64,000 nucleotides of DNA. Origin: an uncultured Butyrivibrio sp. (GTDB lineage Bacteria; Bacillota; Clostridia; Lachnospirales; Lachnospiraceae). Below the pieces are notes generated by a model, which was not told where the DNA came from, did no database searches, and was given only the letters and a program-made list of their open reading frames with translations. This document shows positions 1-64,000 of the stretch, one piece after another. Each line of letters opens with the position of its first letter. Position 1 is the first letter of the stretch. The stretch lies in assembly GCA_946623755.1 (NCBI GenBank), contig CAMORK010000002.1, forward strand, positions 49,748 to 113,747, read 5' to 3'. The position numbers and the translations under genes were made by a program.

Positions 1-1865
1 CCCATAAGTTCAAGAAGCGAAACCACAATATTTATACCAAGGCCCGATCCCTCAATAGTCCTGTTCTTTTTGGCATCTATTCTCTCAAAAGCAGACATGA
101 GTTTATCCATGTCTTCTTCCCTGATACCTATTCCGGTATCACGGACACTTATCTTTAGCATGATATCCTGAACATCATCATATTCAGGATTCTCAGGTTC
201 TACTTCCTCATAGTCAACATCAAGCACAACAGATCCGACCTCTGTATACTTGACAGCATTGGTAACAATGTTCAGTATACACTGCTTTATCCTGATCTCA
301 TCGCCAAAAAGAATATGCGGGATTTTCTCGTTAACATTGATGGAAAGATCAAGATTCTTTTCCCTTGCTCTTACATCAGACATATTAAAGAGGTCGTTGA
401 GCAGCGATCCGAGCTCGTATTCCACCGGAATGATCTCCATCTTGCCGGCTTCTATTTTGGAGAAGTCAAGGATATCGTTGATCAGTGCCAGAAGAGTCTT
501 ACCTGATCCCTGAATATCTCTGGCATACCCCAGTATTGTATCATCTGTAGACTCCCTGAGGATCATTTCATCAAAGCCCAGAACAGCATTGATAGGAGTT
601 CTGATCTCATGCGAAATGGCAGACAGGAATCTGGATTTGGCTTCGTTGGCTGATTTGGCTATCTGGAGCTGATCTTCAATGTTCTGTCTGGCCTTAACCA
701 GTTCAATGTACTCCACAAGCCTGTACACAGTGAGGTCAACAGCATGATACAGCCCTTCAATTTCATCTTTGGTCCTGATGTCAAGGTTGTGAACCTCATC
801 AACTGCCGCATTCAGATTATTGTCATTGGAATTGTAAATACTTGACACAGCTTTGGACAACACCCTGATCGGCCTTGCAATTCTCCACTGGGCATATCTG
901 TTTACGAAAACAGCCATTGGAATGACAATGACAGAAATCAGCATGGCCAGCTGAATGCTGAATTTATAATCTATCCGTCTCTGTCCTGATACCTGTTCAT
1001 TAAAATATGTTGTTTCATCCTGGAACACGCCTTCCATCTCACGGCTGACGATCAGTTCCATCCTGTCTGCGCTTCCAACATCCCTCAGTGAATTCTCCCT
1101 CACCGACTGTTCCAGGTTAGAATCGTTTTTTACAATCGGCAAAATGGTATTGGAAGCAAGCTCTGCTGATATTCCGATTACCAGAGCTTCAAAAATAATG
1201 ATATTCATAATGATAAGGCTGATCCTGGAAGTTGATTCCACAGTATATCTCTCATCTTCGGAGAGCTTGGAAGGATCCACATAGTATTTGCCGTTACCAA
1301 ATAAAAGTTTAATCTTATCAGGAAGTTTTTTGAATATTAAATAGACAATAAAGCTGCTTAAAAGACATCCCGGCAGCTCATTTAAAAAAAAGAGCAACTG
1401 CTGCTCCGGTGAAATAGCAGCAATTCCTTCATCACTAAGCAGTATAAGAATGATACCCCAAAAGTTACCGACCAGTATCTGCAGGAAAACAGATGCCAGA
1501 AAGGTTTTATGCTTTTTGGCATAGAACCCTCTTCTGGCAAACAAATCCACGACGCACACCACAAGAAGGTACACAAATGTCATATATGAAAAAGAGCTGC
1601 TGACATAAGACCTGTGAAGAAACACCAGAAGGACGCATGTCATCCCCGGAATGTTACCGCCGAGAGCGGTAACAATTACCAGGGGAATATATCTGACTGC
1701 ATATAAAAGTCCGGCAGTAAAATAGCCTGATCTTTCAACATAGAGTACGTTTTCGTTGTACAGTATGATAAAAGCTGCAGTAAGCAGCACCATCAGAGCT
1801 GTTATGATTCTCTTTATGATCTGTTTCGGATTTCGGGGTCGTTTGAACATTCCGGCTATTTCCAT
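1..1865 (-). CDS. Membrane sensor histidine kinase (C-terminus cut by window edge)
   Basis: This is a sensor kinase whose last part lies beyond position 1. The ATG at 1865 follows a GAGGGTG ribosome site and sits 17 bp after the hydrogenase stop, so the two are probably co-transcribed. The N-terminal ~180 residues hold about six hydrophobic segments. An extracytoplasmic stretch, another membrane segment and a HAMP-like linker follow. The HisKA H-box reads SAISHEIRTPIN, with the phospho-acceptor His at about residue 419 (codon 609-611). The HATPase domain shows the N box, DTGIGI, and the G2 box SGLGINIV close to the edge. The SHEIRTP form is typical of hybrid kinases, so a receiver domain may follow outside the window; this cannot be seen. 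The signal sensed is unknown. Adjacency to a hydrogenase suggests a redox- or H2-related input, which is inference only. Confidence 0.93.
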   Translation of the reverse strand, partial: MEIAGMFKRPRNPKQIIKRIITALMVLLTAAFIILYNENVLYVERSGYFTAGLLYAVRYIPLVIVTALGGNIPGMTCVLLVFLHRSYVSSSFSYMTFVYLLVVCVVDLFARRGFYAKKHKTFLASVFLQILVGNFWGIILILLSDEGIAAISPEQQLLFFLNELPGCLLSSFIVYLIFKKLPDKIKLLFGNGKYYVDPSKLSEDERYTVESTSRISLIIMNIIIFEALVIGISAELASNTILPIVKNDSNLEQSVRENSLRDVGSADRMELIVSREMEGVFQDETTYFNEQVSGQRRIDYKFSIQLAMLISVIVIPMAVFVNRYAQWRIARPIRVLSKAVSSIYNSNDNNLNAAVDEVHNLDIRTKDEIEGLYHAVDLTVYRLVEYIELVKARQNIEDQLQIAKSANEAKSRFLSAISHEIRTPINAVLGFDEMILRESTDDTILGYARDIQGSGKTLLALINDILDFSKIEAGKMEIIPVEYELGSLLNDLFNMSDVRAREKNLDLSINVNEKIPHILFGDEIRIKQCILNIVTNAVKYTEVGSVVLDVDYEEVEPENPEYDDVQDIMLKISVRDTGIGIREEDMDKLMSAFERIDAKKNRTIEGSGLGINIVVSLLELM

Positions 1866-1882
1866 ATATGGCACCCTCAGTA

Positions 1883-3355
1883 TTACATATGACCGTCTCT
1901 ATGCATCGAAAACTTATCCATAGGATAATTCTTGAGATTTTCCAAAACTTTTCTGTCATCCGCTTTTGCAAGAAGAGCTTCTCTCGGCTTATTGATATCG
2001 CTGATATTCTTGTGCCTTGAAGGTCCTCCTACACAGCCTCCGGGACAAACCATACCTTCGATGAAGTCCTCTGGAAGCTTGCCAACCTTAAGAAGCGTGA
2101 GAGCTTTTTTACACTCTGCTCCGCCGGCTGCTCTGTGGAGCTTGATACCCTCGGTATCTTCTCCTCTCTCATGCATACATTCGATAACAGCATTTGCAAC
2201 TCCGCCACTGGCTGCGAATCTCTTTCCCCAGATTGAAGACTCCTGATAATCCTCAGGAACAGGCTCAAATTTGGCATCCCTGGATCTCATAAGAGCCCGG
2301 AGTTCTCCATAGGTTACAACATAATCCGCATTGTCCGGAACTGATTTATCCTGAGCCTCAGATTTCTTGGCGATACATGGTCCGATAAATACCGTCACAC
2401 ATCCGGGTCTTGTTGCCTTCAGATATCTGGAAATAGCACACATCGGAGAAACAGTGGATGACATGTTCTCCTTGTACTGCTCAGGGAAATGCTTCTTTAA
2501 CATATTGATGAATGCAGGACAGCATGAAGTTGTCATCTTTCTGCCTTCTTTGTATGCCTCAGACCACTCTGCAGACTCATAGGCAGCTGTCATGTCACCG
2601 CCAAGTCCTACTTCTACCATATCTGCAAAACCAATCTTTTTAAGCCCTTCCCTGATGGAACCCATGGTGATCTCCTCACCGAACTGTCCCTCAGTCGCAG
2701 GTGCACACATTGCGATAACTTCTTTACCAGCCTTGATCTCTTTAATGATATCTACCAGGAAGGTCTTGCTTCCGATAGCTGCGAAAGGACAGCTGTGGAT
2801 ACAATGGCCGCACTGTATGCACTTATCCTCGTCAATCTTGCAATATCCGTACTCATCGTAGGTAATTGCGCCTACAGGGCAAGCCTTCTTGCAAGGTCTC
2901 TCAAGGTGAACGATAGCGTTATAAGGACACGCATTGGCACACATTCCGCACTCCTTGCACTTGGCAGGATCGATGTGCATATGTGTATCACCCGGTGTGA
3001 TAGCTCCGAATTTACAGGAACTAAGACATGCCTTACCCATACAGAATCTGCAGTTATCTGTTACCGAATATGCGGCAATAGGACACTCGTCACAGGCCGG
3101 ATCGATAACCTGAACAATATTCTCGGATTCAGGATTGTAGCTGGGAGCCTTGGCATTTGCCAGATTGATCCTCTGCCTTACGATCTCCCTCTCCTTATAT
3201 ACGCAGCAACGATACTCGGGCTTGGGTCCCGGTATCATCTTGAGCACAAGCTGCTCAATGTGCTCCTGGTCATTTTCACCATTCCACTCCAGTCTGCACA
3301 CTTCCTCCATGATCTTGTGCTTGAAGCTGTTCATACTCGCATCATTTGTTACCAT
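1883..3355 (-). CDS. Monomeric [FeFe] hydrogenase, group B-like, with N-terminal ferredoxin domains
   Basis: Predicted cytoplasmic [FeFe] hydrogenase of 490 residues. Several Cys motifs around residues 90-195 (CxxCxxC types such as CKECGMCANAC and CIQCGHCIHSC) should hold 4Fe-4S clusters. The H-cluster motifs are TTSCCPAF (L1, including the proton-relay Cys), IGPCIAKKSE (L2) and VCPGGCVGGP (L3). TSCCP followed by Ala-Phe instead of Gly/Met-Trp, and an L3 without GGGQP, differ from classical group A enzymes. They fit the group B type known from clostridia; that group call is by memory of the motifs. The ATG has GGAG about 7 bp upstream. No hydEFG maturation genes are in the window. It lies between an SsuABC-type transporter and a histidine kinase on the same strand. 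A role as a secondary or regulatory hydrogenase is possible. Confidence 0.9.
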   Translation of the reverse strand: MVTNDASMNSFKHKIMEEVCRLEWNGENDQEHIEQLVLKMIPGPKPEYRCCVYKEREIVRQRINLANAKAPSYNPESENIVQVIDPACDECPIAAYSVTDNCRFCMGKACLSSCKFGAITPGDTHMHIDPAKCKECGMCANACPYNAIVHLERPCKKACPVGAITYDEYGYCKIDEDKCIQCGHCIHSCPFAAIGSKTFLVDIIKEIKAGKEVIAMCAPATEGQFGEEITMGSIREGLKKIGFADMVEVGLGGDMTAAYESAEWSEAYKEGRKMTTSCCPAFINMLKKHFPEQYKENMSSTVSPMCAISRYLKATRPGCVTVFIGPCIAKKSEAQDKSVPDNADYVVTYGELRALMRSRDAKFEPVPEDYQESSIWGKRFAASGGVANAVIECMHERGEDTEGIKLHRAAGGAECKKALTLLKVGKLPEDFIEGMVCPGGCVGGPSRHKNISDINKPREALLAKADDRKVLENLKNYPMDKFSMHRDGHM

Positions 3356-3371
3356 AAAAAATCTCCTTTTT

Positions 3372-3953
3372 TCATACCATCTGAATTACACGGCCAAAGC
3401 CAAGCCCTCTTGTGTCATGAGTCGTAAGGACCAGCGGTCCCGACCCCTGCTTGTGTCTTATGTATTCAATACACTTCTCCCTTGACTCATCGTCAAGTCC
3501 CGTGAAAGGTTCATCCATTATCAGAATATCACTGGGAATGGCACAGGCTCTGACGATTGCCACTCGTCTTCTCTGGCCTCCCGACAGCTCTTTTACCGGT
3601 TTATGAATTGCCTCCTCCGGAAGGAGCTTAAGCAGTTCCTCCGTTACCGTCTCCTTAAAGACCTTCCTGCTGACCATCGTCACATTTGTGACTGCATCAT
3701 ATTCCTCACAGAGCCTGTCTTCCTGAAAAACAGTTCCCGAATTGATAAATGGATATTTATAATCGCCAAGGAGCTTCACTGTCCCCGCATCCGGCTTCTC
3801 AAGTCCCAGTATAAGACGCAGGAGAGTTGTCTTGCCACAACCGGAAGGTCCTGTGATTATGTAGCTGTGCTCTGATTCTATATTTAAGCTGAAGTCCTCA
3901 AGTACGACCTTGCCATCGTATGACTTCTTCACATCTTTTACTTCAATTGTCAT
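3372..3953 (-). CDS. ABC transporter ATP-binding protein, SsuB/TauB type
   Basis: ATPase subunit of an importer for a small anion or amine-like solute. Walker A is GPSGCGKTT near residue 35, the signature is LSGGQRRR, Walker B is ILIMDEPFTGLD, and the H-loop is THD. At 193 residues it is shorter than the usual 240-260 of SsuB/TauB; the C-terminal extension is absent, but all catalytic motifs are present. Its ATG overlaps the permease stop (ATGA at 3950-3953), so the two are translationally coupled. The hydrogenase start is 16 bp downstream, so it may belong to the same transcript. The substrate cannot be read from this subunit. Confidence 0.92.
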   Translation of the reverse strand: MTIEVKDVKKSYDGKVVLEDFSLNIESEHSYIITGPSGCGKTTLLRLILGLEKPDAGTVKLLGDYKYPFINSGTVFQEDRLCEEYDAVTNVTMVSRKVFKETVTEELLKLLPEEAIHKPVKELSGGQRRRVAIVRACAIPSDILIMDEPFTGLDDESREKCIEYIRHKQGSGPLVLTTHDTRGLGFGRVIQMV

Positions 3954-4687
3954 TTTGTTTCCCCCGCTATCAGGGCAAGTATCTTTTCACAGATAAAAGA
4001 GATCAGGACTATAACTATAGTCCAGGCAAAAAGCTCGCCGGTCTCCAGATAAACCTTGGCAAGATACAGGCCGTTGCCCATTGTGTGAAGGGGCTGTCCG
4101 ATAACCTCTGCAGCTATTCCGCTCTTAAAGCTCATACCGATTGCCAGTTTAAAGGCGCTCTGGAAAAAGGGACGCAGCTGCGGCAAAAAGATATATCTGA
4201 TAACCCGGGTTCTCGGCATCCTGAAAACACCGGCCATCTCAAGGAGTTTGACATCTGTAGAAAGAAGTCCCTCAAGTGTGCTTAGATAGAGTATCGGAAA
4301 AACTACCATTGCACAGATTATCACGGATATATTCCTGCTTCCGAACCATATCAGCAAAAGTATTACAAAACTTGCTACAGGTACGGATTTCAAAGTTACA
4401 ACAAAGGGCTGTAAAAAATCTCTGATAAACTCTTTTGTGTACGCCAGATATGCGGCTCCTGTTCCAAGAACCGCTCCCACAAAGAATCCAAGTAGTATTC
4501 GCCATGTGCTCTCTGCTACTGACTCCCAGAAATCTGCTGTCCCAGAGAGGCTTATCAGCGCCCTGACAGTCTCTATCGGTCCTGCCAGAAGTATTTTATT
4601 ATGTATTATCAGGGCTACCATCTGCCAGATTGCAAGCCATAAAAGCACCGGAATACCCTTCTTTAAAACTTTTTTCAACAAGTCCAT
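3950..4687 (-). CDS. ABC transporter permease, SsuC/TauC type
   Basis: Inner-membrane permease of 245 residues with about six hydrophobic helices and a BPD_transp_1 layout. The EAA-like loop lies around EMAGVFRMPRTRVIRYIFLPQL in the middle of the protein. The residues FKSGIAAEVIGQP near the C-terminal third are typical of the nitrate/sulfonate/taurine permease family. It lies between the binding protein (8 bp gap) and the ATPase (4-bp overlap), giving a complete A-C-B importer operon. The substrate is unknown; the family takes up sulfonates, nitrate, thiamine precursors or bicarbonate. Confidence 0.92.
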   Translation of the reverse strand: MDLLKKVLKKGIPVLLWLAIWQMVALIIHNKILLAGPIETVRALISLSGTADFWESVAESTWRILLGFFVGAVLGTGAAYLAYTKEFIRDFLQPFVVTLKSVPVASFVILLLIWFGSRNISVIICAMVVFPILYLSTLEGLLSTDVKLLEMAGVFRMPRTRVIRYIFLPQLRPFFQSAFKLAIGMSFKSGIAAEVIGQPLHTMGNGLYLAKVYLETGELFAWTIVIVLISFICEKILALIAGETK

Positions 4688-4695
4688 CCCCCAGG

Positions 4696-5697
4696 TCAGG
4701 CTCCATAGTAAAACTCATCGCCGGGAACATTTCCTCCAACGGATTTGGGATCCTGCTCGAATAAAACCTTCAGATACCCTGCGAGAGTATCCTTCATCTC
4801 TTTTCCGGTAATACATGTTATGCTGCAGTTCGGAATAGCCTTCTTAGCCAGTGGCTCCTTGGCTATGATTCCCTGCTCCACTACAAGGGCTGCTGTGGTA
4901 TCCACATCTGAAAGTGCCTTATCAGCGCTATCCTTGTGATCTTTAAGGAATGAATCTACAAGGCTTTTATGCTCCTTGATGAAGGAATTGGCCGCCACCG
5001 TAACTCCTGTGACGATCTTGCAGTCAGTATTAACCTTGTTCCACTCGTCATTTAAGTCAAAGGCAATCTTCAGCGACTCATTCTGAGCAAGTGCTGCGGT
5101 CACAAAGGGCTGCGGAAGGATTGCAACTGCGTCGGGGTTTTCAGCAAATATAGAAACAATCTCAGTGGGCTCTGACTTGAACTCGAGGTTGCAGTCCGTT
5201 ACGCCATTTGCCTCAAGAAGGTATCTGATAGTATATTCAGGAACCGCTCCCTGCCCTGTTGCATATACCGTCTTGCCTGACAGATCGGATATACCTGTGA
5301 TCTGATCACCGGCTGATATGCAGTTTAAAACCCCAAGAGTGTTGATATCTATTACCGATACTCCGCCCTCTACTTTGGTGTTCATAACACATGCCACATT
5401 GGCCGGTACAGTGGCTATATCGACTTCTCCGGCCACCATTGCTGCCATGACATCGCTGCCTGCGGTGTACATCTCAAAACTATAATTTGAAGCCTCTCCT
5501 TTGTTTATCTTATCAACCAGGTTGACGAGTCCAATTGTGGTGGCACCCTTCATGCCTCCGATTCTAATTACTGTGTCATCCTTCTTTTCTACTGCCCCAC
5601 ACCCCATAAGTGCACTGGCAATTGTCCCGATAACCATAGCCAGAATAAGAATAAGTGCAACACTTGACAGTATCCTTTTTGATTTGTTCATTCTCAT
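4696..5697 (-). CDS. Substrate-binding lipoprotein, NMT1/SsuA-like
   Basis: Solute-binding protein of 333 residues for the adjoining importer. The N-terminus has a basic start, a hydrophobic core and a lipobox ending ALMGC (Cys about residue 33), so it should be anchored outside the membrane. The mature part begins with a strand of the type IRIGGMKGATTIG. It contains the AGEVDIATVPANVA region typical of NMT1/THI5/SsuA-like type II periplasmic-binding folds, and IVTGVTVAANSFIKEH in the second lobe. It starts 28 bp after the larB stop, with only a weak ribosome site. The ligand is not determinable here; aliphatic sulfonates or pyrimidine-like compounds are possibilities from the family. Confidence 0.88.
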   Translation of the reverse strand: MRMNKSKRILSSVALILILAMVIGTIASALMGCGAVEKKDDTVIRIGGMKGATTIGLVNLVDKINKGEASNYSFEMYTAGSDVMAAMVAGEVDIATVPANVACVMNTKVEGGVSVIDINTLGVLNCISAGDQITGISDLSGKTVYATGQGAVPEYTIRYLLEANGVTDCNLEFKSEPTEIVSIFAENPDAVAILPQPFVTAALAQNESLKIAFDLNDEWNKVNTDCKIVTGVTVAANSFIKEHKSLVDSFLKDHKDSADKALSDVDTTAALVVEQGIIAKEPLAKKAIPNCSITCITGKEMKDTLAGYLKVLFEQDPKSVGGNVPGDEFYYGA

Positions 5698-5725
5698 TTT
5701 GCGAAAAAATCCAGCCTTTCTGTAT

Positions 5726-6535
5726 TTATTTTTGGTTTATCATGCCTGCAAGATATCCGGCACCAAAACCATTATCTATATTTACCACGCTCACTCCGCT
5801 GGCGCAGGAATTAAGCATGGCTAAAAGAGCTGCAACACCTCCGAAAGAAGCTCCGTATCCGACACTTGTCGGCACAGCAATAACCGGCACTGACGCAAGT
5901 CCTCCTATAACACTCGGCAGAGCGCCTTCCATTCCGGCAATTGCTATGATCACATTAGCCGTCATTATCTCTTCCATAGGTTCCTGTGCAAGCAGTCTGT
6001 GTATGCCCGAAACACCCACATCATAGAGCCTTACGACCTTATTACCAAAAAACTCAGCAGTAAGAGCCGCTTCCTCTGCTATCGGAATATCACTTGTTCC
6101 GCCTGTAGCAACTACTATCTTGCCTTCACCCTCAAAAGGAGAAGCCTTTACATCATGAGGAACGGTGAACCCGGGTTTACCCTCATCTGTGTAGGCTATT
6201 CCGACTTTGCTGTGTCTGTCATATATGAAAAAGCCTGCTGCTTCCGATAAATTACACTCATAGTACTGTGCTGCTTCTTCTGACATTCTGGTTATAAGCA
6301 CCCTGTTCTGGCCATGACCAAGGAGAGCCTTTGATATTTCGAATATCTGCTCGGGAGTCTTGCCGGCACCGTATATTACCTCAGGTTTGCCCTGTCTGAT
6401 TCCTCTGTGAAAATCGGGTCTTGCAAACCCCATGTCTTCAAACGGCTCTTCCTTCAAACTCAGGACTGCCTCATCAATCGAAATTTCACCTGATTTTACA
6501 AGGTTTAAAAGTTCCTTGACACTTCTCTCATCCAT
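5726..6535 (-). CDS. larB: LarB: pyridinium-3,5-biscarboxylic acid mononucleotide synthase
   Basis: LarB carboxylates and hydrolyses nicotinic acid adenine dinucleotide, the first step to the nickel-pincer nucleotide cofactor of lactate racemase. The fold is PurE-like. Diagnostic stretches are GKPEVIYG, ATGGTSDIPIAEEA, YDVGVSGIHRL, IAGMEGALPSVIGGL, VPTSVGYGASFGG and VNIDNGFGAGY. An ATG at 6541 is only one base from its GGAG; the second ATG at 6535 has the proper 7-bp spacing and is used here, giving 269 residues. The partners LarC and LarE, and LarA, are not in the window. The flanking transporter and GH3 genes give no clear functional link. The alternative is a LarB-like carboxylase in another pathway. 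Confidence 0.93.
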   Translation of the reverse strand: MDERSVKELLNLVKSGEISIDEAVLSLKEEPFEDMGFARPDFHRGIRQGKPEVIYGAGKTPEQIFEISKALLGHGQNRVLITRMSEEAAQYYECNLSEAAGFFIYDRHSKVGIAYTDEGKPGFTVPHDVKASPFEGEGKIVVATGGTSDIPIAEEAALTAEFFGNKVVRLYDVGVSGIHRLLAQEPMEEIMTANVIIAIAGMEGALPSVIGGLASVPVIAVPTSVGYGASFGGVAALLAMLNSCASGVSVVNIDNGFGAGYLAGMINQK

Positions 6536-6570
6536 AGCCATTCTCCATATCAGCGCATAATAGCCTGATA

Positions 6571-8844
6571 TTATTCTACCACAGAATTTATCTGATCCAG
6601 CAATTTCTGAACATCGTCTACGCTCATCATTCCGAAGCTGGCCAGACTAAGAACAGGCATTTCCATTATCATCTTCTCAAACATTTTTTTGCCTGCTTCG
6701 CCAAGGGATTCATCGTTTCCGCCCTCAGCATCGTTTGCATCAAGCACCTTTTTAATGACAGGTCCGAGTATCTCTTTTCCCTTTCTGTTCTCGAGAATAT
6801 CCTCAATAGGAGTAAACGTGATAAAGTTTCCTGGAAGGTCAGTCGTTCCCTCAACATGAACCTGCACAGCATGTCTGATGTCAGCTGAGGAAGCACCGAT
6901 CATGATACTGTAGTCATCACTCGGTACATAGAAGTCATGAAGTCTCTCATCGTAGTAGGCAAAAGACCTCTTGTCTAAAGTAAAGGTTACAGTCGTACTC
7001 TCACCGGGATTCAGTTCGATCTTTTTAAAGCCCTTAAGTTCTTTATGCGGTCTTGAAACCCTGGGAGCATTCTCAGAAACATAGAGCTGGACTACTTCCT
7101 TGCCGGGATATCTTCCTACATTCCATACATCAATGCTGACATTCACCGTATCCTGATCTGTGATGCTATCCTTGTCTATACTTATATTGGAATACTCAAA
7201 CTCCGAATAGCTAAGGCCATGTCCGAAGGGGAACAGTACCTGCATTCTCTTCTTTTCATAATACCTGTAGCCTATGTAAACGCCCTCAGCATAGACAGGA
7301 TTACCGTGTTCTCCCGGGAAATTCAAAAAGCTTGGGTTGTCAGAAAGCTTGAGGGGATATGTCTCTGCAAGCTTACCCGAAGGATTTACCTCTCCCCATA
7401 AAAGTCTTACAGTGGCCTCTCCCACTGCATCTCCAGCCAGCATCATATCAAGCACCGCATCAACGTTGTCGATCCATGGCATTGCCACAGCACCTCCGTT
7501 GTGAAGCACCACAACAACCTTTTTACCGGTGTGAGAAAGGTCATCGATAAGCTTGTCCTGCTCTCTCGGGAGATTGATATCTTCTCTGTCAAAGCCTTCT
7601 GATTCGTAAGATGCGGGAAGTCCGGCAAATACAACTATCACATCTGCATCTTCTGCAGCCTGCATTGCCTCTTCTCTGAGAATGTAACTGTCTTTGCTGT
7701 TTGAAGTGTCATATCCTCTTACATAAGAAACACCTTTGTCTGCTGCCGCATCAAGAGCATTGGAAACACGGATACTGTTGATGTGCGAAGAGCCCGATCC
7801 CTGATATCTGGGATTTTTTGCAAACTCGCCCACAAAAAGGATTTTCTTATCCTTCTTAAGCGGAAGCACTTTGTTGTTTTTAAGAAGAACCGCACTGTTT
7901 TCTGCAAGTTCCCGGGCAAGTTCATAGTCAGCCCTGCTTGTATCCTCATTGGATGGCTCAGCATTCTTATCGGCATTGTCATCATTCCAGAAGAACACAT
8001 CGAGTATGCGTCCTGCCGCTTTATCAACCAATGCCTCATCCAGCTCTCCCGCTTCAACAGCAGCGATGATTGCCTTCTCGTGATCCTTTGGTCCGCCGGG
8101 CATAACAAGATCAAGTCCTGCCTCAACGCCCTTTGCAGGTCCTTTTCCTGCGCCCCAGTCAGTTACAACAAAGCCTTCAAATCCCCACTTGTCCCTCAGG
8201 ACATCGGTGAGCATGTATTTATTCTCTGAAAGATAGGTTCCGTTAAGCTGGTTATAAGCACACATGATGGACTTAGGTCCTGCCTCTTTAACCAGCATCT
8301 CGAATGCGGTCAGATATATCTCATGAAGTGTCCTCTCATCTACGATTGAATTGCCGGACATTCTCCTGTATTCCTGGTTATTGGTGGCAAAATGCTTGGG
8401 GCAGGCAGCAACGCCTTTTGACTGAACACCCTTAACAAAGGCAGAAGCCAGTTTTCCCGCAAGGTAAGGATCCTCAGAAAAATACTCAAAGTTTCTTCCG
8501 CATACAGGACTTCTCTTCATGTTAAGTCCGGGACCCAGAAGCATGCTTATATGCTCCCTGTTGCACTCATCGCCAAGGCTCTCTCCAAGCTTTTTCTCAA
8601 GCTTTACATCAAAGCTTGATGCAAGGGTATTGGCTGAAGGATAGCAGACAGTTTTGATACTCTCCTTTTTGCCGAGATGATCAGGGCTGCCCTCCTGCTT
8701 TCTGAGACCGTTAGGGCCGTCGCACATCATATATCCCTTGATGCCAAGCCTTTCTATAGCCTGTGTATGCCAAAAGTCACCTCCCGAAAGAAGAGATGCT
8801 TTTTCCTGTAATGTCATTTTTGATATAAGTTCCGCTGATTTCAC
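6571..8844 (-). CDS. GH3 family beta-glucosidase (cytoplasmic)
   Basis: Predicted exo-acting beta-glycosidase of 757 residues. The GH3 N-terminal domain carries the KHF, MCAYN and FVVTDWGA motifs; Asp229 in VTDW is the expected nucleophile. The C-terminal alpha/beta domain includes FAGLPASYESEGFDR and is followed by a fibronectin III-like domain (about residues 560-640, with GKEVVQLYVS and LKGFKK). About 100 further residues of helical, poorly conserved sequence form the end. There is no signal peptide, so it should act on imported oligosaccharides. The start is GTG with GGAGG 6 bp upstream. Substrate specificity (glucosyl, xylosyl or other beta-linkage) cannot be settled from the motifs. Confidence 0.95.
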   Translation of the reverse strand: MKSAELISKMTLQEKASLLSGGDFWHTQAIERLGIKGYMMCDGPNGLRKQEGSPDHLGKKESIKTVCYPSANTLASSFDVKLEKKLGESLGDECNREHISMLLGPGLNMKRSPVCGRNFEYFSEDPYLAGKLASAFVKGVQSKGVAACPKHFATNNQEYRRMSGNSIVDERTLHEIYLTAFEMLVKEAGPKSIMCAYNQLNGTYLSENKYMLTDVLRDKWGFEGFVVTDWGAGKGPAKGVEAGLDLVMPGGPKDHEKAIIAAVEAGELDEALVDKAAGRILDVFFWNDDNADKNAEPSNEDTSRADYELARELAENSAVLLKNNKVLPLKKDKKILFVGEFAKNPRYQGSGSSHINSIRVSNALDAAADKGVSYVRGYDTSNSKDSYILREEAMQAAEDADVIVVFAGLPASYESEGFDREDINLPREQDKLIDDLSHTGKKVVVVLHNGGAVAMPWIDNVDAVLDMMLAGDAVGEATVRLLWGEVNPSGKLAETYPLKLSDNPSFLNFPGEHGNPVYAEGVYIGYRYYEKKRMQVLFPFGHGLSYSEFEYSNISIDKDSITDQDTVNVSIDVWNVGRYPGKEVVQLYVSENAPRVSRPHKELKGFKKIELNPGESTTVTFTLDKRSFAYYDERLHDFYVPSDDYSIMIGASSADIRHAVQVHVEGTTDLPGNFITFTPIEDILENRKGKEILGPVIKKVLDANDAEGGNDESLGEAGKKMFEKMIMEMPVLSLASFGMMSVDDVQKLLDQINSVVE

Positions 8845-8857
8845 GCTGATCCTCCTT

Positions 8858-9433
8858 TTACCTGATATCCTCTAAAAGTCTGTGTCTGCCATCTATGGAT
8901 TCGTAGACAAAAATCTCGCAGTTCTTGGGCCTTGGGCGCCAGATAACCCCGCTTTTTCTGTTTTCAAGATATCCTCTTATGGGTCTTATTATTCCGCCAT
9001 GGCAGGCAACAAGTACATTTTCGTAATCCTTTTGCTCCAGCTCCTTAAGAAAAGAACTTGTCCTGTCTATCATTTCCCGAAGGGTCTCAACGCCTTTCGG
9101 TGCCTTGAATATCTCCGGAAAAGACCAGTACGACATCATGGGAAGTCCTGTCATGTAGTAGTTCTTGAGCTCATATTTTCCGAAGTCTGCCTCGATGATC
9201 CTCTCATCTTTTATGATCTCATCTTCGGACACATTTCCAATAATCTCTGCTGTCCTGACTGCTCTTATAAGAGGGCTTGAATAAACCGCATCAAACTTTA
9301 TACTGCCAAGAAGTTCTCTCTTTGCCCGAGCCTGGGAAAGCCCCGCTTCGTTTAAGGGAATATCACTTCTCCCCTGCATCATTCTGTGTTTGTTATAGTC
9401 TGTCTGACCATGTCTTACGACATAAATCTTCAT
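8858..9433 (-). CDS. Histidine phosphatase family protein (phosphoglycerate mutase-like)
   Basis: 191-residue member of the histidine phosphatase superfamily. The RHG motif is in VVRHGQTDYN at residues 6-15, with His8 as the phospho-acceptor. The second catalytic His is in ACHGGIIRP, and LNEAGLSQA and YSSPLIRAVRTA are the usual helical motifs. It resembles CobC/PhoE/GpmB-like broad phosphatases more than true phosphoglycerate mutase; the substrate is unknown. It is 12 bp after the rsgA stop and 13 bp before the GH3 start, so it is probably read with one or both. Confidence 0.9.
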   Translation of the reverse strand: MKIYVVRHGQTDYNKHRMMQGRSDIPLNEAGLSQARAKRELLGSIKFDAVYSSPLIRAVRTAEIIGNVSEDEIIKDERIIEADFGKYELKNYYMTGLPMMSYWSFPEIFKAPKGVETLREMIDRTSSFLKELEQKDYENVLVACHGGIIRPIRGYLENRKSGVIWRPRPKNCEIFVYESIDGRHRLLEDIR

Positions 9434-9445
9434 CGGGTAAAAACC

Positions 9446-10357
9446 TCATTTCTTCTTTGAATAATCGGGTCTTGCATTTTTCAGATCCCTATAAATGATC
9501 CTGTAATTGTCATACCTTACTCCCGAGAGCTTTCCTTCTTCAAGAGCTGCCTTGACTCCGCAATCAGGCTCTGCAATATGGGAGCACCCTCCAAATCTGC
9601 AAAGAGGCTCAAATTCCTCAAATTCAGGATAGTACCCCATAAGTTCATCGGCACCGACATCCCTGAGTTCCAGTGATGTAAAGCCGGGAGTATCTATTAT
9701 AAAGGTATCCTGTCCCTCTTCTGAGAGCTCTTTTACGAAAAAGAGCTCTGAATGTCTTGTAGTATTCTTGCCCCTGTCAATCTTTCTGCTGAGTTCTCCT
9801 ATCTGCATATCAGCATCGGGAACCAGTTTGTTTAAAAGAGATGACTTGCCGACGCCGCTGGGTCCTGCCAAAGTTGAAGTCTTGCCCTTTAAAAGGCTCC
9901 TCAGCTCATCGAGGCCGCGTTCTTCCTTAACACTTACAAACAGAACCTTGTAGCCACACTTCTCGTAGGCGTCGTGAAGTTCTTTTTGCTCCTCTTTAGT
10001 TGCAATATCCTGCTTGTTGAAGCAGATGATGACCGGGAGATTCTGCTGTCTCATCATGATAAGAAAGCGGTCTAACAGATTGTAATTGGGATCCGGCTTA
10101 ACAATTGCGAACAAAATAACCGCCTGGTCAACATTTGCAACAGGCGGTCTGTAAAGACAATTTTTTCGAGGCAGGATATCCGTAAGATTTCCCTGCCTGT
10201 TTTCTTCATCAATAATCTCGATCTCAACATTATCGCCTACTATTGGTTTTATACCGGACCTTCTGAAGATCCCTTTAGCCTTGCATTCATAGACCTTGAG
10301 ATCTCTGGTCTCCACATAATAAAACCCGGCGATGCCCTTAAGTATCCTACCTCGCAT
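9446..10357 (-). CDS. rsgA: Ribosome small-subunit biogenesis GTPase RsgA
   Basis: Circularly permuted GTPase that checks 30S maturation. An OB-fold covers roughly residues 1-65. The permuted G domain then shows G4 (FNKQD) before G1 (AGPSGVGKSSLLN) and G3 (DTPGF). The C-terminal zinc knuckle has the CxxxxCxHxxxxxC pattern (CRFGGCSHIAEPDC). At 303 residues it is full length. It begins 5 bp after the prkC stop, matching the conserved stp-prkC-rsgA order of Firmicutes. In many relatives rpe and a thiamine pyrophosphokinase follow; here a histidine phosphatase gene does. Confidence 0.97.
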   Translation of the reverse strand: MRGRILKGIAGFYYVETRDLKVYECKAKGIFRRSGIKPIVGDNVEIEIIDEENRQGNLTDILPRKNCLYRPPVANVDQAVILFAIVKPDPNYNLLDRFLIMMRQQNLPVIICFNKQDIATKEEQKELHDAYEKCGYKVLFVSVKEERGLDELRSLLKGKTSTLAGPSGVGKSSLLNKLVPDADMQIGELSRKIDRGKNTTRHSELFFVKELSEEGQDTFIIDTPGFTSLELRDVGADELMGYYPEFEEFEPLCRFGGCSHIAEPDCGVKAALEEGKLSGVRYDNYRIIYRDLKNARPDYSKKK

Positions 10358-10362
10358 AAGGG

Positions 10363-12405
10363 TTAGTTCTCCTGCGTAAAAGTAACCGCTCTGGTTACTG
10401 TGTACTCCTGAGTCTCTCCACCTGTTGTCTCTCCTGTTTCAGGATTGGTGGATGTAGGAGCAGTTGCTGTGTAAACAAAGGTGAGTGTTCCGGTTGGTGC
10501 TGTTATCCCCTTGTATGTACCCTGTACAGGGAAGTCAGTAGTTGTCGTACTAAGAAGTGTTGTTCCGTCTGATGTTACCAGCGTCACCTTTACAGGAATT
10601 CCGTATGTATAATTCTCTCCCTCTGTGGGAGCTGCTATCTCTGCATTGTAACTGTATGTAACCTTGGCAGGGCCCGTTGAAAGCTCCATATTTATAACTG
10701 TACCCTGTGAAACCGAAGTCTGAGGAGCTATGCTCTGTGCACAGATAAGGCCTGTAAGATTTGAATCCTCATTGGTAGTTTCTACAACCTTACCGGCTTC
10801 AAGTCCGGCTTCTACCAGAGTTATAACTGCATCTTCAGAAGTCATTCCAATTATATTCGGAACCGTAACCTGTCCCTCTGACTTGGCTGTTGAAACCTCT
10901 GCAGTTGCCGCCTGTGTGCTATAATTTGAACCGTCACTTATGTAAATTGTGACCTTTGATCCGCTCTGTGTCTTGTCGCCTGCTGCCGGACTCATTGAAA
11001 CAACAGTGTCCTTGGCTGCAGTATTTGCAGAATCAGCTGCTTTCTCCACATCAAATCCCTTGTCGTCATGAAGTATGGAAACAGCTTCTGCCACAGTCTT
11101 GCCCACTACATCCGGAACCTCAATTCCATCAGATGACTCAGTGACCTCCTCTACAGAGCTGAGCTCAGTGCTGGCACCCTCTATAGGCTCTTCCTCGCCG
11201 CCGAATATTCCAAGGCTTCTACCGAGAAGGAGCAGAACAATAAAGCCCACAAGAGCCGCTGAAATGATTGCCATCACTATAGTCAGCTTCTCAACTCTTG
11301 ACTGTGAAGAGTTTGAACCCGAACCTGACCTTCTTTTGTTTGGTGACTTGGAATATCCGTAAAAATCGTCATCATCGTCGTAGGTTCTTCTTCTGGGTCT
11401 CTTTTTATCGTAATCATCGTAGTTATCGTCTCTGTCATAGTCCTTCATAACATCGGACTTGAGCCTCATCTGCTCTGTATCGGAAAGTCTTCCGCTGCCG
11501 CCATGAAGCATCTCTTCCTCTTCCTCAGAGGCAACCCTTGTAGCTCCCTCCTCATCGGGATCCACCAAAGACACAAAGTCTTTGTCGGGCGTGATCAGTG
11601 ATCTCTTAAGGTCCGCTATAAGCTCGGCAGCGCTCTGATAACGTCTGTCCGGGCTCTTCTGGCAGCACTTAAGCACGATCTTCTCAACACTTATCGGTAT
11701 CTCATCATTGAACTCAGCAGGGCTTGGAAGCTCTTCCTGAATATGCTTGATGGCAATTGCAACTGTAGTGTCCCCGTTGAAAGGAACTCTTCCTGTCAGC
11801 ATCTCAAAGAGCGTGATTCCCAGTGAATAGATATCACTCTTGGCATCACTGTATCCGCCTCTTGCCTGCTCAGGAGATGTATAGTGAACCGATCCCATAA
11901 CATTGGAAGTAATGGTGTTACTGGTTGCAGCCTTGGCAATACCAAAGTCTGTTACCTTAACCTTACCGTCTCTTGAGATCATGATATTCTGCGGTTTGAT
12001 ATCTCTGTGGATGATACCGTTATTGTGAGCAGCCTCCAGTCCCATAGCCACCTGGATTGCTATACTGACCGCTTCCTTGACTGAGAGCCTTGACTTTTTC
12101 TCGATGTATTTCTTGAGAGTAATTCCGTCAACCAGCTCCATTACGATATAGTTTATTCCATCTTCATCACCTACATCATATACATTAACTGTGTTCGGAT
12201 GAAGAAGACCTGCTGTTGACTGTGCTTCTACCCTGAACTTTGATACGAAATTCTCATTCTCTGAGAATTCCTGTTTAAGTACTTTCACAGCAACAAGTCT
12301 ATTAAGCTTATGATCTTTTGCTTTGTAAACATCGGACATGCCGCCGGTGCCAATCTTCTCCAGCACCTCATAGCGATCTCCGATCACCATTCCAATCTTA
12401 ACCAT
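10363..12405 (-). CDS. prkC: Serine/threonine protein kinase PrkC/PknB with PASTA domains
   Basis: Membrane Ser/Thr kinase that responds to cell-wall fragments and regulates growth and division. The kinase domain spans about residues 1-270, with catalytic Lys41 (VAVKVL), HRDIKPQN (Asp135) and DFGIAK (153-158). A charged, Asp/Arg-rich juxtamembrane linker (about 280-370) is followed by one transmembrane helix at about 374-400. Outside are two clear PASTA repeats beginning VPDVVGKT (about 430) and VPNIIGMT (about 520), then a Thr/Ser-rich C-terminal region. Its start overlaps the stp stop by 8 bp, giving tight coupling of kinase and phosphatase. Only two good PASTA units were found, where many relatives have three or four. 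Confidence 0.96.
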   Translation of the reverse strand: MVKIGMVIGDRYEVLEKIGTGGMSDVYKAKDHKLNRLVAVKVLKQEFSENENFVSKFRVEAQSTAGLLHPNTVNVYDVGDEDGINYIVMELVDGITLKKYIEKKSRLSVKEAVSIAIQVAMGLEAAHNNGIIHRDIKPQNIMISRDGKVKVTDFGIAKAATSNTITSNVMGSVHYTSPEQARGGYSDAKSDIYSLGITLFEMLTGRVPFNGDTTVAIAIKHIQEELPSPAEFNDEIPISVEKIVLKCCQKSPDRRYQSAAELIADLKRSLITPDKDFVSLVDPDEEGATRVASEEEEEMLHGGSGRLSDTEQMRLKSDVMKDYDRDDNYDDYDKKRPRRRTYDDDDDFYGYSKSPNKRRSGSGSNSSQSRVEKLTIVMAIISAALVGFIVLLLLGRSLGIFGGEEEPIEGASTELSSVEEVTESSDGIEVPDVVGKTVAEAVSILHDDKGFDVEKAADSANTAAKDTVVSMSPAAGDKTQSGSKVTIYISDGSNYSTQAATAEVSTAKSEGQVTVPNIIGMTSEDAVITLVEAGLEAGKVVETTNEDSNLTGLICAQSIAPQTSVSQGTVINMELSTGPAKVTYSYNAEIAAPTEGENYTYGIPVKVTLVTSDGTTLLSTTTTDFPVQGTYKGITAPTGTLTFVYTATAPTSTNPETGETTGGETQEYTVTRAVTFTQEN

Positions 12406-13159
12406 TTAGTCCTCCAATGTGCCCCGGTTCATCTGCATAAGGCTCAATAAGAATAACTGCTATATTGTCCTTGCCTCCGTTGTTATTGGCGTGGTCAACC
12501 AGCTTTTGCGCCTTTTCGATAATATCCCTCTGACCACTTACTATCATGCGGATTTCTTCATCCTCCAGCATGTTTGTAAGTCCGTCAGAACACATGAGAA
12601 CGATGTCCCCACGGTTTAATTCCACATTAAAAAAGTCGATGTCTACTGTCTCAGTGGCACCGATAGCCCTGGTAATTATATTCTTATCAAGGTGAGTCCT
12701 TGCGGTTTCTCTGTCTATTCCACCCATGCGGACCATCTCTTCCACAAGGGAATGGTCTCTGGTTATCTGAGTGATCTTGTCGTTAATGACATAAAGCCTT
12801 GAATCTCCGACATTTGCAACCTGCAGATATCTTCCGAGAACAGTAGCTGCAACTACAGTTGTACCCATTCCAAAGAGACTGGGATCCTCTGCTGCTCTCT
12901 CGCGGAGCTTTTTGTTGGCTGTCTTAATAGCATTTTCCAGGATCTTGACAGGGCTCTGTTCAAAAGACTTCTCAATCTCCTCCACCATTGTTTCAACGGT
13001 AAAGCGCGATGCATAATCACCTGCATTGTGGCCTCCCATACCGTCTGCAACAATAAAGACGTTGGAGAGATTACCGATCCTGGTGTCGGATGAAAAGACA
13101 TAATCCTGATTTAGTTTTCTCTTTTTTCCGATATCCGTAATGGAAAAAGTCTTAAGCAA
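12398..13159 (-). CDS. stp: PP2C-type Ser/Thr phosphatase Stp/PrpC
   Basis: Metal-dependent phosphatase of 253 residues that opposes PrkC. PP2C motifs are VADGMGGHNAGDYAS (metal Asp), GMGTTVV, ANVGDSRLYV, TRDHSLV, ITRAIG, DIVLMCSDGLTNM and GGKDNIAVI. All metal-binding aspartates appear intact. The start is TTG with GGAGG 5 bp upstream. No ATG gives a complete domain, so the TTG is accepted. Cytoplasmic, first of the stp-prkC-rsgA block, 48 bp after rlmN. Confidence 0.95.
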   Translation of the reverse strand: MLKTFSITDIGKKRKLNQDYVFSSDTRIGNLSNVFIVADGMGGHNAGDYASRFTVETMVEEIEKSFEQSPVKILENAIKTANKKLRERAAEDPSLFGMGTTVVAATVLGRYLQVANVGDSRLYVINDKITQITRDHSLVEEMVRMGGIDRETARTHLDKNIITRAIGATETVDIDFFNVELNRGDIVLMCSDGLTNMLEDEEIRMIVSGQRDIIEKAQKLVDHANNNGGKDNIAVILIEPYADEPGHIGGLNG

Positions 13160-13207
13160 AACTGCCTCCTAAGAGTACATTTATTCATGGAAAAAAAGCA
13201 GGTGGTA

Positions 13208-14251
13208 CTATTTCTCTTCCAGATGGCGCCTCCTGAGCTGTCCACAGGCTCCGTCTATATCCCTGCCCATTTCTCTTCTAATAGTAACATTTATATGGCT
13301 TTTTTCAAGTTTATTTTTGAACTGCTCCGCCCCTTTGCGATCCGTAGGTTTGAATGTTCTCTCCTTGATTGGATTGACCGGGATCAGGTTAACAACAGCA
13401 TTGAGCCCTTTAAGAAGATCCGAAAGCTCCGCAGCGTCTCTGTCAGTATCATTGACCCCGCTCACCAGCGAATACTCAAAGGTAAGCTGTCTTCCGGTCT
13501 TGTCAAAATATGCCCTGCAGGCATCAAGCACTTCCTTGATTGTGTATGTGTTGGCGATAGGCATAAGCTCTTTTCTCTTCTCATCGTTAGATGCATGGAG
13601 GGAAAGCGCAAGGTTAATGGCAAAGTCTTCATCTGCCAGCTTGTATATGTTAGGGACAATACCGCATGTGGATACCGTTAGATTTCTCTGGCCAAGATTG
13701 TGACCATCGGGATCACTTACAAGCCTGATAAACTTCACCACATTGTCATAGTTGTCCAGCGGTTCTCCGCTTCCCATTACTACAACTCTTGCTACTTTTT
13801 CCCCTGTGATCCTGGAGATGGCATATATCTGGTCAAGCATCTCCGATGGCAAAAGACCTCTTACCACTCCGTCAATAGTCGACGCACAGAACTTACATCC
13901 CATCCTGCATCCCACCTGGGATGAGATACATACGCTGACGCCGAATTTGTACTTCATGAAAACACTCTCGATGACATTGCCATCGGAGAGTGCAAATAAA
14001 AACTTTTTGGTCTCGTCCAGTTTGGACTCCTGAAGATCCACCTGCTCAAGGGATGTAAAATCAAAACTCTCAGAAAGCTTGCTCTTTAAAGACGTCGGAA
14101 TATTGGTCATCTCATCGTAGCTTCTGGCCATCTTCACGTGCATCCACTGATAGAGCTGCTTTGCCCTGAATGCAGGTTCTCCCATCTCCCTCATCGCAGC
14201 TGTTAATTCGTCAAGGTTCAGAGACTTTATATCTCTATTTAAATCGTACAT
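13208..14251 (-). CDS. rlmN: Dual-specificity RNA methyltransferase RlmN
   Basis: Radical-SAM enzyme that methylates C2 of A2503 in 23S rRNA and A37 of some tRNAs. The cluster motif is CRMGCKFC (Cys115, 119, 122 from the ATG at 14251). The GSGEPL motif, the SLHAS motif and the C-terminal GACGQL, whose Cys (~336) is the methyl-carrying residue, are all present. A TTG at 14254 precedes the ATG, but GGAG spacing (6 bp) favours the ATG. 347 residues, normal for the family. Part of the conserved rsmB-rlmN-stp string, here with one gene inserted before it. Confidence 0.96.
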   Translation of the reverse strand: MYDLNRDIKSLNLDELTAAMREMGEPAFRAKQLYQWMHVKMARSYDEMTNIPTSLKSKLSESFDFTSLEQVDLQESKLDETKKFLFALSDGNVIESVFMKYKFGVSVCISSQVGCRMGCKFCASTIDGVVRGLLPSEMLDQIYAISRITGEKVARVVVMGSGEPLDNYDNVVKFIRLVSDPDGHNLGQRNLTVSTCGIVPNIYKLADEDFAINLALSLHASNDEKRKELMPIANTYTIKEVLDACRAYFDKTGRQLTFEYSLVSGVNDTDRDAAELSDLLKGLNAVVNLIPVNPIKERTFKPTDRKGAEQFKNKLEKSHINVTIRREMGRDIDGACGQLRRRHLEEK

Positions 14252-14272
14252 CAATAACTCCTGTATATTAAT

Positions 14273-16333
14273 CTATGCATTCGGATCTATATACTTAAAT
14301 CCAAGCATTGTGACATCATCAAACTGATCTGCCTCACCAACGAATGCAGAAAGGTCATTCCTGACTCTTGGAAGAAGTCTGTCCAAAGGAATATCCTTGT
14401 TGGCATTAAGAGCATTCAGCAGTCTGTCGGTACCATACTGCTGTATATCCTTATCTATTGCCTCAGGGATACCATCGGTGTAAACAAAGATCTCATCCCC
14501 ATACTCAAGCTGAAGTTCATAATCCTTGTACATTACGCCTTCCATGGTTGCAAGCGCAATACTGTGTTTGTCCTTAAAGAGCTCATAGTCTCCACCTTTA
14601 TGTCTGATTATCGGATACTCATGTCCCGCATTCGAACATCTCATAAGTCCGGTCTTAAGATCCATGATGCCGATCCAGACTGTAACGAACATGTCCGCAT
14701 CATTACCCTCACACAGCACATCATTGACCTTGGCAAGTATCTCAGAAGGACTTGAGCCCGCTCCCGCGGTACTTCTGATGGCAGCCTTACTTCTCATCAT
14801 GAAAAGAGAAGCCGGAATACCTTTTCCTGATACGTCAGCAATAACCAGCGCCATAACACCCGCATCCAAAAAGAAGAAATCGTAGAAGTCGCCACCAACC
14901 TCTTTTGCAGGATCCATAGTAGCAAAGATCTCAACATCTTTTCTTGGAATCCTGAAGTTCTGCGGCAGAGCAGATTCCTGTATGGATTTGGCAAATTCTA
15001 GTTCCTGGGCTATTCGCTTTTCGGCAGCATCAATATAGCTCTTCAAAACATCAACAGTCTGGTTTATGTCATCAGAAAGCGATGCAAATTCCGACGAATT
15101 GTAGACATTGACCGTCTCGTTGAGATCACCGTTTGTGATCTTATTGAGGGATTCGTTTACAAGGTCCAGATTATTGACAACTATTTCCTGAACCAGCATG
15201 GATATCAGAGCATAGATTACCGTAAACAAAATGATATCGGCAAGAGCAGTTTCATACGCTGCCGCATCCCTGTCATCGTAGACCTCTTCAGAAGGGAGCA
15301 TTACCAGAAGAATCTCATCATTGGCCAGCGTATCTGCTCTGCAGAACGAATACAGACCATAGGCGTTTCCTCTGAACATGCCTTTGTCAAGATTGGCCAT
15401 TACCGCTGCCATCTCCGCTTCAGATAATGAATCTCCCTTATGTCCTCCGGTAATACTAAGGCCTGACTCTCTCAGAATGTCAAAAGTTCCCGTCTCTCCA
15501 ACATGGGAGTGCAGAACATTTATGTTGTAGTTCTTTTCACGGACCTCGTTATAGGTTTCTATTATGTCTTTTGACGCTGTTTCCAGCCTCTCATCCGTAT
15601 TCTGGACAGCAGAGGCGGTCTGAACCGCAAAAGAAAAGCAAAATCCAACAACAATGATAATTGCACTTACCAAAAACAGCCAGCGCTGGAATTTCTGCGC
15701 CACCTGAATTTCAGAGTCCTTACGCCTCTTAAAGGGATTCTTCCATTCCCCCGCATAGACCTTCAGTACATTTGCGCATAACGCAAGTCCCAATCCGGTG
15801 AATATTATCATCGGAGGTGCACAGACCTTTACAACGTAAAAGGCCATCTTCATATCATCTTTATGTGTGATGAACACGACATACATATGGAAAACTTCCA
15901 TTACTGCACCCATGAAAAACGCATAGGTTGCAGAAGGCTTTTTTCTCTTAAAGATAAATATGCTCATGAAAGCAGCCACAAATCCCGAAAGGCAGGTAGA
16001 AATGGCACATGCCTCCTTGGTGTAGGAACCAATGCCCCAATAAGCTCCGGCTATGTACCTCTCAACACCGCCTATAAGTCCTGCGATTATTCCTGCAAGC
16101 GGATCAAAGAAAAGTCCCGCACAAAGAGGTCCCATATCCCTGACATTTATAAGCATATGGCTGTAGTCCACACCAAAGTGGGTGGACAAGATTGCGCATC
16201 CTGCATATACAAGCACAAGTAGTATCCTGATAGGCCAGGTTATCTTTTTGTCACGCAGATAAATCCACAATAGCAATGTAAGTATGGTTATTGCTAAAGT
16301 AATACCGGACATTTTGATGATCATCAACAGCAT
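14273..16333 (-). CDS. Membrane PP2C/SpoIIE-type phosphatase with LytS-like sensor region
   Basis: 686-residue membrane protein. The first ~210 residues resemble the 5TM-5TMR_LYT sensor module (NVRDMGPLCAGLFFDP, GLIGGVERY). A helix, an extracytoplasmic domain (about 245-385), a further helix and a HAMP-like linker follow. The last ~230 residues are a SpoIIE phosphatase domain (DPAKEVGGDFYDFF, VIADVSGKGIPASLFM, CSNAGHEYP, YTDGIPEA, FDDVTML). Metal-binding Asp residues are intact. Such proteins usually dephosphorylate anti-sigma-factor antagonists in partner-switching cascades; no antagonist or anti-sigma gene is next to it. ATG 16333 with GAGGGG 7 bp upstream is preferred over a TTG at 16360. 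It is an insertion within the usual rsmB-rlmN pair. Confidence 0.93.
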   Translation of the reverse strand: MLLMIIKMSGITLAITILTLLLWIYLRDKKITWPIRILLVLVYAGCAILSTHFGVDYSHMLINVRDMGPLCAGLFFDPLAGIIAGLIGGVERYIAGAYWGIGSYTKEACAISTCLSGFVAAFMSIFIFKRKKPSATYAFFMGAVMEVFHMYVVFITHKDDMKMAFYVVKVCAPPMIIFTGLGLALCANVLKVYAGEWKNPFKRRKDSEIQVAQKFQRWLFLVSAIIIVVGFCFSFAVQTASAVQNTDERLETASKDIIETYNEVREKNYNINVLHSHVGETGTFDILRESGLSITGGHKGDSLSEAEMAAVMANLDKGMFRGNAYGLYSFCRADTLANDEILLVMLPSEEVYDDRDAAAYETALADIILFTVIYALISMLVQEIVVNNLDLVNESLNKITNGDLNETVNVYNSSEFASLSDDINQTVDVLKSYIDAAEKRIAQELEFAKSIQESALPQNFRIPRKDVEIFATMDPAKEVGGDFYDFFFLDAGVMALVIADVSGKGIPASLFMMRSKAAIRSTAGAGSSPSEILAKVNDVLCEGNDADMFVTVWIGIMDLKTGLMRCSNAGHEYPIIRHKGGDYELFKDKHSIALATMEGVMYKDYELQLEYGDEIFVYTDGIPEAIDKDIQQYGTDRLLNALNANKDIPLDRLLPRVRNDLSAFVGEADQFDDVTMLGFKYIDPNA

Positions 16334-16378
16334 ATCGTTACCCCTCTTAACAAAATGCAATCACACTGTCTGATACTC

Positions 16379-17764
16379 TTATTTTTCTTTTCTTCTCAGC
16401 TTAGAGATAAAAAATCCGTCGGTGCCGTACTGCCCGGGCAGAAGCTGAATATAACCGTTTTCGGCGGTTTTTGCAAGCTCTCCGCCTTTAAATGCCTGCG
16501 GAAGCATATCCTTAATGTTTACAGGTTCAAAAGGAAGCTCTGAGCATATCCTGCTGACCATGGCCTCATTCTCATCCCTGTTTACCGTACAGGTCGAATA
16601 CATCAGGATTCCGCCGGGTTTAACATAATCCCAGGCTGTCTTTATTATCTCCCACTGAAGTTTTGACACATCGGTAAGGCTCTGCCTTGTTACGTTATAT
16701 TTTATATCGTTCTTTCTTCCGATTATCCCAAGACCTGAACATGGAAGATCCATAAATAGAATATCGGCTTTGTTCTCCATATTGCGGTCGTGGATCCTGG
16801 CATCGTAAAGCTCAACCTTCACATTTGCACATCCCATTCTCTCAGCGTTTTCTCTGATAAGATCGCATTTGTGCTCAGATACATCTCTGGATATCACTAC
16901 ACCCTGGCTGTTCTCTGCGCCGTCTGCGCCTCCCGATACTCTCTCAGCAGCATGAAGACTCTTTCCGCCGGGTGCGGCACAGACATCAACAACCACCTGT
17001 CCGGGCTGCGGATTCGCAATCTCAGTGACCATCATGGAGCTGACATCCTGAGCAAAGAACAGACCCTCATCAAATCCCGGAAGGAATCTGATATTGTCGG
17101 TCTTTTCAAGATTGAGTGCATACGGAAGGATGTCACTCTCTGTTACAACCACTCCGACTGATTCAAGCTCTTTTACGAAAGCTTTCTTGTCACAGCCATT
17201 TTTAAGGCGCACTGTTGTAGGCCTTGGCTGCAGGAAGAACTTAAGCATTTCCTCTGTTTTTTCAAAGCCGTAAGTGCTTACCCACATCTCGCATATCCAC
17301 TCAGGCATGGAATAAAGAGCCTCGAGGTATGTTATGCCGTTCTTTTCATTTTTTGAGGGATATTCGATTTTCTCTTTATTACGGGCAATGTTTCGAAGTA
17401 CTCCGTTAACAAAGCCCTTGAGCCCTGCAAACTTGTGCTTCTGAGCCAGTTTCACAGCCTCGTTGCAGGCTGCGGAATCCGGAACCGCATCCATGAACAT
17501 GATCTGATACACACTCATCCTCAGAAGGCTTCTTATGAAGGACTGCATCTTGTCCACTTTGGTCTTGGAAAAAGAGTTGAGAATATAATCGATCTGTATC
17601 TGTCTCTCGATACAGCCGTCCACAACCCTCTTCATGAAGGCCTTGTCCCTGCTCTCCAGATAATCGTATTTATTAAGGCTGTCTTTTAAAAGGGATGGCT
17701 TCCTCACGCCATCCCTGTCATATTCATTAAGGATACCCAGAACTATCTCTCTAATGTTTGCCAT
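16379..17764 (-). CDS. rsmB: 16S rRNA (cytosine-967-C5)-methyltransferase RsmB
   Basis: SAM-dependent rRNA m5C methyltransferase of 461 residues. An N-terminal NusB-like helical RNA-binding domain occupies about residues 1-135. The Rossmann methyltransferase domain shows DVCAAPGGKSLHAAE (SAM loop), MDLPCSGLG (motif IV) and STCTVNRDENE (motif VI with the nucleophilic Cys). A TTG four codons upstream (17776) lies over the ribosome site; the ATG at 17764 has GGAG 6 bp before it and is used. The downstream gene is an inserted phosphatase rather than rlmN. Confidence 0.96.
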   Translation of the reverse strand: MANIREIVLGILNEYDRDGVRKPSLLKDSLNKYDYLESRDKAFMKRVVDGCIERQIQIDYILNSFSKTKVDKMQSFIRSLLRMSVYQIMFMDAVPDSAACNEAVKLAQKHKFAGLKGFVNGVLRNIARNKEKIEYPSKNEKNGITYLEALYSMPEWICEMWVSTYGFEKTEEMLKFFLQPRPTTVRLKNGCDKKAFVKELESVGVVVTESDILPYALNLEKTDNIRFLPGFDEGLFFAQDVSSMMVTEIANPQPGQVVVDVCAAPGGKSLHAAERVSGGADGAENSQGVVISRDVSEHKCDLIRENAERMGCANVKVELYDARIHDRNMENKADILFMDLPCSGLGIIGRKNDIKYNVTRQSLTDVSKLQWEIIKTAWDYVKPGGILMYSTCTVNRDENEAMVSRICSELPFEPVNIKDMLPQAFKGGELAKTAENGYIQLLPGQYGTDGFFISKLRRKEK

Positions 17765-17878
17765 GCTGTTCTCCAAAATATCTATATATATTTAATTATC
17801 TTCTGATTTATGGATTTTTGTCAAACTATTAAAGTGGGGGCGTGGTCAAGTTCTAAATGTGGTGTGAATTGATATGTT

Positions 17879-17961
17879 CATAAAAATACCGGAGTCAATG
17901 GACAGTACGCCGGGCGCTGCTTTTGAGCGCTCGGGCAGCCATTGGCTCCGGTATTTTTATA
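17879..17961. repeat. 83-bp inverted repeat / bidirectional terminator after the GH32 gene
   Basis: Arms of 23 bp (17879-17901 and 17939-17961) pair almost perfectly: CATAAAAATACCGGAGTCAA against its mate, one mismatch. A GC-rich inner stem (about 17909-17936, GCCGGGCGC with GCGCTCGGGC) fills the loop. On the minus strand the second arm ends in TATTTTTAT, as expected of an intrinsic terminator for the GH32 gene 31 bp upstream. The symmetry lets it work for either strand. The arms are longer than needed for termination, so it could also be a small mobile or processing element. The rest of 17765-17992 shows nothing else I can name. Confidence 0.7.
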
Positions 17962-17992
17962 AACTAAACTCTCTTGGTGACGGACAGGTAAG

Positions 17993-19504
17993 TCATTTGC
18001 AGATTCTGATATTCTCAAAACACGCCACGGATCCCATGCTGAAAACTCCCCAGTCTGATGCCTGCGATAAATACATCCTTGTTGTAAATGCAATCTCATC
18101 ATTTACATACATGCTCACAACGCCATCAGCTATCATCATGGAAACAACAAGTTCATCCTTATCTGCCATGTCATACTCCACATAGGACTGTGCAGATTTC
18201 TCCGTGATATTGCCATCGTTGTAGAATTCGATCCTGTTGTTTGCCGCATTGAATACTATATTCAGTCTTCCTGTATTTTCTTCATCGGTATTAAAGCAGA
18301 ATCCAAACATTCCCTCTTTATCGAAGTCTTTAATGGTGGTACTTACTATGTAACTTCCGGATAGTTCTTTAAATCCCGCCATCTCATATTTTCCCCCGGA
18401 AAAAGAGATGCTTCCACCGTCAAAAGACACAGACTCCGACATTTTGACCGGCTCCAATTCAATTTCACCAGATAAAAGAGCTTTAACCTCCGGATTTAAA
18501 ACAGGTGCAAGACTTCCGTCTTCATGCTTTTTGAGCAGATGTGTTACCATATTTCCGCCCCAGTCGTAGTCCTCGGAATCGGTATGTTTTTTCTTGGTGC
18601 CGTTCCACCCGACTATGTACAGGTTTTCTCCGTCAGTCTCCATTCTTCCCGCATAAAAGCCGTTGCAGTCAAAAATATCCCTGTCCGGTATTTCAAAAGG
18701 GCCGTCGAATTTATCTGATATCCGGTAATGTACTAGCCGGTTCGGCCACTGATCCGAAAAAGACAGATACCATTTTCCCTGATATTCAAGAAGTGTCGGG
18801 CACTCGAGATTGGAATCTGTTCCCATATCATTTTCAAAAAAGACACCTGCATCCTCCCAGTTCTTCAGATCGGATGATGTGTATCTGGCTATTACGCCCA
18901 TATTGTCTTTCCTGGTGGTCACCAGCATTGAATAGCAGTTCTCTGAATCTGTGTAAAATACATATGGATCCCTGAAGTCATTTTGCGAGTACTCATCTCC
19001 GGCATAGAGCGTATCCTCAGGAATCTTTTCCCAGTTCTTAAGATCACCGCTCACTGCATGCATAACAGCTTCTTTCGGTTCAAACATGTCGTTGTGACCG
19101 GTGTAGAAAGCATGGTACTTGCCATCATTTCCCCTGATCACACTTCCGGTACCAAGAGCAATATCCTGCTCTTCAACATCATCTGCGTAGTTTATGACAA
19201 TTCCACAGTCCTCATAAGTTATGAAATCCTTCGTCTGCATAAGCCCCCAGGGATGATATCCCTGTTTGCCGTCTCTCTGGTCAGCCAGGAAAAAAATGTT
19301 AAAAGTTCCGTCATCATAAAACGGCATCGTATCTCCGATCAGGCCTTCACCGGATACAGGAAACAAAACATGATCTTCAATACTCTCTCCCAGATACCGT
19401 TCGTTCGAAACTTCCATGCACTCCACTTCTGCTGCATCATTTGCACAACCAAGACAACAACTTGCAACTACCCCAGCCGCAATAAGCGTCTTTATCTTTT
19501 TCAT
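17993..19504 (-). CDS. GH32-like secreted lipoprotein (fructan or related glycosidase)
   Basis: 503-residue predicted lipoprotein: signal peptide with lipobox CLGC, Cys20. The five-bladed propeller signature of GH32 is recognisable. A variant block A (GDTMPFYDDG with Asp58 where NDPNG is usual), HPWGLMQTKDF, FRDP (Arg178-Pro180) and LECP (Glu234) match the nucleophile, transition-state and acid/base positions. Residues ~350-503 form a beta-sandwich-like C-terminal domain (YEMAGFKELSGSYIVS, FSMGSVACFENIRI). It should therefore cleave extracellular fructosides or a related furanoside; the altered NDPNG block leaves the substrate open. It is divergent from a LacI-type regulator across a shared 237-bp control region, the likely regulator. 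ATG with GGAG 6 bp upstream. Confidence 0.85.
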   Translation of the reverse strand: MKKIKTLIAAGVVASCCLGCANDAAEVECMEVSNERYLGESIEDHVLFPVSGEGLIGDTMPFYDDGTFNIFFLADQRDGKQGYHPWGLMQTKDFITYEDCGIVINYADDVEEQDIALGTGSVIRGNDGKYHAFYTGHNDMFEPKEAVMHAVSGDLKNWEKIPEDTLYAGDEYSQNDFRDPYVFYTDSENCYSMLVTTRKDNMGVIARYTSSDLKNWEDAGVFFENDMGTDSNLECPTLLEYQGKWYLSFSDQWPNRLVHYRISDKFDGPFEIPDRDIFDCNGFYAGRMETDGENLYIVGWNGTKKKHTDSEDYDWGGNMVTHLLKKHEDGSLAPVLNPEVKALLSGEIELEPVKMSESVSFDGGSISFSGGKYEMAGFKELSGSYIVSTTIKDFDKEGMFGFCFNTDEENTGRLNIVFNAANNRIEFYNDGNITEKSAQSYVEYDMADKDELVVSMMIADGVVSMYVNDEIAFTTRMYLSQASDWGVFSMGSVACFENIRICK

Positions 19505-19540
19505 AGTTTCTCCTTTGGTGCTTTTGCACTATTTTTCAAC

Positions 19541-19575
19541 AACGTTATAATACCATTATGTTTCATTTGTTTCAA
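19541..19575 (-). promoter_or_regulatory. Predicted sigma-A promoter of the GH32 gene with AACGTT operator-like site
   Basis: On the minus strand TTGAAA (19570-19575) and TATTAT (19547-19552) are separated by 17 bp. AACGTT, the CG-centred core common in LacI-family operators, lies at 19541-19546 directly after the -10, where bound repressor would block transcription. The divergent LacI gene starts at 19742. Confidence 0.6.
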
Positions 19576-19674
19576 TCTCAAAGTGCATATGCCACACATT
19601 TTCGTGCATTACTGCTTGTTGCCGATGTCATTTTTGTACATTTTGCACATCGTAAAGCCTGCGCAATGTTACAT

Positions 19675-19704
19675 TTGACACATTATGTCCGTTCAAGTTA
19701 TCAT
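19675..19704 (+). promoter_or_regulatory. Predicted promoter of the LacI-type regulator
   Basis: TTGACA (19675-19680) and TATCAT (19699-19704) with an 18-bp spacer, 38 bp before the chosen ATG at 19742. The intervening region between the two divergent promoters (about 19580-19670) is rich in TGCAC/TGTACA words but no clean operator stands out. Confidence 0.55.
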
Positions 19705-19741
19705 ATTATCCAGCATAGATATTATTTTTATGGGGGAAATT

Positions 19742-20806
19742 ATGGGAAACAGAGTAACACTACAGGAAATTGCTGACGCTCTGGGAATGTCCAGAAACAC
19801 AGTATCAAGAGCACTCAACAACTCAGGAAGTGTATCAGCCGATACAAGAAATAAGATATGTCAGATGGCAACAGCCATGGGCTATAAGCAGTTCACAGCA
19901 ATAGAAACGACTCCCGCTCGGAAAGCCGGCACAATATCTGTATCAAAAGACAAAACGGAGATTGCACTGTTCACCCACTCTTTTCCAGGTGCATCCCACT
20001 CCGGAGCCAAGCTGCTCGAGGCCTTTCAGAACAGGATCGATTCTCTGGGCTTCAAGCTTTCCATAAACATAATCAAGGACTACGAGATAGATAATCTGTG
20101 CTTACCGGCCAATCTCAATCTCGATAACATTGCGGGAATTTTATGTATCGAGCTCTTTTCTCTTGATTACAGCAGATTCCTTTGCTCACAGAATATCCCG
20201 GTCCTGTTCGTCGATACTCCGATAATGCAAAAGAGCAGTCTGGAAGCCGATACGCTTTACATGGAGAATCTCTCCAGCGTTTACCGCCTGATAAATTCTC
20301 TTATAGCAGCAGGTAAAAGAAGCATATCCTTTGTGGGTGACAGATTTCATTGTCAGTCCTTCAGTGAAAGATGGCAGGCCTATGTTCTGGCTCTTACAGA
20401 TAACGGTATCGGCGTAAGAAACGATCTGTGCATACTCGATGATGACTCCAGCCCTTACTATGACCCGGCATTTATAGCCGAAAGAATCCGCTCCTTTAAT
20501 GCGCTGCCCGAGGTTTTCTTCTGTGCCAATGATTTCCTGGCCACATCCACGATAAAAGCTCTTAAGCTTCTTGGAAAAAGAATTCCCGAAGACGTGCTGG
20601 TGTGCGGCTTCGATAATTCTCCCGAAGCAACCATCATCGAGCCAAACCTTACCACCATTAAGATACACAGCAGTTCTATGGGCTATACTGCTGCAGACCT
20701 TCTGCTTGCCAGGATTGCAAATCCTAGCACGCCCTATAAAAAGACCTACATAGAAACCGATATCATTTACAGACAATCAACAGGATCAATACAAAACAGG
20801 CAATAA
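19742..20806 (+). CDS. LacI-family transcriptional regulator
   Basis: 354-residue regulator. The N-terminal helix-turn-helix reads VTLQEIADALGMSRNTVSRA and is followed by a hinge. A periplasmic-binding-like effector domain ends with the usual DVLVCGFDNSP and LTTIKI motifs. An ATG at 19685 and another at 19730 are in frame; the ATG at 19742 has GGGGG 5 bp upstream and gives the normal family N-terminus. It is divergent from the GH32 lipoprotein gene and probably controls it, with a sugar released by that enzyme as likely inducer. It is one of only two plus-strand genes here. Confidence 0.93.
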   Translation: MGNRVTLQEIADALGMSRNTVSRALNNSGSVSADTRNKICQMATAMGYKQFTAIETTPARKAGTISVSKDKTEIALFTHSFPGASHSGAKLLEAFQNRIDSLGFKLSINIIKDYEIDNLCLPANLNLDNIAGILCIELFSLDYSRFLCSQNIPVLFVDTPIMQKSSLEADTLYMENLSSVYRLINSLIAAGKRSISFVGDRFHCQSFSERWQAYVLALTDNGIGVRNDLCILDDDSSPYYDPAFIAERIRSFNALPEVFFCANDFLATSTIKALKLLGKRIPEDVLVCGFDNSPEATIIEPNLTTIKIHSSSMGYTAADLLLARIANPSTPYKKTYIETDIIYRQSTGSIQNRQ

Positions 20807-20850
20807 AAAAAGAAGTCTACGGAGATTATTCCGCAGGCTTCTTGCTTTTT
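20803..20850. terminator. Bidirectional terminator between convergent genes
   Basis: A 12-bp stem (GAAGTCTACGGA, 20812-20823, with 20830-20841) and a 6-base loop is flanked by A-rich sequence on the left and TTGCTTTTTAT on the right. It can terminate the regulator on the plus strand and the zinc peptidase gene on the minus strand, whose stop codon overlaps it. Confidence 0.85.
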
Positions 20851-21565
20851 ATCTTCTTCTGTTATTTAAGGCTATGAGTCTAAGGAGCTGTATAACCGCT
20901 GATGCTGCGCTGGCAACATAGGTCATGGCTGCAGCAGTGAGGACTTTCCTGGAAGAATCAACTTCTTCCGTTCCAAGAATCCCATAGTCTTCCAGCATTA
21001 CCAGAGCTCTGTGAGAAGCATTAAACTCAACCGGCAGGGTTACAACCTGGAACAGAACTGCCAGAGAGAAAACCCAGATACCGATGGTAATAAGCGGTGA
21101 AAAGCTAAATAACATTCCCAAAAGAATAATAGGGATTCCGGCTTTCGACCCTATGCTCGCAGCCGGTAATATTGCTGACCTTATCTGAAGCGGGACATAA
21201 CCGGTGTGATGCTGAAGGACATGACCGCATTCATGAGCAGCAACACCGACTGCCGCAACCGAATTTGATCCATAAGTCGAATCTGACAGATTAACCGTTT
21301 TTGTTCTGGGATCGTAGTTGTCGGTAAGATTACCCGGAACATGCTGTACAGCCACATCGGTTATCCCGTTTCGCCTTAAGATCTCCATTGCAGCCATAGC
21401 CCCTGTCATACCGCTCATGCTTCGAATTCTGTTGTATTTTTTATAAACTGATGAAACCCTTGCGCTGGCCACCATGCAGATAATGGCCATTATTATTGTA
21501 AGAATATACATGGGATCTATGCCAATCCCATATCCGTATCCCATTCTTCCCATTCCGTAATACAT
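20849..21565 (-). CDS. Membrane zinc metallopeptidase, YugP-like
   Basis: 238-residue membrane protein with an N-terminal helix, a HECGH zinc-binding site (AAHECGHVLQHHTGY, about residues 109-123) and three further hydrophobic segments. The sequence GTEEVDSSRKVLTAAAMTYVASAASA near the end is characteristic of the YugP/neutral zinc metallopeptidase 2 family. Its active site probably faces the cytoplasm or membrane surface; the substrate is unknown. In Lachnospiraceae the gene usually lies between fmt and rsmB, as here. It is 39 bp after the fmt stop. Confidence 0.9.
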   Translation of the reverse strand: MYYGMGRMGYGYGIGIDPMYILTIIMAIICMVASARVSSVYKKYNRIRSMSGMTGAMAAMEILRRNGITDVAVQHVPGNLTDNYDPRTKTVNLSDSTYGSNSVAAVGVAAHECGHVLQHHTGYVPLQIRSAILPAASIGSKAGIPIILLGMLFSFSPLITIGIWVFSLAVLFQVVTLPVEFNASHRALVMLEDYGILGTEEVDSSRKVLTAAAMTYVASAASAVIQLLRLIALNNRRR

Positions 21566-21604
21566 ATTGCCTTGTCACCTCATTTCTGTCCGGTAGGTAA
21601 TCTG

Positions 21605-22597
21605 TCAGCCAAGGACAGTTCCTATTTCTATTTTATTGCCAAGAAGGAAGGACTTTACATCCATTCTCTTTTTGCCTTCAAGCTGGACCTCTGTGATCTT
21701 AAGATATCCGTCTCCTGTAAGAACCACGAATGAATCTTTTAAAACCGCTATGATGCTTCCGTAAGCTTTCGCCTTCTCAAGCTCTTTTGCCCGGGCAGCA
21801 TCCCCCGGAGTAAGACTGTTACAAAGATAGCCGAAATCAAGTGGTGAAAGAGCCTTGGCATGCCAGATCTTCAGCATCTTACCTCCAAGCGAAGTGAAAG
21901 CTGAAGGCCATGGATTAAGGCCTCTTATAAGATTTCTGATAGTCTCCGCATCTTTTGAAAAATCTATTTTTCCCATGTCTTTGGAGAGCTTGCCGCACTT
22001 GGTGGCAAGGGCTTCGTCCTGAGGGATTGGAGTAAGCTCACCCTTTTCAATCTTAGGAAGAGCTTCAACAATAAGTTCTCCTCCGAGCTTAGAAAGTTTA
22101 TCAAAAAGACTTCCTCCGGTCTCCTCCTCATCAATCTTTATCTCTCTCTGTAGGAGGATATCACCGGTGTCCATTCCTGCTGCCATCTGCATGATGGTGA
22201 CACCTGTGGTCTTCTTGCCGTCAATGATTGCCTGCTGGATAGGCGCTGCTCCTCTGTACTCAGGAAGGATGGATGCGTGGATATTGACGCAGCCAAACCT
22301 TGGAATATCCAGGATCTCCTGGGACAGGATCTGTCCAAATGCAGCAACCACGAATATATCGGCATCGATGGTCTTAAGATAGTCAACGTGCTCCTGCTGC
22401 TTGATCTTAACAGGCTGAAAAACCGGAATATCATGCTCCAAGGCACACACCTTTACATCGCAGGGCTGGAGTTCTCCGCTTCTTCCCTTTGGCTTATCCG
22501 GCTGTGTCACTACAAGTACAACCTCGTGTCCGGCTTCAATTATTTTTTCAAGGGCTGACCTGGCAAAGTCAGGGGTACCCATAAATACTATTTTCAT
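21605..22597 (-). CDS. fmt: Methionyl-tRNA formyltransferase
   Basis: Formylates initiator Met-tRNA with 10-formyl-THF. Family motifs are MGTPDFA at the start, VVTQPDKPKGR, NIHASILPEYRGAAPIQQAI (catalytic Asn/His region) and GVTIMQMAAGMDTGDIL; the C-terminal tRNA-binding OB-like domain starts near residue 210. 330 residues, slightly longer than usual. Normally directly after def; here a 2-kb secreted-protein gene with its own terminator separates the two, so fmt needs its own promoter or read-through. Confidence 0.97.
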   Translation of the reverse strand: MKIVFMGTPDFARSALEKIIEAGHEVVLVVTQPDKPKGRSGELQPCDVKVCALEHDIPVFQPVKIKQQEHVDYLKTIDADIFVVAAFGQILSQEILDIPRFGCVNIHASILPEYRGAAPIQQAIIDGKKTTGVTIMQMAAGMDTGDILLQREIKIDEEETGGSLFDKLSKLGGELIVEALPKIEKGELTPIPQDEALATKCGKLSKDMGKIDFSKDAETIRNLIRGLNPWPSAFTSLGGKMLKIWHAKALSPLDFGYLCNSLTPGDAARAKELEKAKAYGSIIAVLKDSFVVLTGDGYLKITEVQLEGKKRMDVKSFLLGNKIEIGTVLG

Positions 22598-22663
22598 ATT
22601 ATCCCGCTCCTTTTTGACAGACTCAATTATAGCACGTTTTTATAATTCATGTCCTGCCCATGA

Positions 22664-22699
22664 AAAAAGCCCGAGATGAATATGTCATCCCGAGCTTTT
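22664..22699 (-). terminator. Intrinsic terminator of the secreted-protein gene
   Basis: On the minus strand, AAGCTCGGGATGA pairs with TCATCTCGGGCTT (two G-U pairs) around a CATAT loop and is followed by TTTTTTC. It lies 20 bp after the stop at 22719 and upstream of fmt. Confidence 0.85.
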
Positions 22700-22718
22700 C
22701 CCTATTTCTATTCTGTTA

Positions 22719-24692
22719 TTAAGCGATCTCCTGACCACCTAAAACAGCCAGAAGTCTTAAGTAGCCACAATATCCATGCTCATCCAGAAGGCTCATTACA
22801 TCATAGCCTGCAGGAATTACAACTTTGTACTGCTTGCCGCCATAGCTGAATACAACGTTTACATCAACATCGCTTCTTGAAGAAATGGCCTGCATCATAG
22901 CTGTATCAAATACAGAAAGTTTATTGGATATGATATTTAATGCTCCGTTCTGAGGTACTGACTGAACGTTGGCAATAACTGCATCTTTATACTGTGCAAC
23001 TGATATCTTACCGAAATTAAATGTAGCTGTCTGAGCAGGTCTGTCTCCGCTAACCTTAGAAACAAGCTCTGCTGTCTTCTGATCAGAAGATGCTGAGTTT
23101 GCATTTGTAACCACTACGCCTTCCTCCTGAGCCTGAGGCTCAGCCTTTTCCTGAGTCTGAGATGCAACCTCCTCAACCACTACCTCATAAGAAGTCTCCT
23201 CCTGTGCTGCTTCGGCCACCGGACGAAGAACAGCCTTAATATTGATTCCGCCTCTTACATCGTTAAGTGTCAGTGAAAAGGTTCCATCACCGTTATCTAC
23301 CACAGTTACATTATTACCGCCATCAATTGTATATCCTTCCGGAAGATTTGCAGCAACACCAAATGCCTGATTGATCTTTGTTGTCAGAATATCCTGCTCA
23401 GCAACAGTTGACTGTGTAGCATTTACTCTGATGCCATATTGCTCATTGGATGCGTCATCCTGTTTGATGATGTAGTTGATGGCATTTACGATTGTGTTAT
23501 ATGCAACCTGGTATGCATCATAATTCCGAATAGTATCTCCGTCTTCATATCTGCCATCTGTTATCGCCTTGGGTGCATCAATAGCATACACTGTGATTTC
23601 AGGAATCTCTTTTGCAAAAGCCTTGCCGGCCTTTTCATTCTTTTCTTCAGTAGTACCGGTCTCATCTTCAATATAGTAATCCATTTCATAATCACTGCCG
23701 ATATTTATACCGACTTCGTCAGCCTTTATAGTACCCAGAACCACAATTGAACCGGATCTTCCGTTTTTATCAGGATAGCTGGTTGTTATACTGATTCCGT
23801 AGTCCTGTCCTGATACATTACCGCCAACTACAATATTACCCTCTCCATCAGTATATATACCGTTACCATTCGTATATGAAAATCCGAAATGCTCTCTGTT
23901 AGTATATGACTCGACATAGGGCTCCCTGACGATACTTCCGTTTTCGTATCTCCTCACATTACCATATTCGTCTACAGCATCTCTCATTTTGATGACTGCA
24001 CCGTTATTAGCATCATAAAGCCATCCGGAATCTACTCTTTCCTGACCGTTAGACACAACATCTCCTCCTACATAAAGAGAAGACTCGCCCATTACAAAAG
24101 CTCCATTCATACCGGCCACAACGTCACCACCGACGCTTACACTTCCACCGTTATCTACACTTACACCTGAACCTGCTCCGCCTGAAACTGTTTCAGTCTC
24201 ATAATCCCATAACTTAGTCACATTACCGGTTTCGCGATTATACATGGTGTCATATCCGCCCATTTCATGCCTGTCTGTGATAATTCTGGATCCATCCACA
24301 TTGCCGTCAATGTTAACTGTTGCGCCGGTAGTAGCGGTAACCAGTCCGTTATAATTTCCACCGGTTGCAAGAGAGTTATCTCCGTTAGAAACTACATCAC
24401 CGGATATATTTACATCACTATTATTATAAGCAGTAACCTGCCCCTCAACAGATCCGTTTACAGTAACGTCCTGCCCAAAAGTCTGAATAGCACCCGTACT
24501 AAAATCATCTGTGGCTTCAACAACTACATCACCCGGAACAACAATAGGCTGCTCCTCTGTGTCACTGCTACCAATAACAGTCTCTGTCACAGCAGGCTCC
24601 CCTTCAAAAGCATAAGAAGAAAATCCGGCAGTTGCTAACATTGAAATAACCATTGCTGTTGCAGTAATACTAGCTAAAACCTTTCTGTACAT
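22719..24692 (-). CDS. Large secreted protein with Gly/Asn-rich beta-helix-like repeats, function unknown
   Basis: I do not recognise a named family. The 657-residue product has a Sec signal peptide (hydrophobic core, cleavage near SSYAFEG, about residue 30). Residues ~60-330 hold repeated patterns such as VNISGDV, VNIDGNV, VSVGGDV, LYVGGDV and IVVGGNV, consistent with a right-handed beta-helix or bactofilin-like stacking. An acidic stretch (EEKNEKAGKAF) and an Ala/Glu/Gln-rich linker near residue 530 follow. A C-terminal module contains VVFSYGGKQYKVVIPAGYDVMSLLDEHGYCGY split over several strands. No sortase motif or membrane anchor is visible. The ATG at 24692 (GGAGGT upstream) or the GTG just before it is the start. 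It is inserted between def and fmt and has its own terminator. Confidence 0.8.
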   Translation of the reverse strand: MYRKVLASITATAMVISMLATAGFSSYAFEGEPAVTETVIGSSDTEEQPIVVPGDVVVEATDDFSTGAIQTFGQDVTVNGSVEGQVTAYNNSDVNISGDVVSNGDNSLATGGNYNGLVTATTGATVNIDGNVDGSRIITDRHEMGGYDTMYNRETGNVTKLWDYETETVSGGAGSGVSVDNGGSVSVGGDVVAGMNGAFVMGESSLYVGGDVVSNGQERVDSGWLYDANNGAVIKMRDAVDEYGNVRRYENGSIVREPYVESYTNREHFGFSYTNGNGIYTDGEGNIVVGGNVSGQDYGISITTSYPDKNGRSGSIVVLGTIKADEVGINIGSDYEMDYYIEDETGTTEEKNEKAGKAFAKEIPEITVYAIDAPKAITDGRYEDGDTIRNYDAYQVAYNTIVNAINYIIKQDDASNEQYGIRVNATQSTVAEQDILTTKINQAFGVAANLPEGYTIDGGNNVTVVDNGDGTFSLTLNDVRGGINIKAVLRPVAEAAQEETSYEVVVEEVASQTQEKAEPQAQEEGVVVTNANSASSDQKTAELVSKVSGDRPAQTATFNFGKISVAQYKDAVIANVQSVPQNGALNIISNKLSVFDTAMMQAISSRSDVDVNVVFSYGGKQYKVVIPAGYDVMSLLDEHGYCGYLRLLAVLGGQEIA

Positions 24693-24898
24693 CACACAAA
24701 TACCTCCGATTGATTTGCATTTTTTATAAAGACTTTTTCATTAACCATTTTCATAGCTGCGCTCACGCAACAAAGTCATAATAATCCTTCGGAGTATGTG
24801 GAATCTATAAAAAAATCATTAAATTCACTCTTAAACGCAACACATTATCACAAAAAAACGTATACCCCGGAAACTTAATTTCACATGGCTTTTTAAGC

Positions 24899-24929
24899 AA
24901 AAAAGATGCAACCCTTATCAGGTCGCATC
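24899..24929 (-). terminator. Intrinsic terminator of def
   Basis: On the minus strand, GATGCGACC-TGATAA-GGGTTGCATC is followed by TTTTTTG. The stem (24905-24929) overlaps the def stop codon, so priA-def transcription probably ends here. The remaining intergenic DNA up to 24692 is AT-rich; a promoter for the secreted protein must lie in it but no clear -35/-10 pair was found. Confidence 0.8.
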
Positions 24930-25436
24930 TCCGTTTTCTTCATATTCTTTTTCCTGCTGAGCTACAAGGTCTTCATTGTCTACAAGATCTCCTTCTACCT
25001 TCTCAACATACATGTGACCGTCAAGGTGATCAAGCTCATGGCAGATTGCTCTGGCGAGAAGCTCCTCGCCCTCAATTTCATATTCGTTGCCGTCAAGGTC
25101 CATTGCTCTGGCCCTTACGTGATTCGGTCTTGTTACGATACCGGATTTACCGGGAAGTGAAAGACATCCCTCGTATCCTGTCTGCTCTCCATCCTTCTCA
25201 AGGATAACCGGATTTATCATTACAAGCGGCTGGTCTGCCTCCGGCGATACGTCAATTACAACGATTCTCTTAAGAACACCAACCTGTGGTGCTGCAAGTC
25301 CTACGCCGTTTGCATCATACATGGTATCGAGCATGTCCTCTACAAGCTCACGTACCCTTGGTGTTATCTCTTTGACTTCCCTGCACTCCTTGGCAAGAAC
25401 GTCATCTCCATATTCTCTGATTTGTCTTAATGCCAT
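24918..25436 (-). CDS. def: Peptide deformylase
   Basis: 172-residue metalloenzyme that removes the N-formyl group from nascent proteins. The three PDF motifs are GVGLAAPQVG, EGCLSLPG (metal Cys) and the HELDH helix (two metal His and the catalytic Glu) in CHELDHLDG. The C-terminus is acidic (KEYEENGD). It follows priA by 53 bp in the conserved priA-def order. Confidence 0.97.
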   Translation of the reverse strand: MALRQIREYGDDVLAKECREVKEITPRVRELVEDMLDTMYDANGVGLAAPQVGVLKRIVVIDVSPEADQPLVMINPVILEKDGEQTGYEGCLSLPGKSGIVTRPNHVRARAMDLDGNEYEIEGEELLARAICHELDHLDGHMYVEKVEGDLVDNEDLVAQQEKEYEENGDAT

Positions 25437-25489
25437 TTCTTACTCCTATATAAATATTAAAATCTGAATTTAAATTGTACGTAACCTAA

Positions 25490-27754
25490 TCATACGGTAT
25501 GCATGGGGTCAAAGTCAAATTGCACTGTAATTGTCTTTAACCTGCCCATAGCTTCAAGCTCCTTGATATAGCTCTCCAGCATGTCCTTAAGGCCTACCAG
25601 AGCGTTATAGTCATCAAGCTTAACATACAATACTATTCTGAATACATCGTTAATCTTACCTATATTGCCAAATGCCGGTCCGATGAAGACCGCGCCAGTT
25701 ACCTTCTGCTGTTCCATTACAGCCCGAAGTCTTGTGGCAAACTGCATTCCCTCATCTTCGTCCCTGCTAAAGAGCTGAACACACATCATGTGCGATACAG
25801 GCGGATAACGAAGAAGCTTCCTGTAGGATATTTCCTCCTGATAAAAAGACAAGTAGTCCTGCCTCGACGCTGTCTGAATGCTGTAGTGCTCAGGCTGATA
25901 GCTCTGTATTACTACGTTTCCGGGCTTTGTGCCTCTTCCGGCTCTTCCGGCAGCTTGCGTAAGGAGCTGGAAAGTTCGCTCGCTGGCTCTAAAGTCACTG
26001 GCATAGAGCGACATATCTGCAGCAAGGATTCCCACCAGAGTGACATCAGGAAAATCATGGCCCTTTACTATCATCTGTGTTCCCACGAGAACATCCGCTT
26101 CTCTGTTTGCAAAGGCAGACAGTATTTTGTCATAGCTTCCCTTGGTCCTCGTAGTATCAGCATCCATCCTAAGAACCCTTGCCTGTGGCCAGAATTTTTT
26201 TACTTCATCCTCAATCTGCTGTGTTCCTGCCCTGAAGGACGATACATACTTAGAACCACACTTCGGACATATCTTAGGTCTAGGCTCCTCATGTCCGCAG
26301 TAGTGACATACAAGCCTTCCCCCTCTGTGTTCTGACAAAGACACATCACAGTGAGGGCACTTAAAGACATGACCACAGGATCTGCAGGAGACAAACCCTG
26401 CAAGACCTCTTCTGTTGATAAAGAGCATGGCCTGCTCACCCTTTGAAAGTCTGTCTGCCATCAGCTCCTGAAGTCTTAATGAGAAGATTGACCTGTTTCC
26501 GGCTCTTAGCTCCTCTCTGAGGTCAGCAATCTCAACCTCCGGAAGTGTGCCTCCCGTAAGCCTTCTGTTTAATTCAAAAAGATGATACTCTCCGGTAGTG
26601 GCTCGATAATATGACTCAAGCGAAGGAGTAGCAGAGCCCAGCACAACGCATGCTCCGTCGGGAAGCAGCTTTGCAAGCTCAATCGCTGTTTCTCTTGCAT
26701 GATATTTGGGAGCATTGTCACTCTTATACGTCTGCTCATGCTCCTCGTCAATGATTATTATTCCTGTATTTGGAAACGGTGTGAAAAGAGCTGATCTCGG
26801 CCCTATGATTATATCTATATCACCACACCTTGCCCTCTCCATCTGGTCAAACTTCTCCCCCGGAGAAAGCGATGAATTCATCACGGAAACTCTGTCTCCG
26901 AAGTGTCTGTAAAAGCGCATGAGAGTCTGATAAGTGAGTGCTATCTCAGGAATCAGGACAATTGCCTGCTTCCCTCGCTTTATCATGTTATCTATGAGCG
27001 CTATATAAACCTCTGTCTTGCCGCTTCCCGTGATTCCGTGGATCAGATAAGTATCTCTTTTGCCATTGTCGTAGTCATTACTTACGGTGTCAACTATACT
27101 CTGCTGTTCAGGACTCAGAATCTTATCTTCATATCTTGCAGAAGTCCCTGCTATCGGAGTTCTGAAATACTCTTCACTGTCTATCCTTATAATCCCTGCT
27201 TCGCTCATACTCTTAAGGGTCTGGGAGCTCACACCGAGCTTATCCGTTATAAGCTCATAGGGGATCCTCTCGTCGCTATTATCAAGGAGTTCCTTCAGGA
27301 TCCTCTCTCTGGCCTTCTGCTTCTTCCTTATACACTCATAGTACGCCTCTGTTGCCTCCCTTAGTGGCATACGCAGGGATACAAACTTATGAACCTGCCT
27401 CTTCATCTTCTTGCAGGATGGGAGCACAGTCTTAAGGGCAGCATTCATGGTACCGCCATAGTTTCTCTTCATCCAGGCGGCAAGCTTAATGGATATATCA
27501 TCGGCAGAAGTCATATCCTTAGACACTGCTATGATCTCTTTAATCTTATCCGGATCCCAGTTTGCCTCATCCGTAAGCTCGATCACATACCCCTTTCTCT
27601 GGGTATCCCCCTTACCAAAAGGCACAATAACACAATCTCCGACAGCCACCTTTCCTCTTAACCTGTCCGGAATTCTATACTGAAAAAGTCTATCAACTTT
27701 CTCATGGGATATATCAATTATTATATTCGCGTAAAGTGCTGCTTCTCTTTCCAA
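25490..27754 (-). CDS. priA: Primosomal replication-restart helicase PriA
   Basis: 754-residue DNA helicase that reloads the replisome at stalled forks. The N-terminal 3'-DNA-binding domain precedes a superfamily 2 helicase core with Walker A GITGSGKTEVY, DEEH box, GSATPSLES and QAAGRAGRG motifs. The zinc insertion has paired cysteines (CRSCGHVFKCPHC, CHYCG, CPKCG). The start is TTG, with GGAG 6 bp upstream (GGAGTTACACTTGG); the encoded YANIIIDI opening is normal for PriA. Preceded by a 303-bp gap holding the large inverted-repeat element at 27857-28045. Confidence 0.96.
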   Translation of the reverse strand: MEREAALYANIIIDISHEKVDRLFQYRIPDRLRGKVAVGDCVIVPFGKGDTQRKGYVIELTDEANWDPDKIKEIIAVSKDMTSADDISIKLAAWMKRNYGGTMNAALKTVLPSCKKMKRQVHKFVSLRMPLREATEAYYECIRKKQKARERILKELLDNSDERIPYELITDKLGVSSQTLKSMSEAGIIRIDSEEYFRTPIAGTSARYEDKILSPEQQSIVDTVSNDYDNGKRDTYLIHGITGSGKTEVYIALIDNMIKRGKQAIVLIPEIALTYQTLMRFYRHFGDRVSVMNSSLSPGEKFDQMERARCGDIDIIIGPRSALFTPFPNTGIIIIDEEHEQTYKSDNAPKYHARETAIELAKLLPDGACVVLGSATPSLESYYRATTGEYHLFELNRRLTGGTLPEVEIADLREELRAGNRSIFSLRLQELMADRLSKGEQAMLFINRRGLAGFVSCRSCGHVFKCPHCDVSLSEHRGGRLVCHYCGHEEPRPKICPKCGSKYVSSFRAGTQQIEDEVKKFWPQARVLRMDADTTRTKGSYDKILSAFANREADVLVGTQMIVKGHDFPDVTLVGILAADMSLYASDFRASERTFQLLTQAAGRAGRGTKPGNVVIQSYQPEHYSIQTASRQDYLSFYQEEISYRKLLRYPPVSHMMCVQLFSRDEDEGMQFATRLRAVMEQQKVTGAVFIGPAFGNIGKINDVFRIVLYVKLDDYNALVGLKDMLESYIKELEAMGRLKTITVQFDFDPMHTV

Positions 27755-27856
27755 GTGTAACTCCTTTACGTATTCAGTCTCAAAAACATATAGGCTATTA
27801 TACCACGCCCTAATCCGATTCCTTAGACGATCTCATCTAAACGTAAATTATTTGAA

Positions 27857-28045
27857 GGCGGCTCTGACTGGAGGGCTCCCGGCCAATATATGTGAGAATT
27901 TTTGAGTCTTGTCCTGCGGAGATGAGACCTATCAATTTCTTAGTGCCTATGCACGTAGAAATTGATGTCCAGGGCTCAGTGGAGCGCTTAGGACAACGAG
28001 AAAATGATCACATATATTGGCCGGGAGCCCCCAGGCAGAGCCGCC
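27857..28045. repeat. Nested 189-bp inverted-repeat element between murE and priA
   Basis: Outer arms of ~38 bp (27857-27895 and 28008-28045) share GGCGGCTCTG, CTCCCGGCCAATATATGTGA with about three mismatches or small indels. Inside are a second pair, TTGTCCT (27909-27915) with AGGACAA (27990-27996), and an inner palindrome ATCAATTTCT...AGAAATTGAT (27931-27966). It fills most of the 303-bp gap and has no credible ORF. On transcription it would fold into one long branched hairpin. No T-run follows either arm, so it is a poor terminator. A MITE-like element or a structured RNA are the main options; clear target-site duplications are not seen. Confidence 0.75.
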
Positions 28046-28057
28046 CCAAGTCCTTCA

Positions 28058-29545
28058 TCATTTGCGTTCGTTGAGGATTTCCTGGATGAGTTCGCGCTCG
28101 TCCATGTGGTATTTGACGCCCTTGATCTCCTGGTAGTCCTCGTGGCCCTTGCCGGCGAGAACAATGATGTCACCCTGCTCGCCATGGTCGATGGCATAAG
28201 CTATGGCTTCCTTGCGGTCAGTGATCTTGATGTATTTGCCATCGGTTTTTTTGATGCCGGTCTCGATGTCATTTATTATGTCCTCCGGCTCCTCAAAACG
28301 AGGATTGTCAGATGTGATTATGGTGAAGTCCGCATATCTTCCGGAGACCTCTCCCATCTCAAAGCGGCGGAGCTTACTTCTGTTGCCGCCACAGCCAAAG
28401 AGACAGATAAGTCTGTTGGGGCGATAATCGCGAAGTGTTGTCAAAAGAGATTTAAGCGCCATTGCATTGTGGGCGTAGTCAATCATCAGTGTGAAATCAT
28501 CAGATACCTTGACCATCTCTATTCTGCCCTTAACCTTGGCATCCTTGAGTGCAGGAGCAATCTGCTCAGGGCTGCAGCCAAAGTGCCTTGCAACAGCAAT
28601 TGCGCACAATGCGTTGTATACACTGAACTTGCCGGGATTCGTGATCTCCGCATGCATGTTGATAAGTCCCTCTGTGTCAAAGAATACTCCCAGATTACCG
28701 GGTTTTCTGATGTATGCAAGATTGATGGCGCGAATATCCACATCATTATTAAAGCCATAAGTTTCAACATCACAGGTGTGACCTTCAAGAATATCCTCGG
28801 TATGAATATCGTCTCCGTTGCAGATACCTACCTTGCACTGTTTAAAGAGAAGGCCTTTACAGTGCATGTAATCCTCAAAGTCCTTGTGTTCATTAGGGCC
28901 AATGTGATCCGGCTCAATATTGGTAAAGATTCCGATATCAAATATAAATCCCTGACTTCTGTGAAGCATAAGTCCCTGAGAAGAGACCTCCATGACTACC
29001 GCATCACATCCGGCTTCTACCATTCTGGACATGTACTCCTGTAAAGTATACGACTCAGGTGTTGTATTCTCGGCATGAATATGCTCATCACCGATTATAA
29101 CCTCTATAGTTCCGATAAGTCCTACTTTGTATCCCGCATTCTCAAGCATGCTCCTGATGAGATATGTTGTAGTTGTCTTGCCCTTGGTTCCTGTTATACC
29201 TATTGTCTTAAGTTTGGAAGCCGGGTGATCAAAATATGCAGCTGAAATAAAAGCCATGGCATATCTGGTGTCTGCGACTCTTATAACAGGCAGCTCTGAG
29301 CTTTCCGGGAGCTCAACATCAGATTCTGCAACAATAGCTGCCGCATTTTTCTCAGCTGCGTCTGCCGCACAGGAATGCCCGTCAAAATTTGCACCCTTAA
29401 TACAGATAAAGAGCGATCCCTCTTCAATTTTCCTGTTATCATTTATTACATTTTTAATCTCGATATCAGCCGCATTTAGTTCTCTGTTACTATTTCCTGC
29501 AGTGATTCTGTATTCAAGTCCTTCCAGCAGTTTTTCAAGCTTCAT
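28058..29545 (-). CDS. murE: UDP-MurNAc-L-Ala-D-Glu:meso-diaminopimelate ligase MurE
   Basis: Adds the third amino acid to the peptidoglycan stem peptide. ATP-binding motif GITGTKGKTTTTYL lies near residue 105-118. The substrate motif DNPR (in TSDNPRFEEPEDI) marks meso-diaminopimelate rather than lysine. The central domain has EVSSQGL and the C-terminal ligase domain VDYAHNAMALK-like residues. The reading frame stays open to 29710, but the ATG at 29545 with GGAGGT 6 bp upstream gives the normal 495-residue protein and is used. Its own promoter lies in the gap after recJ. Confidence 0.96.
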   Translation of the reverse strand: MKLEKLLEGLEYRITAGNSNRELNAADIEIKNVINDNRKIEEGSLFICIKGANFDGHSCAADAAEKNAAAIVAESDVELPESSELPVIRVADTRYAMAFISAAYFDHPASKLKTIGITGTKGKTTTTYLIRSMLENAGYKVGLIGTIEVIIGDEHIHAENTTPESYTLQEYMSRMVEAGCDAVVMEVSSQGLMLHRSQGFIFDIGIFTNIEPDHIGPNEHKDFEDYMHCKGLLFKQCKVGICNGDDIHTEDILEGHTCDVETYGFNNDVDIRAINLAYIRKPGNLGVFFDTEGLINMHAEITNPGKFSVYNALCAIAVARHFGCSPEQIAPALKDAKVKGRIEMVKVSDDFTLMIDYAHNAMALKSLLTTLRDYRPNRLICLFGCGGNRSKLRRFEMGEVSGRYADFTIITSDNPRFEEPEDIINDIETGIKKTDGKYIKITDRKEAIAYAIDHGEQGDIIVLAGKGHEDYQEIKGVKYHMDERELIQEILNERK

Positions 29546-29573
29546 CTGTTGACCTCCGAATTTTAATATTTTC

Positions 29574-29635
29574 GTCACAATTGCGACACAAATGTGTATT
29601 ATATTATTTTTATAGATGTGAACTAGCTCACATCT
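29574..29635 (-). promoter_or_regulatory. murE promoter region with two dyads flanking the -10
   Basis: A TATAAT -10 is at 29598-29603 on the minus strand, about 53 bp before murE. No good -35 is visible. In its place lies a 22-bp inverted repeat AGATGTGA-N6-TCACATCT (29614-29635). A second, 14-bp near-palindrome, GTCACAATTGCGAC (29574-29587), lies just downstream of the -10. Both look like protein-binding sites; the TGTGA/TCACA half-sites resemble CRP/FNR-family operators. Confidence 0.5.
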
Positions 29636-29647
29636 CCCCCTCATAAG

Positions 29648-29686
29648 AAACCGCAAACACACGCTTGTCGTGTGTTTTTGTGGTTT
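29648..29686 (-). terminator. Hairpin at the recJ 3' end
   Basis: AACCGCAAACACACG (29649-29663) pairs with CGTGTGTTTTTGTGGTT across a 5-base loop and overlaps the recJ stop. No strong T-run follows on the minus strand, so it may act as a 3'-protecting hairpin as much as a terminator. Confidence 0.55.
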
Positions 29687-31481
29687 ATGGAGTATTTTTT
29701 GAATAATCACTCATTACCAGCTGAACGCTTTCTCTTCCCATATAGCTGTTAATATTCGGGTAAAAAGCCGCCTTAATGGTCATAGAATCCTTGACTTCTC
29801 CGGCGTAGAGATTCTCTACACCTTCAGCACCAAACTCACTTTCCAGAAATTCATTAAAGCTGTCCAGATCTCCAAAATACATCATATCGCAGGTTCTGCC
29901 CGATTCATCGCACACTCTGTATTTACCGCAGTTTCTGTTCTTACCCAGGATCCTGCCGGAGAGGAGTTTTACATCCTTTTGTACAAATAAAGGTTTCTCA
30001 TTGCCATTCCCAAAGGGCTCAAGTCTCTCAAGCTCCTTTACAAAATCCATATCAGCATATCTGAACGGAAGGACCATATCAACCTTTAGAACCGGCACAA
30101 AATCCTCTTTTGTCAGCATACACTGTTCATTGAGTCTTGTCCTGAGTATGTCTATATTCTCAATAGGAAGCGATAATCCGGCTGCCATTTTATGTCCGCC
30201 AAACTTCGTAAACAGTTCTTTACAAGCTGAAAGCGCCTTAAACATATCATAGCTTTCTATGGATCTGCCTGATCCCTTAGCTCCCTCTGCCCCATTGGTA
30301 AGAATGATAGTGGGTCTGTAATACTTCTCTTTGATCCTTCCCGCTATGATTCCCGCAATAGATTCAGCAACATCAGGGAGATAGACCACAAGGACCTTGG
30401 GAAGCTCCCCGCCTTCAGTCATTTTCTCAATCTCCGAAATTGCAGCTTCCACTCCACGAACCGTCAGGGTCTTTCTGGAGTCATTCATATCCTTAAGATC
30501 CTGCGCCATACTAGCAGCCTTGTTTATGTCTTTTTCAAGAAAAAGAGAAAGAGCACGTGATGCAAGATCAAGTCGTCCGGTAGCATTAAGGCACGGCCCG
30601 ATTACAAAGCCATAGTGGAATGCTGAAAGTCTTCTTGCATCAAGGTCATTTACATTGATGAGAGCCCTAAGCCCGGGATTTTGCGTAAATGCTATCCTCT
30701 TAAGTGACTCCTTGACAATTATCCTGTTCTCATCGCGCAGCTCCATAACATCACAGACTGTTGCGATTCCGGCAAAGATAAGCATTTCATCAAAGAATTC
30801 CCTGACTTCATCCTCTTTATCCCGACCGGTGATCCTGGCCATCATCTGAAGGAACTTATATGCAACAACAGCTCCGCATATCTCCTTAAAGCTGCAGCTT
30901 CCTTCTCTTCTCTTGGGATCAATAACTGCATCTGCAGGAGGAAGGATCTCTTTGCCACCATCACTTCCCTCTTCAAAAGGGACCTCGTGATGATCTGTGA
31001 CAACTACTGTCAAGCCTTCATCCTTGGCATGTCTGACCTGTTCAAATGCAGCTATTCCATTATCACAGGTAATAATGGTATCACGGCCTTCTGCAATGGC
31101 ATCATCCACCAGCTTGATACTAAGTCCGTATCCGTCCTTGACCCTGTCAGGAAGGACATAATCAACATCTGCCCCAAAAAGCTCAAGACCCTTGACCAGG
31201 ATATAGGAAGAACAGATTCCATCCACATCATAGTCTCCGATTACCCTGATATGAGCACCATCGGATATTCTTCCAAGTATCACCTCAGCTCCCTTTTCTA
31301 TATCAAAGAGTTCTGAAGGGTCATGAAGCATCGAAGCATCTCCGGAAAGATATCTCATTATCTCTTCATCAGTAGAAAGCCCTCTATTGATAAGAAGTCT
31401 GGCTGTTATCCTGCTTATTCCAAACTTGTCTGCTATCGCATCAAAGTCAGCCTTCTTCATCTTCACCATCCATTTTGACAT
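29685..31481 (-). CDS. recJ: Single-stranded-DNA-specific 5'-3' exonuclease RecJ
   Basis: 598-residue DHH-family exonuclease in recombination and mismatch repair. Motifs are VIGDYDVDGICSSY (motif I), DNGIAAFEQ, VVTDHHEVP (DHH) and VIDPKR, then the DHHA1 nucleic-acid-binding domain with GSGRSIESYDMF and KFGGHKMAAGLSL, and an OB domain near the end. The frame opens at 31502, but ATG 31481 has GAGGAG 7 bp upstream and is used. It lies between secDF (terminated) and murE. Confidence 0.95.
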   Translation of the reverse strand: MSKWMVKMKKADFDAIADKFGISRITARLLINRGLSTDEEIMRYLSGDASMLHDPSELFDIEKGAEVILGRISDGAHIRVIGDYDVDGICSSYILVKGLELFGADVDYVLPDRVKDGYGLSIKLVDDAIAEGRDTIITCDNGIAAFEQVRHAKDEGLTVVVTDHHEVPFEEGSDGGKEILPPADAVIDPKRREGSCSFKEICGAVVAYKFLQMMARITGRDKEDEVREFFDEMLIFAGIATVCDVMELRDENRIIVKESLKRIAFTQNPGLRALINVNDLDARRLSAFHYGFVIGPCLNATGRLDLASRALSLFLEKDINKAASMAQDLKDMNDSRKTLTVRGVEAAISEIEKMTEGGELPKVLVVYLPDVAESIAGIIAGRIKEKYYRPTIILTNGAEGAKGSGRSIESYDMFKALSACKELFTKFGGHKMAAGLSLPIENIDILRTRLNEQCMLTKEDFVPVLKVDMVLPFRYADMDFVKELERLEPFGNGNEKPLFVQKDVKLLSGRILGKNRNCGKYRVCDESGRTCDMMYFGDLDSFNEFLESEFGAEGVENLYAGEVKDSMTIKAAFYPNINSYMGRESVQLVMSDYSKNTP

Positions 31482-31544
31482 ACAAACACTCCTCAAATCC
31501 ATACTAAAAGATGTCTATACCCTTGCATAAAATGCTCAAAAGGG

Positions 31545-31585
31545 TAAAAAAACACCGTTCATATTATTATAAACATGAACGGTGT
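31545..31585 (-). terminator. Intrinsic terminator of secDF
   Basis: ACACCGTTCAT (31552-31562) pairs with ATGAACGGTGT (31575-31585); on the minus strand the stem is followed by TTTTTTTACCC. It is 14 bp after the secDF stop. Confidence 0.9.
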
Positions 31586-31599
31586 CCTATATTTATACC

Positions 31600-33900
31600 T
31601 TATTCAGCTTTTTTGCTTCCAATGAAGTTCTTAAAGCTTGTCTTGAGGTCATACCACATAGGTGATGCGATGAAGATTGATGAGTATGTACCACAGATTA
31701 CGCCAACCATAAGTGGAAGAGCAAAAGCCTTGATATCAGCTACACCGAATATGTAAAGAGCAAATACTGTAAAGAATGTAGTTGCTGATGTAAAGAGGCT
31801 TCGTGTAACAGTCTGGGATACACTGGTATTTACCAGATCTTCCATCTCCTTCCTGCCTGTTGCAAGGTGCAGGTTCTCACGGATACGGTCGAAGGTAACA
31901 ATTGTATCGTTGATGGAGTAACCGATGATCGTAAGTACTACTGCGATGAATGTGTTACCTACTGCAAGTCTTGTAAACGCATAAGATGCAACTACAACAA
32001 GTGCATCATGGGCAAGAGCTATAATAGCAGCTGCACCAAACTTGATATCCTTGAATCTGATCCAGATATAGATCAACATAAGTGCAAGCGCTATAGCAAG
32101 AGCAACTACTGCATCAGTTCTCATCTCTGAGCTGATGACACCACTGATGGTCTCTGCTGCTATGTTCTCAGGGCTTACACCGTAATTGGTTTCAAGCATC
32201 TGATCAACAGCCTCTCTCTGATCAACTGTAAGAGTTGATGTCTTAAAGATAACCTGATTTGTTCCGGTAACTGTCTGGATAAGGACCTCATTGATGCCTG
32301 CTGCACTCTTGATATCTTCCTTAACACCTGACTCAAGCTCAGCAAGAGTGTATGCCTTGTCAAATGTAACAGTTGTTGATGTACCGCCAACGAAATCAAG
32401 GCTGTAGTTAAATGCTCCCTTACCTGCTGATGCATTAACACCCATAACTACAAAGCCGGCAATAATGATTGCGCATGAAATAGCGTAGAATATCTTTCTC
32501 TTACCAACAAAATCGAACTTCTTAACCTTCTTGGCCTTACCGTAAAGAACAGGACTCTGGAGTCCGATTCCGTAAAGGATTGATGTGATAGCTCTTGTAA
32601 CAACAAGTGCTGTAAACATTGAAAGGATAATACCAAGTATAAGAGTCTCAGCAAATCCCTTAATGCTTCCTGTACCCTTCCACAACAGTACTGCTGCAAT
32701 GATAAGGGTTGTGATATTACCGTCAAGGATTGATGACAGAGCCTTGTTATATCCGTTCTTTCTTGCTTCATCAACCGACTTGCCTGCTGCAATTTCCTCC
32801 TTGATCCTGGAGAAAACAAGCACGTTGGCATCAACCGCCATACCGATTGAAAGGATGATACCTGCTATTCCGGGAAGAGTAAGTGTCATTTCGAATGCAG
32901 AGAGCAGGAATACTATAAGTCCTGAATAAAATGCCAGAGCAATTGTTGCTGAAAGGCCCAGCAGTCTGAAGAACACGATCATAAATACTGCAATAAGTGC
33001 AAATCCAACCGCTGCTGCGATAAGGCTTGTCTTAATAGCATCACTTCCCAGCTGAGCACCTACAACGTTTGAACGAAGTTCGTTGAGCTGAAGCTTAAGT
33101 CCACCGATACGGATCATTGAAGCAAGATTATCTGCTGCCTCAAATGAGCTCATTCCGGTGATGACAGCCTTGCCGTCCGTGATAGCTGCCTGAACAGTAG
33201 GAACACTGATAAACTGTCCGTCATAATAGATACCGATGCTCTCACCGTTTGCAAAAGCCTTTGTTGTAGCATCTGCAAATGCCTTGGCACCATTTTCCGT
33301 AAACTCAAGGGAAACAACAGCCTCCTGTGCTCCGTATGAATCCTGCTGATATGCTGCCTGGGCAACTTCTACATCTTCGCCTCCAAGAACAATTGATCCT
33401 TCAGCCTTAAGCTCTTCAATTGTCTTGTTGAGCTGGTAGCCATAGATCATCATACCGTTCTCATCAGTCTCAACATTTCCATCCTCTGTGATTCCGGAAT
33501 GATATGTGTAGTTATCATTGCCATTTGCATCTGTCTGAGCTATGAAATAAAGATTACCGGGCTGTCCCAGATCCTCAAGGATCTTGTTGGCATCTGACAC
33601 GCCGGGAATCTCAATGTTTATACGGTTTGTACCTTCCTGATAAACCTGAGACTCTGTGCTGTACTGCTGCACACGCTGCTGCAGCTTGTAAATGGTATCT
33701 GACATATCCTCTTTACTGGGAGTGCCATCACCAACTACCTCGTAAGTGATGCTGACACCACCTGCAAGATCAAGTCCGAGATCAATACTATCAAGTGATC
33801 CTGACTTATCGGCGCCGAGTCCGAAAACTGCTGAGTACCCGATTCCCCCAAGAAGTCCGAGGGTAAGGATCAGCGCCAATACATACTTTAACCTTTTCAT
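31600..33900 (-). CDS. secDF: Protein translocase subunit SecDF (fused)
   Basis: 766-residue fusion of SecD and SecF, the proton-driven accessory of the Sec translocon. The SecD half has an N-terminal helix, a P1 domain (about 35-270, with LGLDLAGGVSITYEV and NLYFIAQ) and a helix block with GMAVDANVLVFSRIKEE. The SecF half begins near residue 465 (DFVGKRKIFYAIS) and includes YSLDFVGGTSTTV and GYSINDTIVTFDRIRE. About twelve membrane segments are expected. ATG 33900 with GGAGG upstream. Immediately downstream of the SCIFF maturase (18-bp gap) and probably co-transcribed. Confidence 0.96.
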   Translation of the reverse strand: MKRLKYVLALILTLGLLGGIGYSAVFGLGADKSGSLDSIDLGLDLAGGVSITYEVVGDGTPSKEDMSDTIYKLQQRVQQYSTESQVYQEGTNRINIEIPGVSDANKILEDLGQPGNLYFIAQTDANGNDNYTYHSGITEDGNVETDENGMMIYGYQLNKTIEELKAEGSIVLGGEDVEVAQAAYQQDSYGAQEAVVSLEFTENGAKAFADATTKAFANGESIGIYYDGQFISVPTVQAAITDGKAVITGMSSFEAADNLASMIRIGGLKLQLNELRSNVVGAQLGSDAIKTSLIAAAVGFALIAVFMIVFFRLLGLSATIALAFYSGLIVFLLSAFEMTLTLPGIAGIILSIGMAVDANVLVFSRIKEEIAAGKSVDEARKNGYNKALSSILDGNITTLIIAAVLLWKGTGSIKGFAETLILGIILSMFTALVVTRAITSILYGIGLQSPVLYGKAKKVKKFDFVGKRKIFYAISCAIIIAGFVVMGVNASAGKGAFNYSLDFVGGTSTTVTFDKAYTLAELESGVKEDIKSAAGINEVLIQTVTGTNQVIFKTSTLTVDQREAVDQMLETNYGVSPENIAAETISGVISSEMRTDAVVALAIALALMLIYIWIRFKDIKFGAAAIIALAHDALVVVASYAFTRLAVGNTFIAVVLTIIGYSINDTIVTFDRIRENLHLATGRKEMEDLVNTSVSQTVTRSLFTSATTFFTVFALYIFGVADIKAFALPLMVGVICGTYSSIFIASPMWYDLKTSFKNFIGSKKAE

Positions 33901-33918
33901 GACTTATTATTCCTCCAT

Positions 33919-35355
33919 TTAACCTTCTTCAGCTAATGCTGCTTTTATCATAATCGCACACTCGATGCGCTTCCTTTGAAGCTCACATCCGTGCTTATAT
34001 GTCGTATTGATATCACCGTTGAAATTATAGGCATTGGCAGCACATCCGCCGCTGCAATAATATCTGGCAAAACACTTTTCGCACTCAGGTCTTGAGTAAA
34101 CATTGCTCTTTTTGAACATCTCACGGATGTCATCTCTCTTGATCCCCTCGAAGACATTTCCCATAATAAAGTCTTCATTGCCGACAAACTGATGGCACGG
34201 GTAAAGATCTCCCCATGGTGTAACACCCAGATATTCGCATCCCGATCCGCAGCCGGAAAGTCTCTTGGCCACACATGGACCGCCCTCAAGATCTATATTG
34301 AAGTGGAAGAAGTTAAAGCCCCTTCCCTCTTTTCGTCTCTCCAGATAGAACTTTGCAAGCTTATCATATTCCTCGCAAAGCTTTGGAATATCTTCATCCT
34401 TAAGAGCGTACCAGTCATCAGGTTTAGCAACAACCGGTTCAACAGAAATCTGCTTAAAGCCAAGATCCGCCAGATGCTTAACATCCTCTGAGAAATCAAG
34501 ATTGTTGTGAGTGAAAGTACCTCTTACAAAGTAACGCAGCTGATGACGGGACTCGGCAACCTTTTTGAACTTGGGAACTATATCGTCATAACAGCCCTGT
34601 CCGCCTTTTCTGGGACGCATAAAGTCATTGACTTCCTTGCGGCCGTCGATGGACAGAACAATATTTCCCATCTCTTTATTAACATAATCGAGAATCTCAT
34701 CATTAAGGAGCGTTCCGTTTGTGGTGATCGTGAACCTGAAGTTCTTGTCATGCTCCTTCTCAATGCTGCGACCGTATTCTACTATCTTTTTAACAACCTC
34801 CCAGTTCATGAGAGGCTCTCCGCCAAAGAAATCTACCTCAAGATTTCTTCTGTTTCCGGAATTCTTAACAAGAAAATCAAGAGCTGCCTTGCCGACTTCC
34901 TCGCTCATAAGAGCTCGCCTTCCGTGGTATTCTCCCTCATCGGCGAAACAGTACTTACAGCGAAGATTGCAATCGTGCGCGATGTTGAGACAGAGCGCCT
35001 TAACTACCGTATCTCTCTCCTGGAATTCCTCAACATAGTTCTCATATACATCATCTGTATAAAGAACATCTGATGCTCTGAGCTCCAAAAGCTCAGAAAT
35101 AGCTTCTCCGATGTCCTCAGGTGAATACTTCGAAGATATCTCAGGCATGAGGATTATCTCGTTAAAGAGCTTCTGAAAATCCTCATCTCCTTCCCTGTCC
35201 TCACCCTCCGGAGCAGCTGCGGTGCCGTGATAGCTCACAAGCTTCTCTTCAACGATGGGAACCAGGTCTAAAACAACGTCATCCACAACATGAACAGATC
35301 CTGAATTCACGTCCAGAACTATGTTGTAGCCGTTGTTTGTGTACGCGTGAACCAT
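33919..35355 (-). CDS. scfB: SCIFF peptide maturase (radical SAM, thioether-forming)
   Basis: Radical-SAM/SPASM enzyme that makes Cys-derived thioether cross-links in the SCIFF precursor encoded just upstream. 478 residues: an N-terminal peptide-recognition region (about 1-115), the radical-SAM cluster CNLRCKYC with Cys129, 133 and 136 preceded by the extra Cys122, EVDFFGGEPLMNW, then a SPASM domain with CVAKRLSGCGSGCEY, YPCHQF and CEKCFARYYCSGGCAANAY. All auxiliary cluster cysteines appear present. The precursor gene (35460-35606) is 104 bp upstream, with a strong hairpin between. secDF follows. Confidence 0.95.
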   Translation of the reverse strand: MVHAYTNNGYNIVLDVNSGSVHVVDDVVLDLVPIVEEKLVSYHGTAAAPEGEDREGDEDFQKLFNEIILMPEISSKYSPEDIGEAISELLELRASDVLYTDDVYENYVEEFQERDTVVKALCLNIAHDCNLRCKYCFADEGEYHGRRALMSEEVGKAALDFLVKNSGNRRNLEVDFFGGEPLMNWEVVKKIVEYGRSIEKEHDKNFRFTITTNGTLLNDEILDYVNKEMGNIVLSIDGRKEVNDFMRPRKGGQGCYDDIVPKFKKVAESRHQLRYFVRGTFTHNNLDFSEDVKHLADLGFKQISVEPVVAKPDDWYALKDEDIPKLCEEYDKLAKFYLERRKEGRGFNFFHFNIDLEGGPCVAKRLSGCGSGCEYLGVTPWGDLYPCHQFVGNEDFIMGNVFEGIKRDDIREMFKKSNVYSRPECEKCFARYYCSGGCAANAYNFNGDINTTYKHGCELQRKRIECAIMIKAALAEEG

Positions 35356-35400
35356 AAAAATAAAAACTCCTAACTAATAAAATCATATAACGCAAGAATA

Positions 35401-35429
35401 GGCAGCGACCGATGAATGGGGTCGCTGCC
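35401..35429 (-). terminator. Hairpin between SCIFF precursor and maturase genes
   Basis: Perfect 10-bp stem GGCAGCGACC with GGTCGCTGCC around a 9-base loop, 31 bp after the precursor stop. On the minus strand TATTCTTGCG follows, only a weak U-tract. It would act as a leaky terminator or RNA-stabilising hairpin, giving more precursor than maturase. Confidence 0.75.
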
Positions 35430-35459
35430 CAACATGATTGCTTAACTTATCGGTAAAGA

Positions 35460-35606
35460 TTACTTGCTAAGCTGCTCACAGCTCTGGTTACCTACTGTGC
35501 ATGATGTCTTGCAAGCTGACTGGCATGATGTCTGGCACTCACCGCATCCGCCCTTCTTCATTGATTCCTTAAGGTTTCTGGTTACTAATGACTTTACATG
35601 CTTCAT
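35460..35606 (-). CDS. scfA: SCIFF ribosomal peptide precursor (six Cys in forty-five)
   Basis: 48-residue peptide. It begins MKHVKSLVTRNLKESMKKGG and carries six cysteines at 21, 24, 28, 32, 36 and 43 in the second half (CGECQTSCQSACKTSC core). It is the RiPP precursor acted on by the neighbouring maturase. Its basic leader and the Cys spacing match the near-invariant SCIFF family of Clostridia. ATG 35606 has GGAGGC 6 bp upstream. The physiological role of mature SCIFF is still unsettled; no dedicated exporter or peptidase gene is adjacent apart from secDF. Confidence 0.96.
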   Translation of the reverse strand: MKHVKSLVTRNLKESMKKGGCGECQTSCQSACKTSCTVGNQSCEQLSK

Positions 35607-35664
35607 AATATTGCCTCCTACTTGAAAATGCTCTCTTTTCGCACTTCGAGTTTTATGTCGATTT

Positions 35665-35673
35665 AGTATATCA
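35665..35673 (-). promoter_or_regulatory. Extended -10 promoter of scfA
   Basis: On the minus strand TGATATACT, an extended -10 (TG-N-TATACT), lies about 60 bp before the scfA start. No good -35 is seen at 17 bp, which fits extended -10 promoters. Adjacent T-rich sequence also provides the end of the upstream CBS-protein gene region. Confidence 0.5.
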
Positions 35674-35701
35674 TAAAAAACTCAAAGATAAAAGTGGACT
35701 T

Positions 35702-36976
35702 TTAAAGTTTTTCTATTTCCTGAGCCGGAGCTGTTACGGTGATAAGGACCTTGGTAATACGGTTTCCTTTGATTCCCCTTGCAGTAAGGGTAATACCATT
35801 ATCCAAAGTAACCGTTTCGCCATATCCTGGGAGTCTGTCCAGCGCCTCAATCATAAGTCCTCCGATGGAGTCGTAGTCCTCAGAGTCAAGCTCTGTCCCA
35901 AGTTCATCGTTTATATCATCCAGCTTCATATTACCTTCTACAAGGTAGCGCCTTCCGCCTACGTTCTTGATAAGATTTTTCTCATCGGAATCGTATTCAT
36001 CCCTGATCTCTCCGACAATCTCCTCAAGAAGGTCTTCAAGTGTGATCATTCCTACGGTAGCTCCGTACTCAGATAAGACAAATGCCACATTCTGTGATTT
36101 CTCTCTCATCTCCACAAGAAGATCCGCAGTCTTTTTAAATTCATATGTATAATATGCCTTCCTCAGGTGATCCGATATTTTGAATGACTCATGGTCCTGT
36201 AAAAGAATGAGGTCTTTGACATTTATAAGGCCGATAATGTTATCCTGTTCATTTCCCTCATATACAGGGATTCTGGTGTACATATTCTCCTTAAAGATCT
36301 TCATGACCTCATCGTATGTAGCCTGCGTGCTGACACAGCTCATATCGATCCTTGGTATCATGATGTCTTTGGCCACAGCATCGGAAAAATCAAATACATT
36401 GTAAATGATCTCCTTCTCGCCGCTCTCAATGACACCGTCCTCATGGCTAACATCCACGTAGGTCTTGAGCTCATTCTCCGTCATGGTCTGACGGTTATCG
36501 GTATCCACATGAAGAATCTTCAGTATAACGGTTGCTATACCGTTAATGATAAAACTAAAGGGAACCATGATGGCCATAAGAGCTACAATTATCCCCGAGT
36601 ACCAGAGAGAAATATTCTCTGCATAAGCTGTTGCTATGGTCTTGGGAATGATCTCGCCAAAGATCAGAACAACAAGGGTAAGTACTCCGGTTCCGATTCC
36701 TATGGCAAAGCTTCCGAACATATCCGTTACGAGAACGGTCATAAGCGCAGATGCACTTAAATTCACAATGTTATTTCCGATCAGTACTGCCGAGAGCATC
36801 TTCTGCGTATCTTCGCAGATTCTTAATACCCTCGCAGCACCCTTACTACCCTCATCAGCAAGTGCCTTCATCTTAACCTTATTACAGGTCATAAGCGCTG
36901 TCTCTGCTGATGAAAAAAACGCAGACAACAAGACCAACAAAACTAATATAATTATTCTTACCAAATGAACGTCCAA
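35702..36976 (-). CDS. CNNM/CorC-type membrane protein with CBS pair
   Basis: 424-residue protein often annotated as hemolysin. An N-terminal DUF21/CNNM membrane domain of about four helices (residues 1-190) is followed by two CBS domains (about 205-330; DIMIPRIDM, NIIGLINVKDL and GMITLEDLLEEIVGEI) and a CorC_HlyC C-terminal domain with the GGLMIEALDRLP region. Proteins of this family handle Mg2+ or other divalent-cation efflux. The start is TTG with GAGGAG 6 bp upstream; no better ATG exists. It is separated from hisS by a GC-rich hairpin. Confidence 0.93.
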   Translation of the reverse strand: MDVHLVRIIILVLLVLLSAFFSSAETALMTCNKVKMKALADEGSKGAARVLRICEDTQKMLSAVLIGNNIVNLSASALMTVLVTDMFGSFAIGIGTGVLTLVVLIFGEIIPKTIATAYAENISLWYSGIIVALMAIMVPFSFIINGIATVILKILHVDTDNRQTMTENELKTYVDVSHEDGVIESGEKEIIYNVFDFSDAVAKDIMIPRIDMSCVSTQATYDEVMKIFKENMYTRIPVYEGNEQDNIIGLINVKDLILLQDHESFKISDHLRKAYYTYEFKKTADLLVEMREKSQNVAFVLSEYGATVGMITLEDLLEEIVGEIRDEYDSDEKNLIKNVGGRRYLVEGNMKLDDINDELGTELDSEDYDSIGGLMIEALDRLPGYGETVTLDNGITLTARGIKGNRITKVLITVTAPAQEIEKL

Positions 36977-37009
36977 AATATTCTCCTCATTACATTTTTA
37001 TAGTACACA

Positions 37010-37046
37010 GGGCGAAGGAAGGCCCCTGCGGGAGCCCCCTTCGCCC
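37010..37046 (-). terminator. GC-rich hairpin after hisS
   Basis: GGGCGAAGG (37010-37018) pairs with CCTTCGCCC (37038-37046), with a further GGCCCC/GGAGCCC pairing inside. It is 8 bp after the hisS stop. A U-tract is nearly absent on the minus strand, so termination may be partial. Confidence 0.6.
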
Positions 37047-37054
37047 GTCATTAA

Positions 37055-38320
37055 TCAGCTGAGCGGATTGAGATAAAACTCCTTAAAGTCTTCATATCCC
37101 TGTTCTACAAGCTGCTGCTTCTGGAATTTCTTGTTCTTATTCATGCGGACCACAAGAACCTGTGAACCCTTTGCCCTCTCTTCCTGTGCTTCCTTGATTA
37201 TCTCTGCAAGTCTGTCCCCTGCAATTCCTTTTTCTATAAGGAAAGCCTTCTTCTGATCAGCTCCGGGAATCTTGAATCCCTCATCCATCATGATCATGAT
37301 GATTCTCTCAAAACCGATGGAAAATCCGCAGGCCGGAGTGTCCTGTCCAAGGAACTTGCCAACCATCTTGTCATATCTTCCGCCGCCGCCGCAGCTTCCG
37401 CCGTACTGAGGCATTGCAACCTCAAAGATTGTTCCTGTATAGTAGCTCATACCCCGGACCAGTGTAGGGTCAAAAACCATCTCAAACTGAGCAGTCTTGG
37501 TGCTCTCAACCGAGCTTATGATCTCAGAAAGTCCCTGCTTTGTATCTGCATCCAGGAAATCTCCTATCTTATCAGCGATAACCTTAAGGCCTTCCAGAGA
37601 GTCTTTTCCCTCTGCTGCCTTGAACAGATCAAGGTACTTATCTACGCTCTCCTGCGCAAAACCAGCCCCCACAAGTTCCTCTGAAACTCCCTCTATTCCG
37701 ATCTTATCCATCTTGTCCAGTGTTATGAACACATTGTCGTATTCTTCCTCCGGAAAAGAGCTGTAGGCTGCCATAGCCTTAAGTATCCTTCTGTCATTAA
37801 TTCTGATCTTGAAATCCTTAAATCCGAGTCTTCCGAGAGTTGTGGTCGTAGCAAGAATAAGCTCGATCTCTGCAAGGTTTGAAGCCTCTCCGAGAATATC
37901 GATATCACACTGCATGAACTGACGATATCTGCCCTTCTGTGGCCTGTCAGCTCTCCAAACATTACCCATCTGCAATGCCTTAAAAGGTGAAGGAAGTTCT
38001 CCCGCATGATTTGCATAAAAACGAACCAGCGGAACCGTAAGGTCATAACGAAGTCCTGAATCCGTAAGATCATTTTCCTCTTTGGCCTCAGCCAGATTCA
38101 GCTTCTCGCCTCTCTTCATCACTTTGAAGATAAGCTTTTCATTCTCTCCTCCCTGCTTGCTGTTAAGGTTGGCAAGAGACTCAACTGCCGGTGTCTCGAT
38201 TGATGTAAATCCAAATTCACCGTAAGTCTTCTTGATCACTCCAATGCAGTAGTCTCTGAGCTGCATCTCAGCAGGAAGTATATCCTTCATGCCCGTAACG
38301 GGCTTTTTCACAAGTGCCAT
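37055..38320 (-). CDS. hisS: Histidyl-tRNA synthetase
   Basis: Class II synthetase of 421 residues. Motif 2 lies in FKALQMGNVWRADRPQKGRYRQFMQCDID (read as two blocks), the histidine-A loop includes LVRGMSYYTGTIFE, motif 3 is CGFSIGFERI, and the C-terminal anticodon-binding domain begins near residue 330. Full length. ATG with GGAGG 10 bp upstream. The 69-bp leader is too short for a T-box riboswitch, and none was seen. Confidence 0.97.
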   Translation of the reverse strand: MALVKKPVTGMKDILPAEMQLRDYCIGVIKKTYGEFGFTSIETPAVESLANLNSKQGGENEKLIFKVMKRGEKLNLAEAKEENDLTDSGLRYDLTVPLVRFYANHAGELPSPFKALQMGNVWRADRPQKGRYRQFMQCDIDILGEASNLAEIELILATTTTLGRLGFKDFKIRINDRRILKAMAAYSSFPEEEYDNVFITLDKMDKIGIEGVSEELVGAGFAQESVDKYLDLFKAAEGKDSLEGLKVIADKIGDFLDADTKQGLSEIISSVESTKTAQFEMVFDPTLVRGMSYYTGTIFEVAMPQYGGSCGGGGRYDKMVGKFLGQDTPACGFSIGFERIIMIMMDEGFKIPGADQKKAFLIEKGIAGDRLAEIIKEAQEERAKGSQVLVVRMNKNKKFQKQQLVEQGYEDFKEFYLNPLS

Positions 38321-38389
38321 CTCTAAAAATCCTCCAAAATACTATATACTGCTAGATTTTACTATTATTTGGCAGTAAGCACAAGCGTT

Positions 38390-40351
38390 TTAATGCTTAT
38401 TATTCTCCCTCAGAAATTCAAGGAACTGATTCTTTGGCATTGGCCTTGCATAGTAAAAGCCCTGAATATGATCGCATCCGATCCTGATGATCTGCTCTGC
38501 CTGTTCCTTGGTCTCAACTCCCTCTGCAACGATCTCTTTTCCCAGAGATTTGATGATTTTGACAAGATTGAGCATTACCATATAGGAATTCTCTGACTCG
38601 AATGCTGACTGAATGATGCTCTTGTCCAGCTTGAACAGCTCCACCGGAAGGGTTGCGATTCTGTCCAGATTTGAATAACCTGTGCCGAAATCATCCATAG
38701 AGAATGACAATCCATGGCTGATAAGCTTTGCTATATTTTCATCCATAACCGATGAGATACCCTTCTCATAGGTTTCGGTTATCTCAAGATTTAGCTGCCC
38801 GGGTTTTACACCATGTTTCTCCATGGTCTTTATTATGTTCTCGGAAAGGTTGGTCTGGATGCAGTCAACCACCGACAGATTAACTTCAGCGTATTCAAGG
38901 CCGTTTTGGACCGCATCTGTATTGGCGATCATGTTGCAGACCTCATCCATTACAAAGCTATCTATCGACACAACCATGCCATTTCTCTCTGCAACAGGCA
39001 TAAACACTGCAGGTGAAATAAATCCCATCTGAGGATTCTTAAGTCTCAGCAGAGCCTCGCAGGATGAAAACAATCCGGTCTTAGGGTCAAAGATCGGCTG
39101 ATAATAAACCTCCAAAAGATCATCTTCCAGAGCATGCTTAACTATCTGATCTATCTTCTTGTCATGCTCAATATGCTTGAGATTTAAATCCGATACCCTG
39201 AGAATATCCCTGTTATGGTGGATAAGTGTCTTTTTAATAACCTCTTTGACCTCATTGAACTTGTCAACTGAGTCCACTTCATCAGGAAAGCCAATAACAT
39301 AGGAGCTCTGGAAGAGCTTGACATCCTGCCCATTCATTGTCCAGAAATCTCTGAACCTTTTGCTTATCTGCTCTGTAATCTTCTCAATAAATGCATCATC
39401 GGGATCAACATCATAAATGATCATCAGATAATGACCGTCATCTGTATAGTATACTTCACCGCTGGGACTTATCTGCTTCAGATAAAAAGTGATCTGTGAT
39501 AAGAGCTCAGCAACCGCTTCAAGGGGCTCTCCTCCGATTACAGCATCAAGTCTTTCCAGTGCCACACCGTAGACAGTGAAGATCTTTTTCTGAAGAAGAC
39601 TGCTGGAAACCGCAAAGTTAAGAGCATTTTTCGTGCCCGCACCGCTGACTCCGTCCCTGAACTCTCCGGGATTCTGTACAGTATACACGCAGAGCAAAAG
39701 AGCCAGTGATACACTGAACTCAAATATAGAGCTGGACTTGGTAATGATCCTTATCGGCACACCCGAAAGCATGAGAACGTAATAAACAACAAGGGATATA
39801 AATTTCTCCGAACTGAGTGATCTTGCATATCTGACATACAAATACGCAGCATAAACAAAGTAGACATACAGCGAAAAGTTGACTACTGCCCCCTGGGGAT
39901 AGTTGTATTCAAGTTCTCCTTCAGGTGAAAACGCAAAGAAGAAGTCACTGATGATACCGCTGAGGAAAAATACCACAGAAAAGATTGTAGGAATAAAAAG
40001 CAGGATTTTCCTCATGGCTGAATCAAGTTCAATGCGGAAAATGGTCATCACATAGACCATTGAAATATATGCGAGCAGATATGAGCAGACCTTCTCAGTA
40101 ATTACAAGGAAGTTATTCCCGACAGGCGGCAGCAAAAGCTTGAAAGAATCGCTGTAAAGCCAGATGTTGTGCAAGAGCCCTGCAATATTCAAAATCAGGG
40201 CATCATAAATAAGCATCCCAAAAATCAGCCTTTGATTGTTGTTGTGAGCATCTTCCGTCAAATGGACAATAAGCACAACAATAATAACAAGCAGGGACGC
40301 AATGCCAAAACAGACATTATAATGTTCCGGACTTGTGATGAGTTCCATCAT
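38390..40351 (-). CDS. Membrane c-di-GMP phosphodiesterase (EAL domain, intact)
   Basis: 653 residues: eight or so N-terminal membrane helices (1-235), a degenerate GGDEF-like middle part without the GGDEF signature (about 245-385), and an EAL domain from about 400. The catalytic set is complete: EALLRL, EVNLS, LEITET, MDDFGTGYSN, LDKSII, AEGVET and QGFYYARP. It should hydrolyse c-di-GMP. Its ATG overlaps the stop of the upstream gene (TAATG), so it is translationally coupled to the degenerate partner. A signal sensed by the membrane part is unknown. Confidence 0.93.
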   Translation of the reverse strand: MMELITSPEHYNVCFGIASLLVIIVVLIVHLTEDAHNNNQRLIFGMLIYDALILNIAGLLHNIWLYSDSFKLLLPPVGNNFLVITEKVCSYLLAYISMVYVMTIFRIELDSAMRKILLFIPTIFSVVFFLSGIISDFFFAFSPEGELEYNYPQGAVVNFSLYVYFVYAAYLYVRYARSLSSEKFISLVVYYVLMLSGVPIRIITKSSSIFEFSVSLALLLCVYTVQNPGEFRDGVSGAGTKNALNFAVSSSLLQKKIFTVYGVALERLDAVIGGEPLEAVAELLSQITFYLKQISPSGEVYYTDDGHYLMIIYDVDPDDAFIEKITEQISKRFRDFWTMNGQDVKLFQSSYVIGFPDEVDSVDKFNEVKEVIKKTLIHHNRDILRVSDLNLKHIEHDKKIDQIVKHALEDDLLEVYYQPIFDPKTGLFSSCEALLRLKNPQMGFISPAVFMPVAERNGMVVSIDSFVMDEVCNMIANTDAVQNGLEYAEVNLSVVDCIQTNLSENIIKTMEKHGVKPGQLNLEITETYEKGISSVMDENIAKLISHGLSFSMDDFGTGYSNLDRIATLPVELFKLDKSIIQSAFESENSYMVMLNLVKIIKSLGKEIVAEGVETKEQAEQIIRIGCDHIQGFYYARPMPKNQFLEFLRENNKH

Positions 40352-42303
40352 TATCCCTCTTCAAAATAAGCATCAATATATTTTACAAAAGAACTGTCTT
40401 TCATGGGCTGGCCCATATAATCCCCCACAAGGAAATCGCACCCGAGTTCTTCTGCCATCAGTTTATCTTCCTCAGTTTCTATATCTTTAGCTCCAACAAA
40501 GATGCTTATGTCGTGGAACAGATTTACTATTCCTTTCGCCACGAGCTTCATCTTCTCCGATTCACGGGCTTTGACCAGAATATCATGGGCAATGTTTACC
40601 TGAGTAACGGGAAGTGCCATGATCTTATCCAGATCTCCGTAGCCGCTTCCGAAATCATCGACTATGATCGAACATTTTTGTTCTCCCATGAGCTTTAAAT
40701 TCCGCTCAGCCACACCATTCATCGTCGTGATGGTAGTCTCAGTAAGTTTCAGTGTGATCCATGATATTTCCGCCGTCTCCTCCCTGGCAATTTTCTTCAT
40801 TCTTCTGATAAAGTCATTCTTTGAGATTTCACCCTGCGACATTCCCACCACTGCTCTGTACTTGCCATTCTTATCTCCCGCATTCCAAAAAGCGAGTGCC
40901 CTGCAGGCTCTTCTGTACACCGTTTCGTCCATATCCATAAGGGCCTGAGTCGCATTGATATCCGGAATATGTCCGCGCATATCAATCTCATTTCCGTACT
41001 CATCCTTTAAAAAGCACAGCACGTCAGCACAATAATTTATCCTGTATATTTTTGACAGAACAGGCTGATATCTGATGACAAAGCTCTTGGTATCCAGGTT
41101 ATTCCTTGCCAGCATATCGTAATCTGTTATCTTCTTAAGTTCAGTGTATTCAGGCTTGTTTACATCTATTATCTGATCTATGTCAGAAGCTGCATGTTCA
41201 ACAATAAGATCAAGTCTTGCCAGAAGCTCGGATGCAGTCTTGTAATGCTCCGGGTACTCCATAAGAAAGCAGTGTGTCTCAACCCTGATAGCCATATTTG
41301 AAAAGCTCCAAGATTGCTGGAGTCTTTTTGATATACTGTTCAAAAGTGCAAGAACTTTATTTTTATCAACAGTATGTACCGTAATGGCAAAGACATATTC
41401 AGAATATCTGTAGGCATAGCACTGCAGACGGTATTCCAGCCTTCCGACATATTTAAGATATCTTGTAATCTTTTTCATAACTGCCTGAGCCTGTGAATAA
41501 CCAATCTCGTCACTGAGCGCTCTGATATTATCAATCGTCACAAAAATAGTGCTCTGTGCGGTCTTTATACCGGTCTTCAGATCAAGGCCTTCAAGAAAAG
41601 CCTTTCTGTTAAGAATATTCAAATTCTCATCAACCATTTCACTTGGGTTCTGAAGCGATATATAAACAAGAGTTATTCCAATAGTACTTAGCAGATTCTC
41701 AATAAGTACCGTAGGCCATATAAACTGAACAACCATACCCGAAAGAGTAAGCACTACAAAAGAGAGCACAACCACCTTTGTTCTAAGGCGCATCAAAATA
41801 TTGTACCTGAAAAGAAGGGAGATTCCATAGACCATGTAGTATCCCGCCAGAATATAATACAGGAAAACAAATCTCTCTCTTTGATAAAGACCATCTTCTG
41901 TATAGCTGAACAGAATAGGCACAAAGAGATTGATCACAACGAGAGCGATTCCGATGTAATACCCGAGCATAACGCCGATAAAATCCGACAGTCTCCTGGC
42001 ATCGACATAAATATCAAGAACAGCAAGCATATATCTCAGATAACAAAAACCCGTTCCAAGATGTGCTATAAAATACAACGATCCGCAGAACATCTCAGCC
42101 GGATGATACCAGGGGCCCGAAAAAGGCCTCATCTGGAGGAAAGTCTCCATTCTTTCGGCAAGAGTAGCTGCAAATGTTGCCAAAAAGAGCATGACATAAG
42201 CTCTCTGCCTGTAAGCCGGTACCCAGCGTCTTGACAGAGAGGTTATAGCAACAGTTCCCAATATGCACAATGCACAAATATCAAAGTAAAAATTATACTG
42301 CAT
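40351..42303 (-). CDS. Membrane protein with degenerate EAL domain
   Basis: 650 residues with the same layout as the downstream gene: N-terminal membrane helices (1-230), a GGDEF-like remnant (about 245-375) and a C-terminal EAL-like domain. Key residues are missing: the EAL triad position reads ADVLCFL, EVNLS is replaced by VVGMSQG, AEG by AKG, the LDK lysine and the final QG are lost; VDDFGSGYGD and LTETT remain. It is therefore unlikely to hydrolyse c-di-GMP and may bind it or act as a regulatory partner. ATG 42303 has only a weak ribosome site, right after the GH35 terminator. Confidence 0.88.
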   Translation of the reverse strand: MQYNFYFDICALCILGTVAITSLSRRWVPAYRQRAYVMLFLATFAATLAERMETFLQMRPFSGPWYHPAEMFCGSLYFIAHLGTGFCYLRYMLAVLDIYVDARRLSDFIGVMLGYYIGIALVVINLFVPILFSYTEDGLYQRERFVFLYYILAGYYMVYGISLLFRYNILMRLRTKVVVLSFVVLTLSGMVVQFIWPTVLIENLLSTIGITLVYISLQNPSEMVDENLNILNRKAFLEGLDLKTGIKTAQSTIFVTIDNIRALSDEIGYSQAQAVMKKITRYLKYVGRLEYRLQCYAYRYSEYVFAITVHTVDKNKVLALLNSISKRLQQSWSFSNMAIRVETHCFLMEYPEHYKTASELLARLDLIVEHAASDIDQIIDVNKPEYTELKKITDYDMLARNNLDTKSFVIRYQPVLSKIYRINYCADVLCFLKDEYGNEIDMRGHIPDINATQALMDMDETVYRRACRALAFWNAGDKNGKYRAVVGMSQGEISKNDFIRRMKKIAREETAEISWITLKLTETTITTMNGVAERNLKLMGEQKCSIIVDDFGSGYGDLDKIMALPVTQVNIAHDILVKARESEKMKLVAKGIVNLFHDISIFVGAKDIETEEDKLMAEELGCDFLVGDYMGQPMKDSSFVKYIDAYFEEG

Positions 42304-42327
42304 ATTCTGTCTTTATGATCCCATAAA

Positions 42328-42366
42328 AATAGTGTTATCGGAGGGCATAAATCCGATAACACTATT
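42328..42366 (-). terminator. Intrinsic terminator of the GH35 gene
   Basis: A 14-bp stem AATAGTGTTATCGG (42328-42341) with 42353-42366. On the minus strand it is followed by TTTTATGG. It lies 10 bp after the GH35 stop and ends the sugar locus. Confidence 0.9.
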
Positions 42367-42376
42367 ATACGTCAAG

Positions 42377-44584
42377 TTATGATATTTTGATACAATATTG
42401 AACTATTAAAAGTATATTAACTAGCCGGCATGCCTTGCCGTCCCGCATGGTTGGCCAGTTCTGGAGATATATCCTGTCATCTTCGTAAAGAGGTTCAAGC
42501 TCTAATTCAAATGTAAGCTCATCTCTTTCTCCAAATTTATCAAAATACCTCTTAAGACCAACCTCAAAATCCTGTCCGGTATAGAAATTATCATCAAGGA
42601 TCTCACCATCCTTAAGCAGTCTTGCTGTATTAGCCTCATACTCAATGTTTGCAAAGATTTCTCCAAGACCGTCCAGTTTGCCGGGAAGCCTGATCTCGTA
42701 TACAGTCTCGCTCTTCTGTGAAAACTCTGCTGAGAGCACATTTTCTATCCTGTTCTTTCCCTGATAGAGCGCAAATGCATCTCCACTCATGAAGTCCTGC
42801 GCTTCTCCGGCTTTCTTTTCCTTCTCAAATCCCGGAGGTTCATAGTCAATATCCGGATAAATCCTGAACTGCGGTGTCTTGAACTTCTCTTCCTGTGAAA
42901 CCTCGAAATAAAGCTGCACATGTCCTTCTGCATCAGTTACGGGTTCCGCATCAGATATTATCAGATGTTCCTTTCCACCTATAGTCACTTTGGCAGAATG
43001 AAGCGCTTCAGCAGCTGTAAGAGTTATGATCGTATTCCCATCCAGATCTCCCTTGACATCAGCACTTGCCTGTCTGTCACTATCGGTATAGAAGACATAA
43101 GCATCATGTCCTCCAATTCCTGCGCCGTGTAAGATACATACAGGTGTTGCATCTATAGTCAAAAGAGCTTTCTCTCCAACAGGCATTCCGAACGGATAAA
43201 AGAAGTAATCTCCATCCTCCACATCCCGTCTTGGGAAAGAAGCAAGTATTTCTTTTCCATCCTCAGCGTAAGCATTAAGCTCAGCATCTTTATGGGCCGC
43301 CATCTCATATCTGCGCTGATAGTTGTTTACAAAGAAGTAGCCTCTCGATGCTTTTTCCCCATCGGGTCCTATGACTCTTTTAAATCTGACTGCCGTCCTC
43401 AGGCTCTGTAAATCCTCCGGCTTGGCCGGATTACCCGGCTGTCCGGTATACGCCATATCTGTCAGATCATCACCAAAATCGTGAACAAAAGCTGAAAGCA
43501 GTCTTACATGTCTGTAGGTATCTTCCATTTGTCCATACTCACGAAGAGGTGCATTAAAGTCATATGAGCACTCCGGAAGGTCATTGGGATATCCCGTTTC
43601 TCTAGTCTCCTGCAGAGTTGTAAGTTTGCCCTTAGGATTCGTCCCACCGTGGTACATGTAATAACCAAGAAGATTTGCTCCGCTTCCCAGCTTGGTCATG
43701 GTCATTGCTGCAGTATCAGTACCTGTAGCAATCGGTCTTCTGTGCTTTGTAACCTGAAGTCCTCCGCCGAGCTCAGCAGTAAGATACGGGAACTTGTCCA
43801 TATCAAAGGTGATCCCGACTCCGAGGCCATGATCAGAGCCAATGTTGTGATCATTTCTTTCTCTTGTAAAGATGTAGTTACCACTTGGCTCAATCTCTGT
43901 TGTTCTCTGATCCCAGGGAGCTTCACAGTATCCGCCCATTACAGGGATCATGCCTCCTGTAACAGCCCCGCCCCATCCCGTTGCTGTATAGATGGGAGTT
44001 TCAAATCCGATCTCTTTTGCCATGGCAAGAAGAGTTCTCATATGCTGTTCGCCCTCTTCTCCGCCTTTTCCACCGCAGTGGCCGTATTCATTTTCAATCT
44101 GAATGCCTATTACAGGTCCGCCGTCCTTTATAAAAAATCCTTTGGACTGCTCATAGGTCTTTTCATAAAAACGTCTTACATGCTCAAGATACTCAGGAGC
44201 ATCGGTTCTTGGCTCATACCCTTTAGTCTCGGCATCCTGCAGCAGCCAGTCCGGAAAGCCTCCGTTTCTGGCCTCTCCGTGTGCCCAGGGTCCGATTCTC
44301 AAAATACTGTAGAGTCCGCATTTTTTAACCGTCTCAAGGAAAGCTCTAAGGTCTCTGTCCCCTGTAAAATCGTATTCACCCTGTATCTCCTCATGGTGTA
44401 TCCAGATTACATAGAGGGATACAATATCGATCCCTCCGGCTTTCATCTTAAGCAGTTCCTCTTCCCAGTACTTGCGGGGATATCTGGAAAAATGCATCTC
44501 TCCCATCATAGGGAAGATTCGCTTACCATCGACAATCAGACTTATAGGGTCGAAGGTAATATTCGATTTTGAAGTGATTTTCAT
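42377..44584 (-). CDS. GH35 family beta-galactosidase (cytoplasmic)
   Basis: 735-residue exo-beta-galactosidase. The TIM barrel (about 1-350) carries GGPVIGIQIENEYG, with acid/base Glu166, and YLTAELGGGLQ, with nucleophile Glu271. Beta-sandwich domains follow, ending with galactose-binding-like sequence around LYEDDRIYLQNWPTMRDGKACRL in two blocks. The final ~12 residues are hydrophobic and look unlike the family. No signal peptide, so it acts on imported galactosides. It is 11 bp after a LacI-regulator gene and downstream of an importer, so the locus probably takes up and splits beta-galacto-oligosaccharides. ATG with GAGGAG upstream. Confidence 0.94.
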   Translation of the reverse strand: MKITSKSNITFDPISLIVDGKRIFPMMGEMHFSRYPRKYWEEELLKMKAGGIDIVSLYVIWIHHEEIQGEYDFTGDRDLRAFLETVKKCGLYSILRIGPWAHGEARNGGFPDWLLQDAETKGYEPRTDAPEYLEHVRRFYEKTYEQSKGFFIKDGGPVIGIQIENEYGHCGGKGGEEGEQHMRTLLAMAKEIGFETPIYTATGWGGAVTGGMIPVMGGYCEAPWDQRTTEIEPSGNYIFTRERNDHNIGSDHGLGVGITFDMDKFPYLTAELGGGLQVTKHRRPIATGTDTAAMTMTKLGSGANLLGYYMYHGGTNPKGKLTTLQETRETGYPNDLPECSYDFNAPLREYGQMEDTYRHVRLLSAFVHDFGDDLTDMAYTGQPGNPAKPEDLQSLRTAVRFKRVIGPDGEKASRGYFFVNNYQRRYEMAAHKDAELNAYAEDGKEILASFPRRDVEDGDYFFYPFGMPVGEKALLTIDATPVCILHGAGIGGHDAYVFYTDSDRQASADVKGDLDGNTIITLTAAEALHSAKVTIGGKEHLIISDAEPVTDAEGHVQLYFEVSQEEKFKTPQFRIYPDIDYEPPGFEKEKKAGEAQDFMSGDAFALYQGKNRIENVLSAEFSQKSETVYEIRLPGKLDGLGEIFANIEYEANTARLLKDGEILDDNFYTGQDFEVGLKRYFDKFGERDELTFELELEPLYEDDRIYLQNWPTMRDGKACRLVNILLIVQYCIKIS

Positions 44585-44595
44585 AAAAACTCCTC

Positions 44596-45594
44596 TTATT
44601 TCGTGCTTTCTTTTAGTATTACCTCATACCCTCCCAGCATCTTGCTTGTAACCGGTACATTATCGATAATATCCAAAAGTGTCTTGGCAGCCACCGCACC
44701 AAGATTTCTGTCATTAAAATTAAGTGATGTAACTGAGGGTATTGCACTCTCGAGTATTGAACTGTTGTAGAAGGAAGCAACCCTCAGGTCTTCCGGGATC
44801 TTGATGTGTTCATCCCTACATCTTGAAATAACTTCGCCGGCAATATTGTCATCCATGCATATAACACCGTCGATGTTCTTCTTACGAAGATCCTTAAGGA
44901 TATTGCCCACCTTGGACATAGATTCAACATCCAGATAAATAAGGCCACCGTCAATGCTGATATCCGCATCTTTAAAAGCATCAGCAAAGCCCTGATATCT
45001 GGTTCTTGTGATTATATGTTCTGTTGATCCCCCAATAAGTGCAAGCCTCTTAAGCCCTTTTGCAATCAGGATCGAAGTCAGTTCCTTGCACGCAGCATAG
45101 TTGTCATTATCTACATAGATAATATCCTTATCGTCAGTACTTCCGACAGCTACAAAGGGTATCCCGCTCTCTTTTAAAAACCTGGCAGGTCTGTCATGCA
45201 CAAGGGTCCTGGTGAGAATAATTCCGTCAACCTTGTGGTTATCAATTATCCTCCTTAGTCCTGTAAAATCATCTCCGCTTACCATCGACACAATAATGTC
45301 GTAACCGTAACCGGATGTAACCTCACTCATCCCGATCATACAGCGCTGGAAAAACGGAAGATCCACAGCATTATAATCATCCGGCCATATAACGCCGATA
45401 TTATAGGTCTTTTTCTGTGCGAGAGCTCTCGCCATCAAATTAGGCCTGTAATTATGCTCTTCAATGTATTCCAGAACTCTCAGCCTTGTATCATCGCCCA
45501 CTCTTCCCTTGCCCGAAATAGCGCGGGAAACGGTGGTCTTTGAGATGCCAAGGGCTCTGGCAACATCATCGATTGTAATTTTGCCGTCCGCCAT
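44596..45594 (-). CDS. LacI-family transcriptional regulator of the sugar locus
   Basis: 332 residues. N-terminal helix-turn-helix ITIDDVARALGISKTTVSRA, hinge RPNLMARALA, and an effector-binding domain (NIGVIWPDDY, DGIILTR, VDNDNYAACKEL, DLRVASFYNSS). It lies between the importer permeases (55 bp downstream of malG-like) and the GH35 gene, so it is the obvious local regulator; operator-like AACGTT and cre-like sites are found upstream of the malE-like gene. GAGGA 8 bp before the ATG. Confidence 0.93.
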   Translation of the reverse strand: MADGKITIDDVARALGISKTTVSRAISGKGRVGDDTRLRVLEYIEEHNYRPNLMARALAQKKTYNIGVIWPDDYNAVDLPFFQRCMIGMSEVTSGYGYDIIVSMVSGDDFTGLRRIIDNHKVDGIILTRTLVHDRPARFLKESGIPFVAVGSTDDKDIIYVDNDNYAACKELTSILIAKGLKRLALIGGSTEHIITRTRYQGFADAFKDADISIDGGLIYLDVESMSKVGNILKDLRKKNIDGVICMDDNIAGEVISRCRDEHIKIPEDLRVASFYNSSILESAIPSVTSLNFNDRNLGAVAAKTLLDIIDNVPVTSKMLGGYEVILKESTK

Positions 45595-45649
45595 TTCAAT
45601 TATTCCTCTTTTACCAGAGTTGATAATACCTCATCAAGTCTAATGTAGT

Positions 45650-46513
45650 TCAGCCCTTAACAGCTCCTCCGGTTACACCTTCAACATAGTATTTCTGAAG
45701 GAACATGAACAGCAGTGTTACAGGGATTGCTACAAGGACGCCGCCGGCGCAGAATCTTGTAAAATATCCCTGATAGTCATTGGTCCAAACCCATCTTGTC
45801 ATACCTACTGCCACGTTATAGCTTGTGTCATGTCCGAACGCAACATAGGAAGCAAATACGTAATCACACCATGGCGCCATGAAAGCAACCAGTGCAGTGT
45901 AGATTATGATCGGCTTAGACATAGGAATGATCATTGTGAAGAATATCCTTGATCTTGTAGCGCCATCGATCATTGCCGCTTCATCAAGTGCCTTGGGAAT
46001 TGTATCAAAGTATCCCTTGCAGACATAATAGCCCATTCCGCAGCTAGCCACAGATACAAGGATAAGACCTGGGATAGCACCTGCCTGTGTAAGTCCAAAC
46101 TGCTTCAACAGGAAATACAGGCAGATCATTGTAAGGAATCCGGGGAACATACCAAGAACAAGCCAAAATCTCATAAGGAATGTTCTTCCCGCGAATCTCA
46201 TTCTTGAAAGTGCATAGCTTACGCACAGCTGAATGATCGTCTGAAAAAGAGATACAAATACCGCGATAATGATCGTGTTCTTATACCATAAAAGGTAGTT
46301 GGTCTGACTGCTGTCAAAAAGGAATTTATAATTGTCCAGTGAAAAATGCTTGGGCACCAGATAGTCTACCATTCCGCCATACTCTGTGGCATATGATCTG
46401 AAGCTCTGAAGGACAAGTCCCACAAACGGGAACAGCCAGATAATACTTATAAGTATCAGTATGATATAGCCAACAGCGTTTCCGATGGCTCTTTTTGTCT
46501 TGTATGATTTCAT
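45650..46513 (-). CDS. Sugar ABC transporter permease, MalG-like
   Basis: 287-residue permease with six membrane segments. The EAA loop ALDEAAMIDGATRSRIFFTMIIPMS in the middle (read in two parts) is the contact for the ATPase. The C-terminus AVKG is short, as in MalG/GanQ proteins. The ATG overlaps the MalF-like stop (TAATG at 46511-46515). No msmX-type ATPase gene is present in the window, so a shared ATPase elsewhere is needed. Confidence 0.94.
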   Translation of the reverse strand: MKSYKTKRAIGNAVGYIILILISIIWLFPFVGLVLQSFRSYATEYGGMVDYLVPKHFSLDNYKFLFDSSQTNYLLWYKNTIIIAVFVSLFQTIIQLCVSYALSRMRFAGRTFLMRFWLVLGMFPGFLTMICLYFLLKQFGLTQAGAIPGLILVSVASCGMGYYVCKGYFDTIPKALDEAAMIDGATRSRIFFTMIIPMSKPIIIYTALVAFMAPWCDYVFASYVAFGHDTSYNVAVGMTRWVWTNDYQGYFTRFCAGGVLVAIPVTLLFMFLQKYYVEGVTGGAVKG

Positions 46514-47910
46514 TATTGGAAGCCCTCCTCATCTTTAACTGACGGAAGCATGTTGTAAACAACAAGTGAGATCACCGCTGTAACTACAAATACCATGATT
46601 CCGATTACCGCCGCCATCCTGTAGTTGGTGTCGTTTACTGTCATCTTGTAGAGCCATGTGATAAGAAGGTCTGAATATCCGGCCTTCTCTGCAAGGTTAA
46701 CCGACTGTGGTTTACCCTGAGTAAGAAGGTAAATAACATTGAAGTTGTTGAGGTTTCCTGTAAACTGTGTCAGCAGGAAAGGTCCTGTTACAAACAGCAT
46801 ATATGGAAGGGTTATACTTCTGAACATCTGCCAGGGATTTGCGCCGTCAATTCTTGCACTCTCGTAGAGATCCTCGGGAATGTTCATGAGAAGTCCTGTT
46901 GCGATCAACATCATGTATGGAATACCGATCCAGATATTAACAATGATTATGGTGATCCTTGCCAGCATCGGATCTGTCCAGAAAGGAATATAGTTCTTAA
47001 TGATACCCCACTTTATCAGATATCCGTTGATAAGTCCGTCATTGGCAAACATCTTCATTACATAAAGAAGTGAAACAAACTGCGGAACAGCAATGGTAAG
47101 AACCAGAATTGTTCTCCACAGCTTCTTGAATTTTATTCCCTTTTTATTGATCAGCATTGCTACTGCCAGTCCAAGGAAATAGTTTGTAAATGTCGCAAAC
47201 AGCGCCCATACAAGGGTCCATAAAAGAACCTGCAAAAAGGTTCCGCCAATACCCGCTCCGGAAAATGAAACCAGATTTTTGAAGTTCTCAAGCCCCACCC
47301 AGGTGAACAGATTGGATGGTGACTGGTGATTCTTGTCATAGTTTGTGAAAGCCACAAGAATCATGAACACAATGGGAAGTACGGTAAATACAAAGATTCC
47401 TATCACAGGAAGTGATAAAAGTGTCTTATGGAAATTCTTGTCAAAGAGTGATAAAAAGACATCCTTGTTGGAAGGAAGCTTTTTCCCCTGTTTTAAAAGA
47501 AGCTCTTCTTTGCGATTTTCTCTTACATTTATATACCAGATGGCAATAAATGCAATTATTGCAAAGATGCACAAAACGCCAAACAGCAGGATCAGAAAGC
47601 TGTTGTCACCGTAAACAGTCTTTCGTCCCACCTTCTTGGTGGCGACTGTTCCAAGTGTTGAGAACTTGGAAAGATACTGCCATCCAAATCCGGCCATATA
47701 GTAGAAGAACAGCACTTCGCTACAAAGCAGTGCAATTCCGATAAGTATCTGTCCTCTGAGAATGGGGCCAAGCCCAAAGATCAAAAATGAGAGCTTAGTC
47801 TTAATATCCCCCTCAATAAATGTTACCCCTACTTCTTTAAAGCCCTTTCCAAGGGCTTCAAAAAACAAAGACGCTGCACTTTTTTTCTTTTTTTCTGCGC
47901 CATTTGCCAT
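46513..47910 (-). CDS. Sugar ABC transporter permease, MalF-like, extended N-terminus
   Basis: 465 residues, with about eight membrane helices. The first ~170 residues add two extra helices and a Lys-rich loop before the conserved permease core; such an extension is known for MalF/GanP-type proteins. The EAA loop is ESARIDGANPWQMFRSITLP. The final part ASVKDEEGFQ-like tail is acidic. It starts 169 bp after the malE-like stop, with a hairpin in between. Confidence 0.93.
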   Translation of the reverse strand: MANGAEKKKKSAASLFFEALGKGFKEVGVTFIEGDIKTKLSFLIFGLGPILRGQILIGIALLCSEVLFFYYMAGFGWQYLSKFSTLGTVATKKVGRKTVYGDNSFLILLFGVLCIFAIIAFIAIWYINVRENRKEELLLKQGKKLPSNKDVFLSLFDKNFHKTLLSLPVIGIFVFTVLPIVFMILVAFTNYDKNHQSPSNLFTWVGLENFKNLVSFSGAGIGGTFLQVLLWTLVWALFATFTNYFLGLAVAMLINKKGIKFKKLWRTILVLTIAVPQFVSLLYVMKMFANDGLINGYLIKWGIIKNYIPFWTDPMLARITIIIVNIWIGIPYMMLIATGLLMNIPEDLYESARIDGANPWQMFRSITLPYMLFVTGPFLLTQFTGNLNNFNVIYLLTQGKPQSVNLAEKAGYSDLLITWLYKMTVNDTNYRMAAVIGIMVFVVTAVISLVVYNMLPSVKDEEGFQ

Positions 47911-47956
47911 ACCATCAGCCTCCTTCTACCAATGCGCAAGCATTTTTAGTTTAAAA

Positions 47957-47987
47957 CAGGCCCGGAAACTTAATGAATCCGGGCCTG
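47957..47987 (-). terminator. Intercistronic hairpin between malE-like and malF-like genes
   Basis: Perfect 10-bp stem CAGGCCCGGA with TCCGGGCCTG (loop 11), followed on the minus strand by TTTTAAAC. It should be a partial terminator or stability element that raises the binding protein above the permeases, as in maltose operons. A second weak palindrome (GCACGAAGTGC) lies near 48020. Confidence 0.75.
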
Positions 47988-48079
47988 ATACGAATGTAAA
48001 TAATGTAGTTCTGCTCTCGCACTTCGTGCTCGCCAGAACAAAGTTCGATCACGAAAATCAGAGATTTTCTATCTCACTT

Positions 48080-49423
48080 TTACTGAGCGTAGCTCTCACA
48101 AGTTGTCTGGAAGTCTGTAAGAGCCTTCATGAATTCATCATCTGAAGAATCAGCCTTGATCTCACCTGAAATGATTGAATCACCAAGTGATGTAGCAAGT
48201 GTCCAGTAATCTCCAGGATACTGTCCCTGAGGAATTGTGTACTGAAGCTGCTCAGCAAGAGCTGAAAGTGCTTCATCAGCCTGAACTGCATCTGACTTCT
48301 GAGCGTTAAGGTTTGAAGGGCCCCAGCCTACTGCATTATATCTTGCAAGCTGTACTTCTTCGCTTGAAAGGAATGCTGCAAGAGCATCACAAACTGCAAG
48401 CTTATTGTCATCTTCCTGAGGCTTAACACCAAGGAGCTTGAATCCACCGAAACCGCTCATCTGATATGTCTTGCCATCAGCGCCTTCAAATGTAGGAAGC
48501 TTAGCACATGCATAGTTGTCACCGAACATATCCTTAGCTGCCTGTGCATCCCATGTACCATCAACGATTGCTCCGCAGTTAGTTGCGTTTGAAACAGCTG
48601 AACCGTTCTGGAATGACTTAGAAGAAGCAACTTCTGCGATCTTCTTAAGAGCAACTACTCCGGCATCAGATGCGTATGTAGAATTGCACTTTGTGAAGTT
48701 ACCTGAATCATCTGTATCGTATGTAAGCTCAGCACCTGCTCCGAAGAAGAATGCTGTCTGATACCAGCCTGAGTTGATCTCGAAGTAGAAGTTCTTGCCT
48801 GCTGCTTCGCAATCAGCGATGATGCCTTCAAGAGTAGAAGGATCTTTTACAACACTCTTATCATAGTAAAGGAAATATCCGTTATCTGATGTAAGAGGAT
48901 AAGCATAAAGTGTACCACCTACTGTAGCAGCACCAACTGCACCGGCATCGTTCTGAGCCTTAACAGCCTCGGCGTTTGAGTCCTCAACGACCTCAAGAGC
49001 ACCTGCAGTAACAAGTCTTGCAATCTGATCCTGTGCGAATGCATAGATATCAGCACCGGCTTCTACGTCTGTGATCATGTTTCCGGCTGCATCGCCTTCA
49101 CCAACAGCCTCAACTGTGAATGTGTATCCCGAGAACTCAGGGTGTGCATCCTGGAATGCCTTGATCTGCTCGTTTGTGAAATCAACAACGTTATCAGCAA
49201 CCCATACCTTAATGTCGCCTGTACCGTAATCTGTGATCTCTTCTACAGCCTCAGTTGCTTCCTGTGCAGTGTCCTGAGCTGTCTCTGCCACCTCAGTAGC
49301 TGTCTCTGCTACAGTCTCAGCTGTCTCTGTAGCTGTCTGTGCTGCTTCCTGTGAGCCACATCCTGCAAGGAGTGTTGCACCCATAGCAGCTGTCATTAAA
49401 ACAGATACCAATTTCTTTTTCAT
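48080..49423 (-). CDS. Sugar-binding lipoprotein, MalE-like
   Basis: 447-residue extracytoplasmic solute-binding protein. Signal with lipobox LLAGC, Cys22. A 40-residue Ala/Thr/Glu linker with repeated TAET/VAET words precedes the mature fold (IKVWVADNVVDFTNEQ). The fold keeps family features such as MITDVEAGADIYAFAQDQI and SGFGGFKLLGVKP. It resembles maltose/maltodextrin-binding proteins, while the linked GH35 suggests galactosides; the ligand is unresolved. The frame opens at 49468, but ATG 49423 with GGAGGG 6 bp upstream gives the normal signal peptide. First gene of the malEFG-lacI-GH35 locus. Confidence 0.93.
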   Translation of the reverse strand: MKKKLVSVLMTAAMGATLLAGCGSQEAAQTATETAETVAETATEVAETAQDTAQEATEAVEEITDYGTGDIKVWVADNVVDFTNEQIKAFQDAHPEFSGYTFTVEAVGEGDAAGNMITDVEAGADIYAFAQDQIARLVTAGALEVVEDSNAEAVKAQNDAGAVGAATVGGTLYAYPLTSDNGYFLYYDKSVVKDPSTLEGIIADCEAAGKNFYFEINSGWYQTAFFFGAGAELTYDTDDSGNFTKCNSTYASDAGVVALKKIAEVASSKSFQNGSAVSNATNCGAIVDGTWDAQAAKDMFGDNYACAKLPTFEGADGKTYQMSGFGGFKLLGVKPQEDDNKLAVCDALAAFLSSEEVQLARYNAVGWGPSNLNAQKSDAVQADEALSALAEQLQYTIPQGQYPGDYWTLATSLGDSIISGEIKADSSDDEFMKALTDFQTTCESYAQ

Positions 49424-49464
49424 ATAAATCCCTCCATTTGTTAAAAGTGACTGCGCAATTTTGC

Positions 49465-49515
49465 GCAATCGGTTGCTCCATTAATGAGTCTATGCTTTGT
49501 GCAATATTTTGTCAA
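49465..49515 (-). promoter_or_regulatory. Promoter of the malE-like gene with cre/LacI-type operator
   Basis: On the minus strand TTGACA (49510-49515) and TAGACT (49487-49492) are 17 bp apart. GCAATCGGTTGC (49465-49476), a CG-centred near-palindrome matching the cre/LacI pattern AAnCGnTT, lies right after the start point. The word TTTTGCGCA recurs at about 49459, 49610 and 49652. Confidence 0.65.
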
Positions 49516-49578
49516 TTAAGAAATTTGTTACATATTTTTGCCAAAAAATTATACAAATTGCACATTGACTATTTTAGT

Positions 49579-49614
49579 GGGAACGTTTCCGGAAACGTTG
49601 TCGGTAACGTTTTG
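49579..49614. repeat. Three tandem 12-bp AACGTT units upstream of malE
   Basis: GGGAACGTTTCC, GGAAACGTTGTC and GGTAACGTTTTG follow each other without gap, placing AACGTT cores at 49582, 49594 and 49606. The first two form a perfect 18-bp palindrome AACGTTTCCGGAAACGTT. They lie about 90-130 bp upstream of the predicted start point. Likely LacI-family binding sites. Confidence 0.75.
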
Positions 49615-49628
49615 CGCACTCGGTTTCT

Positions 49629-50777
49629 CTACGCTATTCTGCGATAATATGCACCGTTTTGCGCAATTTTTCCGCAACAGGTCATGTCCATCAAAGTCGT
49701 CATAAGTGCAGGCATAGACAGCCTTTCACCCTTCTTAAACAGCTCTTCTGCAATGTATGATGTCGATACCGGAATGATATCAATAATCTCCAGAATTTTT
49801 TCCTCTATCGTTAACTCCTTATTAACCTCCAATTCATTGTCAGGTGTGCACACCAGCTCCTTTTTACTTCTCTCTTCAAGGTCCCTGCCACAGTTATTCA
49901 TACATCCTATGCTTCTTAGCCTCTCAAGCACATCCTCTACTGCAGTCGCGACTCCCGCCCCCTGGCTTATAAGGTAGTTGCAGCCGTCACTCAGTCTGTC
50001 TGTTACTCTTCCCGGTACAGCCAGCACTTCACGCCCCTGCTCCAATGCAGTATCCACAGTGATCTGTGTTCCCGATTTCTGCCTTGCCTCTACCACAAGA
50101 AGGACATCGGAAAGGGCACTGATGATCCTGTTTCTCATCGGGAAGAAATTTGCCATCGGCTCCATCCCCGGAGGATACTCTGAAACAGCTCCTCCGTTCT
50201 TAAGAAGTGCATCATATATTGTCTTATTTTCGGGCGGATAGCAGATATCAACTCCGCACCCCAAAACGCCAAAAGACCTCCCTCCGGCCTCAAGCGCAGC
50301 TCCCTGTGCGATGCTGTCTATCCCCCTTGCCATTCCGCTGATCACCTGCACTCCCGAAAGTGCCAGTCCTCTTCCGAACTGTCTTGCCATATATCTTCCG
50401 TATTCAGAACACATTCTGGCCCCGACAATTGACACTGAAGGTATCGAAGGATCCGGAAGATCCCCCTTCACATAGATTGCAAACGGCGCGTTTGGTATGT
50501 TCTTTAATTTTTCGGGAAACTCAGGATCGATCCTTGATACAAAGCGAACTCCTTTGTCCTTAAGCTTTTTCCTTTCTGCATCAAAATCCCAGCTGTATCT
50601 GGATCTTTCTATGCTTTCTGCTTTCTTCCTCGAAAGAAGCTTTGACAGTTCCCCTGTCCCCAGCTGATACACGTCTCTGCAGCTTAGTCCGCTGCACAGA
50701 AGTTTGTCCACACTGGCATTTCCAACATTAGGCACGTTGAAAAGCCAGTATGCATAGTCTTTTTCACTTATTTCCAT
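49629..50777 (-). CDS. dprA: DNA-processing protein DprA
   Basis: 382-residue recombination mediator that loads RecA on incoming single-stranded DNA. The Rossmann-like core has SIVGARMCSEYGRYMAR, SGMARGIDSIAQGAAL, GVLGCGVDICYP and RNRIISALSDVLLVVEAR in order. An N-terminal helical (SAM-like) part and a C-terminal winged helix (about 320-382) complete it. The frame opens at a TTG (50801), but ATG 50777 with GGAGGA 6 bp upstream is preferred; it is 2 bp from the comM stop, so both are coupled. No topA follows here, unlike in many Firmicutes. Confidence 0.95.
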   Translation of the reverse strand: MEISEKDYAYWLFNVPNVGNASVDKLLCSGLSCRDVYQLGTGELSKLLSRKKAESIERSRYSWDFDAERKKLKDKGVRFVSRIDPEFPEKLKNIPNAPFAIYVKGDLPDPSIPSVSIVGARMCSEYGRYMARQFGRGLALSGVQVISGMARGIDSIAQGAALEAGGRSFGVLGCGVDICYPPENKTIYDALLKNGGAVSEYPPGMEPMANFFPMRNRIISALSDVLLVVEARQKSGTQITVDTALEQGREVLAVPGRVTDRLSDGCNYLISQGAGVATAVEDVLERLRSIGCMNNCGRDLEERSKKELVCTPDNELEVNKELTIEEKILEIIDIIPVSTSYIAEELFKKGERLSMPALMTTLMDMTCCGKIAQNGAYYRRIA

Positions 50778-50779
50778 TC

Positions 50780-52348
50780 TTATTCCTCCATCTGATGCCA
50801 ATATTTTCCGTCCGTGATCCTGTAGCCGACCGCTTCCATCAGATGTATCTGTCTGATTTCCTCACAGCCATCAATGTCTGCAATAGTCCGGGCCACGCGA
50901 AGGATCTTGTGATAAGCCCTTGCACTGAGTTCCATGCTGCAGAATGCATTTTCAAGATATGCCTGCTCTTTGGGTCCCAGCGCACAATACTTCTCTATAT
51001 CTTTTGGTGTCATTTCCGAATTGAACTTAATTGAAGTTCCTTCAAATCTCTTTTCCTGTATCTTTCTGGCTTCCAAAACTCTTTTTCTGATACTGCGGCT
51101 GCTTTCATTGGCATTTTTATTCTTCACCGCCAGATCGGCAATGTCGATTCTTGGCGCCTCTACACAAATATCGACTCTGTCTAATATAGGACCGGATATA
51201 TGACCCAAATACCTCTTTATGTCGGCCGGTGTGCACTTACACTTGTTTCTGTCGGGATAATATCCGCATGGGCACGGGTTCAAAGCCCCCACAAGCTGAA
51301 AATCTGCCGGATATGTATATGTCCCCCTGTTTCTTACGATATGGATGTTGCGATCCTCTAAAGGCTGGCGAAGCAGATCCAGCTTGGCTCTCGGAAATTC
51401 AGGCATCTCATCCAGAAAAAGAACTCCTCTGTGAGCCAGAGATATAATACCCGGTCGGGGAGTCGCCCCTCCCCCAACAAGAGCCGTCTCGGTAACAAGA
51501 TGATGAGTACTCATGAAAGGTCTTTTAGTAATAAGAGCCTCTTCATCCGAAAGCATTCCCGCCACCGAATAAATAGTTGAAACTTCAAGGCTCTCCTCCA
51601 GAGACAGAGGCGGTAGTATTGTGGGAATTCTTTTGGCTACCATGCTCTTCCCCGCTCCCGGCGGGCCTATCAGCATGATATGATGAAAACCAGCAGCAGC
51701 TATTTCAGCAGCTCTCTTAACTGCTGCCTGCCCGTTGATGTCTGCAAAATCCAAGGTTTCATCCAGATATTCCGCATCCTCAAACATCTTTTTAACATCC
51801 ACATGAGCAGGCGTTATGAGCTTATCTCTCTCTTCAACCGGCGCGTTGAGATACTGTGCAGCTTCTTGCAGAGAGCTGACTCCGATAATCTTAATACCTT
51901 CTACCACGGCACCTTCTTTGGCATTGCACTCCGGAAGAACGACAAGCTTATATCCCATTTCTTTCGCCCTTGTGACTATTGGCAGTATCCCCTTTACCGC
52001 CTTTACATCGCCGTCAAGACCAAGCTCTCCAAGAACTACCGTGTCTTTTAACGAATCAGCGCCTATTTCGCCCATGGCAGCCATTATGCCGACAGCTATA
52101 GGCAGATCCACCACTACGCCACTCTTTCTAATATCCGCAGGGGACAGATTGATGGTTATCTTTGACGGTGGGATCTTTGTACCGGCGTTTCTGAGCGCAA
52201 CCTTAACGCGTTCTCCGGCTTCCCGGACATCTCCGCTCATAAAGCCAACCATGTTAAAACTTGGAAGTCCGTCACTGACATCAACCTCTACCTGCATAAG
52301 GTAGGACGCAATGCCACCAACAGCTCCCGATGTTACTGAACTGAACAT
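50780..52348 (-). CDS. comM: ComM/YifB family Mg-chelatase-like AAA+ ATPase
   Basis: 522-residue hexameric helicase that promotes branch migration during transformation. An N-terminal Lon-protease-like domain (about 1-165) precedes the AAA+ module with Walker A GPPGAGKSMVAKR and Walker B VLFLDEMPEF, a zinc-like CPCGYYPDRNKCKC stretch and an arginine finger region SGPILDRVDI. ATG with AGAGGA upstream. Forms the common comM-dprA pair. Confidence 0.95.
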   Translation of the reverse strand: MFSSVTSGAVGGIASYLMQVEVDVSDGLPSFNMVGFMSGDVREAGERVKVALRNAGTKIPPSKITINLSPADIRKSGVVVDLPIAVGIMAAMGEIGADSLKDTVVLGELGLDGDVKAVKGILPIVTRAKEMGYKLVVLPECNAKEGAVVEGIKIIGVSSLQEAAQYLNAPVEERDKLITPAHVDVKKMFEDAEYLDETLDFADINGQAAVKRAAEIAAAGFHHIMLIGPPGAGKSMVAKRIPTILPPLSLEESLEVSTIYSVAGMLSDEEALITKRPFMSTHHLVTETALVGGGATPRPGIISLAHRGVLFLDEMPEFPRAKLDLLRQPLEDRNIHIVRNRGTYTYPADFQLVGALNPCPCGYYPDRNKCKCTPADIKRYLGHISGPILDRVDICVEAPRIDIADLAVKNKNANESSRSIRKRVLEARKIQEKRFEGTSIKFNSEMTPKDIEKYCALGPKEQAYLENAFCSMELSARAYHKILRVARTIADIDGCEEIRQIHLMEAVGYRITDGKYWHQMEE

Positions 52349-52420
52349 TAAATTTCCTCTTTTCTACAAATAATGGGATTCCCTTGTAGACAAACACAGA
52401 AATATAAGAATTTTAGATAT

Positions 52421-52455
52421 AAAAAAATCGACCTGCTGATTATACAACAGGTTGA
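52421..52455 (-). terminator. Intrinsic terminator of pilT
   Basis: On the minus strand TCAACCTGTTG pairs with CAGCAGGTCGA (52428-52455), followed by TTTTTTTATA. It ends the HD-protein/pilT transcript before comM. Confidence 0.9.
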
Positions 52456-52503
52456 CCTCAAAAATCTTTAAGATTTTCTTAAGATTGAAAAATTTTCTGT
52501 TTT

Positions 52504-53565
52504 TTATCTGAGCATCTTGTTTTGCATGGTGTCAGGATCCTGTGCAAAAGTAAGCGCAGCCTCACGTCCGATCTTCTGGGCTCTGTAAAGATCAAGGATT
52601 GCATCATCCATTGTGATCATTCCCTGCTTTCTGTAAGTCTGCATGTAAGTGATGAGCTGATGGCTCTTTCCTTCACGGATAAGGTTTCTTACAGCACTGT
52701 TGATATGAAGCACCTCAAAAGCTGCGATTCTGGATACGCCATCATTCATTGGGATCAGCTGCTGTGATACGATAGCCTCAAGTACACCTGCCAGCTGGAT
52801 CCTTACCTGTTGCTGCTGATGCGACGGAAATACATCTATAAGTCTGTCAACGGTATTGGAAGCTCCTATCGTATGAACTGTTGAAAGAACCAGATGGCCG
52901 GTCTCAGCCGCAGTAATGGCTGTACTGATTGTCTCAAGGTCTCTCATCTCGCCAACAAGGATAACATCAGGATCCTCACGAAGTGCTGCGCGAAGGGCAC
53001 TGGCATAATTGTTTGAATCAGTGCCAATCTCACGCTGATTAACAATTGACATATTGTGCTGATATGTAAACTCAATGGGGTCTTCCAGCGTGATGACATG
53101 AGCCTCCCTGTGGGAGTTTATCATATCAATGATAGATGCCAGAGTTGTAGACTTTCCGCTTCCGGTAGGTCCTGTAACCAGCACCAGTCCCCTCTTTTTC
53201 TGATAGAGGTCTATTACCGAATCCGGAATTCCAAGGCTCTCTGCCGATGGTATCTGCGTTGCAACAACTCTGAAGGCCATAGCGGTAGAGCCTCTCTGCT
53301 TGAAGACATTTAACCTGTATCTTCCAACCTGAGGAATGGAAAAAGACATATCAAGCTGCCCCTTATCATCAAGGACTGCCCTCTGCTTTTCTGTCATGAT
53401 CTCCTCAGCTATTGCTGCTGTATCCTTAGGAAGCATCTTGCCATACTCATCCATGGTAATCAGCTTGCCGTTGACTCTCATCTTGGGAGGAATACCGACG
53501 GTGATATGTACGTCAGATGCTCCTTCATCTTTTGCCTTTTGCAGAATATCAGTAATCTGTGACAT
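52504..53565 (-). CDS. pilT: Type IV pilus retraction ATPase PilT
   Basis: 353-residue hexameric ATPase. N-terminal PAS-like domain (SDVHITVGIPPKMR), Walker A GPTGSGKSTT, Asp box TLEDPIEF, Walker B ILVGEMRD, His box HLVLSTVHT, and the C-terminal AVRNLIREGK motif needed for retraction. Normal length. No other pilus genes are in the window. It lies 9 bp after an HD-GYP-like gene and shares its transcript, a possible link between c-di-GMP signalling and twitching. Confidence 0.95.
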   Translation of the reverse strand: MSQITDILQKAKDEGASDVHITVGIPPKMRVNGKLITMDEYGKMLPKDTAAIAEEIMTEKQRAVLDDKGQLDMSFSIPQVGRYRLNVFKQRGSTAMAFRVVATQIPSAESLGIPDSVIDLYQKKRGLVLVTGPTGSGKSTTLASIIDMINSHREAHVITLEDPIEFTYQHNMSIVNQREIGTDSNNYASALRAALREDPDVILVGEMRDLETISTAITAAETGHLVLSTVHTIGASNTVDRLIDVFPSHQQQQVRIQLAGVLEAIVSQQLIPMNDGVSRIAAFEVLHINSAVRNLIREGKSHQLITYMQTYRKQGMITMDDAILDLYRAQKIGREAALTFAQDPDTMQNKMLR

Positions 53566-53574
53566 AAACTCTCC

Positions 53575-54696
53575 TTATACGTATTCCGGTTCCTCCACCG
53601 TAATACCCAAAGCCTTCATTCTGGATGTATCCATGATACATCTGTTGTCCATAGTCTTCATGATATCAACAATTTCAAGGTCACCGTAGGCTCTTCTGTT
53701 TGACAGGTCAATGATGGAATTGTCTCTGAAACTTAATACTGTTGGTCTTAAGAAATCATCATCATTGGTTCTTATTACCAGCGCCTTCTCTCCGGTATTA
53801 AGCTCTACGCTGATTCCCGGGATCAGAATATTGAGTGAATTTATCAATCCGTTTACAACCTTCGGATCAAAGACATCGCTTCTGTGCATCATCTTTCTGA
53901 TGACCATAACCTCCGATACCGGAGAATCATCAATTCTAACAGCTGTTTCCTTGTCAAAGATTCCCGCAACCACAAGAACCTTGGCCGCAGTCAGCGTTTT
54001 CTGGTTCTGTATGGGCTCATTGTTCCAATAATCAAGCAGTATTCTTCTGGCCTGATTGCATGCTCTCTTGATGTTTGGCTGAGAAGAAAAAGCTTCATCG
54101 ATTATTGGATACCCCTGAACCTCATGGCCGTCAATGATTGATCTCTCCTCCTCTGTTGTCTGCAGCTTGGACTGAAGCTCAACAGGAAGTGTAAGCTTAC
54201 CTATGTCGTGTATTACAGCTGCCATAACCGCTTCATTCTGCTCCGAGAGAGGAACATTCATGGTGTGTGTTATCATGGCCGCAAGTATGGCCACATTAAG
54301 AGAATGCTTGTAAATATAATCATCCGCGCTTCTTAGGGATTGCTGGAATGTTATCTTTTTCTTGAGGTTTCCGTAATTCTTAATTATCTGTGCACAAATA
54401 TTCGGGAACTTTTCCTGCTTATGGTTCTTGATGATTCTGGCATATTCATCCATGATCTCGTTGTACATGACAGTCTGGAAACGCTCAAATTCCAGATCGT
54501 CCTGAGTCATTGGAGGAACAGGCTCAGCAGGCTCTAAGATAAAAAGACCAATAAGACCGAAGCTCTTGATATTCTCAATGCTCTGCATATCCTTCAGCAC
54601 AGTAGCACGATCATACAAAAGAACACCCTTCTTACTGTATATGGGTTTCGCAAGGCGCATACCCGGCTTAAGCTCTTCACATTTTATGAATTTCAT
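53575..54696 (-). CDS. HD-domain protein, degenerate HD-GYP type
   Basis: 373 residues. An N-terminal domain (1-90, with LKPGMRLAKPIYSKKG) resembles the regulatory module of clostridial HD-GYP proteins. The HD core has KHSLNVAILAAMI, AAVIHDIGKLTLP and IDGHEVQGYPII. The HHE...GYP signature expected after it is absent: the stretch reads NQARRILLDYWNNEP. It may thus be a metal-dependent hydrolase with changed specificity or an inactive c-di-GMP effector. It has a good promoter (54755-54783) and is followed at 9 bp by pilT. Confidence 0.87.
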   Translation of the reverse strand: MKFIKCEELKPGMRLAKPIYSKKGVLLYDRATVLKDMQSIENIKSFGLIGLFILEPAEPVPPMTQDDLEFERFQTVMYNEIMDEYARIIKNHKQEKFPNICAQIIKNYGNLKKKITFQQSLRSADDYIYKHSLNVAILAAMITHTMNVPLSEQNEAVMAAVIHDIGKLTLPVELQSKLQTTEEERSIIDGHEVQGYPIIDEAFSSQPNIKRACNQARRILLDYWNNEPIQNQKTLTAAKVLVVAGIFDKETAVRIDDSPVSEVMVIRKMMHRSDVFDPKVVNGLINSLNILIPGISVELNTGEKALVIRTNDDDFLRPTVLSFRDNSIIDLSNRRAYGDLEIVDIMKTMDNRCIMDTSRMKALGITVEEPEYV

Positions 54697-54754
54697 CCTG
54701 TTTGCTCCGTTTAATGAAGTTGGCTTTTAAACAATATAAACTTACTCATAATTA

Positions 54755-54783
54755 ATTATCATGCTAATTCGCCAAAAAATCAA
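54755..54783 (-). promoter_or_regulatory. Promoter of the HD-protein/pilT transcript
   Basis: TTGATT (54778-54783) and GATAAT (54755-54760) on the minus strand with a 17-bp spacer, 58 bp before the HD-protein ATG. The duplicated word TTTGGCGA occurs around the -35. Confidence 0.6.
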
Positions 54784-54811
54784 TTAAATATCGCCAAAAC
54801 AGAGATTATAT

Positions 54812-55405
54812 TCAGGTCAGCTCATCAAGGGTACTGCCATAGGATGCAAGGAACTCGTTTACAAAATCCAGAACCTCCGGAAGTTCCTGATACAACCCCC
54901 TTATAGACTTGCCCGTACTTTCTTTTGCAGTTCTGAATTCCGAGTTGCCCGCGTTGGTCTCACCGATGCACTTAATAAGAGCAGACAGCTTATCTGCAGC
55001 TTTGACAAGTTTTCTCATGTATCGCTCTTCTTCTGTGTCTGCAGGTCTGAAGATTTCTTCAAAGGATGGGCGCAGATCATCGGGGAGTTTCTCCAAAAGT
55101 TTATCGTCGGCGATAGCCTCAACCTCTTTATAGGCGTGCTTTAAGTCAGCATTAAAGTATTTAACGGGGGTAGGCATATCTCCTGTGATGATCTCTGATG
55201 CATCGTGATAAAGACCTATAAGCGCAGCCTTGTTGGCATCAAGATTTCTGCCGTATCTCACATTGCCTATAGTACAGAGTGCATGGGCTATCATGGCAAC
55301 CTCCATGGAATGTTCGCAAAGATTCTCTTCTCTGGTATTTCTCATAAGCGCCCAGCGATTTATGTATTTCATTCTTGATATAAGTGCAAAAAAGTTATAG
55401 TTCAT
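54812..55405 (-). CDS. YfbR-like HD-domain 5'-deoxynucleotidase
   Basis: 197-residue HD-superfamily phosphohydrolase. The N-terminus SRMKYINRWALMRNTREENLCEHS carries the first metal His; GLYHDASEIITGDMPTPVKY supplies HD and the adjacent acidic residue. YfbR hydrolyses deoxyribonucleoside 5'-monophosphates; the close N-terminal match supports that role. It lies 46 bp downstream of the hemW stop. Confidence 0.9.
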   Translation of the reverse strand: MNYNFFALISRMKYINRWALMRNTREENLCEHSMEVAMIAHALCTIGNVRYGRNLDANKAALIGLYHDASEIITGDMPTPVKYFNADLKHAYKEVEAIADDKLLEKLPDDLRPSFEEIFRPADTEEERYMRKLVKAADKLSALIKCIGETNAGNSEFRTAKESTGKSIRGLYQELPEVLDFVNEFLASYGSTLDELT

Positions 55406-55451
55406 AGTAATCCCCCTCCATACCCTTTCATAGTGGTAAAGCTAATATCCA

Positions 55452-56627
55452 TTATAGCAAAAAATCTGCCATGACTGTGTTACTGACATCGAGACCTTTA
55501 TCGGTAAGACGAAGGTATTTTTTGTCCCCCGCCGAATGCTCCAAAAGTCCGATCTTTTGGTATTTATCTATTACTTCTCCGTAAACCTCTGAGATATCTT
55601 TTCCGAAGATTTCCTTAAAACAATCAAGACTTACGCCCTGTACCAGGCGAAGCCCAAGAAACATGAATTCTTCCATCTGTGCCTGAACACTGAGCTTTTC
55701 AACATTTTCCCGTATTTTGTCAAAAGAGCTTTCTAAAGCACTCAGCTCTTTTACATAGCCTCTTATGTCCCTTGTATTACTCCATCGAACATTCCTCACC
55801 ATGGATGCGGCACCTATACCAAGCCCAAGATAATCCCCTCTTGCCCAGTAAACCTTGTTGTGGCGGCACTCATATTTCTCATCATTCTCCGGTCCCAGAG
55901 CATAATTGGATATCTCATACCTGTGATATCCGCATTCTTTGAGCATTCTTTTTGTTTCGTGATACATGGTTCTGTCCGAATCCTCATCCGGAAGATCAAG
56001 CTCCATGTCGTAGAACGGAGTTCCCTCCTCAATGATCAGGCTGTAGGCTGAAATATGCTCAGGTTTAAGATCAAGAACCTTACTCAGAGTTTCCCTGTAC
56101 GAATCAAGGCTCTGACCCGGAAGAGCGCTCATAACATCCACATTGATATTGTTAAAGCCTGCATCTCTGGCATTATTATAGGTCTCAAAAAATAAACTGC
56201 TGTTGTGGAGTCTTCCCAGAATTTTAAGCTCATCATCACTTAAGGATTGGCAGCCGATACTGAGTCTGTTAAAGCCTGCTTCGCGATAGGAAAAGAGCTT
56301 ATCCCTCATGGCAGATGCGGGATTGACCTCTATGCTGATCTCAGCGTCATCGCTTACGTCAAACTCAGCCTTTATCATCTCAAGCAATCTGCAAACTCTT
56401 TTTTCATCTGCAAAAGAAGGAGTTCCGCCTCCGAAGAATATAGTGACAACCGTCATGTCTTTATACTCTTCTGCAGATTTCGATATCTCTTTTTCCAGAG
56501 CATCAAAGTATTTATCCATCAGCTCTTTTTCTGCATTAAAAGAGAGGAAGTCGCAATAATTGCACTTCCTCGCACAAAACGGTATGTGTATATATAAAGA
56601 CAAAGTCTTTAGCGGCATACTAATCAT
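55452..56627 (-). CDS. hemW: HemW radical-SAM heme chaperone (HemN-like)
   Basis: 391 residues. Radical-SAM cluster CARKCNYCDF near residue 20, IFFGGGTPS, EVNPAS, RLSIGCQSLSDDELKILGRLH and the C-terminal HemN domain (MEEFMFLGLRLVQGV). HemW inserts heme in respiratory proteins rather than acting as coproporphyrinogen oxidase. The frame opens with TTG at 56639; ATG 56627, with GGGGA 5 bp upstream, is chosen. It follows lepA within 12 bp, the usual Firmicute order. Confidence 0.93.
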   Translation of the reverse strand: MISMPLKTLSLYIHIPFCARKCNYCDFLSFNAEKELMDKYFDALEKEISKSAEEYKDMTVVTIFFGGGTPSFADEKRVCRLLEMIKAEFDVSDDAEISIEVNPASAMRDKLFSYREAGFNRLSIGCQSLSDDELKILGRLHNSSLFFETYNNARDAGFNNINVDVMSALPGQSLDSYRETLSKVLDLKPEHISAYSLIIEEGTPFYDMELDLPDEDSDRTMYHETKRMLKECGYHRYEISNYALGPENDEKYECRHNKVYWARGDYLGLGIGAASMVRNVRWSNTRDIRGYVKELSALESSFDKIRENVEKLSVQAQMEEFMFLGLRLVQGVSLDCFKEIFGKDISEVYGEVIDKYQKIGLLEHSAGDKKYLRLTDKGLDVSNTVMADFLL

Positions 56628-56639
56628 ATGTATCCCCAA

Positions 56640-58448
56640 TCAGTCTACGTTATCCAGCTTAAGGACACTAAGGAATGCGGACTGCGGAACTTCTACATTT
56701 CCTATCTGACGCATCTTTTTCTTGCCTTCCTTCTGCTTCTCAAGAAGTTTCTTCTTACGGGTTATATCACCGCCGTAGCACTTGGCAAGGACGTCCTTCC
56801 TGTAGGCCTTGACTGTCTCACGGGCAATAACCTTGCCACCCACAGATGCCTGAATAGGTATCTCAAACAGATGCCTTGGAATCTCCTCTTTGAGCTTCTC
56901 ACACATCTTACGGCCGCGCTCATAGGCTCCGTCCTTGTGAACGATAAAGGACAGTGCGTCAACCTCTTCTCTGTTGATGAGGATATCAAGCTTAACAAGA
57001 TCTGACTTCTCATAGCCCTTTAGTTCATAATCAAATGATGCATAACCTCTGGACCTTGATTTAAGTGCATCAAAGAAATCGTAAATGATCTCGTTAAGCG
57101 GAAGCTCATACTTAAGTATTGCCCTTGTCTGCTCTATGTAATCGGTGCTCAGGTACTTGCCTCGTCTCTCCTGGCAAAGCTGCATGATAGCACCGACATA
57201 GTCTGTTGTAACCATGATCTCGCCGTTAACTATAGGCTCTTCCATGAAATCTATCTCTGATGGATCAGGAAGGTTTGTAGGGTTGGTCAGGTCAAACACT
57301 TCTCCGTCCGTCTTGTGAACCTTGTAGACAACGGAAGGTGCCGTAGTAACAAGGTTTAAGTCATATTCTCTCTCAAGTCTCTCCTGCACAACCTCAAGGT
57401 GAAGAAGTCCAAGGAAGCCGGCTCTGAATCCAAATCCGAGAGCCTGTGATGTCTCAGGTTCATAGAAAAGAGATGCATCATTAAGCTGCAATTTCTCCAG
57501 AGCGTCACGCAGATCCGAATAGTGAGCAGAGTCTGCAGGGTAAAGTCCGCAGTAAACCATGGGCATAACCTTCTTGTATCCCGGAAGCGCCTCCGCACAT
57601 GGCTTTGCAGAATCGGTAACGGTATCACCGACGCGTGTATCCTGAATATTCTTAATGGATGCAGTGAAGTATCCAACTTCTCCGGCTGTCAGCTCATCAC
57701 TTGGAACAAAGCTGCCCGGGGCAAAATATCCAACCTCAACAACCTCTGCCTCGGCTCCTGTTGCCATGAAGCGGACCTTCATTCCTTTTCTTACAACGCC
57801 GTCCTTAACTCTTACAAATACGATAACTCCCCTGTAGGAATCATAAATACTGTCAAAAATAAGTGCCTTGAGCGGAGCTGATGCATCGCCCTGCGGTGCA
57901 GGGATCTTGTGAACTACAGCCTCTAATACTTCCTCGATTCCGATGCCGTTCTTGGCAGAAATAAGAGGCGCATCCTGAGCCTCAATTCCGATGACATCCT
58001 CAATCTCATCCTTGGCTTCCTGAGGCATTGCGCTGGGAAGGTCAATCTTGTTGATAACAGGAAATACATCAAGGTCATGATCCAGAGCCATATATACATT
58101 GGCAAGAGTCTGAGCCTCGACACCCTGAGTTGCATCAACTACAAGGATTGCACCGTCACACGCTGCAAGAGACCTTGAAACCTCATACCCAAAGTCTACA
58201 TGACCGGGAGTATCGATCATGTTAAAGGTATATTCCTGCCCGTCCCTTGCCTTATAGATCATTCTTACAGCCTGGGACTTGATGGTGATACCTCTTTCTC
58301 TTTCTATGTCCATGTTGTCCAGGACCTGGTTCTGCATTTCTCTTAAAGTGAGAACACCGGTTTTCTCGATCATACGGTCTGCCAGTGTAGACTTACCATG
58401 GTCAATATGGGCAACAATACAAAAATTTCTTATCTTACTCTGATCCAC
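56640..58448 (-). CDS. lepA: Elongation factor 4 (LepA)
   Basis: 602-residue ribosomal GTPase that back-translocates or assists 30S biogenesis. G1 [10 protein letters not shown]2/G3 [10 protein letters not shown] and [12 protein letters not shown]4 NKIDLP, then EF-G-like domains and the unique C-terminal domain with [20 protein letters not shown] in the last 45 residues. The start is GTG with AGAGGA 7 bp upstream. Divergent from rpsT; the spore protease gene gpr that often lies between them is absent. Confidence 0.97.
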
Positions 58449-58509
58449 AATTAATTCCTCTGTATGCTATTTAATAAATCTCGTACGCTGAATTATAACA
58501 TAAATTCTA

Positions 58510-58538
58510 TTGACATCGCCATCATTTTCAACTAAAAT
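58510..58538 (+). promoter_or_regulatory. Promoter of rpsT
   Basis: TTGACA (58510-58515) and TAAAAT (58533-58538) with a 17-bp spacer, about 90 bp before the rpsT start. The leader (58545-58635) might serve S20 autoregulation; no clear structure was identified. GGAGG precedes the ATG at the right distance. Confidence 0.7.
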
Positions 58539-58635
58539 ATTTCTACGTATGTGGCATTAACTGTCCGTGTCCGGCTTAATGCACACACGAACTTTTATAT
58601 ACAAACTATTACATTGATTAATATCGGAGGTAATT

Positions 58636-58899
58636 ATGGCTAATATCAAATCTGCCAAGAAGAGAGTTTTAGTTAACGAGAAGAAGGCTGCACAGAACCA
58701 GATGATCAAGTCAGCTGTTAAGACAGAAATCAAGAAGGTTAGAGCTGCTGTTGAGGCCGGTAACAAGGAAGAGGCTGCCAAGGCACTTCTTGCTGCTACA
58801 TCAGCAATCGACAAGGCTGAGTCAAAGGGCGTTATCAAGAAGAACACAGCTTCAAGAAAAGTTTCAAGACTTGCTCTTGCTGTTAACAAGCTTTCATAA
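58636..58899 (+). CDS. rpsT: 30S ribosomal protein S20
   Basis: 87-residue basic, helical protein that binds the 5' domain of 16S rRNA. The start MANIKSAKKRVLVNEKKAAQN is read in two parts, the core ends KNTASRKVSRLALAVNKL. GGAGGT 5 bp upstream of the ATG. Codon use is strongly biased (AAG, CTT, GCT), as in highly expressed genes. Followed by a strong terminator. Confidence 0.98.
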   Translation: MANIKSAKKRVLVNEKKAAQNQMIKSAVKTEIKKVRAAVEAGNKEEAAKALLAATSAIDKAESKGVIKKNTASRKVSRLALAVNKLS

Positions 58900-58915
58900 T
58901 CATAACGATAAGAAA

Positions 58916-58954
58916 AGACCTTAAGCACGGCTGCTGCTTAAGGTCTTATTTTTT
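58916..58954. terminator. Terminator of rpsT
   Basis: AGACCTTAAGCA (58916-58927) pairs perfectly with TGCTTAAGGTCT (58935-58946), followed by TATTTTTTAT on the plus strand. It overlaps the end of the convergent membrane-protein gene and may serve both. Confidence 0.92.
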
Positions 58955-59951
58955 ATCTTTTTCTTCTTTTCTTGACCTTTTCCTTCACTTCCTCAAGGTT
59001 TCCCTTGTAGTTTTCAGAAGACATCGTAGGATTTCCCTCAATAGTACGTTCTCTGTACCACACAAAGAAATTCTTAACAGGTCCCGGTGTGAATCTCGCC
59101 ATGATAACTTTATATTTGGCATATAGTTCTAAAATCTCTTCTCTTGCATTTCCAACATAGGCTGCGGGATCAAGATTTATTTTTTCCCTGATGGTCTTAA
59201 AGGAATTCTCAAGTGAATCGCTAAGGCTGTCGAGTCTTACCGAAATACCTGAACCGATAGCACCTACAGTACTGCCTACTGTACTTCCGATGCCTCCGAT
59301 CCTGTCACCAATTCCATCAATCTTATCTTCGATACTCTCACGTACATCCTCGCCCTTAAAGGCAATAATGGCATCAAGCCTCTTCTGCATCCTGGCCATT
59401 TCACTCTTGGCTTTCTCCATGTACACAAGCACATCCTTAAGATCGAGAGCTGTCTTGAATGCAAGCATAAAGTCAGCACTGAACATTACCAGAACAACAG
59501 CAGTTGCAACGGTAACTATGTTATAAGGAATTGATAATACAATCCTTTCGATCGGGAGCTGCAGCCAGTGTGTAAAAACCACCGTACAAAGGCCCCAGGC
59601 CAGTGTTGATTCCAGCGAAATCCTCCCCTGGAAATGAATCTTTTTATGAGAATAATCCCAGTATCTGACTTTAAAAAGAGCTTCCATCACAACCGCAGTT
59701 ATGTACTCAAGAGCCGTTGCCCCGATACATCCGGAAACAAATACCAGAACAATATTTTCATAAAAAGGTTTGGATGCCAGCAGCATCATGATCCCGCCAC
59801 ATCCATACAACGGCAAAAAGGGTCCACGAATGAACCCTCTGTTTACAAAATGCCCTTCATGTACAGAGACATAAATCGTCTCAAATATCCAGCCAAAAAA
59901 GCTGTAAAAAAAGAACAGGAATAGCCACTGCATTGGCTGATAATTAAACAT
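58953..59951 (-). CDS. PF06541-type membrane protein (putative ABC-transporter type IV)
   Basis: 332 residues. Five to six N-terminal helices (1-165) include FFFYSFFGWIFETIY, RGFIRGPFLPLYGCGG and EYITAVVMEALFKVRYWDYS, diagnostic blocks of the CmpB/PF06541 family, read in parts. A cytoplasmic helical tail (170-332) contains a Gly/Ile repeat (IGDRIGGIGSTVGSTVGAIG) and a basic end KEKVKKRRKR. No transport function has been proven for the family. It is 15 bp after the second G3E-GTPase gene and likely in its operon. The ATG at 59951 has GGAG 6 bp upstream; a GTG precedes it. Confidence 0.88.
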   Translation of the reverse strand: MFNYQPMQWLFLFFFYSFFGWIFETIYVSVHEGHFVNRGFIRGPFLPLYGCGGIMMLLASKPFYENIVLVFVSGCIGATALEYITAVVMEALFKVRYWDYSHKKIHFQGRISLESTLAWGLCTVVFTHWLQLPIERIVLSIPYNIVTVATAVVLVMFSADFMLAFKTALDLKDVLVYMEKAKSEMARMQKRLDAIIAFKGEDVRESIEDKIDGIGDRIGGIGSTVGSTVGAIGSGISVRLDSLSDSLENSFKTIREKINLDPAAYVGNAREEILELYAKYKVIMARFTPGPVKNFFVWYRERTIEGNPTMSSENYKGNLEEVKEKVKKRRKR

Positions 59952-59966
59952 CACGTTCTCCTACGG

Positions 59967-60914
59967 TCACTGCTGTGGGTTAGAAAAATCTATTACGGGA
60001 TTCTCAGGCTCTGTAGTCTTTTCAACGGATATAGCCTGAAGAACAGGGCCCTCGCCCTTATACTCGGGAACAAACTGTTTAACAACCTTGGCTGTTACAG
60101 TAACCCAGTCTTTCTCATTAAGCTCATCAGTTTTATCATACTCACAGGCAAAGCCCAAAAACTGCATATCCTGTGCGCAGCATGTCATTGCCATTCTACC
60201 CGGAACAAATCTGTTATCCGGGAACTCTTCAGGCTTAAGTACAAGACCTTTGAACCTTACGTTCTTACCCTCATATCTCTCAACGTGATCAAGAGCATCA
60301 AGGTAGAACATGCCATATCCGTAATTGTTAAGCTCTATAGGATCCTGGTTGAGGTCGAAAGGAAGATCCTCATCAAGAGTCACATCAACTTCGCCGTCTT
60401 TATCCTCAAAAATGATATCAGCCTTCTGATTGATGGCCTTTACATTTCTCTTGTATGAAGGAAGCTTATCCGCAAGTCCATCACACCTGTTGAACAGGAT
60501 AAGGTCTGAATTTCTTATCTGTTCAGCCAAAAGAGATTTCATATTGCTAAAATAGAGTTCAAAGCTTGAGCAGTCAATAACTGTTATCTGCTGTTCAAGA
60601 TTCCACATTACAGGGAGCTTCATCTCCCTGAAGTTCCACATTCCGTTGTACTCGATAAGAATACGCTCGGGGTTATGCTTGGCATCAAGTGCAATGAGCT
60701 GATTGGGATTAAAATCCTCTTCCTCTTCAATGTACTCAATTACAGTATTTGTGCTCTTTAAAAGCTTCTCATCATAATCATTCTCGCCCTCTTCGCAGAC
60801 AATAAGAAGAGTCTTGCCCTTTGTCCTGAAGTACGGCTGAGCTATTGTGTAGCGGAAAAAGTCAGTCTTCCCCGCATCCAAAAATCCATTAATAATATAT
60901 ACAGGTTTCATCAT
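59967..60914 (-). CDS. G3E (CobW-like) GTPase fused to YcgQ/TIGR03943-like C-terminal domain
   Basis: 315 residues with an unusual combination. The first ~190 residues are a CobW/COG0523-like GTPase with Walker A GFLDAGKTD and ILIEYNGMW where ILIEPSG is usual; the CxCC metal motif is lacking and G4 reads NRCD. Residues ~200-310 match the C-terminal domain of YcgQ (TIGR03943/DUF1980): YEGKNVRFKGLV, FVPGRMAMTCCAQD, LGFACEYD, WVTVTAKVV. YcgQ belongs to zinc-responsive two-protein systems in Bacillus. The protein may deliver or sense a metal, zinc being the first guess. It lies 40 bp after the His-rich COG0523 gene. Confidence 0.85.
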   Translation of the reverse strand: MMKPVYIINGFLDAGKTDFFRYTIAQPYFRTKGKTLLIVCEEGENDYDEKLLKSTNTVIEYIEEEEDFNPNQLIALDAKHNPERILIEYNGMWNFREMKLPVMWNLEQQITVIDCSSFELYFSNMKSLLAEQIRNSDLILFNRCDGLADKLPSYKRNVKAINQKADIIFEDKDGEVDVTLDEDLPFDLNQDPIELNNYGYGMFYLDALDHVERYEGKNVRFKGLVLKPEEFPDNRFVPGRMAMTCCAQDMQFLGFACEYDKTDELNEKDWVTVTAKVVKQFVPEYKGEGPVLQAISVEKTTEPENPVIDFSNPQQ

Positions 60915-60954
60915 CTCGCACCTCGATAATTCTGCAAATTATTGGTAAAAGACC

Positions 60955-62202
60955 TTATGCAAGTCTTCTAAAGAGTTTCTGAAGATTATCTTCGTTGAGC
61001 TCTGAGCCGATTACGCAGAACTTACCTGTAACGTCAGCTGCTCCTGTTCTTACATCAGACTCCCCCGGAACATAGTCAAACTCGATCCATGATCCGTCTG
61101 TTGATGGAACTACTCCCTTGGTACGAAGAACGATACCATAGGTCTCCTCGTCCTCAAGCTTTGAGAGCATTCCTTCGATCTCTTCCTTAGTGTACTTAAG
61201 GGGAGTCTCCATACCCCAGCTCATGAAGATATCATCGGCGTCATGATGATGGTGTTCATGCTCGTGGTCATGCTCATCGTGGTCATGGTGATGCTCATGA
61301 TCGTGTTCATCATGGTCATGGTGATGGTGTTCATGTTCATCATGATCATGGTGGTGCTCATGATCGTGATCATCATGGTCGTGGTGATGGTGTTCATGCT
61401 CATGTTCATCGTGATCATGCTCATCGTGATCGTGGTGATGATGGCACTCACACTCCTCATCATCGCATTCACCGTCGGGATGTGCGCTGTAGATTACAGA
61501 GCCGTCCTCAGCTATAGTCTTATGGCTGCCATGGTCATGATGATGATGGTGATGATGATGCTCCTGCTCCATAACAAGCTTAAGGAGCTCAGCTTCAAGA
61601 TCATTATTACCCTCGAAAGTATCAAGTATCTCTTTTCCTGTGATATCAGCAAGTGGTGTTGTAATAATAGTTGCTTTCTTGTTGTGCTCACGAATAAGCT
61701 CTACAGCAGTCTCAATCTTGGCCTGATCAGCCTTGTCAGTTCTTGTAAGAATGATTGTTCCCGCATTCTCAATCTGATTAATGAAAAACTCACCGAAATT
61801 CTTAATATAAACTTTGGCCTTAGTTGCATCAACAACCGTAACAGCACTGTTAAGCTCCATATCCTCATTGGCATCGGCAATATTCTGGATAGCTCTCATA
61901 ACGTCTGAAAGCTTACCTACACCTGAAGGCTCAATGAGGATTCTCTCTGGTGCATACTGATCCATTACCTGCTTAAGGGATGTCTCAAAATCACCCACAA
62001 GGCTGCAGCAGATACAACCTGAATTCATCTCGGTAATCTCGATTCCGGACTCCTTAAGAAAACCTCCGTCAATACCGATCTCACCAAATTCATTCTCTAT
62101 AAGTACTACCTTAGTTCCGGCAAGAGCTTCTTTCAAAAGCTTCTTTATAAGAGTAGTTTTTCCGGCTCCCAAAAAGCCTGAAATAATATCTATTTTTGTC
62201 AT
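60955..62202 (-). CDS. COG0523 metallochaperone GTPase with long His-rich insert
   Basis: 415-residue G3E GTPase. Walker A SGFLGAGKTT (8-17), the metal motif SGCICC (Cys63, 65, 66), ILIEPSGVGKLSD, and G4 TRTDKAD. Between the GTPase and the C-terminal COG0523 domain (from ~325) lies a stretch, about 215-321, with roughly 50 histidines alternating with Asp/Glu, plus a CDDEECEC cluster near 246-253. It should store or buffer a transition metal such as Zn, Ni or Co. The DNA of the insert is itself a tandem repeat. The frame opens further upstream; ATG 62202 with GGAG 5 bp before it is used. Confidence 0.94.
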   Translation of the reverse strand: MTKIDIISGFLGAGKTTLIKKLLKEALAGTKVVLIENEFGEIGIDGGFLKESGIEITEMNSGCICCSLVGDFETSLKQVMDQYAPERILIEPSGVGKLSDVMRAIQNIADANEDMELNSAVTVVDATKAKVYIKNFGEFFINQIENAGTIILTRTDKADQAKIETAVELIREHNKKATIITTPLADITGKEILDTFEGNNDLEAELLKLVMEQEHHHHHHHHDHGSHKTIAEDGSVIYSAHPDGECDDEECECHHHHDHDEHDHDEHEHEHHHHDHDDHDHEHHHDHDEHEHHHHDHDEHDHEHHHDHDEHDHEHEHHHHDADDIFMSWGMETPLKYTKEEIEGMLSKLEDEETYGIVLRTKGVVPSTDGSWIEFDYVPGESDVRTGAADVTGKFCVIGSELNEDNLQKLFRRLA

Positions 62203-62250
62203 ATTTTCTCCAATCTGCACATATTGTGCTATAACCACTACAACACATTT

Positions 62251-62279
62251 ATTCTATGCAGATGGATTCTGAATGTCAA
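62251..62279 (-). promoter_or_regulatory. Promoter of the COG0523 operon
   Basis: TTGACA (62274-62279) and TAGAAT (62251-62256) on the minus strand, 17-bp spacer, about 49 bp before the ATG. No Zur-box-like palindrome was recognised nearby. Confidence 0.7.
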
Positions 62280-62298
62280 GAAAGCCTCATACATCAGA

Positions 62299-64000
62299 TC
62301 AGTATGTCACATGCGCACCGACTATCTGATTTGCAACCTTTCCGCATCCCCTCGCATACTGAATTTCAACCACATTGGCTGCTTCTTCTTCAGTTGGTTC
62401 AAATGTCCACTTGTCCACAGTATCTGTTCCGCATTGATGACCTGTCGGTATCTCCCAACCGGGGTAGTCTCTATATACCGGCTTCCATGAATCACAGTGT
62501 CTGCATCCCCAGTATTCATAAGGTTCTCCTTTGTCGTCATGTGAAATCAGCATCTCATAGTCTCTGAACACAGGAGCCGTAAAGCTGACATGATAGTACG
62601 GTCTTGTAAAACAACCATTCTGCTCCGGAGACAGATACTCATCCCCATACGAGTCTCCATGCATATCTCCGTCATCTCCTATGCCATCCTGACCGTTTGT
62701 ATGATGATGATACGTATAACTGACATTACCTGTCAGTTCTTCAACCTTTATTTCAGTCTTAATGCTCATGATTGCGTTATATATTTCCTCAAAAGTAGCA
62801 TCACTGGCAACTTGAATGTTTTTTGTCGCTAATGCAGAAGCCACCAACTGTTTTCCATTAGCGACAGATGTAAAAGAATCTTTTACCGACTGATGATACT
62901 CTGAAAGGAGCTGCTTGAGTTCCTGAGTATTGCTGTTCTGCCCCTGGACAATGCTGGAATACTGATTCGCAATATTTGTGTTCAAGCTGTTGAATCCGTT
63001 ATCCATACTTGAATTCAAGGAAGTAATATTCTTGCCAAGTTTTTCATTCATTGAATTGATATTGTTTCCAAGATTCTGATTCATGGAATTTATGTCTTTT
63101 CCAAGTTTTTCGTTCATGGAATTTATACCTTTTCCAAGGTTTTCATTCATGGAATTCATACCTTTTCCGAGATTCTCATTCATTGAGCTTATGTTATTTC
63201 CAAGGCTCTTTTGCATACTGTTAATATCACTGCCCAGACTCTCTTTCATGGAGCTGATATTATTCCCGAGATTCTCATTCATAGAGTTAATGCCATTTCC
63301 GAGATTCTCGTTCATTGAGTTAATATCTTTTCCAAGATTCTCATTCATTGAGTTAATGCCATTTCCGAGATTCTCGTTCATTGAGTTAATATCTTTTCCA
63401 AGATTCTCATTCATTGAATTAATACCATTTCCGAGATTCTCATTCATTGAACTGATGTCTTTTCCAAGATTCTCGTTCATAGAACTGATATTATTGCCAA
63501 GACTCTCATGCATATTATTGATATTGCTGCCAAGACTCTCATGCATATTATTGATATTGCTGCCGAGGCTCTCATTCATTGTGCTGATATTATTTCCAAG
63601 ATTCTCATTCATGGAATTGATATCTTTTCCAAGATTCTCGTTCATAGAATTAATATCTTTTCCAAGATTCTCGTTCATAGAGTTAATATCTTTTCCGAGA
63701 TTCTCATTCATGGCACTGATATTATTTCCAAGATTCTCATTCATGCTGTTAATGCCATTTCCAAGATTCTCGTTCATGCTGTTAATGTCATTTCCAAGGC
63801 TCTCGTTCATTGTGCTGATGTTATTACCAAGGTTATCATTCATATTACTGATATCTTTTCCAAGGTTATTGTTCATATCGCTGATATTTTTTCCAAGATT
63901 ATCATTCATATTGCTGATATTTTTTCCAAGATTATCATTCATATTGCTGATATTTTTTCCAAGATTATCATTCATATTGCTGATATCTTTTCCGAGTTTC
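62299..64000 (-). CDS. Hendecad-repeat surface or tail-fibre-like protein (5' end outside window)
   Basis: The frame is open to the right edge, so the N-terminus is missing. From 64000 to about 62950 it consists of ~31 visible 11-residue units of the type MNENLGKDINS, hydrophobic at positions 1, 5 and 9, which predicts a long hendecad coiled coil. After it comes TQELKQLLSEYHQSVKDSF and then GKQLVASALATKNIQVASDATFEEIYNAI in two blocks, a pattern seen in phage tail and baseplate-associated proteins. The final ~140 residues are rich in His, Cys, Tyr and Gly (TYHHHTNGQDG, YWGCRHCDSW, RGCGKVANQIVGAHV). Function unknown; a surface fibre, adhesin or tail-like protein is likely. No other phage genes are visible. 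The stop is 20 bp from the COG0523 promoter -35. Confidence 0.85.
   Translation of the reverse strand, partial: KLGKDISNMNDNLGKNISNMNDNLGKNISNMNDNLGKNISDMNNNLGKDISNMNDNLGNNISTMNESLGNDINSMNENLGNGINSMNENLGNNISAMNENLGKDINSMNENLGKDINSMNENLGKDINSMNENLGNNISTMNESLGSNINNMHESLGSNINNMHESLGNNISSMNENLGKDISSMNENLGNGINSMNENLGKDINSMNENLGNGINSMNENLGKDINSMNENLGNGINSMNENLGNNISSMKESLGSDINSMQKSLGNNISSMNENLGKGMNSMNENLGKGINSMNEKLGKDINSMNQNLGNNINSMNEKLGKNITSLNSSMDNGFNSLNTNIANQYSSIVQGQNSNTQELKQLLSEYHQSVKDSFTSVANGKQLVASALATKNIQVASDATFEEIYNAIMSIKTEIKVEELTGNVSYTYHHHTNGQDGIGDDGDMHGDSYGDEYLSPEQNGCFTRPYYHVSFTAPVFRDYEMLISHDDKGEPYEYWGCRHCDSWKPVYRDYPGWEIPTGHQCGTDTVDKWTFEPTEEEAANVVEIQYARGCGKVANQIVGAHVTY
62950..64000 (-). repeat. 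33-bp in-frame tandem repeats
   Basis: About 31 consecutive 33-bp units encode the 11-residue repeat; they continue past the window. Central units (for example 63280-63440) are nearly identical in DNA and alternate between two versions (GKDINS and GNGINS), suggesting recent duplication of two-unit blocks. Units nearer the C-terminal end are divergent. Confidence 0.93.

Follow-up and report, generated by a model that had tools for sequence, protein, structure and literature searches.

A histidine-rich COG0523 GTPase is paired with a GTPase-YcgQ domain fusion in Butyrivibrio and related bacteria and may allocate zinc in the cytosol

We analyzed a 64,000-nucleotide stretch of DNA from an uncultured Butyrivibrio sp. 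(hereafter the window), whose relatives come from the same genus. Its minus strand carries genes for a COG0523/G3E GTPase (GTP1), for a fusion of a second G3E GTPase domain to the C-terminal domain of YcgQ (FUS), and for a PF06541 membrane protein (Table 1). Given the spacing of these genes (40 bases between GTP1 and FUS, 15 bases between FUS and the PF06541 gene), the promoter ahead of GTP1 and the terminator-like hairpin behind the last gene, it is likely that all three form a single transcription unit, in which the PF06541 gene is probably co-transcribed with the pair.

Table 1. Features of the GTP1-FUS locus, numbered by position in the window.
Feature	Position	Strand	Basis or remark
Operon promoter, TTGACA-17-TAGAAT	62251..62279	minus	11/12 match; hexamers kept in relatives
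Conserved 5' leader, TGTTGTAGTGGTTATAGCACA-loop-TGTGCAGATTGGAG	62208..62250	minus	Short hairpin directly before the ribosome-binding site
Pairing within the leader hairpin	62229-62225 with 62221-62217	minus	
Ribosome-binding site, GGAG	62211-62208	minus	
GTP1, COG0523/G3E GTPase, likely zinc metallochaperone	60955..62202	minus	PF02492, likeness to YjiA, CxCC, histidine count
FUS, second G3E GTPase domain plus YcgQ/DUF1980_C OB-fold domain	59967..60914	minus	PF02492, PF21537, TIGR03943, AlphaFold2
PF06541 (ABC_trans_CmpB) membrane protein	58953..59951	minus	Pfam match; presence near the pair varies between relatives
Terminator-like hairpin between the unit and rpsT (S20)	58915..58947	minus	Hairpin scan

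The original prediction of three close genes behind one good promoter is borne out, with the promoter conserved in relatives. This promoter is the joint-best match of the region, and promoter-like matches overall showed no excess over shuffled sequences (18 observed vs 17.8). We consider it credible not for its scan score but because the -35 and -10 hexamers and the leader are all kept in 21 distinct leaders from Butyrivibrio relatives. More distant members of the genus keep a promoter but not the leader hairpin. Where the hairpin is present, its loop varies in length between species, 97% of the cells are paired and there is one compensatory pair, so that its support consists mostly of conserved pairs around a variable loop, with thin covariation. 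When we searched 61 genomes with a 22-base leader pattern (up to 3 mismatches), close matches (0-1 mismatch) fell almost only at the GTP1 locus. Weaker matches in these genomes were about as common as those of a reversed control, and we rejected the motif as a regulon element; we also rejected a riboswitch, given the thin covariation and the lack of an Rfam match. Limited almost wholly to this operon in a subgroup of Butyrivibrio, the hairpin could be a translation control element. Upstream of the unit, a gene at 62299-64000 on the minus strand, which runs off the contig end, encodes a coiled-coil repeat protein with a Cys/His-containing C-terminal region; its relatives occupy the same place in most Butyrivibrio loci and have a likely membrane anchor at their start.

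GTP1 (415 residues, ATG at 62202) contains the cobW/G3E nucleotide-binding domain (PF02492, E=2.1e-39, 135 bits against a cut-off of 20.7), a P-loop and, between Walker A and B, the CxCC motif in the form CICC (62017-62006). It has 51 histidines, with runs in residues 215-320 (about 61560-61243), as the original prediction of a CxCC GTPase with about 50 histidines had stated. The CobW_C match fell just under its cut-off (20.2 bits vs 22), no NCBIfam equivalog cut-off was reached, and the best solved relative was YjiA (2.9e-20). CxCC is present in 16/16 GTP1 rows aligned, and GTP1 is histidine-rich in nearly all pairs (median 49 histidines, range 4-81, n=93). The cobW domain, P-loop, CxCC motif and histidine-rich segment are shared with the COG0523 zinc metallochaperones YciC, ZigA, YjiA and ZNG1; unlike these proteins, GTP1 has a near-constant partner, in which an OB domain is fused to another GTPase.

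FUS (315 residues) matches PF02492 at residues 4-168 (E=2.3e-14). Its predicted likeness to YcgQ was upheld by two profiles above curated cut-offs: PF21537 (DUF1980_C) at residues 186-306 (86.1 bits vs 25.9) and TIGR03943 (93.0 bits vs 88.8), which together span residues 176-306. The TIGR03943 match covers model positions 92-220 of 221 only, and PF09323, the N-terminal membrane part of YcgQ, has no match in FUS. CxCC, whose absence had also been predicted, is lacking from all 21 rows of second GTPases (0/16 FUS and 0/5 others), and by these sequence features the domain is a G3E GTPase but not a canonical COG0523 chaperone. An AlphaFold2 model of FUS alone was confident (mean pLDDT 89) and showed a G3E domain followed by a C-terminal beta-barrel that matches OB folds, including those of CST and AsnRS; a sequence search of FUS against solved structures gave nothing meaningful. 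The best solved structural matches of the GTPase domain were the nickel GTPases HypB and UreG, which share its fold but differ in their conserved motifs; the neighbours identified included no hydrogenase or urease genes. As the FUS model has neither a membrane helix nor a signal peptide, its YcgQ-type domain should be cytosolic.

Residues G10, G15-K16-T17, EEG (41-43), E88, N90, G239-R240, C245, C246 and D249 are invariant in 15 FUS proteins. The last three form an OB-domain motif, C245-C246-x-x-D249, with the family form (C/H)CxxD: the second cysteine and the aspartate three residues on are kept in 15/15 FUS and 16/16 YcgQ domains aligned, and the first cysteine is replaced by histidine in 2/16 YcgQ domains. 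This conservation pattern suggests a likely metal site, or a thiol-redox site. Loss of NKxD from FUS was rejected as a sign of lost GTP specificity, since the pattern also misses most GTP1 rows.

Among 99 relatives searched, FUS-like proteins occur in nearly all Butyrivibrio and in some other families. One conserved peptide, scanned against 84,980 genomes, yielded at least 596 stretches encoding relatives; the 80 that we kept have Lachnospiraceae names, or unplaced Clostridiales-type or bacterial MAG names. GTP1 lies directly upstream of FUS in 95/108 loci from several families; some of the remaining loci are interrupted by contig ends. Outside Lachnospiraceae, the same pair occurs with different neighbours (L031, L032, L033, L201). 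The pairing of a CxCC GTPase with FUS also recurs, because second, diverged FUS copies in some Butyrivibrio adjoin another CxCC GTPase (L043, L044, L047-L050). Besides Butyrivibrio, hundreds of related bacteria of the gut and rumen carry the pair. FUS matches in L033 (G085) and L050 (G040) contain one in-frame stop (TAA, TAG). These matches probably overrun the true ends and do not mark broken genes; the genes are likely intact because full open frames were found there. A further FUS paralogue has no adjacent CxCC GTPase (L041:7710-8624, L042:7500-8423) and adjoins a Nitro_FeMo-Co (NifX-like) protein and FKBP fusion (domains tested in L041), which hints at a different metal client.

The PF06541 protein (match at residues 12-165, 168 bits; ATG at 59951 likelier as its start than GTG at 59954) does not share this conservation. 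Its gene lies within three genes downstream of FUS in 18/34 Butyrivibrio and 31/58 non-Butyrivibrio loci, many genomes keep GTP1-FUS without it nearby, and it was not seen near the pair in the other families examined (L031-L033). Because YlmH, an RNA-binding S4 protein, is equally conserved in the same non-Butyrivibrio loci (30/58), the link to FUS looks like inherited gene order. Co-occurrence of the three predicted partners in relatives therefore held for GTP1 and FUS and failed for the PF06541 gene, which is absent from about half of the loci; we rejected this protein as a core component and as the membrane partner originally proposed. The conserved unit outside Butyrivibrio is the GTP1-FUS pair, not the trio, and PF06541 is dispensable for the system.

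FUS is related to YcgR-YcgQ, an ArsP_1 permease together with a DUF1980/TIGR03943 protein, whose homologues include ScfAB in group A Streptococcus and SMU_747c in S. mutans. FUS shares with it the YcgQ C-terminal domain and the CCxxD motif but has a GTPase domain in place of the DUF1980 membrane half, and no YcgR permease adjoins FUS. ArsP_1 was not found in 19 FUS-bearing Butyrivibrio genomes of at least 95% completeness or in the window's own genome (60% complete); since the 19 near-complete genomes have none, the permease, which most near-complete Butyrivibrio genomes lack, is dispensable. In other Bacillota, the parts stand in other arrangements: GTP1, a fusion of cobW to an ArsP_1 permease of the YcgR family, and a separate membrane YcgQ (L035, L036, L038); YcgQ, GTP1 and a free second GTPase (L037); or an uninterrupted series of ZnuA, YcgR, YcgQ, GTP1 and a free second GTPase (L188). 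The permease-fused GTPases, like FUS, lack CxCC. In a maximum-likelihood tree, all FUS domains group with the GTPase of the L035 fusion (98/91), and a separate cluster (99/97) unites GTP1 with canonical COG0523 rows. Neither group includes the L036/L038 pair or the two free second GTPases; some of these branches are long and flagged unsure by the program. The simplest reading of these relationships is that the second GTPase was an old companion of YcgR-YcgQ that some lineages fused to the permease and this one to the YcgQ domain, so that FUS appears to be a derived form of this membrane system. YcgQ proteins are predicted to have three membrane helices, and in several a loop rich in Cys and His links helix 2 to helix 3. 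The N-terminus and this loop are somewhat richer in positive charges than the other segments, which weakly favours a C-terminal domain on the outer side of the membrane; the OB domain would then have been relocated from the outside in YcgQ to the cytosol in FUS.

Gene context and published Zur data from Bacillus support zinc as the metal, and znu genes adjoin both forms of the system. One Lachnospiraceae locus (L129) reads GTP1-FUS-ZnuA-ZnuC-ZnuB with genes overlapping or touching, and ZnuA lies a few genes downstream of the pair in L119, L121, L128, L133, L135 and L139 (called by similarity only in L121 and L135); these loci are partly related and so not fully independent. In other families, znu genes flank YcgR-YcgQ in L188 and in L193 (ZnuA-ZnuC-ZnuB-Fur family-YcgR-YcgQ). 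PF01297/ZnuA-type transporters can carry manganese too. For the L128, L129 and L188 proteins, zinc models of NCBIfam (AdcA, Azt) ranked first and manganese models next, all below equivalog cut-offs, and for the L193 substrate-binding protein the two kinds tie. In vitro, purified Zur of B. anthracis binds the region that separates the divergent COG0523 gene yciC from an ArsP_1 permease operon resembling S. mutans SMU_747c (PMC6336718). In Butyrivibrio, we saw neither a znu gene nor a zinc regulator beside the pair, and the best matches to a Bacillus-type Zur box upstream of GTP1 were no better than shuffles; Clostridia may use another box. We infer that zinc is also the ion in Butyrivibrio.

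On balance, we lean towards a cytosolic zinc-allocation pair derived from YcgR-YcgQ: GTP1 would store zinc and load it, with FUS as its GTPase partner and as the acceptor. COG0523 proteins use GTP and have their metal-binding site at CxCC; dimers are common among G3E GTPases. GTP1 would collect zinc on its histidine-rich segment and load it at CxCC in a GTP-dependent manner. FUS, its G3E paralogue with no CxCC but with the OB-fold domain of YcgQ, would be the dedicated partner, most likely in a mixed GTPase complex. The zinc at the CxCC of GTP1 could then move to the (C/H)CxxD motif in the OB domain, or FUS could relay it to a client protein; GTP hydrolysis would set the direction of transfer. 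Under zinc scarcity, intracellular proteins would most likely receive the metal from this pair. In evolutionary terms, FUS would have arisen from a membrane YcgR-YcgQ system with two GTPases: the second of these would have become attached to the C-terminal domain of YcgQ, and both the permease and the membrane helices would have been lost.

The strongest rival, which we nonetheless regard as unlikely, holds that FUS carries no metal and is a regulatory subunit of the GTP1 GTPase cycle, its OB domain serving as a protein-binding or thiol-redox module. The missing CxCC in every FUS member tested would fit this, as would the tendency of OB folds, such as the CST and AsnRS domains matched here, to bind proteins or nucleic acids. 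The constant second cysteine and aspartate, preceded by cysteine or histidine, suit a metal site, but a CC pair suits redox chemistry too. Next in rank, and less probable still, is the view that the pair serves a metal other than zinc, be it cobalt, nickel, iron or manganese, with the assembly of corrinoids or metalloclusters as one example. G3E GTPases also serve nickel and cobalt, manganese is a possible cargo of ZnuA-type proteins, and some loci adjoin MetF, a CobB/CobQ-type amidotransferase, AnfO or the NifX-like/FKBP protein. However, each of these neighbours is a single case. Zinc-type ABC genes and a gene of the Fur family turn up repeatedly, across several lineages and beside both architectures, and Zur control of the Bacillus homologues has been published (PMC6336718).

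We regard as improbable a GTP-driven metal import or membrane delivery system in which FUS docks on the PF06541 protein as a substitute for the lost YcgR. The position of PF06541 as third gene of the unit, its frequency downstream of FUS and the related loci in which a permease carries the second GTPase as a fused domain speak for such a system; the equal conservation of YlmH and the many GTP1-FUS genomes without a nearby PF06541 gene, among them L031-L033, speak against it. Since FUS is without the YcgQ membrane half and most near-complete Butyrivibrio are without YcgR, cytosolic delivery is likelier than transport. Of the original prediction of a GTP-driven metal import or delivery operon, metal handling is supported, as is the GTPase-YcgQ domain fusion, which is real, widespread and linked to zinc genes; the import component is not.

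The titles and abstracts that we searched on TIGR03943, DUF1980, UPF0703 or YcgQ with COG0523 held no description of a GTPase-YcgQ domain fusion, in agreement with the original note, which knew of no such system. As far as this literature goes, the arrangement is real, widespread and undescribed; it is one more variant among the zinc-handling GTPases already known rather than a new type of system. To our knowledge, little is known about which proteins COG0523 zinc chaperones work with and which they supply, and YcgR-YcgQ is without an assigned function. The fusion ties the two together: it points to a dedicated COG0523 partner, predicts a zinc-handling role for the YcgQ OB domain and, as a soluble two-protein system, GTP1-FUS is open to purification and assay. 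Streptococcus homologues of YcgR-YcgQ matter for infection fitness (PMC5584981). As a tentative idea, YcgR-YcgQ might be a GTPase-coupled zinc permease energized or gated by two unlike G3E GTPases, from which Lachnospiraceae could have made a purely cytosolic relay by attaching the second GTPase to the zinc-receiving domain of YcgQ; the ancestor of that domain may have lain on the opposite side of the membrane. Among the permeases of this family, one (L192:3019-4821) is a 600-residue protein that carries PKD domains before its YcgR-type ArsP_1 domain and adjoins YcgQ.
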